Source: Alphaproteobacteria bacterium (GTDB taxonomy: Bacteria; Pseudomonadota; Alphaproteobacteria; Thalassobaculales; Thalassobaculaceae). From it: 42,343 nucleotides of DNA. Each line of letters opens with the position of its first letter. Within the stretch, counting starts at the first letter, position 1. The notes under the pieces are model-generated. The model was not told where the DNA came from and did not search any database. It was given only the letters and a program-made list of their open reading frames with translations. Below, one piece after another: positions 1-42,343 of the stretch. Where the stretch lies: assembly GCA_013203465.1 (NCBI GenBank), contig JABMNR010000145.1, positions 1-42,343 of the forward strand, given 5' to 3'. A program made the translations under genes and the position numbers.

Positions 1-49
1 GAGTGCGGGTCGATTCATTCTCGCGCTCTGAGTAACGCGCCCGGCCGTC

Positions 50-1057
50 TCACTCGGCGAAGAAGCAGGCGGCTTCCTGGTTCGGCCAGTCGGCGCGCAG
101 CGCCGGCTCGGTTTCGGCGCAACGCGGCCGGGCCACGGGACAGCGGGTCCGGAACCGGCAGCCGGACGGCAGGTCGCCGGGGTTCGGCGGCTCGCCCTCC
201 AACAGGAAGGTGTCGGTGATCCGGCGGCCACCGATCTGCGGGATCGCCGCCAGCAGCGACTGGGTGTAGGGGTGTCGCGGGTGGCCGAACACCGTTTCGG
301 TCTCACCGAACTCGACCACCTTGCCAAGATACATGACCGCGATCCGGTCGCAGATCATCCGCACCACCGAAAGATCGTGCGAGATGAACAGATAGGTCAG
401 GTTGAACTGTTTCTGCAGGTCGAGGAACAGGTTGAGGATCGTCGCTTGGACCGAAACGTCGAGCCCTGAGGTCGGCTCGTCCAGGATCACCAGACTGGGC
501 TGCAGGGTGAGAATACGCGCTAGGCCGACGCGCCGCTGTTGGCCGCCGCTGATCTCGTGCGGATAGAGGTCAAGATGGCCTTCGGGTAGGCCGACAGCGC
601 GCAGAATGTCGCGCACCCGCTGTTCGCGTTCATCGAAGCCGATCCGGCTGTGGATCACCAGCGGCTCGTGCAGCGAGCGCCGGATCTTCCAGCGCGGATC
701 CAGGGAGGCGCCAGGATCTTGATAGGAATACTGCAGATGCCGCCGCAGATCGCGAGCGGCGTCCGGCGATAGGCCGGCGACGTCGTTGCCCTCGAAGATG
801 ATCTCGCCCGCGCTAGGCTGATGGATGCCCATCAGGGTTTTGCCGAGAGTCGACTTGCCACAGCCGCTCTCGCCGACGATGCCGAGAATCTCGCCCTTGT
901 GCACCGTGAACGAGACGTCATCCAGCGCCTTGAGCCAGCCGGTCCGGTGGCCCCAGGCGTTGCGGATCGCGAAGTACTTCTTCAACGAGCGGACATCGAG
1001 GATCGTGTCCTCGGTTACCTCGGTGCGCGTGACCGCGTGTGCCGCCGCTGTGCTCAT
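50..1057 (-). CDS. oppF: Peptide/nickel-type ABC importer ATPase (OppF/DppF-like)
   Basis: This is a 335-residue cytoplasmic ATPase that energises the importer encoded by the preceding genes. It shows Walker A (GESGCGKST), the ABC signature (SGGQQ), Walker B (LVILDEPT) and an H-loop (FISHDLS). The C-terminal oligopeptide-transporter extension carries a cysteine cluster (CRFRTRCPVARPRC, then a last Cys near the end). I chose the ATG at 1057 because it overlaps the stop of the upstream oppD by four bases (ATGA), although the frame stays open upstream to 1153. It is the last gene of the SDR-SBP-B-C-D-F operon, and only 49 bases of non-coding sequence remain before the window edge. The family is certain. 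The substrate (peptide, modified amino acid or cyclic amide) is inferred only from neighbours. Confidence 0.93.
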   Translation of the reverse strand: MSTAAAHAVTRTEVTEDTILDVRSLKKYFAIRNAWGHRTGWLKALDDVSFTVHKGEILGIVGESGCGKSTLGKTLMGIHQPSAGEIIFEGNDVAGLSPDAARDLRRHLQYSYQDPGASLDPRWKIRRSLHEPLVIHSRIGFDEREQRVRDILRAVGLPEGHLDLYPHEISGGQQRRVGLARILTLQPSLVILDEPTSGLDVSVQATILNLFLDLQKQFNLTYLFISHDLSVVRMICDRIAVMYLGKVVEFGETETVFGHPRHPYTQSLLAAIPQIGGRRITDTFLLEGEPPNPGDLPSGCRFRTRCPVARPRCAETEPALRADWPNQEAACFFAE

Positions 1058-2115
1058 GACGCCTTGGCTCTCTGCTCGGCGGAGACGGGATTGAAGCAAC
1101 GCACGATGTGGCCGTCGCCCATGTCGGTTGGGTCCGGCCGATCCTGGCGGCAAACGGCGACGCTGTTGTCGCAGCGCGGGTTGAACCGGCAGCCGGTCGG
1201 TGGGTCGATCAGGCTTGGAATCTCACCCCTGATGCCTTGGATCCCATGCTCACGGCTCGGCAGACTGCGCAGCAGGCTGTTGGTGTACGGGTGGGTCGGA
1301 TGGTTGAAGAACTCGTTGCTGGTCGCGGACTCCATCTCCTGACCGGCATACATCACGGTAATCCGGTCGCAGATTTCGTAGGCGGTGCCCAAATCGTGGG
1401 TGGTGAACAGCACCGAGACGCCGAGATCGGTCGCCAACTCGCGCAGCAGCATGAGGATTTGCGCCTGGATCGTGACGTCGAGCGCGGTGGTGGCCTCGTC
1501 CGCGATGACCAGCTTGGGTTCGGGCAGCAGCGCCATGGCGATCATGAGGCGTTGGCGTTGGCCGCCGCTGACCTCGTGCGGGTATTTTCGCAGGATGGCT
1601 TCCGGCTCAGGCAATTGCACCTTACGCAGCAGGATGAGCACGCGCTCATAATCGGCGTTGCGTCGGGCGCGCGAGTAGCTTCCAGGCCGCCAGCGCGGGC
1701 GCAACACGTCTTCTTCGCTCAGCTCCGGCGATTTCCATTTCATCAGCTCCATGATCTGTGAGCCGATTGGAAATACCGGATTGAAGGAACTGAACGGGTC
1801 CTGCGGGATGAACGAGATCTGCCGGCCACGAACGTTACGAGCCAGCCATTCCGGACTCTTTTGCAACAGGTCGGTGCCGTCGAAATCGATGGTACCGGAA
1901 TCAACTCGCGCCGAGTTGCTTGGCAGAACGCCAAGGATCGCGCGCGCCAGGGTGGTCTTGCCGCAGCCGCTCTCGCCGACCAACCCGACGATGCGGCCGC
2001 GTCCGATCGTCATGTTCACATGGTCAAGCACGCGGGCGACGCCGCCATCGGTCGCGAAGCTGACGCTTAGGTCGCGGACCCGCAGCAGATCATCGGATCG
2101 GCTATTTGCTGTCAT
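1054..2115 (-). CDS. oppD: Peptide/nickel-type ABC importer ATPase (OppD/DppD-like)
   Basis: This is a 353-residue ATPase partner of OppF. It has Walker A (GESGCGKTT), signature (SGGQRQR), Walker B (LVIADEATT) and switch (FTTHDLG) motifs. The oligopeptide-transporter C-terminal domain has a cysteine cluster (CRFNPRCDNSVAVC plus a later Cys); related clusters in DppD-type proteins are reported to bind iron-sulfur. Between the Q-loop (IPQDPFSSFNP) and the signature lies a basic insert rich in Arg (around residues 135-160). The ATG at 2115 overlaps the end of oppC by 14 bases and leaves the short upstream extension (to 2163) untranslated. Heterodimeric pairing with OppF is expected from the family. 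Confidence 0.92.
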   Translation of the reverse strand: MTANSRSDDLLRVRDLSVSFATDGGVARVLDHVNMTIGRGRIVGLVGESGCGKTTLARAILGVLPSNSARVDSGTIDFDGTDLLQKSPEWLARNVRGRQISFIPQDPFSSFNPVFPIGSQIMELMKWKSPELSEEDVLRPRWRPGSYSRARRNADYERVLILLRKVQLPEPEAILRKYPHEVSGGQRQRLMIAMALLPEPKLVIADEATTALDVTIQAQILMLLRELATDLGVSVLFTTHDLGTAYEICDRITVMYAGQEMESATSNEFFNHPTHPYTNSLLRSLPSREHGIQGIRGEIPSLIDPPTGCRFNPRCDNSVAVCRQDRPDPTDMGDGHIVRCFNPVSAEQRAKAS

Positions 2116-2968
2116 GAGCTCGGCTCCGTCGGATCCGCGGGTCGAGAATGTCGCGCAGACCATCGCCCAGAAGGTTGAAGCCCATCACGACCATGAAAAT
2201 GGCCAACCCAGGTGCCGTCGCATACCACCACGCCTCGGGCAGGAACTCACGTGACTCCGAAATCATCCGGCCCCATTCCGGCGACGGCGCCGGCGCGCCG
2301 AGACCTAGGAAACCAAGGGCGGCGGCGGTCAGGATGGTCCCGCCCATGCCGATCGTGGTGCGTACGATGATCGACGACATGATGTTCGGCAGGATATGCA
2401 ACAGCATGACACGCCAGGGCGGGGCACCGAGCGCGATGCTCGCCTCGATGAACACCTCGTTCTGCAGCGACCGGGTTTCGGCGTAGACCAGACGGGTCCA
2501 GAACGGCCAATAGGTTGCCGACAGCGCGAGGATGACGTTCTCGATCGATGGGCCGAGAGTCTGCGCGATGGCGATCGCCAGCACGATCTGCGGCACGGCG
2601 AGAAAAATGTCGGAGGTCCGCATCAGCATGTCGCTGAACCAGCCGTGATAATAGCCGGCGATCAGACCGATCGGCACGCCGATCAGCACCGACACGCCAA
2701 TGGCGATGACGGCGATCGTGATGGTGATGCGGGCGCCGAACAGGATGCGGCTGTAAATGTCGCTGCCCATCCGGTCGGTGCCGAAGAAGTGAGCGGTGGC
2801 CGGTCCCTGCAGTCGTTCGACCGGGTGGAACTCGGCGATATCGGCGGGATGGGTCGCCAGGAACGGGGCGAAGATCGCGGTCAAGACCAACAGCGAGATC
2901 AGCAGCGCGCCCAACAGCGCGACCCGATCCTCGGCCAGCTTGCGTATCAGGAAGGACGCGGTTTCCAT
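2102..2968 (-). CDS. oppC: ABC importer permease (OppC/DppC-like)
   Basis: This is a 288-residue inner-membrane permease of the BPD_transp_1 family with an N-terminal OppC-type first helix (LLGALLISLLVLTAIFAPFLA). The conserved ATPase-coupling EAA loop reads EASIALGAPPWRVMLLHILPN. A TTG codon lies just upstream at 2971, but the ATG at 2968 forms a TGATG junction with the oppB stop, so it is preferred as a translationally coupled start. About six hydrophobic segments are visible. It forms the translocation channel with OppB. The length and motifs are normal for the family. Confidence 0.93.
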   Translation of the reverse strand: METASFLIRKLAEDRVALLGALLISLLVLTAIFAPFLATHPADIAEFHPVERLQGPATAHFFGTDRMGSDIYSRILFGARITITIAVIAIGVSVLIGVPIGLIAGYYHGWFSDMLMRTSDIFLAVPQIVLAIAIAQTLGPSIENVILALSATYWPFWTRLVYAETRSLQNEVFIEASIALGAPPWRVMLLHILPNIMSSIIVRTTIGMGGTILTAAALGFLGLGAPAPSPEWGRMISESREFLPEAWWYATAPGLAIFMVVMGFNLLGDGLRDILDPRIRRSRAHDSK

Positions 2969-3972
2969 CAACGGCTCTCCCGCGGATCGATGAACCCGTG
3001 AGCAATATCCACGATCAGGTTCACGACGATGAAGATGACACCGGCGACTACCGTGAAGCCCATGATGGCGTTGTAGTCGGATTGCAGAATCGACTGCACC
3101 GCGTACAGCCCGAGCCCGGGCCAGTCGAACACCGCCTCCACGACCACGGCGTTGGCGATCAGGATGCCGAAGATCAGGCCGATCTGTGTGACGGTGCCAA
3201 TCAGCGCGTTGCGCAGCACGAATTTCCAGACGATCACCCGGCGGGGAAAGCCCATCGCTTCCTCGTACATCACGTAGTTCGAGTTGATGGCTTCCAGCAC
3301 ACCGGCGCGGGTGAAACGCACGATGGTGGCCATGGCGGGATACGCCAGGGTAATCGCCGGCAGCATCATGTGAGAGGCGGCGCTCAGGAAGATGTCAAGA
3401 TCGCCCATCAGCAGCGAATCGATCAGGTAGAATCGCGTCACCTCGTCGGGTCCCCAACCGTCGACCCGGCCTTGCAACGGCGTCCAACCGAGTTCCATGG
3501 CGAACAGCAACTGCAACAGAATGGCGAGCCAGAAGGCGGCGATGGCCAAGCCGGAGACCGTGAAAACCCTAAGCAGGTGATCCAGCAGGGAATTGCGGTT
3601 CACCGCCGAGATCACCCCGAGCGGGATGCCGATCGCGGCGGACAGCAGTACCGCGACGAAGGTGAGTTCGAGGGTTGCCGGCACCCGGCTCGCGAGATCG
3701 TGAGAGATCGGTCTGAGGGTGTAGAGGCTGACGCCGAAGTCACCCTGTACCACCGAGAGCACGTAGCGATAGAGTTGCACGTGCACCGGCTGGTCGAGGC
3801 CGAGCTGGGCGCGTAACGCTTCGATCTGCTCGTTGGTCGCGTTATCGCCGGCCACGAAGGCGACGGGGTCCGCCGGAATGACATGGCTGATGGTGAAGGT
3901 GACCAGCATCAGGCCGAGCACCGTCGGAAAGAACCAGAAAAACCGGTTGAGAACCAGGACGAGGAGCTTCAT
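2968..3972 (-). CDS. oppB: ABC importer permease (OppB/DppB-like)
   Basis: This is a 334-residue permease with the typical DppB start: a short cytoplasmic stretch, a first helix (FFWFFPTVLGLMLVTFTISHV), then the periplasmic region with the hallmark DQPVHVQLYRYVLSVVQGDFG. An EAA-type loop (YEEAMGFPRRVIVWKFVLRN) and a C-terminal helix ending in VDPR-like IDPRESR follow. Its start lies 88 bases after the stop of the binding-protein gene, and a strong stem-loop occupies that gap. OppB and OppC would form the heterodimeric membrane channel. The length is normal for DppB. Confidence 0.93.
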   Translation of the reverse strand: MKLLVLVLNRFFWFFPTVLGLMLVTFTISHVIPADPVAFVAGDNATNEQIEALRAQLGLDQPVHVQLYRYVLSVVQGDFGVSLYTLRPISHDLASRVPATLELTFVAVLLSAAIGIPLGVISAVNRNSLLDHLLRVFTVSGLAIAAFWLAILLQLLFAMELGWTPLQGRVDGWGPDEVTRFYLIDSLLMGDLDIFLSAASHMMLPAITLAYPAMATIVRFTRAGVLEAINSNYVMYEEAMGFPRRVIVWKFVLRNALIGTVTQIGLIFGILIANAVVVEAVFDWPGLGLYAVQSILQSDYNAIMGFTVVAGVIFIVVNLIVDIAHGFIDPRESR

Positions 3973-4005
3973 CGGGCGCCGGCGATAGCGGGACGGAGGT
4001 CGATG

Positions 4006-4036
4006 ACGACCGGCCGGATGTGCTCCGGCCGGTCGT
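4006..4036 (-). other. Intercistronic stem-loop between binding protein and permease genes
   Basis: A perfect 13-bp inverted repeat, ACGACCGGCCGGA (4006-4018) and TCCGGCCGGTCGT (4024-4036), encloses a 5-base loop. It sits 24 bases after the stop of the substrate-binding protein gene and 33 bases before the oppB start. No T-run follows on the transcribed strand, so a full terminator is unlikely. In other importer operons such elements stabilise the upstream message, so that the binding protein is made in excess over the membrane parts. That role here is an inference. Confidence 0.75.
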
Positions 4037-4060
4037 TACGTGGATTGGGTACGATTGCGG

Positions 4061-5662
4061 CTACTCGAAGTACACCCACCGCATCTCTTGGCCGTTGCCG
4101 ATCGGGCAGAACCGGAAGCCCTTGGCCCTCTTGTCGATCGGCCCAAACCATTTGGTGTTGTAGATGAAGATGCCGGCGGCATCGTTCGCCACCATGGTCG
4201 CGGCCTTTGCGTAGTTGCGCTCGCGCAGCGCGGTGTCGGTGGTGGTCTGCGCCTCATGCAACAGCGTGTCGACCTCAGGATTCTTGTACCAGCTGTTGTT
4301 ACGGGCGCCGATGCTCGCACCGTCGTACATCTCGCCCACCCAGTTGTTGGGATCGGCGTAGTAGGTGCTCTTCCACAGGAACAGCAGGTCGTACATCTGC
4401 TGCTCGTCGCGCATCTTGCCAGACGCCACCGGCCACGGCTCGGCGACGATCTTGCTCTTGATGCCGATTTTGGTCAGGCCATTCTGCAGCAGGGCGGCGG
4501 CCTGTTCGGTCTGGCCATAGCCGGCCAGTGCGCCGATCGTGATCTCGCGGATCGGCTCCTTGACCTTGGCAAGGTATTCCTTCGCCTTGTCCAGGTCGTA
4601 GGTGTAGCCGGCGAGATCCTTCGGCGCGCCCCAGATATTATTGGGCAGCGGCCCCGGGTTACGCGCGACCGATCCGCTCAGGATGTTGTTGATGAAGCCG
4701 TCGTAGTCGAAGGCGTAGGACAGCGCCTTGCGGAAGTTGATGTCGTTCATCGGCGAACGGCCGTTGTGAATGATGGAGTAGAAAATCCGCATGGACTCCT
4801 GCTCCTCGACATTCACGTTGTCGGACTTGCGCAATCGGATGATCTGATCCTGCGGCATGTAACCGTCGGACCCATGGAAGTCGCCCTTCATCAGGCCGAG
4901 CACACGGCTGTTGATCTCGACGACCGTGCGGAACTCGATCTCGTCGAGATATTTGTCGCCCCAGCCCATGAAGTGATCGGCGAACCGCTCGGCCAGGAAA
5001 CCCTTCGCCGGATCGTAGCGCTTGAGCTTGAACGATCCCGAACCGGCGTCGTTGGTCGACAGCCAAGCCGATCCCCAGTCATCGTTGTTCACGTGCTGCT
5101 TCATCAGATCAGCGTTCAGCACATGGATCTCCGGCACGGTGGCCATGAAGATCGCCGACGGCTTCGAGAGATTGAATTCGACCGTGTATTTGTCCAGCGC
5201 CTTGGTGCTGCCGGACGCGACGGTGCCAATGAACAGCGCGGCGGCACCTTTCTTGAGGGCCAGCATGCGTTCGATCGAATAAACGACATCCGCCGCCTCG
5301 ATCTCCGAGCCGTCATGGAACTTCGCGCCCTTCCGCAGCTTGAAGGTGTAGGTCAGGCCGTCCTCGGTGATGTCGAAGCTCTCGGCCAACCAAAGGTTCA
5401 ACACTGGCGGGTTATCTTCCCAGCGCATTAGGCCGTCGTAGAGATTGATCCGATAGGCTACGCGACCGACATCGAACACGGCATGCGGGTCCATGGTGTC
5501 GTAGGCGCTCGAATTCGCGAACACGAACGTGTTCTTGGCCTCGACGTCCGCGACGGGGGCCGCGGCTAGTGTGATCCCGAGCGCTAGGCTCGTCAGGCTG
5601 ACGACTCCCGCCCGCCGAAGCCGGCGTAGGGCGGTGGTCAAACCGTTTCCAGTCATGGTCAT
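4061..5662 (-). CDS. Periplasmic substrate-binding protein of a peptide/nickel-type ABC importer (SBP_bac_5)
   Basis: This is a 533-residue family-5 solute-binding protein that captures substrate in the periplasm for OppBCDF. It has an N-terminal Sec signal peptide with a basic region (RRLRR), a hydrophobic core (VVSLTSLALGITLAAA) and a likely cleavage after VEA near residue 42. There is no lipobox cysteine, so it should be soluble. Family hallmarks include the YDTMDPH start of the mature domain, LAESFDITEDGLTYTFKLRKGAKFHDGSE, and the segment FRKALSYAFDYDGFINNILSG. The ATG at 5662 was chosen because GAGGAGG lies eight bases upstream. The frame remains open further upstream, but without signal-peptide logic. 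Substrate specificity cannot be read from the sequence. Confidence 0.93.
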   Translation of the reverse strand: MTMTGNGLTTALRRLRRAGVVSLTSLALGITLAAAPVADVEAKNTFVFANSSAYDTMDPHAVFDVGRVAYRINLYDGLMRWEDNPPVLNLWLAESFDITEDGLTYTFKLRKGAKFHDGSEIEAADVVYSIERMLALKKGAAALFIGTVASGSTKALDKYTVEFNLSKPSAIFMATVPEIHVLNADLMKQHVNNDDWGSAWLSTNDAGSGSFKLKRYDPAKGFLAERFADHFMGWGDKYLDEIEFRTVVEINSRVLGLMKGDFHGSDGYMPQDQIIRLRKSDNVNVEEQESMRIFYSIIHNGRSPMNDINFRKALSYAFDYDGFINNILSGSVARNPGPLPNNIWGAPKDLAGYTYDLDKAKEYLAKVKEPIREITIGALAGYGQTEQAAALLQNGLTKIGIKSKIVAEPWPVASGKMRDEQQMYDLLFLWKSTYYADPNNWVGEMYDGASIGARNNSWYKNPEVDTLLHEAQTTTDTALRERNYAKAATMVANDAAGIFIYNTKWFGPIDKRAKGFRFCPIGNGQEMRWVYFE

Positions 5663-5921
5663 GGCAGATACCTCCTCTGTCCAACGTCGCGGCCCCGGTG
5701 TCCGGGGACGCAGGTTCGCGGCGCTACTCCCACTCCGCTCATCAATCCGTTCGTTGACGGTCTTGGGGGTGCTTTGCCGAAGCTGCACCTTGTCGGCGTC
5801 CACGCCCGCCAATCCGGGCGCGCGCCGATAATGGTCGATTGTTTCCCGATGTGTGGCTCTTGCGCAACCGCCGATCCATGAAGCTCGCGTTGGCACAATG
5901 TTTTTTGGGTCGCCACGTCCG
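5663..5921 (-). other. 259-base leader between SDR and binding-protein genes
   Basis: This gene-free stretch lies within the minus-strand operon. I see no convincing gene. It ends in a strong Shine-Dalgarno (complement of 5671-5677). A small GC hairpin, CCCCGG (5693-5698) and CCGGGG (5702-5707) with a 3-base loop, lies about 30 bases before the start codon. An internal promoter is possible, but I could not identify one with confidence. Confidence 0.4.
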
Positions 5922-6677
5922 TCAGAGTTTCCATTGAAACCCGTCCACGATGAAGTCCTGTCCGGTGATGAAGTTGGGTTCGGACGTGGCCAGAAAGCTG
6001 ACGATTTGGGCAATATCCTGCGGGGTTCCGACCCGGTTGAGCACGATGCCGCTGACCAGTTCCGCCTCGCGTGCCCGGATCACCGCGTTCGGCGTTTCGG
6101 TCTTGATCAGCCCCGGGCACAGCGCGTTGACCGTGATGGCCGGGCCAAGCTCCTTGGCCAAGGAGCGGGTCAGCCCGAGGATGCCGGCCTTGGCGGCGGC
6201 GTAGGCGAACTTGCTCACCGCGCTGGTCACACCGCCGGAGTGCGCGTTGATCGACGACATGTTGATGATCCGTCCGGCACCCTGGGTCTGCATCGTCGGC
6301 ACCACCGCACGGCACCAGTTGAAGCAGCTCTTCAGGTTGATGGCGATGGTACGATCCCACTCGTCCTCGGTGATGTCGAGCAGGCCTTTGGGCATCGCGC
6401 GCCCAGCGTTGTTGAACAGCACATCGATCCGGCCAAGCTGCGCCACGACGTCGCTGGCAACCTCCTGAGCCCGAGCGAAGTCCGCGACGTCGGCGTGGTA
6501 CGTCAGGCAACGGCGGTCAAGCGCCTCGATCTCGCCCTTGGTCCGCGCCATCTCCTCGTCGAGCAGGTCGACCAGAACGATGTCGAAACCTTTCGCGCCC
6601 AGGTCAAGCGCGCACCCGCGCCCAATCCCCTTGGCGCCTCCAGTGACGATCGCCGTGCGTGCGTCAATATGATCCAT
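5922..6677 (-). CDS. Short-chain dehydrogenase/reductase (classical SDR)
   Basis: This is a 251-residue NAD(P)-dependent oxidoreductase. It has the Rossmann motif TGGAKGIG near residues 13-20, NNAG near residue 90, and a catalytic Ser...YAAAK set. An acidic residue at the end of the second strand (VLVDLLDEE) suggests a preference for NAD(H). The loop between the catalytic Ser and Tyr (SSINAHSGGVTSAVSKFAY) is about four residues longer than the usual spacing, which may reshape the substrate pocket. It is the first gene of the transporter operon and is transcribed away from iclR across a 108-base divergent promoter region. It probably acts on the imported compound or a breakdown product; the substrate is unknown. 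Confidence 0.9.
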   Translation of the reverse strand: MDHIDARTAIVTGGAKGIGRGCALDLGAKGFDIVLVDLLDEEMARTKGEIEALDRRCLTYHADVADFARAQEVASDVVAQLGRIDVLFNNAGRAMPKGLLDITEDEWDRTIAINLKSCFNWCRAVVPTMQTQGAGRIINMSSINAHSGGVTSAVSKFAYAAAKAGILGLTRSLAKELGPAITVNALCPGLIKTETPNAVIRAREAELVSGIVLNRVGTPQDIAQIVSFLATSEPNFITGQDFIVDGFQWKL

Positions 6678-6722
6678 CAGTGGCCATCCCCCTCATCCAC
6701 CGTGAATGCTCCCATGAACGGA

Positions 6723-6752
6723 TGTTGACGCTGGTTCGCAAGGCGGTCAACA
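6723..6752. promoter_or_regulatory. Symmetric TTGAC element, candidate divergent promoter for SDR/opp and iclR/hyu
   Basis: The perfect inverted repeat TGTTGAC (6723-6729) and GTCAACA (6746-6752) lies midway between the two divergent genes. On the plus strand TTGACG (6725-6730) is followed after 17 bases by CAACAT (6748-6753). On the minus strand TTGACC is followed after 17 bases by CAACAT in mirror image. Each can serve as a -35/-10 pair, but with a good -35 and a poor -10, as is common for activator-dependent promoters. The element could equally be a regulator site. Both readings are inference from sequence. Confidence 0.4.
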
Positions 6753-6757
6753 TTTCG

Positions 6758-6791
6758 TTCACATCATTGAACCGCATTCACATATATGAAC
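6758..6791. promoter_or_regulatory. Tandem palindromic operator at the iclR start codon
   Basis: Two near-identical 15-bp imperfect palindromes, TTCACATCATTGAAC (6758-6772) and TTCACATATATGAAC (6777-6791), start 19 bases apart. They differ at only three central positions. The second covers the iclR ATG (6786). IclR-family regulators bind short palindromes in their own control regions, so autoregulation and control of the divergent operon are likely. The repeat itself is seen directly; the assignment to this regulator is inference. Confidence 0.65.
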
Positions 6792-7607
6792 GGTATCGTA
6801 AAATCAGCCGCTCGCATTCTCGATATTCTTGAGCTGTTCGCGCTCAGCCGCGAACCTCTGGCTTTGCGCGATATTTCCGGTGCCCTCGACATCCCAAAGA
6901 GCAGCACGCTCATGTTGCTCCGTACCTTGGAATCCCGGGGTTACGTCATGCGTGGCGATGATGATCGATATCGGCTTGATCCAGTTTGGCGGCCCGATGG
7001 CGCGGTTGGCGACGACTGGCTCGGCGGGCGCACCATGCGGCTGATCCGGGTTGCCGATCCGATCATGCGGGAGTTGGTCGACACGCTGGAAGAGACCACG
7101 GTTCTGGGCGTGCTGACCCCTGAGAGCGATGTGCGCGTGGTCGCCAGCGTCGTGAGTCCGCTGGCGGTTCGCTACGACCTGACGCGGATGTCGGTGATCC
7201 CGACCTACTGCACGGCGCTCGGTCACGCCATGCTGGCCTATCAGGCCGAAGAGGTGATCGAACACTACATCGATCGTTGCTCGTTCGAGGCGATCACCGA
7301 GAAGACCATCGTCGACCCGGCGGTGTTCCGGGCACAGTTATCTAAGGTCCGGCAACGCGGATGGGCGATCAATAGCGAGGAGCGTTTCCTGGGCGCAAGC
7401 GGGGTCGCGGCGCCGATCTTCGACGCCCATGGCGATGTTGTCGCCGCGCTTAACGTGGCAACCCTGACGGTCCGGTTTCGCCGCAACCAGAAACGCATCC
7501 TGGCCTCCGTGAAGGAGGCCGCGGCGCGGTTGTCATCTTTGGCTGAGGTGTCCAGCGGCAAGACCGAGACCATCGCCGCGGCCGCCAGCGAACGAGTGGG
7601 GAGGTGA
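6786..7607 (+). CDS. IclR-family transcriptional regulator
   Basis: This is a 273-residue regulator. The N-terminal winged helix-turn-helix spans about residues 5-65 (SAARILDILELFA, then IPKSSTLMLLRTLESRGYV). The IclR effector domain spans about residues 85-250 (VIPTYCTALGHAMLAY and the strand GVAAPIFDAHGDVVAALNVAT). It stands divergent to the SDR-opp operon and leads the hyu operon. Its stop overlaps the region just before the first hyuA start, so regulator and enzymes are co-transcribed. It most likely senses the cyclic amide or an intermediate and controls both directions through the tandem palindromes at 6758-6791. The effector is unknown. Confidence 0.92.
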   Translation: MNGIVKSAARILDILELFALSREPLALRDISGALDIPKSSTLMLLRTLESRGYVMRGDDDRYRLDPVWRPDGAVGDDWLGGRTMRLIRVADPIMRELVDTLEETTVLGVLTPESDVRVVASVVSPLAVRYDLTRMSVIPTYCTALGHAMLAYQAEEVIEHYIDRCSFEAITEKTIVDPAVFRAQLSKVRQRGWAINSEERFLGASGVAAPIFDAHGDVVAALNVATLTVRFRRNQKRILASVKEAAARLSSLAEVSSGKTETIAAAASERVGR

Positions 7608-7609
7608 CC

Positions 7610-9652
7610 ATGGGCTACCGCGTTGGCGTCGACATCGGCGGAACCTTCACGGATTTCTGTGTGTTCGACGAGCGGACACGCGACCTGCATAGCCTGAAGG
7701 TGTTGTCGACGCCCGATCGACCTGGAACCGAGGTGATCGACGGGCTGGCCGAGATCCAGCGGCGCTACAACATCGCGCCGGATGTCATCGGCTACTTCAC
7801 CCACGGCACCACCGTCGGCGTGAACACGGTGATCCAACGGCGCGGGGTCAATCTCTGCCTGATCACCACCGAGAATTTCGAGGATGTGTTGGAGGTCGCT
7901 CGGCTCAAGATGCCGGACCCCTACGATCTGTTTTCACGACGGCCGCCGCCGCTGGTGCCGCGCGAGAAGGTGTTCGCGGTCACGGAGCGGGTGCTGGCCG
8001 ATGGCACGATCGAGCGTCCGGTCGACGAGGACAGCGTCCGGCGCGCGCTTGATGGGATCCGCGCGGTGGGCGGCGAGGCGGTGGTGGTCGCTCTGCTGCA
8101 TGCCTACCGCACCCCGGAGAACGAGCGCCGGGTTCGCGACCTGCTGGTCCAGGCCGCGCCGGACCTTGCGGTTATCTGTTCAAGCGACGTTTGGCCGGTG
8201 ATCCGCGAGTATGAACGGACCGTCACCTCGGTTGTGGCGGGCTATGTCCAGCCGCGTGTCGCTGAATATCTAACGTCGTTGCAGCTGGCCTTGCAGCGGG
8301 CCGGCGTGCCCTGCGAGCCCATGATCACCAAGTCGAATGGCGGTGTGATGAGCGCCGAGCTGGGTAAGACCAACTGTGTGCAGATGCTGTTGTCCGGCAC
8401 CGCGTCGGGGGTGATTGGGGCCAGCCATGTCGCGCGTTTGACCGGATCGCGAAGTACCATGAGCCTGGATGTCGGTGGCACCAGCGCCGACGTCGCCATC
8501 ATCATCGACGGCGAGCCGCAATATGGCATTGGCGAGATGATCGGTGAATTCCCGATCTACGTGCCGACGGTGTCGGTTACCTCGATCGGCGAAGGCGGTG
8601 GATCGATCGCCTGGGTCGATCCGCTGGGGGTGCTCAAGGTTGGTCCGGAAAGCGCCGGCTCGGTTCCAGGACCGGCGTGCTACGGCCGGGGCGGTGAGCG
8701 GCCAACGATCACCGATGCGTTCGTGGTGTGCGGCTTCCTTGGCGGCGCTGAGCTTGGCTATAGCGCTGTCAGCATGGACGTCGGAAAGGCTCGTCAGGCG
8801 GTCGGGAGTGTCGCCGAGTCGCTTGGCACCGAACTGCGGGAGACGGCGGAGGCGATTATCCGGATCGCCGTTTCCGGCATGTTCCTCGAGGTCAGCAAGC
8901 TGGTCTCGCGCTACGGCGTCGATCCACGCGATTTTTCCTTGCTGGCGTTCGGCGGTGCCGGGCCGATGACCGCGTGCTTCCTGGCTCGTGAGTTGGGCAT
9001 GCGTCAGGTGGTGGTGCCGATGACGCCGGGCGTGCTTAGCGCCTTCGGCGGGTTGATCGCCGATGTGAAGAACGATTTCATCAAGACGGCATTTCTCGAG
9101 GTGGCATCCGATAACGTGGACGAATTCCGGCGAAATTTCACGGATCTGGAAACGCGCGCGGTGACCTGGCTGCGCGACGAGCAGGGGTTCGAGGGTGAGG
9201 CGCGAATACTGTTCTCGGCTGACATGCGCTATCGCGGTCAATCCTTCGAGATCGAGACCATGCTTGATCGCGGCTGGATTGAGACCGGCGATGTCGAGGC
9301 GATCGCCGAAGCGTTCCACCGCGAGCACGAGCGGGTTTACGAGCATGCCGATCGGGACGCCCCGGTGCAGATCATCAACCAGCGTCTGGTGGTGGCCGGG
9401 GACTCACCAAAGCCGGATATTGCGAAGATCGCGCGGTCGAGCACCCCACCGGAGCCACTCGACCGCATGGCCGTGTTCTATGACGGCGCCGAACATGAGG
9501 CGTCGCTGTATCGCCGCGCCGACCTACGGGCCGGGCAACGCTTCAGTGGGCCGGCGGTCATTCTGCAGGACGATTGCACGACCTGTGTGCTGGGCGGCTT
9601 CGCGGTCGAGGTCGACCCTTACGGCAATCTCATTCTGACGGTGGAGGGCTGA
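7610..9652 (+). CDS. hyuA: Hydantoinase/oxoprolinase A-type subunit, pair 1
   Basis: This is a 680-residue ATP-binding subunit of the ATP-dependent hydantoinase/5-oxoprolinase/caprolactamase group. It has an N-terminal Hydant_A_N domain with phosphate-1 motif DIGGTFTDF at residues 8-16, and a central ASKHA core with phosphate-2 motif LDVGGTSADV. FGGAGPM and a C-terminal beta-rich domain follow. In this family subunit A phosphorylates the ring carbonyl or amide using ATP, and subunit B hydrolyses the activated ring. The ATG at 7610 has GGAGG five bases upstream; a GTG at 7604 in frame is less likely. hyuB starts three bases after its stop, so the two are coupled. Whether the substrate is a hydantoin, lactam, oxoproline or imide is not determinable. 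Confidence 0.9.
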   Translation: MGYRVGVDIGGTFTDFCVFDERTRDLHSLKVLSTPDRPGTEVIDGLAEIQRRYNIAPDVIGYFTHGTTVGVNTVIQRRGVNLCLITTENFEDVLEVARLKMPDPYDLFSRRPPPLVPREKVFAVTERVLADGTIERPVDEDSVRRALDGIRAVGGEAVVVALLHAYRTPENERRVRDLLVQAAPDLAVICSSDVWPVIREYERTVTSVVAGYVQPRVAEYLTSLQLALQRAGVPCEPMITKSNGGVMSAELGKTNCVQMLLSGTASGVIGASHVARLTGSRSTMSLDVGGTSADVAIIIDGEPQYGIGEMIGEFPIYVPTVSVTSIGEGGGSIAWVDPLGVLKVGPESAGSVPGPACYGRGGERPTITDAFVVCGFLGGAELGYSAVSMDVGKARQAVGSVAESLGTELRETAEAIIRIAVSGMFLEVSKLVSRYGVDPRDFSLLAFGGAGPMTACFLARELGMRQVVVPMTPGVLSAFGGLIADVKNDFIKTAFLEVASDNVDEFRRNFTDLETRAVTWLRDEQGFEGEARILFSADMRYRGQSFEIETMLDRGWIETGDVEAIAEAFHREHERVYEHADRDAPVQIINQRLVVAGDSPKPDIAKIARSSTPPEPLDRMAVFYDGAEHEASLYRRADLRAGQRFSGPAVILQDDCTTCVLGGFAVEVDPYGNLILTVEG

Positions 9653-9655
9653 GCG

Positions 9656-11653
9656 ATGGCGATCGATCCGGTCACCTTGGAAATTCTGAAGAACCACTGC
9701 CGAGCGGCGGCCGAGAGCATGGCCTTCACGCTGTACCGTACGGCGCACTCGACCTTCGTGAAGGAGACCGAGGATTTCACCACCGGCCTGACCACGGTGG
9801 AGGGGTTGACCTTCGCCACGCCGGTGGAGCTTGGCGCCACTTGGTTCGTCGGTCTCAACTACGCCAACGTCATCAAGGCGATCGAGCACTATGACGAGGG
9901 TGACATCGCCATGACCAACGACCCGTACAGCGGGTCGGTCTGCACGCACTCACCCGACATGCACATCTGGAAACCGGTGTTCCACGATGGCGAGATCGTC
10001 TGCTACGTGGTCGGCCATATCCATAACACCGACGTCGGCGGCGCGGTGCCGGCCAGCATCTCACGCACCCTGTCGGAGGTGCACCAGGAGGGCATTCGCA
10101 TTCCGCCGGCCAAGATCGTCCGGCGCGGCGAGATCAACCACGACGTTCTCGATGTGCTGCTGGCCAATGTCCGGATGCCGGAACAGAACTGGGGCGACCT
10201 TAAGGCGCAGATCGCCGCCATGAACACCGGCGAGCGTCGGGTCCACGAGATGATCGAAAAATTCGGCATCGAGACCTTCCGGACCGGGATCGACGCCTTG
10301 CTTGATTACGCCGAGGCCCAGGCCCGCGAGATCATGCGTGAGTTGCCTGATGGCCGCTATGACTTCGCCGACTACCTCGACGAGGACGTGGTTGACGGCT
10401 ACCCCTGCCGGATCGCGCTCAGCCTTGAGATCAAGGGCGACGGCTGCACGTTCGATTTCACCGGCAGCGACCCGCAGATCGAGGGCTCGGTCAACATGCC
10501 GACCGGGGGCGAGGAGCGTCACGCCCTGCTGATGGTCGGGCTGGTCTACGTATTGTACTCGCTGAACCCCCGGCTGTTCCTGAACGCCGGCGTATGCCGG
10601 ATATGCCGGAGCATCCTGCCGGAAGGCACCATCGTGAACCCGCAATTCCCGGCCGCGGTCGGGTTGCGCACGTTGTCGGTTCAGCGGCTGCAGGGAGTGA
10701 TCTTCGGCGCCTTCGCGCAAGCGGCGCCCGATCGGTTGCCGTCCAGTCCGGCCAGCGGCGGGCCGATCATGAACGTCAATACCATCGACAACCGCACCGG
10801 TCGCCGGGTGGTCGCCTCGATCGGCCCGATCACCGGTGGTGCGGGGGGCAACCCACGGGAAGATGGCACCGAGGGCTCGGGCGCCAACGCCTCGTTCCTG
10901 AAGAACACACCGGTCGAGATCAATGAGGTGGAGGTGCCGATCAAGATTCTGCGCTACGGCCTGACGCCCGATTCCGGCGGCCCGGGCAAATACCGGGGCG
11001 GCATGGCGACCGAGCTGCGGTTCGAGGCGCAGGCCCCGAACACCCGCATCACCGCCCGCAACCGCGACCGCAGCCGCTTCACTTCCTGGGGGGTGCTCGG
11101 CGGCAAGGCCGGATCGCGTTCGTACTTCACGCTCAATCCGGGCAGCAACCACGAGGTCGATCTCGGCAACACCGATATCCTGAGGGTCGGGCCGGGTGAC
11201 GTGGTGCACATCGGCTCCGGCGGGGCCGGCGGTTGGGGCGATCCGCTGGAACGGGACACGGACGCGGTGCGGGTTGATGTGCTCCGCCATCTGGTCTCGC
11301 CCGAAGCGGCCGAGCATGACTACGGCGTGGTGCTGGCCAACGGCGGCATCGATGTGGGGGCGACGGCGCAGTTACGGAAACGCCTGGGGGCTGAGCGGCG
11401 CAATGGAGGCGGTTTCTTCGACTACGGCGAGCAACGCACGGCTTTTGAGCGGCTCTGGACCAAGGACAACTACGGCGCGTTGACCGAATTGCTGGCCGGT
11501 CTGCCGGTGCATTGGCGGTTCTTCGTCAAACACCGGGTGTTCGAGGCGATCGACGCGCTCGCCGAAGATGAACGGGCCGGCGACGGTACTGAGGTGCGGA
11601 CGTGTTTCACCCGGGTTGTCGACCGCTACCCGCAGCTCAAAGCGCTGCTTTAG
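9656..11653 (+). CDS. hyuB: Hydantoinase/oxoprolinase B-type subunit, pair 1
   Basis: This is a 665-residue B subunit that carries the ring-opening site. The N-terminal start DPVTLEILKNH is typical of HyuB. Candidate metal ligands D40, H98, D101 and H123 (in KETEDF, HSPDM and GHIHNTDVGG) correspond to the D-H-D-H set I recall from the caprolactamase B subunit. The family core continues through SGGPGKYRGG and GGAGGWGDPLERD. It is the longest of the three B subunits here, with about 60 extra C-terminal residues after the usual end. A tandem 9-bp repeat (TATGCCGGA twice, 10593-10610) encodes VCRICR where the other B subunits have different residues. It acts with the HyuA immediately upstream. 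Confidence 0.9.
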   Translation: MAIDPVTLEILKNHCRAAAESMAFTLYRTAHSTFVKETEDFTTGLTTVEGLTFATPVELGATWFVGLNYANVIKAIEHYDEGDIAMTNDPYSGSVCTHSPDMHIWKPVFHDGEIVCYVVGHIHNTDVGGAVPASISRTLSEVHQEGIRIPPAKIVRRGEINHDVLDVLLANVRMPEQNWGDLKAQIAAMNTGERRVHEMIEKFGIETFRTGIDALLDYAEAQAREIMRELPDGRYDFADYLDEDVVDGYPCRIALSLEIKGDGCTFDFTGSDPQIEGSVNMPTGGEERHALLMVGLVYVLYSLNPRLFLNAGVCRICRSILPEGTIVNPQFPAAVGLRTLSVQRLQGVIFGAFAQAAPDRLPSSPASGGPIMNVNTIDNRTGRRVVASIGPITGGAGGNPREDGTEGSGANASFLKNTPVEINEVEVPIKILRYGLTPDSGGPGKYRGGMATELRFEAQAPNTRITARNRDRSRFTSWGVLGGKAGSRSYFTLNPGSNHEVDLGNTDILRVGPGDVVHIGSGGAGGWGDPLERDTDAVRVDVLRHLVSPEAAEHDYGVVLANGGIDVGATAQLRKRLGAERRNGGGFFDYGEQRTAFERLWTKDNYGALTELLAGLPVHWRFFVKHRVFEAIDALAEDERAGDGTEVRTCFTRVVDRYPQLKALL

Positions 11654-11663
11654 GAGGCATGGC

Positions 11664-12440
11664 ATGGACATCGGCTTCGAGGGGAAATCGGTTCTGGTGA
11701 CCGGTGCGGTACGGGGCATCGGCCGGGGCATCGCTCATGGTTTCGTCGCGCGGGGTGCGCAGGTTTATGCACTCGACATTCTGGCCGACGGCCTGGAGGA
11801 AACCGTGTCGACGGCGGAGCCGGGGCGTGGTGGCGCGATCCGCCCGATGGTGGTTGACGTCACCGACTTCGACGCGGTCAAGGCGGCGGTCGACACGATC
11901 GAGGCGCGGTCGACCAGCGGCGCGGTCGACGTCGTTGTCCACTCCGCCGGCGGCGTGCGCGGCCAAAGCAAGCAGCCGATCGAGGATGTAACACCGGAAC
12001 AGTGGCGGGCGATCCAGGCGGTCAACGTCGATGGCGCCTTTCACGTGGCCAAGGCGGTGGCGCCTGGGATGAAGCGAGCGAAATACGGGCGGATCGTGGT
12101 GATTTCCAGCCGCGCCGGCTTGGCGGTTAGTTTGACCGGCATCCACAGCTACGGCACGGCGAAGTCGGCGCAGATCGGGCTGGTGCGCCAGCTTTCGGCG
12201 GAACTCGGCCCGTTCGGAATCACCATCAACTCGGTCGCCCCCGGCTTCATGCCGACCAGCCCGGATTACGTCCGGCAATGGGAATCCTACGGCCCGGACG
12301 GCCAGCAGGCCTTGATTAACCGGGTGGCCATGGGGCGACTCGGACAGCCGGCGGACATTGCCCACGCGGTGATGTTCTTCGCCTCGGACTACGCGGACTG
12401 GATCACCGGCCAGACGCTCTGCGTCACCGGATCGCCCTAA
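11664..12440 (+). CDS. Short-chain dehydrogenase/reductase between hyu pairs 1 and 2
   Basis: This is a 258-residue classical SDR with cofactor motif TGAVRGIG near residues 14-21, HSAGG in place of the usual NNAG, and catalytic SS...YGTAK. The dinucleotide strand ends in LDILADG, so NAD(H) is more likely than NADP(H). The ATG at 11664 follows AGGAGG by six bases; the open frame upstream lies inside hyuB and has no signal. It sits ten bases after hyuB-1 and about 22 bases before hyuA-2, so it is part of the same transcript. It probably oxidises or reduces a hydroxy or keto intermediate of the ring-opened compound. It is only distantly similar to the SDRs at 5922 and 23728. Confidence 0.9.
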   Translation: MDIGFEGKSVLVTGAVRGIGRGIAHGFVARGAQVYALDILADGLEETVSTAEPGRGGAIRPMVVDVTDFDAVKAAVDTIEARSTSGAVDVVVHSAGGVRGQSKQPIEDVTPEQWRAIQAVNVDGAFHVAKAVAPGMKRAKYGRIVVISSRAGLAVSLTGIHSYGTAKSAQIGLVRQLSAELGPFGITINSVAPGFMPTSPDYVRQWESYGPDGQQALINRVAMGRLGQPADIAHAVMFFASDYADWITGQTLCVTGSP

Positions 12441-12462
12441 AGGCCGAGCCGGGGGAATGGGA

Positions 12463-14517
12463 ATGAACGATCACGCACTGGCCCTCGATGTCGGCGGCAC
12501 CTTCACCGATGTGATTCTGGTGTCGAACGACGGCGACCTGTGGACCACCAAGGCGTCGTCGGTTCCAGCCGACCCGTCGCGGGGATTTTTTGACGGTGTC
12601 GACAAGATCCTCGGGCTGTCCGGCGTGACCGCCGACGCGATCACAAGCCTTTTCCACGGCTCGACGGTGGCGACCAACGCAATCCTTGAGGGGCGGGGTG
12701 CGCGCACCGGCATGCTGGTCACCGACGGCTTCAAGTATGTGCTGGAGATCGGCCGGGCCGAGGTGCCACGGCGGGAGAACCTGTTCGCCTGGGTCAAGCC
12801 GTCCCGCCCGGTGCCACCACGGTTGATCGTCGAAGTGCCGGAACGGGTGCTGCTGGATGGCACGGTCGAGCGGGTGATGGACGAGGATGCCTGCCGGGTG
12901 GTGGCGCGCCGGCTCAAGGCGTTGGGTGTCGAGGCCGTGGCCGTGGTGTTCCTGCACTCCTACGCCAATCCGACGCATGAACGCCGGGCCGGCGACATTC
13001 TGCGTGAGGAGCTGCCGGAGGCGGAGATCTCTCTGTCCTGCGACGTGTTGCCGGTGTTCCGCGAGTACGAACGCAGCATGGCCACCGCGCTGAACGCGGG
13101 TGTGCAGCCGATCGTCGGCCGCTACATCGGCCGGCTGCGCGATGGCCTGGCCGAACGTGCGCTGGCGGCGCCGTTCTACGTCATGAAGTCGAATGGCGGG
13201 GTTTTCTCACCCGAACAGGCCGAACGGCAGTCGATCCAGATGGCGCTGTCGGGTCCGGCCGCGGGGGTGCGGGGGGCGTCCTATGTCGGCGCGTTGGCCG
13301 GGATCGAGGACATCGTCACCATCGATATGGGCGGCACCAGCACCGATGTGTCGTTGATCCGGGATGGCGTTCCGGCGGTGACCAAGGATGGCGAGATCGG
13401 CCCGTACCCGCTATCGGTTCCGATCATCGACATCCACACCATCGGCGCCGGTGGCGGCAGCATTGCCTCGGTTACCGAGCAGGGGGCGCTGATCGTCGGG
13501 CCGCGCAGCGCCGGCGCCGATCCGGGTCCGGCCTGCTACGGCAAGGGCGGGGAGGAGCCGACCGTCACCGATGCCAATCTGGTGCTTGGCCGGGTGCCGC
13601 CGCACCTGCTGGATGGCGAGATGGTGCTCGACCCGGCGCTTGCGGAAGCGGCGATCCGTCGGTTCGTGGCCGAGCCCCTGGGCATCGATGTGATCTCGGC
13701 GGCCGAAGGCATCTTGAAGATCGTCAACAACAACATGGTCGGCGCGCTTAAGGTCGTGTCCGTCGAAAAAGGGCTCGATCCGCGTGATTTCGCGCTCTGC
13801 GCCTTCGGTGGTGCCGGGCCGATGCATGGTGGTGAGCTGGCGCGGCAGTTCGGTACCCGGCGCCTGCTGATCCCGTGCTATCCCGGCATCCTGTGTGCGC
13901 TCGGCTTGCTGGCCACCGATTTGCAATACGACTTCGCGCGCACCCGTATCCAACGGGCGCCGAACTACGACTTGGCCGACATGGCCGCGACCTTCCAGGC
14001 GTTGGAACGCGACGCCGAGGCCGCCCTGGACACCGAGGGGGTGGCGTCGGAGCGTCGTCGGATCGGGCGTTCGGCCGATCTGCGCTACGCCAAACAGGGG
14101 GTGGAGATCACCGTCGAGATTCCTGGCGATGGGATCGACACCGGTTCGGTCGCCCGGTTGATCGAGGCGTTTCACGATCTGCACGAGCGGCTCTACACCT
14201 TCGCCGACCGCGACGCGCCGGTGGAAATCGTGAACCTGCGGATCTCGGCGACCGGGGTGATGGACAAGATCGACCTGCCGGCAATTGATACGGTGCCGGA
14301 GGGCACGCCAGCCGCGCCGTCGGGCCGTCGGCGGGTGCATCTCGAAGGTGCCTTCGCCGAGGTTCCGATCTATCGCCGGGAGAACCTGAAGGCTGGCCAT
14401 GCGATTTCGGGCCCAGCCATCGTTGACCAGCTCGACACCACCACGGTGGTGCTGCCTGGTCAGACCGCGATCACCGACGCCTATGGCAGTCTTGTCATCA
14501 CCGATACGGAGGCGTGA
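12463..14517 (+). CDS. hyuA: Hydantoinase/oxoprolinase A-type subunit, pair 2
   Basis: This is a 684-residue second HyuA paralogue. Motifs are intact: DVGGTFTD near the N-terminus, HGSTVATNAILEG, phosphate-2 IDMGGTSTDV, and FGGAGPM. I placed the start at the ATG at 12463, six bases after a GGGGGA ribosome site. An ATG two codons earlier (12457) would be only a base away from that site. The intact ATP-binding residues argue that this is an active enzyme rather than a relic. It is clearly divergent from pair 1, which suggests a different or altered substrate. It is followed by its own B subunit after one base. Confidence 0.9.
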   Translation: MNDHALALDVGGTFTDVILVSNDGDLWTTKASSVPADPSRGFFDGVDKILGLSGVTADAITSLFHGSTVATNAILEGRGARTGMLVTDGFKYVLEIGRAEVPRRENLFAWVKPSRPVPPRLIVEVPERVLLDGTVERVMDEDACRVVARRLKALGVEAVAVVFLHSYANPTHERRAGDILREELPEAEISLSCDVLPVFREYERSMATALNAGVQPIVGRYIGRLRDGLAERALAAPFYVMKSNGGVFSPEQAERQSIQMALSGPAAGVRGASYVGALAGIEDIVTIDMGGTSTDVSLIRDGVPAVTKDGEIGPYPLSVPIIDIHTIGAGGGSIASVTEQGALIVGPRSAGADPGPACYGKGGEEPTVTDANLVLGRVPPHLLDGEMVLDPALAEAAIRRFVAEPLGIDVISAAEGILKIVNNNMVGALKVVSVEKGLDPRDFALCAFGGAGPMHGGELARQFGTRRLLIPCYPGILCALGLLATDLQYDFARTRIQRAPNYDLADMAATFQALERDAEAALDTEGVASERRRIGRSADLRYAKQGVEITVEIPGDGIDTGSVARLIEAFHDLHERLYTFADRDAPVEIVNLRISATGVMDKIDLPAIDTVPEGTPAAPSGRRRVHLEGAFAEVPIYRRENLKAGHAISGPAIVDQLDTTTVVLPGQTAITDAYGSLVITDTEA

Positions 14518-14518
14518 C

Positions 14519-16318
14519 ATGAGTTCTTCCGGAATCGATACCGTTACCCTGGAGCTGGTCACCGGCGCGCTGCAAGCGGCCCGCGCCGAAATGGAGGCGC
14601 TGATCGATCGCACCTCCATGTCGCCGTTCATTCGCGAGAAAAAGGACTACTTCACCGCGTTTCTCGACCGTGAGGGCCGGCTGGTGGTCAGCACCAGCCT
14701 GACGCTCGCCGGTAATTTGGTCGAGGCGATCCTGGAGCAGTATCCCGCCGACACCATGCAGGACGGCGATCTCTACTGGTACAACGATCCGTACAGCTCG
14801 CGGGGCGGGGTGTCGCATTTTCCCGACATGGTGTTCGTGATGCCGGTGTTCCGCGACGGTGAGCTGATCGCCTTCGCCGAGGCCTGGGGTCATCTCTGGG
14901 ACATCGGCGGCATGGTGCCGGGCAGCATCAGCCCGCAAGCCACAAGCGCCTTCCAAGAGGGCATCATGATCCCGCCGGTCCGCGTGATGCAGGCCGGGGT
15001 GCTGAACGAGGAGGTGTTCCGGATTTTCACCCGGAACTCGCGCTTTCCGGACATGATGCGCGGCGACCTGAAGGCGATCATGGCGGCCTGCGCGCTCGGC
15101 AAACGTCGGCTGGAGGAAATCGCCGACCGGTTCGGTGTCACGGCGGTGCAGGGCGCCTTCGACCACATGCTGGGACAGTCGGAGCGGGCCTTGCGCACGG
15201 CGATTGACACCCGGGTGGCCGATGGCGAGTACAGCTTCCGCGACTTCATCGATTGCGATGCGGTCACCGACCAGCCCTATTCCGTCCACCTGACCCTGAA
15301 GAAGAAGGATGGCCGGGTGGTGCTCGATCTGAGCCGTAGCGACGATCAGGCAACTGGACCGATCAACTTTCTGATGGACCAGAGCGTGCCGAAGTACATG
15401 GCCGGGCTGTACCTGACCATGCACGACCCGAACATCCGCATGAACGCCGGGTTCGAGCGTGCCATCGACGAGGTCATCACCCGGCCGGGCAGCCTGGTCG
15501 CGCCGAATTTTCCGGCCGCCCTCGGCCTGCGCTCACACACCATGATCCGGGTGAACTCGGCACTGTTCGGCGCGCTGGCGCTGGCCACCGGCGGTCAGGC
15601 ATCGGCGGCGTCCAGCGTCTACGTGCTGTACTACCTGCGCGGCCGCGACACGGCGACCGGGCGGCTTGATCTCTGCATCGAAGGACTGGCGGTCGGGTTT
15701 GGCGCGCGGCCGTTCGCCGACGGCATCGACGCGGTCTACTACGTCGCTCAGAAGAACTATCCGATCGAGTTCGCCGAGATGGAGTTCGGCGTGCGGATCG
15801 AGGCCTTTCGCGTGCACACCGATTCCGGCGGCCCCGGCCGTTATCGCGGCGGCTGCGGCATCGTGCGCGACGTCCGGGTGTTGGCGGACGAGGCCGATCT
15901 CGGCATCCGGCTCGACAACTGCCGCTACCCGGCCTTCGGCGTGAACGGCGGGTTGGCCGGTCGTGGAGGGCGGGTTGTGGTCAATCCGGGCACCGAGCGT
16001 GAGCGCGACCTCAAGACCATGAGCGATGGCCATCAACTGAAGAAAGGCGATCTGCTGCGGATCATCACCTCCGGCGGTGGCGGTTGGGGCTCGCCGCTGG
16101 AACGTCCGGCCGAGCAGGTGCGCGACGATGTGCTCGACGGCTTCGTTTCGCCTGAGAGCGCCTACGCCGATTACGGCGTGGTGTTGGCGGAGGATGGGGT
16201 CACGCTGGACCTGAGCGCCACCGAGGCGCGTCGAGCGGCGCTCGACGGCCCGCGTGGCATGTTCCACCGCGACGGCTTTTTCGACGGCGCCGACTACCAG
16301 GTCGAGGCGGCGGAGTAA
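14519..16318 (+). CDS. hyuB: Hydantoinase/oxoprolinase B-type subunit, pair 2
   Basis: This is a 599-residue HyuB paralogue. The four candidate metal ligands are kept as D43, H100, D103 and H125 (in KKDYFTAF, VSHFPDM and WGHLWDIGG). Other family features are NDPYSSRGG, SGGPGRYRGG and the glycine-rich GGGGWGSPLERP near the end. The ATG at 14519 starts one base after the hyuA-2 stop, and its own stop shares a base with the start of hyuA-3 (TAATG). The segment matching NAG..RPI..PEG in relatives reads NAGFERAIDEVITRPG, so this paralogue differs in that region. It should work with hyuA-2. Confidence 0.9.
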   Translation: MSSSGIDTVTLELVTGALQAARAEMEALIDRTSMSPFIREKKDYFTAFLDREGRLVVSTSLTLAGNLVEAILEQYPADTMQDGDLYWYNDPYSSRGGVSHFPDMVFVMPVFRDGELIAFAEAWGHLWDIGGMVPGSISPQATSAFQEGIMIPPVRVMQAGVLNEEVFRIFTRNSRFPDMMRGDLKAIMAACALGKRRLEEIADRFGVTAVQGAFDHMLGQSERALRTAIDTRVADGEYSFRDFIDCDAVTDQPYSVHLTLKKKDGRVVLDLSRSDDQATGPINFLMDQSVPKYMAGLYLTMHDPNIRMNAGFERAIDEVITRPGSLVAPNFPAALGLRSHTMIRVNSALFGALALATGGQASAASSVYVLYYLRGRDTATGRLDLCIEGLAVGFGARPFADGIDAVYYVAQKNYPIEFAEMEFGVRIEAFRVHTDSGGPGRYRGGCGIVRDVRVLADEADLGIRLDNCRYPAFGVNGGLAGRGGRVVVNPGTERERDLKTMSDGHQLKKGDLLRIITSGGGGWGSPLERPAEQVRDDVLDGFVSPESAYADYGVVLAEDGVTLDLSATEARRAALDGPRGMFHRDGFFDGADYQVEAAE

Positions 16319-18384
16319 TGGCGGCGGAGGCGGTCCGCGTCGGAGTCGATGTCGGCGGCACGTTCACCGATTTCTCCTGTGTCGTTTCACATGGCCGGCT
16401 GTTTGCCTTCAAGCTGCCGAGCACGCCCGAAGACCCAAGCCAGGCGGTGCTGCACGGGGTCGACATGCTGGTCCGCGAGTACGGCGTTACGCCAGCGGCG
16501 ATCAACGTGTTCGCCCACGGCACAACGGTCGCCACCAACGCCGTGCTGGAGCGCAAGGGCGCCCGGTTGGGTTTGCTGACCACCGCTGGCTTCCGGGACG
16601 TGCTGGAGATTGGCCGGCAGATGCGCCGGCAGATGTACAGCGTCCGGCTCGACCCGGAGACGCCGGTGTTCCTGGCACCCGGGCGGTTTCGCAAGGGCGT
16701 GCGCGAGCGGATCGGCCCGGACGGCGCGGTGATCGAACCCCTGGATGAGGCCGACGCCGTGGCCCAGGTCGCGGCGCTGGTCGAGGACGGTATCGGTGCG
16801 TTGGCGGTCTGCCTGCTATTCTCCTTCGCCAACCCGGCACATGAACGCCGGATCGCCGCGTTGGTGGCCGAACGTTGGCCGACCTTGCCGGTCTCGTTGT
16901 CGAGCATGGTTGATCCGGCGTTCCGCGAGTACGAGCGCACGGTGGTCACCGCCTTCGACGCCTATATCAAGCCGGCGGTTGATGCCTATCTCGCCCGGCT
17001 GGCCGACGGCTTGATTCAGGTTGGCGTGACGGCGCCGTTACAAATCATGCAATCCCGAGGTGGCTTGGCCGGTGCGGTTACCGCCCGGCAACGGCCGGTG
17101 CGGCTGTTCCTGTCGGGGCCGGCCGGTGGGGTGATCGGCGCCCAGAACGAGGGCCGGGCGGTTGGGTTTGATGACTTGATTACCGTCGATATCGGCGGCA
17201 CCAGCTGCGACATCGCCTTGGTCAGCGGCGCCAAGCCGTTGATCCGTCAGGAAGGTCAGATCGACGGCTACACCCTGCGGGTGCCGATGGTCGACGTGAA
17301 CGCGATTGGCGCCGGCGGTGGCAGCATCGCCTGGATTGACGCGGCGGGCGGGTTGCGGGTCGGGCCGCACTCGGCCGGGTCCGTTCCCGGCCCGGCGTGT
17401 TACGGCCGCGGCGGCGGGGAGGCGACCGTGACCGACGCCTCGGTGGTGCTTGGCTTGATCGATCCAGGGTATTTCGTCGGCGGCAAGGTGGCCCTCGATC
17501 CCGGCCGGGCGCAGGCGGCGATCCGGGACCGCGTTGCGGCACCGCTGTCGATGAGCGTCGAGGCCGCCGCCTTCGGCATCCATCGGGTGTTGAACGCCCA
17601 GATGGCGGAAGGCATCCGGCTGGTGTCGATCAAGCAGGGCTTCGATCCGCGCGACTTCGCGTTGCTTGGCCTCGGCGGTGCCGGGCCCTTGCATGTCTGC
17701 GCGCTGGCCGAGGAGCTTGGCATGACGCGGTGTCTGGTACCACGACATCCGGGTGTGTTGTCGGCGTCCGGGCTGCTGGCCGCGCCGGTCGAGCATGAAG
17801 TCGCGGCCGCCTTCTCCCGGCCGCTCGATGGCCTTGAGTTGTCGGCGGTGCGCGAGGCGTTGACGGCCCTGGATGCCGAGGCGGCGGCGCTGATGGCGGT
17901 CGAACAAGTCGACCCGGCGGCGGTGGTGATCGGTTATGCGGCCGACGCCTGCTATGTCGGCCAGGGCTATACCATCGAGGTGCCGCTCGATCTCACTCAA
18001 CCCGATCCGCTCGCCCGGCTTTACCAGGATTTCCTCGCCTTGCACGATCGGATCTACGGCCATGCCGTCGACGGACCGATCCGGCTGGTCAATCTGCGTG
18101 CCGTCCATCGCGCGGGTGGCGGTGGGGCAACCGGTAAGGCGGAGATCGCCACCGGCTCGCCGGTCAAGGGCACGCGGTCCGTACTGGTGGCCGGTGACGG
18201 GACCCGGGTGATGGCGACGGTCTATGACCGCGCGCGCATGCCCACCGGGCTGCGCTTCGAGGGACCGGCGATCGTCGAGCAGTCCGACACCACCACCTGG
18301 GTGGCTCCGGGCTGGACGGCACGCACCCTGGATACCGGGGCATTGCTCCTGGAGCGCCCAGTCCTGATGGAGGTAACGCCATGA
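16318..18384 (+). CDS. hyuA: Hydantoinase/oxoprolinase A-type subunit, pair 3
   Basis: This is a 688-residue third HyuA paralogue. ATP-site motifs are present: DVGGTFTDFSC near residue 11, HGTTVATNAVLERKG, VDIGGTSCDIAL, and LGGAGPL. The ATG overlaps the preceding hyuB stop by one base, and the gene's own stop overlaps the next hyuB by four (ATGA), so translation of pairs 2 and 3 is coupled throughout. The C-terminal domain ends with the family strand FEGPAIVEQSDTTTWVAPG. The first glycine of the third motif follows Leu rather than Phe, a mild difference from pairs 1 and 2. The substrate is unknown. Confidence 0.9.
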   Translation: MAAEAVRVGVDVGGTFTDFSCVVSHGRLFAFKLPSTPEDPSQAVLHGVDMLVREYGVTPAAINVFAHGTTVATNAVLERKGARLGLLTTAGFRDVLEIGRQMRRQMYSVRLDPETPVFLAPGRFRKGVRERIGPDGAVIEPLDEADAVAQVAALVEDGIGALAVCLLFSFANPAHERRIAALVAERWPTLPVSLSSMVDPAFREYERTVVTAFDAYIKPAVDAYLARLADGLIQVGVTAPLQIMQSRGGLAGAVTARQRPVRLFLSGPAGGVIGAQNEGRAVGFDDLITVDIGGTSCDIALVSGAKPLIRQEGQIDGYTLRVPMVDVNAIGAGGGSIAWIDAAGGLRVGPHSAGSVPGPACYGRGGGEATVTDASVVLGLIDPGYFVGGKVALDPGRAQAAIRDRVAAPLSMSVEAAAFGIHRVLNAQMAEGIRLVSIKQGFDPRDFALLGLGGAGPLHVCALAEELGMTRCLVPRHPGVLSASGLLAAPVEHEVAAAFSRPLDGLELSAVREALTALDAEAAALMAVEQVDPAAVVIGYAADACYVGQGYTIEVPLDLTQPDPLARLYQDFLALHDRIYGHAVDGPIRLVNLRAVHRAGGGGATGKAEIATGSPVKGTRSVLVAGDGTRVMATVYDRARMPTGLRFEGPAIVEQSDTTTWVAPGWTARTLDTGALLLERPVLMEVTP

Positions 18385-20045
18385 TCCGCGACCGAGCCAA
18401 CACCCTCGATCCGATCACCGTGGAGGTGGTGCGCAACAAGCTCGATGGTATCGCCAACGAGATGCAGTCGACGCTGTTCCGCAGCTCGTTCTCGCCGATC
18501 GTGAAGGAGGGCCTGGACGCTTCGGCCAGCCTGTTCACCATCGAGGGCGAGACCCTGGCCCAGGCAATCGCCATTCCGATCCATCTGGCGACCCTGATCC
18601 CGGTGGTGCGCACCTTCCTGCGGGAGTTTCCGCCGGCAACCATGGCCGAGGGCGATGTCTATGTGATGAACGATCCGTATCTCGGCGGCACTCACCTGCC
18701 GGACATCGCCCTGGTGATGCCGGTGTTTCATGACGGTGCCCCGATCGCCCTGACCGCCGCCATGACCCATCATCAGGATGTCGGTGGCATGGCGCCCGGC
18801 TCGGTGCCGACCAACGCCACCGAGATTTATCAGGAAGGCATCCGAATCCCACCGCTGAAATTCCACGACCGCGGAATGCCGAACGACACCCTGATGAAGC
18901 TGCTGCGGCTCAACGTGCGGGTACCGGACAGTTTCATCGGCGACCTGAACGCCCAGGTCGCGGCCTGTTCGGCTGGCGCCCGCCGGTTGCGCGAACTCGC
19001 CACCAAGCACGGCTCGACGGCCTTGCGGGCGATCTTCGCCAACCTGCTCGACCGGTCGGAGGAGATGACACGGCAGGCGATCGCCATGATTCCGGACGGC
19101 ACCTACCGCTACCACGATTTCCTGGATAACGACGGCATCGATCTGGACACCCCGATCCGCATCGAGGTGGCGGTCACGGTCGATGGCGAGGCGGTGCGGG
19201 TCGACTTCGCCGGCACCAGCGGTCAAGTGCGGGGGCCCTTCAACTGTGTGCCGTCGGGCGCGCACGCGGCGGTGTATTTCGCGGTGCATGCCCTGACCGA
19301 TCCGGATATTCCGACCAACGGCGGCTGTTTTCGGCCGATCTCCGTGACCACGCCCGAGGGCAGTCTGGTCAACCCGGTCGAACCCGCACCGGTCAACGCC
19401 CGTACGGCGACCATCAAGCGTATCGCCGGTTGCGTCATTGGTGCCTTGCGGGCGGCGATCCCCGGGCGGGCGCCGGCCGATGCCGCCGGTGAAATGCTGC
19501 TCCTGGCCTTTGGCGGTCCTCGACCCGACGGCTCGCGCTATGTGGTCGGGGAGCTGATCGCCTCGGGCAGCGGCGCCAGCGACGGCAAGGATGGCGTCGA
19601 CGTGATCGAGACCGACGGCACCAACTGCATGAACCTTCCCATCGAGGCGCTGGAGATGGATGCGCCGATCCGGGTGCTGCGCACCGAGTTGCGCGCCGGC
19701 TCAGGTGGTGCTGGCCAATGGCGAGGCGGGCTTGGGCTCAGCCGCGAGTATCAGGTGCTGCATGGCGACGTGGTCCTGACCCATCGAGGCGAGCGTCACG
19801 TCCACCCGGCGCGTGGTGTTCTGGGCGGTGGGCCGGGAGCGCTCGCGGTCTCGCGCATCCATCGGATGGGTGGCGCGGTTGAGGAGATCAAGTCGAAGAC
19901 CGTTACCCGGCTCGGCCCGGGCGATCGGCTTGAGATCCATACCGCCGGTGGCGGCGGCTACGGGGATCCGGCGACGCGCGATCCGGAGCAAGTCGAGCGG
20001 GATCAAGCAGACCGCAAGATCGGCACCAGTGCGGCGGCAGAGTAG
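18381..20045 (+). CDS. hyuB: Hydantoinase/oxoprolinase B-type subunit, pair 3
   Basis: This is a 554-residue HyuB paralogue, the shortest of the three. Candidate metal ligands are D46, H105, D108 and H130 (in KEGLDASA, GTHLPDI and MTHHQDVGG). The C-terminal region keeps GSGGAGQWRGG and the closing TAGGGGYGDPATRD. It starts with DPITVEVVRNKLDGIANEM, the common opening of standard N-methylhydantoinase/acetone-carboxylase-like B subunits. Its ATG lies inside the hyuA-3 stop. A ten-base gap follows before the M20 hydrolase gene, which has its own GGGAGA site. Confidence 0.9.
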   Translation: MIRDRANTLDPITVEVVRNKLDGIANEMQSTLFRSSFSPIVKEGLDASASLFTIEGETLAQAIAIPIHLATLIPVVRTFLREFPPATMAEGDVYVMNDPYLGGTHLPDIALVMPVFHDGAPIALTAAMTHHQDVGGMAPGSVPTNATEIYQEGIRIPPLKFHDRGMPNDTLMKLLRLNVRVPDSFIGDLNAQVAACSAGARRLRELATKHGSTALRAIFANLLDRSEEMTRQAIAMIPDGTYRYHDFLDNDGIDLDTPIRIEVAVTVDGEAVRVDFAGTSGQVRGPFNCVPSGAHAAVYFAVHALTDPDIPTNGGCFRPISVTTPEGSLVNPVEPAPVNARTATIKRIAGCVIGALRAAIPGRAPADAAGEMLLLAFGGPRPDGSRYVVGELIASGSGASDGKDGVDVIETDGTNCMNLPIEALEMDAPIRVLRTELRAGSGGAGQWRGGLGLSREYQVLHGDVVLTHRGERHVHPARGVLGGGPGALAVSRIHRMGGAVEEIKSKTVTRLGPGDRLEIHTAGGGGYGDPATRDPEQVERDQADRKIGTSAAAE

Positions 20046-20055
20046 GGAGACGGAC

Positions 20056-21465
20056 ATGTCCCGAGAGGCGGTGATCGCGCGGCTGCAAGCCGGTTTCGAC
20101 GACGGTGGGTTTCTCGACGAGTTGGCCCGCCGGGTCGCCTATCCGACCGAGAGCCAGGTGGCGGAGAGTTTTCCGCATCTTGAGCGGTATTTGCGCGAGG
20201 AGATCGGCCCCGAGCTCGGGACCATGGGCTACGAGGTCCGCATCATCGAGAACCCGGTGGAGGGCGGCGGGCCGTTCCTGATCGCCCGGCGCATCGAAGG
20301 GGTCGGTCTGCCGACGGTGATGACCTACGGCCATGGCGATGCGTTGCACGGCCTGGCCGGACAGTGGCGCGACGGCCGCGATCCGTGGACCCTGGAGGTC
20401 GACGGCGAGCGGGTCTACGGCCGGGGCGTGGTCGACAACAAGGGCCAGCACACCATCAACCTGCGCGCGCTGAAAGCGGTGATCGCCGAGCGTGGCTGCC
20501 TCGGCTTCAACTCGATCTTCCTGATGGAGACCAGCGAGGAGATCGGCTCTCCCGGCATCCACGAACTGTGCGCCGAGTATCGTGACGATCTCGTTGGCGA
20601 CGTGCTGATCGCCTCCGATGGCCCCCGGATCGCGCGCGACAAGCCGACCCTGTGGCTCGGCTCGCGCGGGGCCATCAACCTCGACCTGCGGGTGCGGTTG
20701 CGCGAGGGCGGGCACCATTCCGGTAATTGGGGCGGGCTGTTGGCTAATCCGGGCGTGATCCTGGCCAACGCCCTGGCCGCCATCATCGATCGCAACGGCC
20801 GCATCAACGCCCGTGGCATCGTGCCGGAGCGGATCACCAACTCGGTGCGTCAGGCGCTTGCCGGCATCACCGTGGATCCCGGGCCGGACGGCCCGACGAT
20901 CGACGCCGATTATGGCGAGCCGGGCCTGACCCCGACCGAACGGGTCTATGGCTGGAACACCTTCGACGTGCTGGCGTTCCGCACCGGCAATCCGGACAAC
21001 CCGGTGAACGCGATCCCGCACGAGGCGGTCGCCAACTGCCAGATCCGCTACACGGTCGACCGGGCCCGCGAGACGCTGGTTCCGGCGTTGCGGGCGTTCC
21101 TGGATAAGCAGGGCTTTCCCGAGGTCGAGGTCTATGAGGCGCCCGGCCGCAGCGCCTGGGGCGCCACGCGGCTCGACCCGGACAATCCGTGGGTGCGGTG
21201 GGCCGCCGCCTCGATCGAGCGGACCTTGGGCCAGGCGCCGGCGATCCTGCCGAACATCGGCGCGTCGCTGCCGAACGATGCGTTTGCCGAGGCGCTCGGT
21301 CTCGCCACGATCTACGTGCCGCACTCGTACCCTGGATGTTCGCAGCACGCGCCGAACGAACATGGCTTGCTGCCGCTGTTCCGCGAAGGATTGGCGATGA
21401 TGGGCGGGTTGTTCTGGGATATGGGTGAGAACCCGGAGCCTTTCCGTCCGGGGCGCGGAGGATGA
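20056..21465 (+). CDS. M20-family metallo-amidohydrolase/peptidase
   Basis: This is a 469-residue dinuclear zinc hydrolase. Visible M20 residues are H93 with D95 in YGHGD, bridging D127 in GRGVVDNKG, catalytic E161 and metal-binding E162 in METSEEIGSPG, D188 in ASDGP, and the last ligand H431 in HAPNE. The dimerisation/lid domain spans about residues 200-320. The family includes amino-acid deacylases, dipeptidases and carbamoyl-amino-acid hydrolases. In this operon it could cleave the linear amide or carbamoyl product made by the HyuAB pairs, which is inference. The ATG at 20056 was chosen for its ribosome site; the open frame further upstream is inside hyuB-3. The stop overlaps the next gene by four bases. 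Confidence 0.9.
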   Translation: MSREAVIARLQAGFDDGGFLDELARRVAYPTESQVAESFPHLERYLREEIGPELGTMGYEVRIIENPVEGGGPFLIARRIEGVGLPTVMTYGHGDALHGLAGQWRDGRDPWTLEVDGERVYGRGVVDNKGQHTINLRALKAVIAERGCLGFNSIFLMETSEEIGSPGIHELCAEYRDDLVGDVLIASDGPRIARDKPTLWLGSRGAINLDLRVRLREGGHHSGNWGGLLANPGVILANALAAIIDRNGRINARGIVPERITNSVRQALAGITVDPGPDGPTIDADYGEPGLTPTERVYGWNTFDVLAFRTGNPDNPVNAIPHEAVANCQIRYTVDRARETLVPALRAFLDKQGFPEVEVYEAPGRSAWGATRLDPDNPWVRWAAASIERTLGQAPAILPNIGASLPNDAFAEALGLATIYVPHSYPGCSQHAPNEHGLLPLFREGLAMMGGLFWDMGENPEPFRPGRGG

Positions 21466-22445
21466 AGGCGGCTTGGTACGAAACCCTCGGCCCGGCCGAG
21501 ACGGTGCTGACCGTCGGCGATATACCGACCCCGACGCCAGCGCCGGGCGAGGTGCTGGTCCGGCTCGCCGCCTCCGGCATCAATCCGTCCGATGTTAAGA
21601 AACGCGCCGGTTGGCACGGCGGGGCGCTGGAGTTCCCTCGGATCGTTCCGCACAGCGACGGCGCCGGGGTGATCGAGGCGGTCGGCGACGGTGTGCCGTT
21701 GGACAGAATTGGACAACATGTCTGGGTCTACAACGCGCAATGGGAACGGCCCAACGGTACCGCCGCCGAATACGTCGCGCTGCCGGCGGCGCTCGCCGTG
21801 CCGTTGCCCGATGGCGTCGGCTTCGAGGAAGGCGCTTGCCTGGGTATTCCGGCGTGCACGGCGCATTACGCGGTGACCGGTGACGGGCCGGTCGAGGGGC
21901 GCACCGTGTTGGTCCAGGGCGGTGCCGGGGCGGTCGGGTTCTATGCGGTGCAAATGGCGGCGCTGTCGGGCGCCACGGTGATCGCGACCGTCAGCTCGCC
22001 TGAGAAGGCCGCGATTGCGCGGGCCGGCGGCGCGCATCACACCGTCGATTACAAGCGTGATGACGTGGGCGCGGCGGTTCTGGATCTGACCGGTGGCGCC
22101 GGGGTCGACCACATCGTCGAGGTCGATCTCGGCGCCAACATCGCGACCGACACGGCGCTGCTGAAACGACGCGGTTCGGTCGCCGCGTACTCCTCGACCA
22201 GCCGGCCGCGCTTCGAATTCGACTACTACGGCTTCGGCTACAAGGGTGCGCGGCTCCGCTTCGTCCAGGTCTATATCCTGACCGAGGCCGAGCGCCGGAC
22301 GGCGGTCGCTGACCTGACCCGCTGGATGACGGCGGGACGGTTGCGGCACCGGGTCGCCGAGGCGATCCCGCTCGACGCCATCGCCGAGGCGCATCACCGT
22401 CTGGAGGCAGGCGGGGTTACCGGCAACATCGTGGTTACCTGCTAG
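21462..22445 (+). CDS. Zinc-free quinone oxidoreductase-like enzyme (MDR superfamily)
   Basis: This is a 327-residue NADPH-dependent oxidoreductase of the zeta-crystallin/QOR type. It starts MKAAWYETLGPAE and has the GroES-like catalytic fold followed by a Rossmann domain with VLVQGGAGAVGFYAVQMA near residue 147. The zinc-binding cysteines of true alcohol dehydrogenases are absent. The C-terminal segment IAEAHHRLEAGGVTGNIVV is typical. It is translationally coupled to the M20 gene (ATGA overlap), so it belongs to the same pathway. It probably reduces an enone or quinone-like intermediate. Confidence 0.88.
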   Translation: MKAAWYETLGPAETVLTVGDIPTPTPAPGEVLVRLAASGINPSDVKKRAGWHGGALEFPRIVPHSDGAGVIEAVGDGVPLDRIGQHVWVYNAQWERPNGTAAEYVALPAALAVPLPDGVGFEEGACLGIPACTAHYAVTGDGPVEGRTVLVQGGAGAVGFYAVQMAALSGATVIATVSSPEKAAIARAGGAHHTVDYKRDDVGAAVLDLTGGAGVDHIVEVDLGANIATDTALLKRRGSVAAYSSTSRPRFEFDYYGFGYKGARLRFVQVYILTEAERRTAVADLTRWMTAGRLRHRVAEAIPLDAIAEAHHRLEAGGVTGNIVVTC

Positions 22446-22463
22446 GCAACGAGGGAGGGCGGC

Positions 22464-23495
22464 ATGGACGGGCGAATCCTGATTTGGGGCGCCGGGGCGA
22501 TCGGCGGAACCTTGGGGGCGTTTTGGGCGCGCGCCGGGGTCGACGTGATGCTGGTCGACACGGTTGCCGAGCACGTCGAGGCGTGCCGAACCACCGGGCT
22601 GGCGATCGAGGGCCCGGTAGAGGAATTCACCCAGGTGATCCCGGCGGCGACACCGGACGCCGTCAAGGGCACCTACGGCCGTATCGTGCTGGCGGTGAAG
22701 GCACACCACACCGACGCCGCGATGGCCATGCTGACGCCGCATCTCGCCCCCGACGGCTTCGTGCTGTCGGCGCAGAACGGCCTGAACGAGCTGACCATCG
22801 CCCGCCATGTCGGCGAGGAGCGCACCATGGGGGCGTTCGTGAATTTCGGTGCCGACTGGCATGGGCCGGGACGCATCCTGTTCGGTAACCGGGCGGCGGT
22901 GGTGGTCGGCGAGATCGACGGAACCGTGCGCGACCGCACGCGCGAGATGTACCGCCTGCTAAAACTTTTCGAGCCGGACGCGGTGTTGACCGACAACATC
23001 TGGGGCTACCTTTGGGGCAAGCTCGGCTACGGCGCCATGCTGTTCGCCACCGCGCTGACCGACGATTCCATGAGCGCGAACTTCGACGATCCGACGCGGC
23101 TGCCGATCTGGTTGGCGCTTGGCCGCGAGGTGGTCGCGACCGCCCGGGCGCGCGGCGTGACGTCGATCGGTTTCAACGGCTACGAGCCCGAGGCGTTCGC
23201 CCCCGGCGCGCCGGAGGCGGGCGCGCGGGCCAGCATCGCCGCCTTGGCCGAGTTCAACCGCCATGGGGCGAAAACCCACTCCGGCATCTGGCGGGATCTG
23301 GCGGTGCGTAAGCGCCAAACCGAGGTCGACGCGCAGATCGCGATCATCGACACGCTAGCGCGCGAGGCCGGGATCGAGACGCCGACGATCCGCCGTTTGG
23401 TCGAGCTGATCCACGATGTCGAGGAAGGCCGGCGACCGCGCGCGCCCGAGACCCTGCACGCGCTGCTGGCCATGCCGGATGTTAAGATTAGCTAA
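22464..23495 (+). CDS. Ketopantoate reductase-family oxidoreductase (PanE/ApbA-like)
   Basis: This is a 343-residue NADPH-dependent reductase with an N-terminal GAGAIGG (residues 9-15) in a Rossmann domain and LAVKAHHT carrying the family Lys. The C-terminal helical domain opens with the family segment GKLGYGAM. Family members reduce 2-keto acids or related compounds. Its place in the hyu operon, 18 bases after the QOR gene, suggests a catabolic 2-keto or hydroxy acid substrate rather than pantothenate synthesis. About 45 residues more than classical PanE, with an acidic and proline-rich segment near residues 235-250. No panB or panC is near. Confidence 0.85.
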   Translation: MDGRILIWGAGAIGGTLGAFWARAGVDVMLVDTVAEHVEACRTTGLAIEGPVEEFTQVIPAATPDAVKGTYGRIVLAVKAHHTDAAMAMLTPHLAPDGFVLSAQNGLNELTIARHVGEERTMGAFVNFGADWHGPGRILFGNRAAVVVGEIDGTVRDRTREMYRLLKLFEPDAVLTDNIWGYLWGKLGYGAMLFATALTDDSMSANFDDPTRLPIWLALGREVVATARARGVTSIGFNGYEPEAFAPGAPEAGARASIAALAEFNRHGAKTHSGIWRDLAVRKRQTEVDAQIAIIDTLAREAGIETPTIRRLVELIHDVEEGRRPRAPETLHALLAMPDVKIS

Positions 23496-23727
23496 GCGAT
23501 CCTGGCCATCGCGCCGCTAACGGGCCAGGGTCCGGTCCGCGATCGCGTCCGAGACGAACAGTGTCGCCAGGGTCGTGCCTAAAATCATACCGAGTATGCG
23601 CGTGATGGTTCTCAGGGCTGCTGTCCTCCCTGGTGACCCCGGCGAGGGCATCACGCCCATGGTGGCCCGTGAAAAGGACGGCTCGAGACAAGAATGCTTG
23701 AGACAAGAAGCGAAAAGGAGACCCACC
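23496..23727 (+). other. 232-base gap between reductase and SDR-lactonase pair
   Basis: No gene is recognised here. CCTGGCC (23501-23507) and GGCCAGG (23523-23529) form a 7-bp inverted repeat shortly after the upstream stop, without a T-run, so it is at best a weak terminator. Near the downstream gene the 10-bp sequence GAGACAAGAA occurs twice (23685-23694 and 23700-23709), 15 bases apart, and is a possible regulator site. GAAAAGGA also occurs twice (23671 and 23712). The second GAAAAGGA includes the likely ribosome site. The gap suggests the two following genes may have their own promoter. Confidence 0.45.
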
Positions 23728-24495
23728 ATGGCTCATAGCGCGGTGTACCCGGATCTGAAGGGCCGGAGCGTGTTGATCACCGGCGGTGCCAGCGGCATTG
23801 GCGCCGAGATCGTCGCGCATTTTTGCGCCCAGGGAGCGTGTGTCGGCTTCGTTGATTTGGATGACACGGCGGCGGAAGCCTTGATTACGAACATACGCGG
23901 CGCCGGTCACGCGGCACCGGTCTTCGAGCCGTGCGATCTACGTGATATCGACGCGCTGCGCGCCGCCATCGGCCGTTTGCGTGAGCAGATCGGGCCAATC
24001 CGGGTGCTGGTGAACAACGCGGCAAACGACGAACGCCACGCGATCGACGATGTCACACCGGAATACTGGGACGACCGGCAGGCGGTGAACCTTCGGCATC
24101 AGTTCTTCGCCACCCAAGCCGTGTGGCACGACATGCGTGATACCGGTGGCGGCGCCATCGTCAACATGGGTTCGGTCTCATGGTTGATCGGCCAGGGCGG
24201 CATGCCCGCCTACTCCGCCGCCAAGGCGGCCGTCGCCGGGCTGACCCGGTCGCTGGCCCGCGATCTTGGCGAGCACGGCATCCGGGTGAACTCCGTGCTG
24301 CCCGGCTGGATCATGACCGAGCGTCAGGTCACGAAATGGCTGACCCCGGAGGGCGAGGCGGATTTGATGCGCAACCAATGCCTCAAGCGTAAGCTCTACC
24401 CGGCCGACATCGCCCGCGTGGTGCTGTTCTTCGCCTCCGAGGCATCGTCCGCCTGCACCAACCAGAACTACATCGCCGACGGGGGCTGGGTGTGA
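23728..24495 (+). CDS. Short-chain dehydrogenase/reductase paired with a lactonase
   Basis: This is a 255-residue classical SDR with TGGASGIG cofactor motif, an Asp ending the second strand (FVDLDD, so NAD-type), NNAAN, and a catalytic Ser 13 residues before Tyr in YSAAK. The ATG at 23728 follows AAGGAG by eight bases. Its stop overlaps the start of the SMP-30 gene (GTGA). SDR plus SMP-30 lactonase is the usual arrangement for oxidation of a sugar or hydroxy-aldehyde to a lactone followed by hydrolysis. That pairing is my basis for the proposed role; the actual sugar is unknown. It could instead share the hyu pathway. Confidence 0.9.
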   Translation: MAHSAVYPDLKGRSVLITGGASGIGAEIVAHFCAQGACVGFVDLDDTAAEALITNIRGAGHAAPVFEPCDLRDIDALRAAIGRLREQIGPIRVLVNNAANDERHAIDDVTPEYWDDRQAVNLRHQFFATQAVWHDMRDTGGGAIVNMGSVSWLIGQGGMPAYSAAKAAVAGLTRSLARDLGEHGIRVNSVLPGWIMTERQVTKWLTPEGEADLMRNQCLKRKLYPADIARVVLFFASEASSACTNQNYIADGGWV

Positions 24496-25385
24496 CGGCC
24501 GGCACCGACGCGCCCGATATCATCTGCCTGGACCCGGCGAACGCGATCCTGGGCGAGGGACCGGTCTGGGATGCGGCGGAGAACGCGCTCTGGTGGGTCG
24601 ACATCAAACGCCCGGAATTGCGGCGTTACGATGCGACAACAGGCGCGGTCGAAACCTGGCGGGCACCCGAGCGGATCGGCTGCGTCATACCCACACGAAC
24701 GCCACGGCGGTTCATCGCCGGGCTGAAATCAGGCCTCGCCGTCGTCAAGCCGGCCGAGGATGGCGCTCTGTCCGTCGACTATGTCGCCCGGCCGGATGCC
24801 GAACACCCGACCAACCGGTTCAATGACGGCAAGGCTGATCCGGCCGGCCGGCTCTGGGTTGGTGGCATGGACGACGAGGAGCGCGATGCCACCGGCTACC
24901 TCTATCGTGTGATGCCCGATCTGAGCTACGCCGCGATGGACGGTCCCTACGCCGTGACCAATGGCCCGGCGATCAGCGGCGACGGCCGCGTGCTGTATCA
25001 TACCGACACGCTTGGCCGGACGATCTGGCGGTTTGATCTAGGGTCAGACGGGGCCTTGGCCAACAAGAGCCGGTTTGTCGTGTTCGACGATCCGGGCTGG
25101 GGCCATCCCGATGGCTCGACCGTCGATGCGGCCGGGTTTCTGTGGGTCGCGCATTGGGGCGGCGGGCGCGTCACCCGTTTCACGCCTGATGGAACGCTCG
25201 ATCGGGTCATCCCGGTTCCCGCCCGGCAGGTGACCTCCTGTGTGTTCGGTGGACCGGACCTGCGGGATCTCTACATCACCTCCGCCGCTGTCGGCCTCCC
25301 GGACCCGGCCGATGGGATAGACGGTGCCTTGTTTCGCTGCCGCCCCGGCCCACAAGGCGTCCCGGTCGCGCGGTTCCTCGGCTGA
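24492..25385 (+). CDS. SMP-30/gluconolactonase family lactonase
   Basis: This is a 297-residue six-bladed beta-propeller hydrolase. The metal set of the family is visible: E22 in LGEGPVW, N111 in NRFNDGK, N157 in TNGPAIS and D207 in HPDGSTVD. These match the positions used for Ca/Zn binding in SMP-30 lactonases. The GTG at 24492 overlaps the SDR stop, so the two are coupled. It is expected to hydrolyse the lactone made by the preceding dehydrogenase. It is the last gene before the paa cluster. Confidence 0.9.
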   Translation: MTAGTDAPDIICLDPANAILGEGPVWDAAENALWWVDIKRPELRRYDATTGAVETWRAPERIGCVIPTRTPRRFIAGLKSGLAVVKPAEDGALSVDYVARPDAEHPTNRFNDGKADPAGRLWVGGMDDEERDATGYLYRVMPDLSYAAMDGPYAVTNGPAISGDGRVLYHTDTLGRTIWRFDLGSDGALANKSRFVVFDDPGWGHPDGSTVDAAGFLWVAHWGGGRVTRFTPDGTLDRVIPVPARQVTSCVFGGPDLRDLYITSAAVGLPDPADGIDGALFRCRPGPQGVPVARFLG

Positions 25386-25559
25386 CGGCCTCCGGGTCCA
25401 TTGTTCCGCGCGCTACTCGGTGGCATCGGAGGAAGAGCCGAGTATGGTCAACGCCCGCATCGCGCGATAACACCAAAGCTCTTTTGAAGCCGGGTTTCGT
25501 CAGCTACGAATAACCAACGAGCCGGTCAACTTACGCTAACGGATTACGGAGAGGCGGGC
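25386..25559 (+). promoter_or_regulatory. 174-base region before the phenylacetate genes
   Basis: No gene is seen. TACTCGG (25414-25420) and CCGAGTA (25438-25444) form a perfect 7-bp inverted repeat with a 17-base loop, which could be an operator or a weak terminator for the upstream operon; no T-run follows. The last 60 bases are AT-richer and probably hold the paaG promoter, but I find no clear -35/-10 pair. The TAACATGTTA palindrome found upstream of paaA does not occur here. Confidence 0.4.
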
Positions 25560-26351
25560 ATGAGCGAGACCGTGCGGGTCGATGATCGTGGGCCGTGGGT
25601 GATGGTGACGTTGAACCGTCCCGACAGCTTGAACGCCTTCACCGGGGAGATGTTGTCGGCCTTGCGCTCGGCACTCGAAGCCGCCGGCGAACGGCCGGAA
25701 TGCCGGGCGGTCTTGTTGACCGGCGCGGGGCGCGGGTTCTGCGCCGGTCAGGATTTGAGCGAAGTCGATCTGTCGCCCGAGGCGGGCGCTCCGGATCTCG
25801 GCAGGACCCTTGAGACCCATTACAATCCCTTGATCCGGTTGATCCGCGGCATGGCGAAGCCGGTGGTCTGTGCCGTCAACGGCGTGGCAGCCGGTGCCGG
25901 GGCCAATCTGGCGCTGAGCTGCGATATCGTGCTGGCGGCGGACAGCGCGCGTTTCATCCAGGCGTTTTCCAAGATCGGCCTGATCCCCGACGCCGGTGGC
26001 AGTTGGGCCCTGGCCCGGCTGGTCGGCGAAGCGCGGGCCAAGGCGCTGGCCTTCACCGCCGAGCCCTTGGCCGCGTCCGTCGCCGCCGATTGGGGGTTGA
26101 TCTGGAAGGCGGTCGCCGACGACGCGTTGATGGCGGAGGCGGAAGCGCTTACCGCGCGACTGGCCGACGGGCCGACGGTCGGACTTGGCCTGACCAAGCA
26201 GGCGATCCAGGAAGCAACGATCAATGCCCTGGATGTACAGCTTGACCGCGAGGTGGACTATCAACGCCGCGCCGGCCGGACGCCGGATTTCCGGGAAGGG
26301 GTAAACGCCTTTCTGGAAAAGCGGGTGCCCACGTTCACCGGGCGGGCCTGA
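25560..26351 (+). CDS. paaG: Ring-1,2-epoxyphenylacetyl-CoA isomerase (PaaG-like enoyl-CoA hydratase family)
   Basis: This is a 263-residue crotonase-fold enzyme that in the phenylacetate pathway converts the ring epoxide to oxepin-CoA. The candidate catalytic Asp is D144 in KIGLIPDAGG, matching the IPDSGG region of PaaG. Oxyanion-hole segments are FCAGQDL (residues 60-66) and GVAAGAGANLAL. GGAGAGG lies about six bases upstream of the ATG. The cluster holds no other crotonase, so PaaG is a better fit than PaaF, which lacks the IPD motif at this place. It is followed two bases later by paaI. Confidence 0.9.
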   Translation: MSETVRVDDRGPWVMVTLNRPDSLNAFTGEMLSALRSALEAAGERPECRAVLLTGAGRGFCAGQDLSEVDLSPEAGAPDLGRTLETHYNPLIRLIRGMAKPVVCAVNGVAAGAGANLALSCDIVLAADSARFIQAFSKIGLIPDAGGSWALARLVGEARAKALAFTAEPLAASVAADWGLIWKAVADDALMAEAEALTARLADGPTVGLGLTKQAIQEATINALDVQLDREVDYQRRAGRTPDFREGVNAFLEKRVPTFTGRA

Positions 26352-26353
26352 GC

Positions 26354-26818
26354 ATGACGGTCGCCAATAGGCTGACCCCAGACGCCTTGGCCAAGGCCTG
26401 CGCCGAGGTCATGGGGGCCCAGGACAGCGCCTCGGCGCATCTGGGGGTGTCGCTCGATCACGTGGCCCCGGGCGAGGCTCGGACATCGATGACCATTGAA
26501 GCGCACCACACCAACGGTCACGGCATCTGCCACGGCGGGTTCATCTTCACCCTGGCCGACACCGCCTTCGCCTTCGCCTGCAACAGCTACAACAACCGGG
26601 TCGTCGCCCAGCAGGCTTCCATTACCTTTTTGGCGCCCGGCAAGCTCGGCGAGCGGATGATCGCGGAGGCGCGGGAGGTCGCCCGTGCCGGGCGAAACGG
26701 CATCTATGACGTCCGGGTGAGCAATCAGCACGGTGAGCGGATCGCCGAGTTCCGGGGACACTCCCGAACCATCGAGGGAACCCACCTTCCAACAACCAGC
26801 GACCGACAAAACGTCTGA
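26354..26818 (+). CDS. paaI: Phenylacetate-pathway hotdog thioesterase
   Basis: This is a 154-residue hotdog-fold acyl-CoA thioesterase. The signature HHTNGHGICHGGFIFTLAD (residues 51-69) has the expected Asp-containing helix (D69). In the pathway it rescues CoA from dead-end CoA esters formed after ring epoxidation. The length and motif fit PaaI closely. It lies between paaG and paaK with a 2-base gap upstream. Confidence 0.92.
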   Translation: MTVANRLTPDALAKACAEVMGAQDSASAHLGVSLDHVAPGEARTSMTIEAHHTNGHGICHGGFIFTLADTAFAFACNSYNNRVVAQQASITFLAPGKLGERMIAEAREVARAGRNGIYDVRVSNQHGERIAEFRGHSRTIEGTHLPTTSDRQNV

Positions 26819-26842
26819 CGGCCCGGGATCGAGGAGGCAGGA

Positions 26843-28153
26843 ATGAGAGATTTGGCGCCACATCGACGCGATCTCGACCCGATCGAAATCGCCTCCCGCG
26901 ACGCGATCGAGGCGCTGCAGCTGGAGCGGCTCAGGTGGTCGTTGAACCACGCCTACACCAACGTCCCGCATTACCGGTCGGCGTTCGACGCGGCGGGGGT
27001 GCATCCCGACGATCTGAAGGCCCTGACTGACCTGGCGACATTTCCGTTCACCACCAAGCAGGACTTGCGGGAGAACTATCCCTTTGGCATGTTCGCGGTG
27101 CCGCGCGAGCGCATCGTGCGCGTGCATGCCTCCTCCGGCACCACCGGCAAGCCGACGGTGGTCGGCTACACTCAGCGCGATATCGAGACCTGGGCCGAGG
27201 TGGTGGCGCGCTCGATGCGGGCGTCGGGCACCCGGCCGGGCGACATGGTGCATATCGCGTATGGCTACGGGTTGTTCACCGGCGGGCTCGGCGCGCATTA
27301 CGGCGCCGAACGGCTGGGTTGCACGGTGATCCCAATCTCTGGCGGCATGACCGCGCGCCAGGTCACGCTGATCGAGGATTTCCGTCCGTCCACGATCATG
27401 GTGACGCCGTCCTACATGCTGTCGATCCTCGACGAATACCGCGCCCAGGGCCTCGATCCGCGCGTCAGTCCGCTAGAGGTCGGCATCTTCGGCGCCGAGC
27501 CTTGGACCAACGCGATGCGGGCCGAGGTCGAGGAGGCGTTCGACATGCACGCGGTCGATATCTACGGGTTGTCGGAGGTCATCGGTCCCGGCGTCGCCAA
27601 TGAGTGCGTCGAGACCAAGGATGGGCTGCACATCTGGGAGGATCATTTCTATCCCGAGGTGGTCGATCCGGAGACCGGCGCGCCGGTCGCCGAGGGCGAG
27701 CGGGGCGAACTGGTGTTCACCTCGCTGACCAAGGAAGCGTTCCCGATCGTCCGCTACCGGACGCGGGACCTGACCCGGCTGCTGCCCGGCACGGCACGCA
27801 GCATGCGGCGCATGGAAAAGGTCACCGGGCGCTCGGACGACATGATCATTCTGCGCGGCGTGAACGTGTTCCCGACGCAGATCGAGGAGATGCTGCTCGG
27901 CGTTTCGGAGTTGAGCCCGCATTTTCAGATCGAGCTGGTCCGGCGCGGCCGCATGGACGCGATGATCGTGCATGTCGAGGCGGCCGAGGGGGTTGATCTC
28001 GATCAGGCGCGAACGGTGGGAGCCGGGGCACTGGCGGGCCGCATCAAGAACATCATCGGGGTGTCGGCGCAGGTATCGGTCAATCCCGCCGGCGGGGTGG
28101 CGCGCAGTCAGGGCAAGGCGGTGCGGGTGGTTGATAACCGAACGAAAGCCTAG
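26843..28153 (+). CDS. paaK: Phenylacetate-CoA ligase
   Basis: This is a 436-residue AMP-forming ligase that activates phenylacetate to phenylacetyl-CoA, the entry step. It shows the P-loop SSGTTGKP (residues 97-104), the YGLSEV motif, and the C-terminal GVNVFPTQIEEM segment typical of PaaK. It has the RTRDLTRL adenylate-binding segment. The start ATG follows GAGGAGG by eight bases. The paaX gene begins four bases after its stop, so ligase and regulator are probably co-transcribed. Confidence 0.95.
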   Translation: MRDLAPHRRDLDPIEIASRDAIEALQLERLRWSLNHAYTNVPHYRSAFDAAGVHPDDLKALTDLATFPFTTKQDLRENYPFGMFAVPRERIVRVHASSGTTGKPTVVGYTQRDIETWAEVVARSMRASGTRPGDMVHIAYGYGLFTGGLGAHYGAERLGCTVIPISGGMTARQVTLIEDFRPSTIMVTPSYMLSILDEYRAQGLDPRVSPLEVGIFGAEPWTNAMRAEVEEAFDMHAVDIYGLSEVIGPGVANECVETKDGLHIWEDHFYPEVVDPETGAPVAEGERGELVFTSLTKEAFPIVRYRTRDLTRLLPGTARSMRRMEKVTGRSDDMIILRGVNVFPTQIEEMLLGVSELSPHFQIELVRRGRMDAMIVHVEAAEGVDLDQARTVGAGALAGRIKNIIGVSAQVSVNPAGGVARSQGKAVRVVDNRTKA

Positions 28154-28157
28154 GGGC

Positions 28158-29072
28158 GTGTCGAAACGCCTGTCTTCCGCCGGTAATGATGATGCCGAGC
28201 AGGTCTTGGAGCGGCTGGCCGACCGGCTGCACGCGGGGGACCGGCTGCGGGTGTGGTCGATCATCATCACCGTGTTCGGCGACGCGGTGGTGCCGCGCGG
28301 CGGCACGGTCGCCTTAACGGCGTTGCAGGCGATCACCGCGCGCCTGCGCATCGAGCCGGGAGCGGTTCGAGCGGCGATGTCGCGACTGGTCCGCGATGGC
28401 TGGATCACCCGCCGTAAGGTCGGCCGCCGCAGCTTTTACCAACTGACGCCCGAGAGCTTGGAAGAGGTGGTGGCGGCGTCCCGGCGGATCTACGCGCCGG
28501 AGGCCGCGTCGGAGGCCGCGCGCGTCACCCTTGCGGTGATTGAGAACGGCGCCAATGAGAGACGTGACCGCCAGCACGAGGCCCTGATGCGGGTGGGTTT
28601 CGCGCGGGTCGATGGCGGCACCTATGTGCGTGCTTGGGGAAAAGACGCCGTCCCGCCTGATCTCTCGACGGCCGACGCGTTGATCTTGGATACGGCGGTG
28701 CCCGGGGTGCCTATGTGGTTGCGCGACACGCTATCGCCGCCTGATACCGCGCGGGCCTACGAGGCCTTGATCGACGCGTACACTCCGCTGGACGAGGCCC
28801 TGGCCGCCGGTGCCGCGCTGTCGCCGCTCGATGCAATGGCGGCGCGGACCTTGCTGATCCATGATTGGCGCCGCACCCTGTTGCGCGACCATGATCTTCC
28901 GGCCGGGTTTCGGGCCGAGAACTGGCCGGGCGCTCGCGCCCGTCGGCTTGTGCGCGAACTTTACGAGCGGCTATGGCCGTTGAGCGAGCGCTGGTTGGAT
29001 GGTTGTGACGGCGGCGGGGACGGCCCGTTGCCACCGGCGAGCGCATCGGCGCGCACGCGCTTTGGCGCGTGA
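28158..29072 (+). CDS. paaX: Phenylacetate-responsive regulator of the PaaX family
   Basis: This is a 304-residue GntR-like repressor. The N-terminal winged helix (about residues 25-95) ends with the family hallmark SRLVRDGWITRRKVGRRSFYQLT. The central and C-terminal PaaX domains follow (YGF-like LMRVGFARVDGGTYVRAWG, and LLIHDWRRTLLRDHDLP). PaaX proteins bind phenylacetyl-CoA and repress paa genes. I chose the GTG at 28158, just after the paaK stop; the same frame is open upstream inside paaK, and the ribosome site is poor, so paaK-coupled translation is likely. The palindrome at 29082-29145 lies downstream of paaX, so this gene is upstream of its probable operator. Confidence 0.92.
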   Translation: MSKRLSSAGNDDAEQVLERLADRLHAGDRLRVWSIIITVFGDAVVPRGGTVALTALQAITARLRIEPGAVRAAMSRLVRDGWITRRKVGRRSFYQLTPESLEEVVAASRRIYAPEAASEAARVTLAVIENGANERRDRQHEALMRVGFARVDGGTYVRAWGKDAVPPDLSTADALILDTAVPGVPMWLRDTLSPPDTARAYEALIDAYTPLDEALAAGAALSPLDAMAARTLLIHDWRRTLLRDHDLPAGFRAENWPGARARRLVRELYERLWPLSERWLDGCDGGGDGPLPPASASARTRFGA

Positions 29073-29081
29073 CCGGGTGAA

Positions 29082-29145
29082 CCGCACTATAACATGTTAC
29101 CAAAATATCTGTGGAATGTATTTTTCGTAACATGTTATAGTGCGG
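29082..29145. promoter_or_regulatory. 64-bp hyphenated palindrome, candidate PaaX operator before paaA
   Basis: The perfect 19-bp arms CCGCACTATAACATGTTAC (29082-29100) and GTAACATGTTATAGTGCGG (29127-29145) flank a 26-base AT-rich spacer. Each arm contains the palindrome TAACATGTTA, 38 bases apart. The right arm holds TATAGT (29136-29141), a -10 candidate. No good -35 was found at the usual distance. The paaA ATG is 21 bases beyond. Its position beside paaX points to a regulator binding both halves, with looping or cooperative binding possible. Confidence 0.85.
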
Positions 29146-29166
29146 CGCTATGTGGAGGGCAGGCGA

Positions 29167-30159
29167 ATGTATGCGCAGGGCTTGATTGGCGCCGATGCGG
29201 CGACGACGGAGGACGCGGCGTTCCTTGAGCGCTTCCAGGCGCGGATCGACGCCGAGGAGAAGATCGAGCCGAACGACCCGATGCCGGCCGGCTACCGCAA
29301 GACGCTGATCCGCCAGATCGGCCAGCACGCTCATTCCGAAATCGTCGGCATGTTGCCGGAGGGTAACTGGATCACCCGGGCGCCGTCGCTGCGGCGCAAG
29401 GCGGCGCTGCTCGCCAAAGTGCAAGACGAAGGCGGGCACGGGCTCTATCTCTACGCCGCCGCCGAAACCCTGGGGGTGACGCGGGATCAGATGACCGAGG
29501 AGCTGTTGAGCGGCAAGGCCAAGTATTCCTCGATCTTCAACTACCCGACCCCGACCTGGGCCGATATCGGCGCGATCGGCTGGCTGGTCGACGGGGCCGC
29601 GATCATGAACCAGATTCCGCTATGCCGCTGCTCCTATGGCCCCTACGCCCGCGCCATGATCCGAGTGTGCAAGGAGGAGAGCTTTCACCAGCGCCAGGGT
29701 TACGAGATCATGATGACCTTGGCGCGGGGCGCTCCGGCGCAGAAGGACATGGCGCAGGACGCCTTGAATCGTTGGTGGTGGCCGTCGCTGGTGATGTTCG
29801 GCCCGCCGGATTCGGACAGCGTGCACGGCGATCAATCGATGGCTTGGAAGATCAAGCGCTTCACTAATGACGAGCTGCGCCGCAAATTCATCAACGCCAC
29901 GGTGCCGCAGGCCGAGTTCATCGACCTGACGGTCCCGGACCCCGATCTGAGGTGGAACGACGACACCCAGAGCTATGAGCATGGGCCGATCGACTGGGAT
30001 GAGTTCTGGCGGGTGGTGAAGGGCCATGGGCAGATGAACCGGGACCGTATCGCCGCCCGCCGCAAGGCTTGGGAGGATGGCGCCTGGGTTCGTGACGCCG
30101 CCGTCGCTCATGGCGAGAAGCGTCGTACCCGCCATACAGCCGCGCTCGCGGCGGAGTGA
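29167..30159 (+). CDS. paaA: 1,2-phenylacetyl-CoA epoxidase, catalytic subunit A
   Basis: This is a 330-residue di-iron oxygenase subunit that epoxidises the ring of phenylacetyl-CoA. Two iron-binding ExxH motifs are visible: E88-x-x-H91 (DEGGH) and E171-x-x-H174 (EESFH). The ATG at 29167 was chosen because GGAGGG lies seven bases upstream. An upstream GTG at 29140 is in frame but lies within the operator palindrome. It forms the catalytic heteromer with PaaC, with PaaB as bridging subunit and PaaE as reductase. It is about 20 residues longer than the E. coli protein at the C-terminus. Confidence 0.96.
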
Positions 30160-30166
30160 GGAGGCG

Positions 30167-30448
30167 ATGACCGACGCACCGCTCTGGGAAGTGTTCATCC
30201 GGCCGCGCAATGGCCTCAGCCATGTCCATTGCGGCTCGGTTCACGCCGCCGATGAGGTGATGGCGATCCAGGCCGCTCGCGATGTTTACACCCGCCGGGG
30301 CGAGGGCAACTCGATCTGGGTGGTGCCGTCCGACGCCATCACGGCGTCGGATCCGGCCTTGAAGGAGCAGAACTTCGAGCCGGCGATGTCGAAGATTTAC
30401 CGACACCCGAGCTTCTACGAGATCCCCGAGGACGTGGGGCATATGTGA
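30167..30448 (+). CDS. paaB: 1,2-phenylacetyl-CoA epoxidase, subunit B
   Basis: This is a 93-residue protein whose start WEVFIRPRNGLSHVHCGSVHA is diagnostic of PaaB. It bridges the PaaAC heterodimers. The ATG at 30167 has GAGGAGG just before it, and the open frame further upstream lies within paaA. The stop forms a TGATG junction with paaC. The length matches the family (about 95). Confidence 0.95.
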   Translation: MTDAPLWEVFIRPRNGLSHVHCGSVHAADEVMAIQAARDVYTRRGEGNSIWVVPSDAITASDPALKEQNFEPAMSKIYRHPSFYEIPEDVGHM

Positions 30449-31206
30449 TGACCGATCAGCCTGCATTTCTGGAGTTGTTGCTCAGGCTTGGTGACGACTG
30501 TCTGGTCCTGGGGCACCGGCTCAGCGAATGGTGCGGCCACGCGCCGATGCTCGAAGAAGACCTGTCGATGCCGAACATGGCGCTCGACCTGATCGGCCAG
30601 GCGCGGTCGATCTACACCCGCGCCGGGGAGGTCGAAGGCAAGGGGCGGAGCGAGGACGACCTCGCCTATCTGCGCGCCGACCGCGAGTACCGCAATTTGC
30701 TGCTGGTGGAACGGCCGAACGGCGATTTCGCTCACACCATGCTGCGCCAGTTCTACTACGCCGCCTTCATGGAGCCTTACTGGCGCGAGGCGGTTGCCTC
30801 GTCGGATGCCGCCCTGGCCGGGATCGCCGGAAAGGCGGTCAAGGAGATCGGCTACCATGTGCGTCACGCGGGCGAGTGGGTCATCCGTCTTGGCGATGGC
30901 ACCGAGGAGAGCGCCCGTCGCATGGCGGTCGCCGTCGACGCCCTGCACCCCTACACCGGCGAGCTGTTCGCGGTGGACGGGGTGACCGACGCCATGGCGG
31001 CGGCGGGTGTGGCCCCCGATCCCAGCGCCCTGCGGCCCGAGTGGGACGCCACGATCGATACGATCTTCGCCGATGCCGGATTGCGGCGACCCGAGGTTGC
31101 GTATCCGCAACTCGGCGGCCGGCAGGGCTGTCATGGCGAGGAATTCGGGTTTCTGCTGGCGGAGTTGCAGTACATGCAGCGCGCCTATCCCGCGATGACG
31201 TGGTGA
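30448..31206 (+). CDS. paaC: 1,2-phenylacetyl-CoA epoxidase, structural subunit C
   Basis: This is a 252-residue ferritin-like structural subunit that pairs with PaaA and lacks the full iron site. Hallmarks are LRLGDDCLVLGHRLSEWCGHAPMLEED near the N-terminus and the segment DFAHTMLRQFYYAAFMEPYW. I selected the ATG at 30448, which overlaps the paaB stop by one base; a GTG one codon earlier is less likely. The last bases overlap the start of paaD (GTGA). Confidence 0.95.
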   Translation: MTDQPAFLELLLRLGDDCLVLGHRLSEWCGHAPMLEEDLSMPNMALDLIGQARSIYTRAGEVEGKGRSEDDLAYLRADREYRNLLLVERPNGDFAHTMLRQFYYAAFMEPYWREAVASSDAALAGIAGKAVKEIGYHVRHAGEWVIRLGDGTEESARRMAVAVDALHPYTGELFAVDGVTDAMAAAGVAPDPSALRPEWDATIDTIFADAGLRRPEVAYPQLGGRQGCHGEEFGFLLAELQYMQRAYPAMTW

Positions 31207-31715
31207 GCGGCGTGTTGGCGGCATCCTCGGACCTCAACCGCGATCAGAAGGCCGCTTGGCGCGCGGCGGCGTCAGTCGTGGATCCGGAGGTGCCCTGCGT
31301 GACCATCGCCGATCTCGGCATCCTGCGGTCGGTGACGGTGGCCGATGGTGTCGCGGTGGCCAAGCTCACGCCGACCTATTCCGGATGCCCGGCGGTGCTG
31401 GCGATCGAGATGGCGGTGCACGCCGCGCTGGCGGCGGCGGGGTTCACGCCACGGATCAAACGGGTGATGGCGCCGCCCTGGACGACCGATTGGATTACCG
31501 AGGAGGGCCGGGAGAAGCTGCGCGCCTATGGCATCGCTCCACCAGCGCGGGCGGCAACCTCGGTGCGGGCCTTGTTCGGGCACGACCGGGTCGCGTGTCC
31601 GCGCTGCGGCTCGGACAACACCGAACGGATTTCGGAATTCGGCTCGACGGCGTGCAAGGCGCTGTACCGCTGCGGTTCTTGTTTGGAGCCGTTCGACTAT
31701 TTCAAATGCCTGTGA
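31203..31715 (+). CDS. paaD: Phenylacetate pathway maturation protein PaaD
   Basis: This is a 170-residue protein with an N-terminal DUF59/MIP18-type domain (DPEVPCVTIADLGILRSV) and a C-terminal zinc-ribbon-like cluster with C132-x2-C135 and C157-x2-C160, plus C151 and C169. It is thought to help assemble the metal centre of the epoxidase complex. The GTG at 31203 overlaps the paaC stop by three bases and gives the expected length (E. coli 165). A second GTG at 31212 could also serve. The gap to paaE is seven or fewer bases. Confidence 0.92.
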   Translation: MSGVLAASSDLNRDQKAAWRAAASVVDPEVPCVTIADLGILRSVTVADGVAVAKLTPTYSGCPAVLAIEMAVHAALAAAGFTPRIKRVMAPPWTTDWITEEGREKLRAYGIAPPARAATSVRALFGHDRVACPRCGSDNTERISEFGSTACKALYRCGSCLEPFDYFKCL

Positions 31716-31722
31716 GGTCGTG

Positions 31723-32802
31723 GTGGCGGCGTCGTTTCATTCCCTGACCGTGAGCAAGATCGACCGCCAGACGCCGGATGCGGTGGCGGTTTCGTTCGAT
31801 CTGCCGCTGGATGCCGCGGAGGCGTTCGCGTTCCGGCCGGGTCAGTACGTCACCTTGCGGACGAAGATCGACGGGCGCGACGTCCGCCGCCCGTATTCGA
31901 TCTGCTCGGTGCCGGAGTCCGGGACGCTGACGGTCGGTGTGAAGCGGGTCGACGGCGGCGCGTTCTCGACCTTGGCGAATACCCGACTTGCCGTGGGTGA
32001 CCGCTTGGACGTGATGCCGCCGGACGGGCGGTTCGGCGTCAAGATCGGCGGCGTCCACGACTACCTGCTGATCGCCGCCGGCTCGGGCATCACCCCGATG
32101 ATGTCGATCGCCCGGACGGTGCTGGAGCGTGAGCCGGAAAGCCGGGTAACGCTGCTGTTCGGCAATCGCGACACCGGCTCGATCATGTTCCGCGACGCGT
32201 TGGACGATCTGAAGGATCGCTTTCTGGGGCGTCTGGCGGTGTTGCATTGCCTGAGCCGCGAGACCCACGCGGTCGAGCTGCTGAACGGCCGGATCGACGG
32301 CGCGCGGGTGCGGGATCTGGCGGCGCGCGGGATCATCGATCCGCTGGATGCCGACGCGATCTTTCTCTGCGGGCCGGGTGGGATGATCGACGACGTATCG
32401 GAAACCCTCCGCGCTCTGGGAGTCGTGGCGGCGGTGATCAGAACGGAACGCTTCACACCCGCCGATGACGCGCCGGCGGCGCCCGTCATCACCGAGGCGA
32501 CGCGGACGCTGACCCGCGAGGGGGTTGCGGTCGACGCGATCCTGGACGGCGTGCGGCGTCATTTCGTGATGAGTGATCCGCAAACCAGCGTTTTGGACGC
32601 GGCACGGGATGCCGGCATCGAGCTGCCGTTTTCCTGCGCCGGCGGCATGTGCTGCACCTGCCGTTGCCGGATCGTCGAGGGCGCGACGGAGATGGCGGTG
32701 AACTATTCGCTTGAGGCTTGGGAGATCGACGCCGGGTTCACCCTGGCCTGCCAGTCGCGGCCGACCAGCGAACGGCTTGTGCTCGATTTCGACGCGGTAT
32801 AA
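31723..32802 (+). CDS. paaE: 1,2-phenylacetyl-CoA epoxidase reductase subunit
   Basis: This is a 359-residue flavin and iron-sulfur reductase that passes electrons from NADPH to PaaAC. It has an FAD domain with RPYSICS, an NAD(P) domain with GSGITPMMS and CGPGGM, and a C-terminal plant-type 2Fe-2S domain with C305, C310, C313 and C343. I chose the GTG at 31723, five bases after GAGG; a GTG one codon earlier is equally possible. The length fits E. coli PaaE (356). It is the last recognisable paa gene in the window. Confidence 0.95.
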   Translation: MAASFHSLTVSKIDRQTPDAVAVSFDLPLDAAEAFAFRPGQYVTLRTKIDGRDVRRPYSICSVPESGTLTVGVKRVDGGAFSTLANTRLAVGDRLDVMPPDGRFGVKIGGVHDYLLIAAGSGITPMMSIARTVLEREPESRVTLLFGNRDTGSIMFRDALDDLKDRFLGRLAVLHCLSRETHAVELLNGRIDGARVRDLAARGIIDPLDADAIFLCGPGGMIDDVSETLRALGVVAAVIRTERFTPADDAPAAPVITEATRTLTREGVAVDAILDGVRRHFVMSDPQTSVLDAARDAGIELPFSCAGGMCCTCRCRIVEGATEMAVNYSLEAWEIDAGFTLACQSRPTSERLVLDFDAV

Positions 32803-32852
32803 CGCTAACCGTATCGCGACTATGCGATCGGGCACGCCGTGTTGAACCGTTC

Positions 32853-34001
32853 ATGACCAGTACCAAAATCCCCGCCGTCTTCATGCGCGGCGGTTCCAGC
32901 AAGGCGGTTGTGTTTCACGGACGCGATCTGCCGGCGGATCGCGCCGCGCGGGATGCGATCTTCCTGCATGTCCTCGGCAGCCCCGACCCCTATCAACGTC
33001 AGCTCGATGGCATGGGTGGCGGGCTGTCGTCGGTATCGAAGGCGGTGATCGTCGAGCCGTCAGCGCGGCCGGACGCCGACGTGGATTACACCTTCGCCCA
33101 GGTCTCGGTGGATCGGCCGGTGGTCGATTACGGGGCCAACTGTGGCAACATGTCGGCGGCGGTGGGCCCGTTCGCGGTCGATGAAGGTCTGGTCGCGGTG
33201 GCCGATGGTGAGGCCGTGGTCCGGGTGTACAACACCAACACCGACAAGCTTTATCACGCGCGGTTCCGGGCCGCCGACGGTGCGGCGGTCGAGGAGGGCG
33301 ATTTCGCCATCCCCGGCGTGTCGGGCACCGGGGCGCGGATCACCCTCGACTATCTCGATCCCGGCGGCGCGGCGACCAGCGCTCTGTTGCCCAGCGGATC
33401 GCCCCGCGACCGTCTGGAGGTCGACGGTGTGGGCTCGATCGAGGTGTCCCTGGTCGACGCGACCAACCCCGTGGTGTTCGTGATGGCGAGGGACGTCGGC
33501 TGTACGGCGACGGAGCCACCGGAACATCTGGAGGCCGATCCGACGGTGATGGCACGGCTCGACGCGATCCGCCGTGCCGGCGGCGTGGCGATGGGCATGG
33601 CTAAGGGCCCGGCGGCGGTCGGGCTCGCCAATCCCAAGGGGGCGATGCTCGGACCGGCGGCCGACTCCACGGCGATCGACGGCCGCGTCTACCCAGCCGA
33701 TACCCACGACCTGTCGATGCGGATCGTGTCGATGGAGCGGGTGCATCGGGCGGTCACACTGACCGGGGCGATGTGCACCGCCGTCGCCGCCCGGATCGAG
33801 GGGACGATCCCGCACGGGTTGGCGGGGAATCGCGCGCCGCTCCGGATCGGCAATCCCTCGGGCGTCCTGCCGGTCGAGGCCGAGGTGATCCGGCAACCCG
33901 ATGGCAGCTTCCACGCCCGCTCGGCGACGACCTATCGTACCCACCGCCGGCTCATGGAAGGCCAGGTGCTGGTGCCGATGCGGCTTTTATCGGCGCGGTA
34001 G
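32853..34001 (+). CDS. PrpF-family double-bond isomerase (aconitate/oxalomesaconate type)
   Basis: This is a 382-residue member of the PrpF family with the diaminopimelate-epimerase fold. Hallmarks are MRGGSSKAVVF, GGLSSVSKAV, GANCGNMSAAVGPFA and the later ANPKGAM segment. K63 and C97 match the catalytic Lys/Cys positions I recall from Shewanella PrpF (K73 and C107). The family shifts double bonds or proton positions in 2-methylaconitate, aconitate or 4-oxalomesaconate. It follows paaE by 50 bases, a gap that contains only a weak 5-bp hairpin (32813-32828), so it may be co-transcribed with paa. It ends eight bases from the convergent VWA gene. The substrate is unknown. Confidence 0.88.
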   Translation: MTSTKIPAVFMRGGSSKAVVFHGRDLPADRAARDAIFLHVLGSPDPYQRQLDGMGGGLSSVSKAVIVEPSARPDADVDYTFAQVSVDRPVVDYGANCGNMSAAVGPFAVDEGLVAVADGEAVVRVYNTNTDKLYHARFRAADGAAVEEGDFAIPGVSGTGARITLDYLDPGGAATSALLPSGSPRDRLEVDGVGSIEVSLVDATNPVVFVMARDVGCTATEPPEHLEADPTVMARLDAIRRAGGVAMGMAKGPAAVGLANPKGAMLGPAADSTAIDGRVYPADTHDLSMRIVSMERVHRAVTLTGAMCTAVAARIEGTIPHGLAGNRAPLRIGNPSGVLPVEAEVIRQPDGSFHARSATTYRTHRRLMEGQVLVPMRLLSAR

Positions 34002-34009
34002 TTTCGCGG

Positions 34010-35299
34010 TCAGTTTGTGTCTTGCGGACAGGCGCGGCTCGACTGAGCAACCAGCGTCGCCAGCAGATTGGGCGTGTCGTTGACGTTTGCGACGGTGAAT
34101 TGCCCTCCGGTTGCATAGGTGAGACAGGCCGCGTGGGAATGTCCTGAAACGTCGAGCACGTCGATGCGAAGTCGCGGGTTCTCGCGCGCCAGATTCGCGA
34201 TGATCGAACAGGGCGGCGGACCGCAAGAGTCTTGGCCGTCGGTGATGATGATCATTCGGGCTGCCGCGCCGTCGGCGGCGGCGTAGCCTGCCCGCACCGC
34301 TTCCGACAGTGCCGTGTCACCGCCGCGTCGCCAGGCCAGCGCGTTGACCCCTTGTGCGACACGTGGCCGGCTCGATGCATCGGCGGCGTCGACACGCCGC
34401 ACATCGCCACAGTCATGAAACGAGACGACCGAGGCGCTTGTTGCCGCAGGCAAGTTGGACAGGGACCGGGTGATCGCTGTCTTGGCAAGGTCCAGACGGG
34501 AGGTTTCCTGGCGCGCCAACCACTCGCGATAAGCCGTGCGGGCGGTCTCGTCGCCAGCGTCAATCGCGCGGTCCAATTGCCGTTCCAGGTCTATCGGCAT
34601 GGCACTCGGCAGGCCCATGCTGACCGAGACATCGACCACGTAGATCAGCTTGTCGACGGATGCGGGCAGGCAGGCCTTCGTCCGAGTGTTTTCCAACCGT
34701 GGCAGTTCCGGCGCCGCCGGCTCATCAGAGCTGGCATCGGCCGCGACAATTTTGGGGACCGCTGCTTGATCAGACGGAGGGAGTGGTGTGGGTTTGGTCG
34801 GGTTGACGGGTTGCTCTTGCGGGGGAGAGGGCGCGCCCGGTGGTGAGCCTGTGGCGGTGCTCAAGCTGGAGGAAGTACGAGGCGAACCGGTTGGATCGCG
34901 GCTTTCGGCGATGGGCGGCCCGCTCGGTCCGGTGACGCTCCCAACAGAGTGCTTGTGGTCCGTGGTCGCTCGGTCGTCGTGGGGCACCCGTTGCGGTGTC
35001 CAGGCGAGGCTGGATACGGACCATCGCTCTTCGGCGATCGGCGTCGGCCTAAGGACGATGATCAATGCGACCGCCAGTCCTATTCCATAGGCCAGAGCGG
35101 CACGCGATCGCCGATGCGATTGCAGCGTGGAAGTCCGGGCAACGCTACGCGGTTTTTTCTTGGTGCGTGCGATCTTGGCGGCTGTGTTGACCGCCCAGAG
35201 TAAACCGCTCGGCGCGCCGCAGGACGGGCACTTGGCGGGTGCGCCTGTTTCGATCGTGAACCCATGGCGGCACCGTGAGCAGACGTATTCGTCAGCCAC
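34010..35299 (-). CDS. Membrane-anchored zinc-ribbon/VWA-domain protein
   Basis: This is a 429-residue protein of unknown function. The N-terminal cysteine pairs C7/C10 and C24/C27 form a zinc-ribbon-like fold. One membrane helix spans about residues 68-83, followed by a long Pro/Ser/Thr-rich linker (about 85-200). A C-terminal von Willebrand A domain starts near residue 215 with the MIDAS motif D223-V-S-V-S. A second MIDAS-type segment (ITDGQDSCG) is present. The ribbon is probably cytoplasmic and the VWA domain periplasmic, assuming the basic residues before the helix stay inside. The GTG start at 35299 has GGAG seven to eight bases upstream. It is divergent from the cyclase-like gene, so the two may be related in function; this is inference only. 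Confidence 0.8.
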   Translation of the reverse strand: MADEYVCSRCRHGFTIETGAPAKCPSCGAPSGLLWAVNTAAKIARTKKKPRSVARTSTLQSHRRSRAALAYGIGLAVALIIVLRPTPIAEERWSVSSLAWTPQRVPHDDRATTDHKHSVGSVTGPSGPPIAESRDPTGSPRTSSSLSTATGSPPGAPSPPQEQPVNPTKPTPLPPSDQAAVPKIVAADASSDEPAAPELPRLENTRTKACLPASVDKLIYVVDVSVSMGLPSAMPIDLERQLDRAIDAGDETARTAYREWLARQETSRLDLAKTAITRSLSNLPAATSASVVSFHDCGDVRRVDAADASSRPRVAQGVNALAWRRGGDTALSEAVRAGYAAADGAAARMIIITDGQDSCGPPPCSIIANLARENPRLRIDVLDVSGHSHAACLTYATGGQFTVANVNDTPNLLATLVAQSSRACPQDTN

Positions 35300-35413
35300 T
35301 CCGTAACTCCGATGCCGGATAGGGTTGCATCGCGCGGGATTGTTTCAGCGGGTCAAAACGTTACAGGTTAAGTGCCCAGTTCTTCATAGGTCGGATTTTG
35401 ATCCTGGTCCCTA

Positions 35414-35442
35414 TTGGAAACAATCGACAAGTTTGCCACAAT
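35414..35442 (+). promoter_or_regulatory. Candidate promoter for the cyclase-like gene
   Basis: TTGGAA (35414-35419) and CACAAT (35437-35442) are separated by 17 bases, each matching the sigma-70 consensus at four of six positions. The surrounding divergent region (35300-35519) is clearly AT-richer than the rest of the window. No promoter for the divergent VWA gene could be defined with similar quality. Support is weak and rests on sequence only. Confidence 0.25.
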
Positions 35443-35461
35443 CTGCCGGGGAGAGGAAAAA

Positions 35462-35527
35462 ATGTTGTATTTAAGGGGTATTGTAGAAATAGGCCGCTGT
35501 TTTTGCCGGCACGTTGGTAATGTCTAA
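35462..35527 (+). CDS. Possible 21-residue leader peptide overlapping the cyclase-like gene
   Basis: An ATG six bases after a good GGGGAGAGG site opens a 21-codon frame (MLYLRGIVEIGRCFCRHVGNV) that ends at 35527, eight bases inside the next gene. The cyclase-like gene's own start at 35520 has no clear ribosome site. Reading of this short frame could therefore couple translation of the two. The short length alone cannot prove that it is a gene. Confidence 0.3.
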   Translation: MLYLRGIVEIGRCFCRHVGNV

Positions 35528-36938
35528 CGCGATCGAAATCCATGTCTTGACGGAGAAGAAGTGGCGCGTTCTGAAGGCGTTCACGGGGTCTGAGCGCTCC
35601 ACTGCCGAAGCGCTGTACCGATCTCTGACGCAACGGCACGGCTACGAAGGCAAGAAGCTTGTCGAGGAGCGGATCAAGGAAAACGGCCTATTCTATGCCC
35701 ATACCCTATCGTTTCGTATCTTCGATCCCAACCCAACAGGCGGTAGCGGCCAAGCGGCTCTCGCGCCCGTCAAACCGAAGAAAAATTCCACACGCCCGCG
35801 GCGTGGCGCGGTCCCGCCACCAGCATCCCGGAAACCCGGTGTTTTCGAGACGATCGTCGGTTTCTTTCGCGAGTACGGCCGGCAGGTGCGCGTCGCCACG
35901 GAGAATCTGTTTCGTGTCGAGAAAACCGAGCCGATTATTGCCGCCGTAGCGCTGGAAACGGTCAAGAAGGTCAACACCGCGATAAATCCGAACTCCACGC
36001 ATTACCTGCAACGCTACGAAGACGAGACTAACACCGACCGCTCGGACCTGATCGTACTCGAATCCTCGGAGGTGCTGGGCAGCGATTTCTTTGGGCATAT
36101 CTGTCGCCAGCTGGATGCCCATAAGTTGGACCCCGGCGGCAACGCCGCCTTCAAAATCGCGATTTGCTGTTTCACGGTCGGCGCCTTGATGAAGATCGAT
36201 TCGAAAATATCGCTGACCAATAAGCGTGGCTTGGCGGTGTTGAGCGACACTCTCAAGGTGTTCATCTCGCAGGATGACGCGGTGATGCAGATTCTGGATA
36301 AGGTGAAAGGCTTCCTGGTTCAGCCGGCATCGATCAAGTTCGTGAAAGCGGGCGCGAAGTGTTTCGAGCATTACGAGAACGCCGATTTCGATGCACTGGA
36401 GTCGCTGTTCGAAACCACGTTCGACATAGAGCCGGCCGGAGGTGATCGGTTAGGCGCGGCACGATCGGCGGGCATCATCTTCACGCGAATCATGGATATC
36501 GATCGACTATCGACGGACCTGCTCGAACCCGTGGTTGACCATCACAGCCGCGTTGTCGACGATGCTGTTGAACGCGTCGGCGGCGACATCCTGAAGCATC
36601 TGGGCGATGGTTTGATGGTCCGTTGCGACAGCGTGGCGGTCATGCTGCGGTTCGTCGTCGCCGTGCTGAAAATTCACAACGAAGCCGAGGCATCGCCCAC
36701 CGATTATACGATCGCCGTTGGGGCCCAATTCGGCGATGTCGTGCTGAAGGATGGCGATTGTTTTGGGATCACCGTACAGGTGGCGGCTCAGTTGTCGGCG
36801 CGAGCGCCGGAGAACAGCGGCGCTATGCCGGCTGACTTACGGCCGATGATCGAGGCGGAAGGCGGGTTGATCGTGGGGGCCGAAACGCTAAGCGTCACCG
36901 GCATAAAGAACAGGATGGACGTTCTGCACGTCCGCTAG
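35520..36938 (+). CDS. Class III nucleotide cyclase-homology protein with altered catalytic residues
   Basis: This is a 472-residue protein with no signal peptide or obvious membrane helix. Residues 1-70 form an unrecognised charged N-terminal domain, then a Pro/Lys-rich linker (about 80-105), then a helical middle region. The C-terminus (about 315-472) aligns with the adenylate/guanylate cyclase catalytic domain: GDGLMV keeps the second metal Asp (D363), and DGDCFG precedes the active-site loop. The first metal Asp of FTDI is Arg (R323 in FTRI). The Asn and Arg of the VNxAARL motif are Gln (Q420 and Q424 in VQVAAQL). It may thus be an inactive nucleotide-sensing domain or a divergent cyclase. 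The DNA here is lower in GC than its neighbours. Confidence 0.7.
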   Translation: MSNAIEIHVLTEKKWRVLKAFTGSERSTAEALYRSLTQRHGYEGKKLVEERIKENGLFYAHTLSFRIFDPNPTGGSGQAALAPVKPKKNSTRPRRGAVPPPASRKPGVFETIVGFFREYGRQVRVATENLFRVEKTEPIIAAVALETVKKVNTAINPNSTHYLQRYEDETNTDRSDLIVLESSEVLGSDFFGHICRQLDAHKLDPGGNAAFKIAICCFTVGALMKIDSKISLTNKRGLAVLSDTLKVFISQDDAVMQILDKVKGFLVQPASIKFVKAGAKCFEHYENADFDALESLFETTFDIEPAGGDRLGAARSAGIIFTRIMDIDRLSTDLLEPVVDHHSRVVDDAVERVGGDILKHLGDGLMVRCDSVAVMLRFVVAVLKIHNEAEASPTDYTIAVGAQFGDVVLKDGDCFGITVQVAAQLSARAPENSGAMPADLRPMIEAEGGLIVGAETLSVTGIKNRMDVLHVR

Positions 36939-37052
36939 AGGGTGATTCACGCGAGCAATCAGAGCCACTAAGTGGTTCGGATTTCTCACGATCTGCTCTA
37001 ACGATCAAGCCCAACGATGAAAGAGATAGACTGGGAGGCGGTGCCGCGCCGG

Positions 37053-37080
37053 CTCGGAACACCAATCTCAGAACACCAAT
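37053..37080. repeat. 14-bp tandem duplication across the fliG stop codon
   Basis: CTCGGAACACCAAT (37053-37066) is followed directly by CTCAGAACACCAAT (37067-37080), identical at 13 of 14 positions. The second copy in the fliG reading direction carries the altered base: the TGA stop lies in the gene-proximal copy, and the other has CGA at the same place. It appears to be a recent local duplication just after the gene end. The rest of 36939-37067, between the convergent genes, shows nothing convincing, including no clear terminator. Confidence 0.7.
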
Positions 37081-38090
37081 TCGTCGTCGCCGCCGGCGCC
37101 GCCAATGACGATTTCGCCGCGGTCGGCCAAGTCCTTGGCCGTCTGTACCATCGCGGACTGGGTCTCTTCCACGTCCTTCAACCGCACCGGGCCCAACGCC
37201 TGCATGTCTTCCCGCAGCAGCTTCGCCGCGCGTTCCGACATGTTTGAGAAGAACAGATCCCGCAACTCCTCCGACGCTCCCTTCAGCGCCACCGTCAGCT
37301 TGTCCTTGTCCACCGCGCGCAGCAGCGTCTGAACACCCGACGGGTCGAGCCCCTTGAGGTCCTCGAAAGTGAACATCAGGGCGCGGATCTTCTCGGCGGC
37401 GTCCTTGTTCCGCTCCTCCAGCGCCGACAGGAACCGGCTCTCGGTCGCCCGGTCCAGACTGTTGAATATCTCGGCCATCATCTCGTGCGCATCGCGCCGG
37501 TTGGTTCGCGCCAGATTCGACATGAACTCGGTCCGCAGCACCCGCTCCACGTCCTTTTCGATGTCCTTGTTCACCGCCTCCATGCGCAGCATGCGCATCA
37601 CCACTTCCATCGAGAAATTCTCCGGCAGCGTCGCCAGAACCTTGGCCGAATGCGCCTGGCTGATCTTGCCGAGGATCACCGCCACCGTCTGCGGGTACTC
37701 GTTCTTCAGATAGTTCGCCAGCACTTGTTCGTTCACGTTGGCCAGCTTGTCCCACATGGTTCGGCCGGCCGGACCACGGATCTCCTCCATGATGTCGCCG
37801 ACCCGCTCCTCGCCGAGAATCTTGCTGAGCAGGCGCTGGGTGGAATCCATCGTGCCGACGATCGATCCGGCCGAGGACAATTGCTCGGAGAACTCGACAA
37901 ACAGACGCTCGACGATGTTCGAGGACACGGTGCCGAGGCCGGCCATGACTTGGGAGATTTCCTTGATCTCCTCGTCATCCATCTGGCCGAACAGCTTGGC
38001 CGCCTGCTCCTCGCCCAACGACATGAGCAGGATCGCGGCCTTTTCCTGTCCGGAAATACCCCGATAGTCCTCGCGAACACGCTGTCCCAT
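37068..38090 (-). CDS. fliG: Flagellar motor switch protein FliG
   Basis: This is a 340-residue rotor protein that with FliM and FliN forms the C ring and transmits torque from the stator. The N-terminal domain contacts FliF ([23 protein letters not shown]), the middle domain contains [20 protein letters not shown], and the C-terminal torque domain contains [19 protein letters not shown] with the charged helix [13 protein letters not shown] selected the ATG at 38090, six bases after GGGGAG; a start further up at 38123 is less likely. No other flagellar gene is in the window, so fliG stands outside the usual fliF-fliG order. It is convergent with the cyclase-like gene and divergent from the aminotransferase. 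Confidence 0.94.
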
Positions 38091-38289
38091 GTGGCTCTCC
38101 CCAAACGGATAGGCGGGCGTCAAATGGATTCCGACACTATAAAATTACATCATTTGCGCGGCGGCGGCATCATGATTTGCTGGCTGTCCGAAATGGACCG
38201 CCGGTGGGCATGGGCAATCCTAGTTCTGTCCTTGCGCCACGAGAGGGCCGATACTGGCGCCCCGGGCCGCCAAGCGAGAGGATGACACG
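38091..38289. promoter_or_regulatory. 199-base divergent region between fliG and aminotransferase
   Basis: No gene is recognised. On the minus strand TATAGT appears about 47 bases from the fliG start codon and could be a -10 element, without a clear -35. No convincing sigma-54 or flagellar-type promoter was found. The plus-strand gene start is preceded by AGAGGA. Confidence 0.3.
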
Positions 38290-39582
38290 ATGACGACGAT
38301 GACCAAGAGCCGCGAGGAACTGGATCTGATGGAGCGGGCGCGGCGCGTCCTGCCGGCGGGCGGTTTCGGTAACTTCGCAACCGACATCATTATCGCCGAG
38401 GGCCGCGCCGGCCGGGTTCGGGACATCAGCGGTAACGAGTATGTCGACTTCCTGCTTGGCTCGGGGCCGATGTTCATCGGCCATGCTCATCCCGAGGTGA
38501 CCGAGGCGGTGCTGGCGCAGGTGCCCCGGGGCACGACCTTCTTCGCCAACAACGAAGCAGGCATCCGGTTGGCGGAAGTGATCTGTGACGCGGTGCCGTG
38601 CGCCGATCAGGTGCGTTTCGTCAGCTCGGGATCGGAAGCCGATATGTATGCGATGCGCCTGGCTCGGGCGCACCGGGGCCGCGACAAGATTCTTAAATTC
38701 GAAGGCGGCTACCACGGCATGAGCGACCATGCGCTGATGAGTCTGGCGCCAAAGCGGTTGGCCAATTTCCCGCGACCGGTGCCGGATTCCGCGGGTATCC
38801 CCAAGCATGTCCAGGATGACGTTCTGGTGGCGCCGTTCAACGACATCGAGACGGCCCGTCGGATGATCGCCGAATACGCCGATGATCTGGGTGGGGTGAT
38901 CGTCGAGCCGTTCCAGCGCTTAATTCCGCCCCGCCCCGGCTTCCTCGAAGCCTTGCGCGAGGAGACCGCGCGTCACGGCATCCCCTTGATCTTCGATGAG
39001 GTGGTCACCGGATTCCGCTTCGCCTTCGGTGGCGCGCAGGAGCACTACGGGGTCACGCCCGATCTCTGCACGATGGGCAAGATCATCGGCGGCGGTTTCC
39101 CCTTGGCGGCGATCGCCGGCAGCAAGGAGATCATGGCGCATTTCGACCGCGACGCCGTCGGTGACGAGGGGTTCACCTTTCAAGTCGGGACGTTGAGCGG
39201 CAATCCGGTGGCCGCCGTGGCGGGTCTGGCGACGCTCGAGGTGCTCGCCCGCCCCGGCGCCTACGAGGCGGTGTACGACACCGGTCGCGCGATAATGACC
39301 GCCTTGAAGGAACAGTTCGCCCGCGTCGGGGTGCCAGCCCAGGTGGTTGGACAGCCGACCTTGTTCGACGTGGTGTTCACCGACACGCCGGTCGAGGACT
39401 ATCGCGGCGTGTTGCGCGGCGACGCCGCGAGGCTCAAGCGGTTCAACACGGTGCTTCGCGAGCGTGGCGTGTTGAAGCCGGATAGCAAATTCTACATCTC
39501 CCTCGCCCACGACGCGACGGATGTGCAGCAGACCATCGAGGCGATCACCGAGGCGGCCGACGTGCTGGCGTCCGAAACCTAA
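38290..39582 (+). CDS. Class III PLP aminotransferase (glutamate-1-semialdehyde aminomutase-like)
   Basis: This is a 430-residue PLP enzyme of the class III group with Schiff-base lysine K264 in [12 protein letters not shown] and cofactor Asp D236 in [17 protein letters not shown] (near residue 117) is also present. These are shared by GSA aminomutase (HemL) and omega-amino acid aminotransferases. The start lacks the SGGVNSP-type segment typical of HemL (here [12 protein letters not shown]), so an amino-acid or amine transaminase is more likely than heme synthesis. Ribosome site AGAGGA precedes the ATG by eight bases. Genes nearby do not reveal the substrate. Confidence 0.85.
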
Positions 39583-39591
39583 ACTCCCCCA

Positions 39592-39639
39592 CGCGGCCGG
39601 CATCCTCCGCTGCTCGGTTGAATTCCGGCGCCGGCCGCG
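39592..39639. other. 10-bp GC-only inverted repeat after the aminotransferase gene
   Basis: CGCGGCCGGC (39592-39601) and GCCGGCCGCG (39630-39639) are perfectly complementary with a 28-base loop, and the palindrome CCGGCGCCGG (39625-39634) lies inside it. The arms start ten bases after the stop codon. No T-run follows, so this may be a weak or Rho-assisted terminator or a messenger-stabilising hairpin. The hybrid kinase gene begins about 40 bases later. Confidence 0.4.
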
Positions 39640-39677
39640 CTACCCATGCGTTCCGCGCTCAATTAGAGGACGTGTTC

Positions 39678-42343
39678 GTGCCCGAGGCTCCGCGACCCGA
39701 CACCGAGGACGAGAGGCTCGACGCGCTGCGGGCCTTGCGCATTCTCGACACTCCTACCGAAGCCGCGTTTGACGAGATGGTGGCGCTGGCCAGCGATGTG
39801 TTCGGCGTGCCGGTTTGCTTGGTTTCCCTGGTCGACGCGGAGCGCCAGTGGTTTAAGGCGCATCACGGCCTGGACGCGTCGGAAACCCCGCGCAGCCAGG
39901 CGTTTTGCGCCTACGCGATCCTGCAGGACGATGCCCTGGTGATCGAGGATGCGACACAGGATCCTCGGGTGTCGGACAATGGTTTGGTGACCGGCGAGCC
40001 GGGCATTCGGTTCTACGCCGGCGCGCCGCTGATCACCTCCGAGGGCCATCCGATCGGAACCTTCTGTCTGATCGATTTCGTACCGCGCTCCTTCGGCGAT
40101 GCGGATCGCGAGCGGCTGAAACGCTTCGCCCGCATCGCCGTTCGTCAGATCGAGTTGCGGTCGGCCGGAGACGAATTGGTGGAGGCCCGACGGCACGAAC
40201 AACAGAGCCGGCGGCTGCTGGTCGAGGCGGTGAACGCGCTGCCCGACGGCTTTGCCTTGTACGACAGCGACGACCGGCTGCGTCTGTTCAATCGGACCTA
40301 CGCCGATATCTACAAAGCGAGCGCGGCGGTGCTACGGGAAGGCGGCTCGTTCAGCGACATGCTGCGCTATGGCGTGGAGAATGGCCAATTCCCGCAGGCG
40401 GCCGATTATCCCGGTGGTGTCGAGGGGTGGTTGGCGGAGCGTGTGGAACGCCATCTCAACCCGTCCGGCCCCATCGAGCAACGTATCCCCGACGGGCGCT
40501 GGTTGCGGATTTGGGAAAGCAAGCTCAGTGGCGGCGAGATCGTTGGCCTGCGAGTCGACATCACCTGGCAGAAGCGGTTGTCCGAAGCGCTGCAGGCACT
40601 TCAACAGTTGGCCGCGACACAGGATCTCGACCAGAGGGAGCGCGACACCCGGTTCCTGCGCCTGACCCGTCAGGCGACCGGTTTCGAGGTCAGCTTATTG
40701 TTGAGCCGCGACGCGGAGGGTGAATTTCGGGTCGATGCCGTCGACGGGTCCAGCCCAGCCAGCGTCGGCGACACGATCGACCGGGACGCGCCCGCCGGCT
40801 TGCCGGTCTCGATTTCAGTGCCAATCCAGGTTGAAGGCCAGGATGCCGTGTGGTTGCTGTTGGGCTCGACGATGGCGGCGGATGAGATTGTCTCCGCCCA
40901 GCGGGACATCGCCTCGGTCCTGGCCGAATGGTTCGGCATCGAACTGCGCCGCCGGCGGGTGGTCGCGATGCTGCAAGACGCCAAGGACAGCGCCGAGCAG
41001 GCGAACGAGGCGAAATCCCGGTTCCTTGCGACCATGAGCCACGAAATCCGCACGCCGATGAACGGTGTGCTCGGCATGCTGGGCCTGGTGCTGCATTCCA
41101 ACCTGGGCGCCGAGCAGCGGTCGATGATCAACACCGCGCGGGACTCGGCCGAGAACCTGCTGGTCATCCTGAATGACATTTTGGATTTCTCGAAGCTGGA
41201 GGCGGGTCATTTAGAGATCGTGTCAGTCCCGTTCCATCTGGCGGATGTGATCGCCAACGTGACCGCCGTGCTCGGCCCGCAGGCCGAGGAGAAGGGGCTG
41301 GAGATCCAGACTTTCGTGGATACACGGCTGCCGATGGACCGGATCGGCGATCCGGGGCGGCTGCGTCAGATCGTCATGAACCTGGTCGGCAACGCGGTGA
41401 AATTCACCGATGCCGGCAGCGTCACCGTGAGCGTTCTCGCCGGCGACAGCCCATTGGAGGGATCGGACCGGGTTCGTATCGAGGTTCGGGACACCGGCAT
41501 TGGTATTGCCGCCGACAAGATCGCCCGGTTGTTCGACGAGTTCTACCAAACCGACAGCTCGGTCTCGCGACGGTTTGGCGGCACCGGCCTTGGCTTGTCG
41601 ATCACCCGGCGGTTGGTGGGGCTGATGGAGGGTGATGTGCATGTCGCCTCAGAGTTGGGAGCCGGCAGTGCCTTCATTGTCGACCTGCCATTGCCGATGT
41701 CGGACCGTGCACCCAAGCGGGGCTCGGTGGATGCGGTGGCTGGGCTGCGATGCCTGATTGTTGATGACAACGCCGTTAATCTGGATGTTCTCGGGCGCCA
41801 ACTCGCGCTTTGGGGTGTGTCGGTCGAAGCAACGGACACACCCAAAACCGCGCTTAGCCTGTTGACCGAAGCGGCGGAACACAACAAGCCGTTCGATGTC
41901 GCGATCCTGGACCATCAGATGCCCGGCATGTCGGGGATTGATCTTGGCATGCGCATTCGCACCGCCGGTGCGCCGGTTCGCGACACCTGGCTGCTGTTGG
42001 TGTCCTCCGAGGATGTCAACCTGGAGGTCGGCCGGCGCAAGCTGGAGGTGTTTGACCGCGTGTTGCGCAAGCCGCTCGCGCCGCTGAGTCTGTTATCGGC
42101 GCTCCGCCCGGTGACCGGGGCCGAGACAGATGCCGCGCCCGCCGTCGCGCCGTCATCGGAGCGCATCCATTCTTCGGCTCGACCGCTGTCGATCCTCGTG
42201 GTCGAAGATAACGCGGTGAACCAGCTTGTCGTGATGGGCGTGTTGGAGAACGCTGGGCACGTCGGCACCGTGGCGGTCAACGGCCGTGAGGCGATCGAGC
42301 GGTTTGCCGAGGGTGATTTCGACGCCATTCTCATGGACATCGA
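39678..42343 (+). CDS. Soluble hybrid sensor histidine kinase with GAF and PAS domains, cut at the window end
   Basis: At least 888 residues are present, with no membrane helix. Domain order is GAF (about 15-155), PAS_7-like (about 180-290, [10 protein letters not shown]), a second GAF-like region (about 315-435), HisKA with H455 in [11 protein letters not shown], and HATPase (N box [25 protein letters not shown]). A receiver domain follows with D745 in [10 protein letters not shown], then the start of a second receiver with D887 in LMDI. The start is GTG; 39678 lies seven bases after AGAGGA, and a GTG two codons upstream (39672) is possible. The C-terminus continues beyond the window, so a histidine-phosphotransfer domain cannot be excluded. 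Input and output partners are unknown. Confidence 0.9.

Follow-up and report, generated by a model that had tools for sequence, protein, structure and literature searches.

A predicted PaaX operator of the TGTTAC type between paaX and paaA in an alphaproteobacterial paa cluster

What protein, if any, reads the long inverted repeat that separates paaX from paaA in the 42,343 nucleotides analyzed here (the window)? A sequence-only reading proposed that a repressor acts at this site, took twin 10-bp palindromes within the arms as its mark, and suggested that the upstream paaGIK-X genes are controlled separately from paaA. The analysis below indicates that the repeat is very probably the operator through which PaaX, encoded by the neighboring gene, represses the paaABCDE promoter. 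The kind of switch is known, and the predicted recognition sequence is an alphaproteobacterial version that differs from the one in Escherichia coli.

Results

An exact inverted repeat between paaX and paaA

The exact 19-bp arms and their AT-rich spacer (Table 1) were confirmed from the sequence, and the arms lengthen inward to 24 bp once one mismatch is allowed. Each arm contains the 10-bp palindrome TAACATGTTA, found as claimed at 29090-29099 and 29128-29137, 38 bases apart. At this base composition, about 1e-4 repeats with perfect 19-bp arms and a spacer of 100 bases or less are expected per 42-kb window and 0.01 per genome, in agreement with the view that the repeat is stronger than chance. 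In the 4.48-Mb genome the palindrome has exactly two copies, both inside the repeat.

NCBIfam and Pfam models identify paaG, paaI, paaK and a PaaX-family regulator, followed by paaA, paaB, paaC and paaE; paaD was assigned by position only. The repeat begins 9 bases 3' of the paaX stop codon and ends 21 bases 5' of the likely paaA ATG (29167). Ten of 80 relatives share the gene order paaG-I-K-X-A-B-C-D(-E). An SMP-30/gluconolactonase-like gene precedes paaG (24492-25385) and a PrpF/4-oxalomesaconate tautomerase-like gene follows paaE (32718-34001), both on the same strand as the cluster. The genome yielded no full-length PaaZ with a score above its cut-off.

Table 1. Features of the paaX-paaA interval and the genes around it, in window coordinates.
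Feature	Position	Strand	Remarks
paaG-paaI-paaK	25560-28153	+	upstream, same direction; no PaaX box in front
paaX	28158-29072	+	PaaX-type regulator; stop 29070-29072; putative start GTG 28158
Left arm CCGCACTATAACATGTTAC	29082-29100		19 bp
Outer left extension CCGCACTATAAC	29082-29093		exact mirror of 29134-29145; not conserved
Left PaaX half-site ATGTTAC (predicted)	29094-29100	+	conservation in relatives
Spacer between arms	29101-29126		26 bases, AT-rich, 27% G+C
Putative -35 in spacer, degenerate	TGTGGA 29110-29115 or TGGAAT 29112-29117		TTGAC / TTGCAT in relatives
Right arm GTAACATGTTATAGTGCGG	29127-29145		19 bp, perfect inverted match to left arm
Right PaaX half-site GTAACAT, inverted (predicted)	29127-29133	+	conservation; N26 between TGTTAC and GTAACA
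Putative extended -10 of paaA promoter TGTTATAGT	29133-29141	+	place matches TATATT/TATTAT of relatives
Outer right extension GTTATAGTGCGG	29134-29145		mirror of left extension
Shine-Dalgarno-like GGAGGG of paaA	29154-29159	+	sequence
paaA	29167-30159	+	TIGR02156, 524 bits; first gene of paaABCDE; proposed operator target

The inner half of each arm is conserved

The intergenic stretch of relatives was taken from whole genomes and 80 named genome records; a single-protein search of genome contigs returned no loci, and an alignment query returned 80. The window carries an exact TGTTAC-N26-GTAACA box. Among the 69 relatives in which paaX is closely followed by paaA, 57 carry TGTTAC-N25-27-GTAACA in the interval between the two genes when up to two mismatches are allowed, compared to a mean of 1.02 and a maximum of 3 in shuffled intervals. 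Bradyrhizobium accounts for 37 of the 69. The box is found at the same stringency in 27 of the 32 loci outside this genus, which include Kiloniellaceae, Rhizobiaceae, Phyllobacteriaceae, Xanthobacteraceae, Nitrobacteraceae, Methylobacteriaceae, Stappiaceae and further families. With one mismatch or fewer, the pair occurs at N25-27 in 20 loci and elsewhere only in single loci at N10, N42 and N43. Exact TGTTAC/GTAACA pairs at N25-27 are present in L025/L054, L031, L064 and L086, and L028 carries ATGTTACGAAAA-N15-TTTTCGTAACAT. The commonest spacing in relatives is 27, compared to 26 in the window.

The sequence-only reading took absence of the palindrome from the paa promoters of close relatives as grounds for refutation. 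TAACATGTTA is absent from the paa promoters of relatives; what is conserved, in near-invariant columns, is the inner half ATGTTAC...GTAACAT, in which TGTTAC and GTAACA are separated by 25-27 bases. A genome search for TAACATGTTA-like sites returned nothing beyond background, since the 10-mer is not the conserved unit.

This pattern bears on the idea that a dimer of another regulator, such as the TetR-type PaaR, uses each TAACATGTTA as an operator in its own right, with two dimers on the promoter. An exact palindrome sits in each arm and nowhere else in the genome, the PaaR operators of Burkholderia are contiguous palindromes (PMC2770484, PMC9493321), and some genomes contain both PaaX and PaaR (PMC13186573). 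However, relatives that lack the outer palindrome half still keep the inner half and its spacing, TAACATGTTA is unlike the PaaR operator ACCGACCGGTCGGTT, and the adjoining regulator gene encodes PaaX. The published PaaR operator (PMC2770484) has no sequence match within 29082-29145. Two such dimers are a decidedly improbable account of the repeat. The earlier proposal of a repressor site stands as a candidate operator for paaA, likeliest PaaX's own, and the pair of 10-bp palindromes falls away as the recognition unit.

If transcripts run on from paaX into paaA, the repeat could act in them as an RNA hairpin that serves attenuation, processing or protection of the 3' end of the paaX portion. 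This reading would fit a predicted RNA fold of -41.5 kcal/mol (z -4.8) and a left arm that starts so close to the paaX stop. The repeat has no U-run and no terminator-like site, and relatives keep short arms only, with scattered fold values and a mean z near -2. The conserved columns are the letters of the half-sites and promoter. That the repeat acts as such a hairpin is judged very improbable, and the PaaX operator is the preferred reading.

Two further observations concern the relatives. L131, from a record titled Mycobacterium sp. KBS0706, has a PaaX that is a close sister of the Inquilinus limosus PaaX (L075) together with the alphaproteobacterial box; the organism name in the record is probably wrong. 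Several loci (L059, L062, L063, L065, L068, L071, L073 (Nitratireductor) and others) have paaI-paaK-paaX with no paaA following it within the retrieved flank, where no TGTTAC box with one mismatch or fewer was found either, so paaA and its operator are probably located elsewhere in these genomes.

The box overlaps a predicted promoter and has mirrored outer arms

The consensus of 51 N27 sites is TATGTTAC(A/G)(A/G)AAATATcTTGcAT...TAATTTTTGT(T/A)A(T/C)ATATT, with a -35-like TTG within the spacer and a -10-like TATATT that overlaps the right half-site. In the window the right half-site lies 33 bases from the paaA ATG and overlaps the putative -10, which places it at the predicted paaA promoter. 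The candidate -35 of the window is poor. Overlapping GTAACAT with TGTTATAGT, a -10 of the TGnTATAAT type, yields TAACATGTTA. The twin palindromes are thus most simply explained as the half-site GTAACAT running into the extended -10 TGTTATAGT, with the same letters mirrored on the other arm.

Outward symmetry beyond TGTTAC spans 13 bp in the window compared to 0-5 bp in relatives and 8 bp in one (L056). The 12 mirrored bases of the outer extensions have a chance probability of about 2e-7, and the extension that perfects the arms is specific to this genome. The arms of the Kiloniellaceae L056 box, GCACAATATGTTAC and GTAACATATTGTGC, have an 8-bp mirror extension that is absent from its sisters L054 and L055, apparently a second, independent case of operator arms turning perfect. 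Template switching, in which one arm is rewritten from the other, may be a simple explanation of the symmetry.

The mirror also creates a possible second promoter, TCCACA-18-TATAGT, that runs leftward from 29115 to 29086. It would produce a transcript antisense to the paaX 3' end and would be repressed by the same operator, alongside the PaaX function. It has the mirrored extended -10 TGTTATAGT, and a promoter scan picks out a site in this orientation (9 of 12 matches). Against it, the 4-kb region holds two promoter-like sites when 0.7 are expected by chance, the leftward site is not conserved, no left-facing gene is present, and arm-to-arm template switching could account for the symmetry, as the similar mirror of L056 and its absence from the sisters illustrate. 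An outer-arm promoter is considered unlikely. Slightly less credence goes to the fuller version, a perfect-mirror PaaX operator with an extended -10 on each side that fires rightward into paaABCDE and leftward as antisense to the paaX 3' end; the antisense transcript would then feed back on the repressor gene, which has no box of its own. The leftward promoter or the RNA hairpin could possibly be side effects or functions of the mirror.

PaaX type goes with half-site type

The paaX product matches PF07848 (N-terminal, 74.1 bits) and PF08223 (C-terminal, PaaX_C, 65.2 bits), both above the gathering scores, and is encoded by the only PaaX gene in the genome. It scores 191.9 bits against the TIGR02277 equivalog cut-off of 264.55 bits; this shortfall says little because E. 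coli PaaX was matched and likewise not reported over the cut-off. The central Cas2-like PaaX_M domain (PF20803) has no HMM match in the window protein and a weak one in E. coli PaaX; the corresponding segment appears in the model as a structured region. The AlphaFold model (pLDDT 88.5) is most similar to E. coli PaaX 8a39 (TM 0.78, E 1.2e-16), followed by Jannaschia 3l09.

The winged helix-turn-helix comprises residues 33-97 of the 28155-29069 translation, and S76 sits in the modelled recognition helix, residues 68-80. A recognition helix of the form (T/A)A(M/L)SRL goes with TGTTAC boxes in 27 alignment rows, the window included. In 10 rows F, L or Q replaces that serine (F/L/Q-R), and the boxes are TGATAC. 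The pairing of half-site type and helix type has zero exceptions among the boxed loci. In the alignment, E. coli PaaX has TALFRL at this position. The association maps to a single change on the PaaX tree and therefore counts as one coincidence, not as many independent ones; it is the coincidence that would be expected if PaaX reads the box.

The TGATAC-N26-28-GTATCA boxes are linked to PaaX genes of another alphaproteobacterial clade, five of which come from the GTDB family to which this genome belongs. The window PaaX groups with those of Tepidamorphus and rhizobia, at 47-49% identity, and is about 31-37% identical to PaaX from its own family. The own-family PaaX genes with a recognized box (L014, L015, L017-L019) are of the TGATAC type, and their paaA is divergent from paaI-paaX. 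This grouping suggests that the paa cluster was transferred or that paralogues were lost.

The box is found only in front of paaA

The genome has one exact copy of the operator. No second box with two mismatches or fewer was found elsewhere in the window. The claim that the motif has no second copy before paaG also held for the box: the best pair there has three mismatches and a non-standard spacing. A whole-genome search for spaced half-sites with up to three mismatches gave fewer matches than a reversed control, and one-mismatch pairs at N25 or N27 gave a few isolated matches, none recognized as a second operator. In the 80 relatives, no box with one mismatch or fewer was found within 3.5 kb upstream of paaX, so the arrangement with a box before paaA alone is shared. 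Given the lack of a box before paaG here and before paaX in relatives, paaGIKX is probably under separate control, and the earlier suggestion to this effect is compatible with the data. It is qualified by the interval between paaX and paaA, which has no terminator; no terminator-like site (GC-rich stem plus T run) was found in 25300-29300. Transcription may therefore continue from paaX into paaA, and PaaX on its downstream site might impede it.

Discussion

The conserved box, the E. coli-like geometry and the parallel difference in the recognition helix together argue that the repeat is a TGTTAC-subtype PaaX operator overlapping the predicted paaA promoter. A PaaX dimer would set its winged helices on ATGTTAC and GTAACAT, which share one face of the DNA at a distance of about 32-33 bp (three helical turns). 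With the right half-site over the -10 and the -35 inside the spacer, bound PaaX is proposed to exclude RNA polymerase, and it may also impede transcripts arriving from paaX. Phenylacetyl-CoA formed by PaaK would release PaaX. Transcription of paaGIK-paaX would start at its own upstream promoter, which has no PaaX box, so the ligase and the repressor are proposed to be present before induction.

From these results, a PaaX recognition sequence can be predicted for a large alphaproteobacterial group that includes Bradyrhizobium, Rhizobiaceae, Phyllobacteriaceae, Kiloniellaceae and others. A literature search covering papers, as distinct from curated regulon databases such as RegPrecise, brought up the operators of E. 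coli PaaX and Burkholderia PaaR and found no description of an alphaproteobacterial PaaX box. S76, which is F, L or Q in the other clade, is a candidate for the residue behind the switch in half-site letters.

The predicted operator can be compared with three systems. Burkholderia cenocepacia PaaR, a TetR protein, also acts at an inverted repeat within the core promoter of paaA, where phenylacetyl-CoA lifts its repression (PMC2770484, PMC9493321), but it belongs to another regulator family and its site is a contiguous 15-bp palindrome, ACCGACCGGTCGGTT. The TGATAC-N26-28-GTATCA clade (L014, L015, L017-L019, L041 and others) has boxes of the same geometry, linked to a PaaX gene and mostly to paa genes. 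It differs from the window in the third half-site letter and in having F, L or Q instead of S in the helix. Its boxes precede paaX instead of lying between this gene and paaA, and in L014-L019 paaA and paaI-paaX are divergently oriented. In E. coli, PaaX binds TGATTC(N27)GAATCA (PMC9493321), a sequence seen with one mismatch before paaA in MG1655. The E. coli paaA (Pa) and paaZ (Pz) operators are likewise long-spaced inverted hexamers, located upstream of paaA with the PaaX gene in the cluster (PMC9493321), and the 33-bp center-to-center distance of E. coli and N27 sites is matched by the window to within 1 bp. In contrast, the window has a single site with TGTTAC half-sites and N26. Its paaX immediately precedes the proposed target, is read in the same direction and lacks a box in front, whereas the E. 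coli Px promoter is reported to be repressed by PaaX (PMC9493321). The spacing and place agree with those of E. coli and the half-site letters do not, and the box is therefore a variant rather than an E. coli-type PaaX box.
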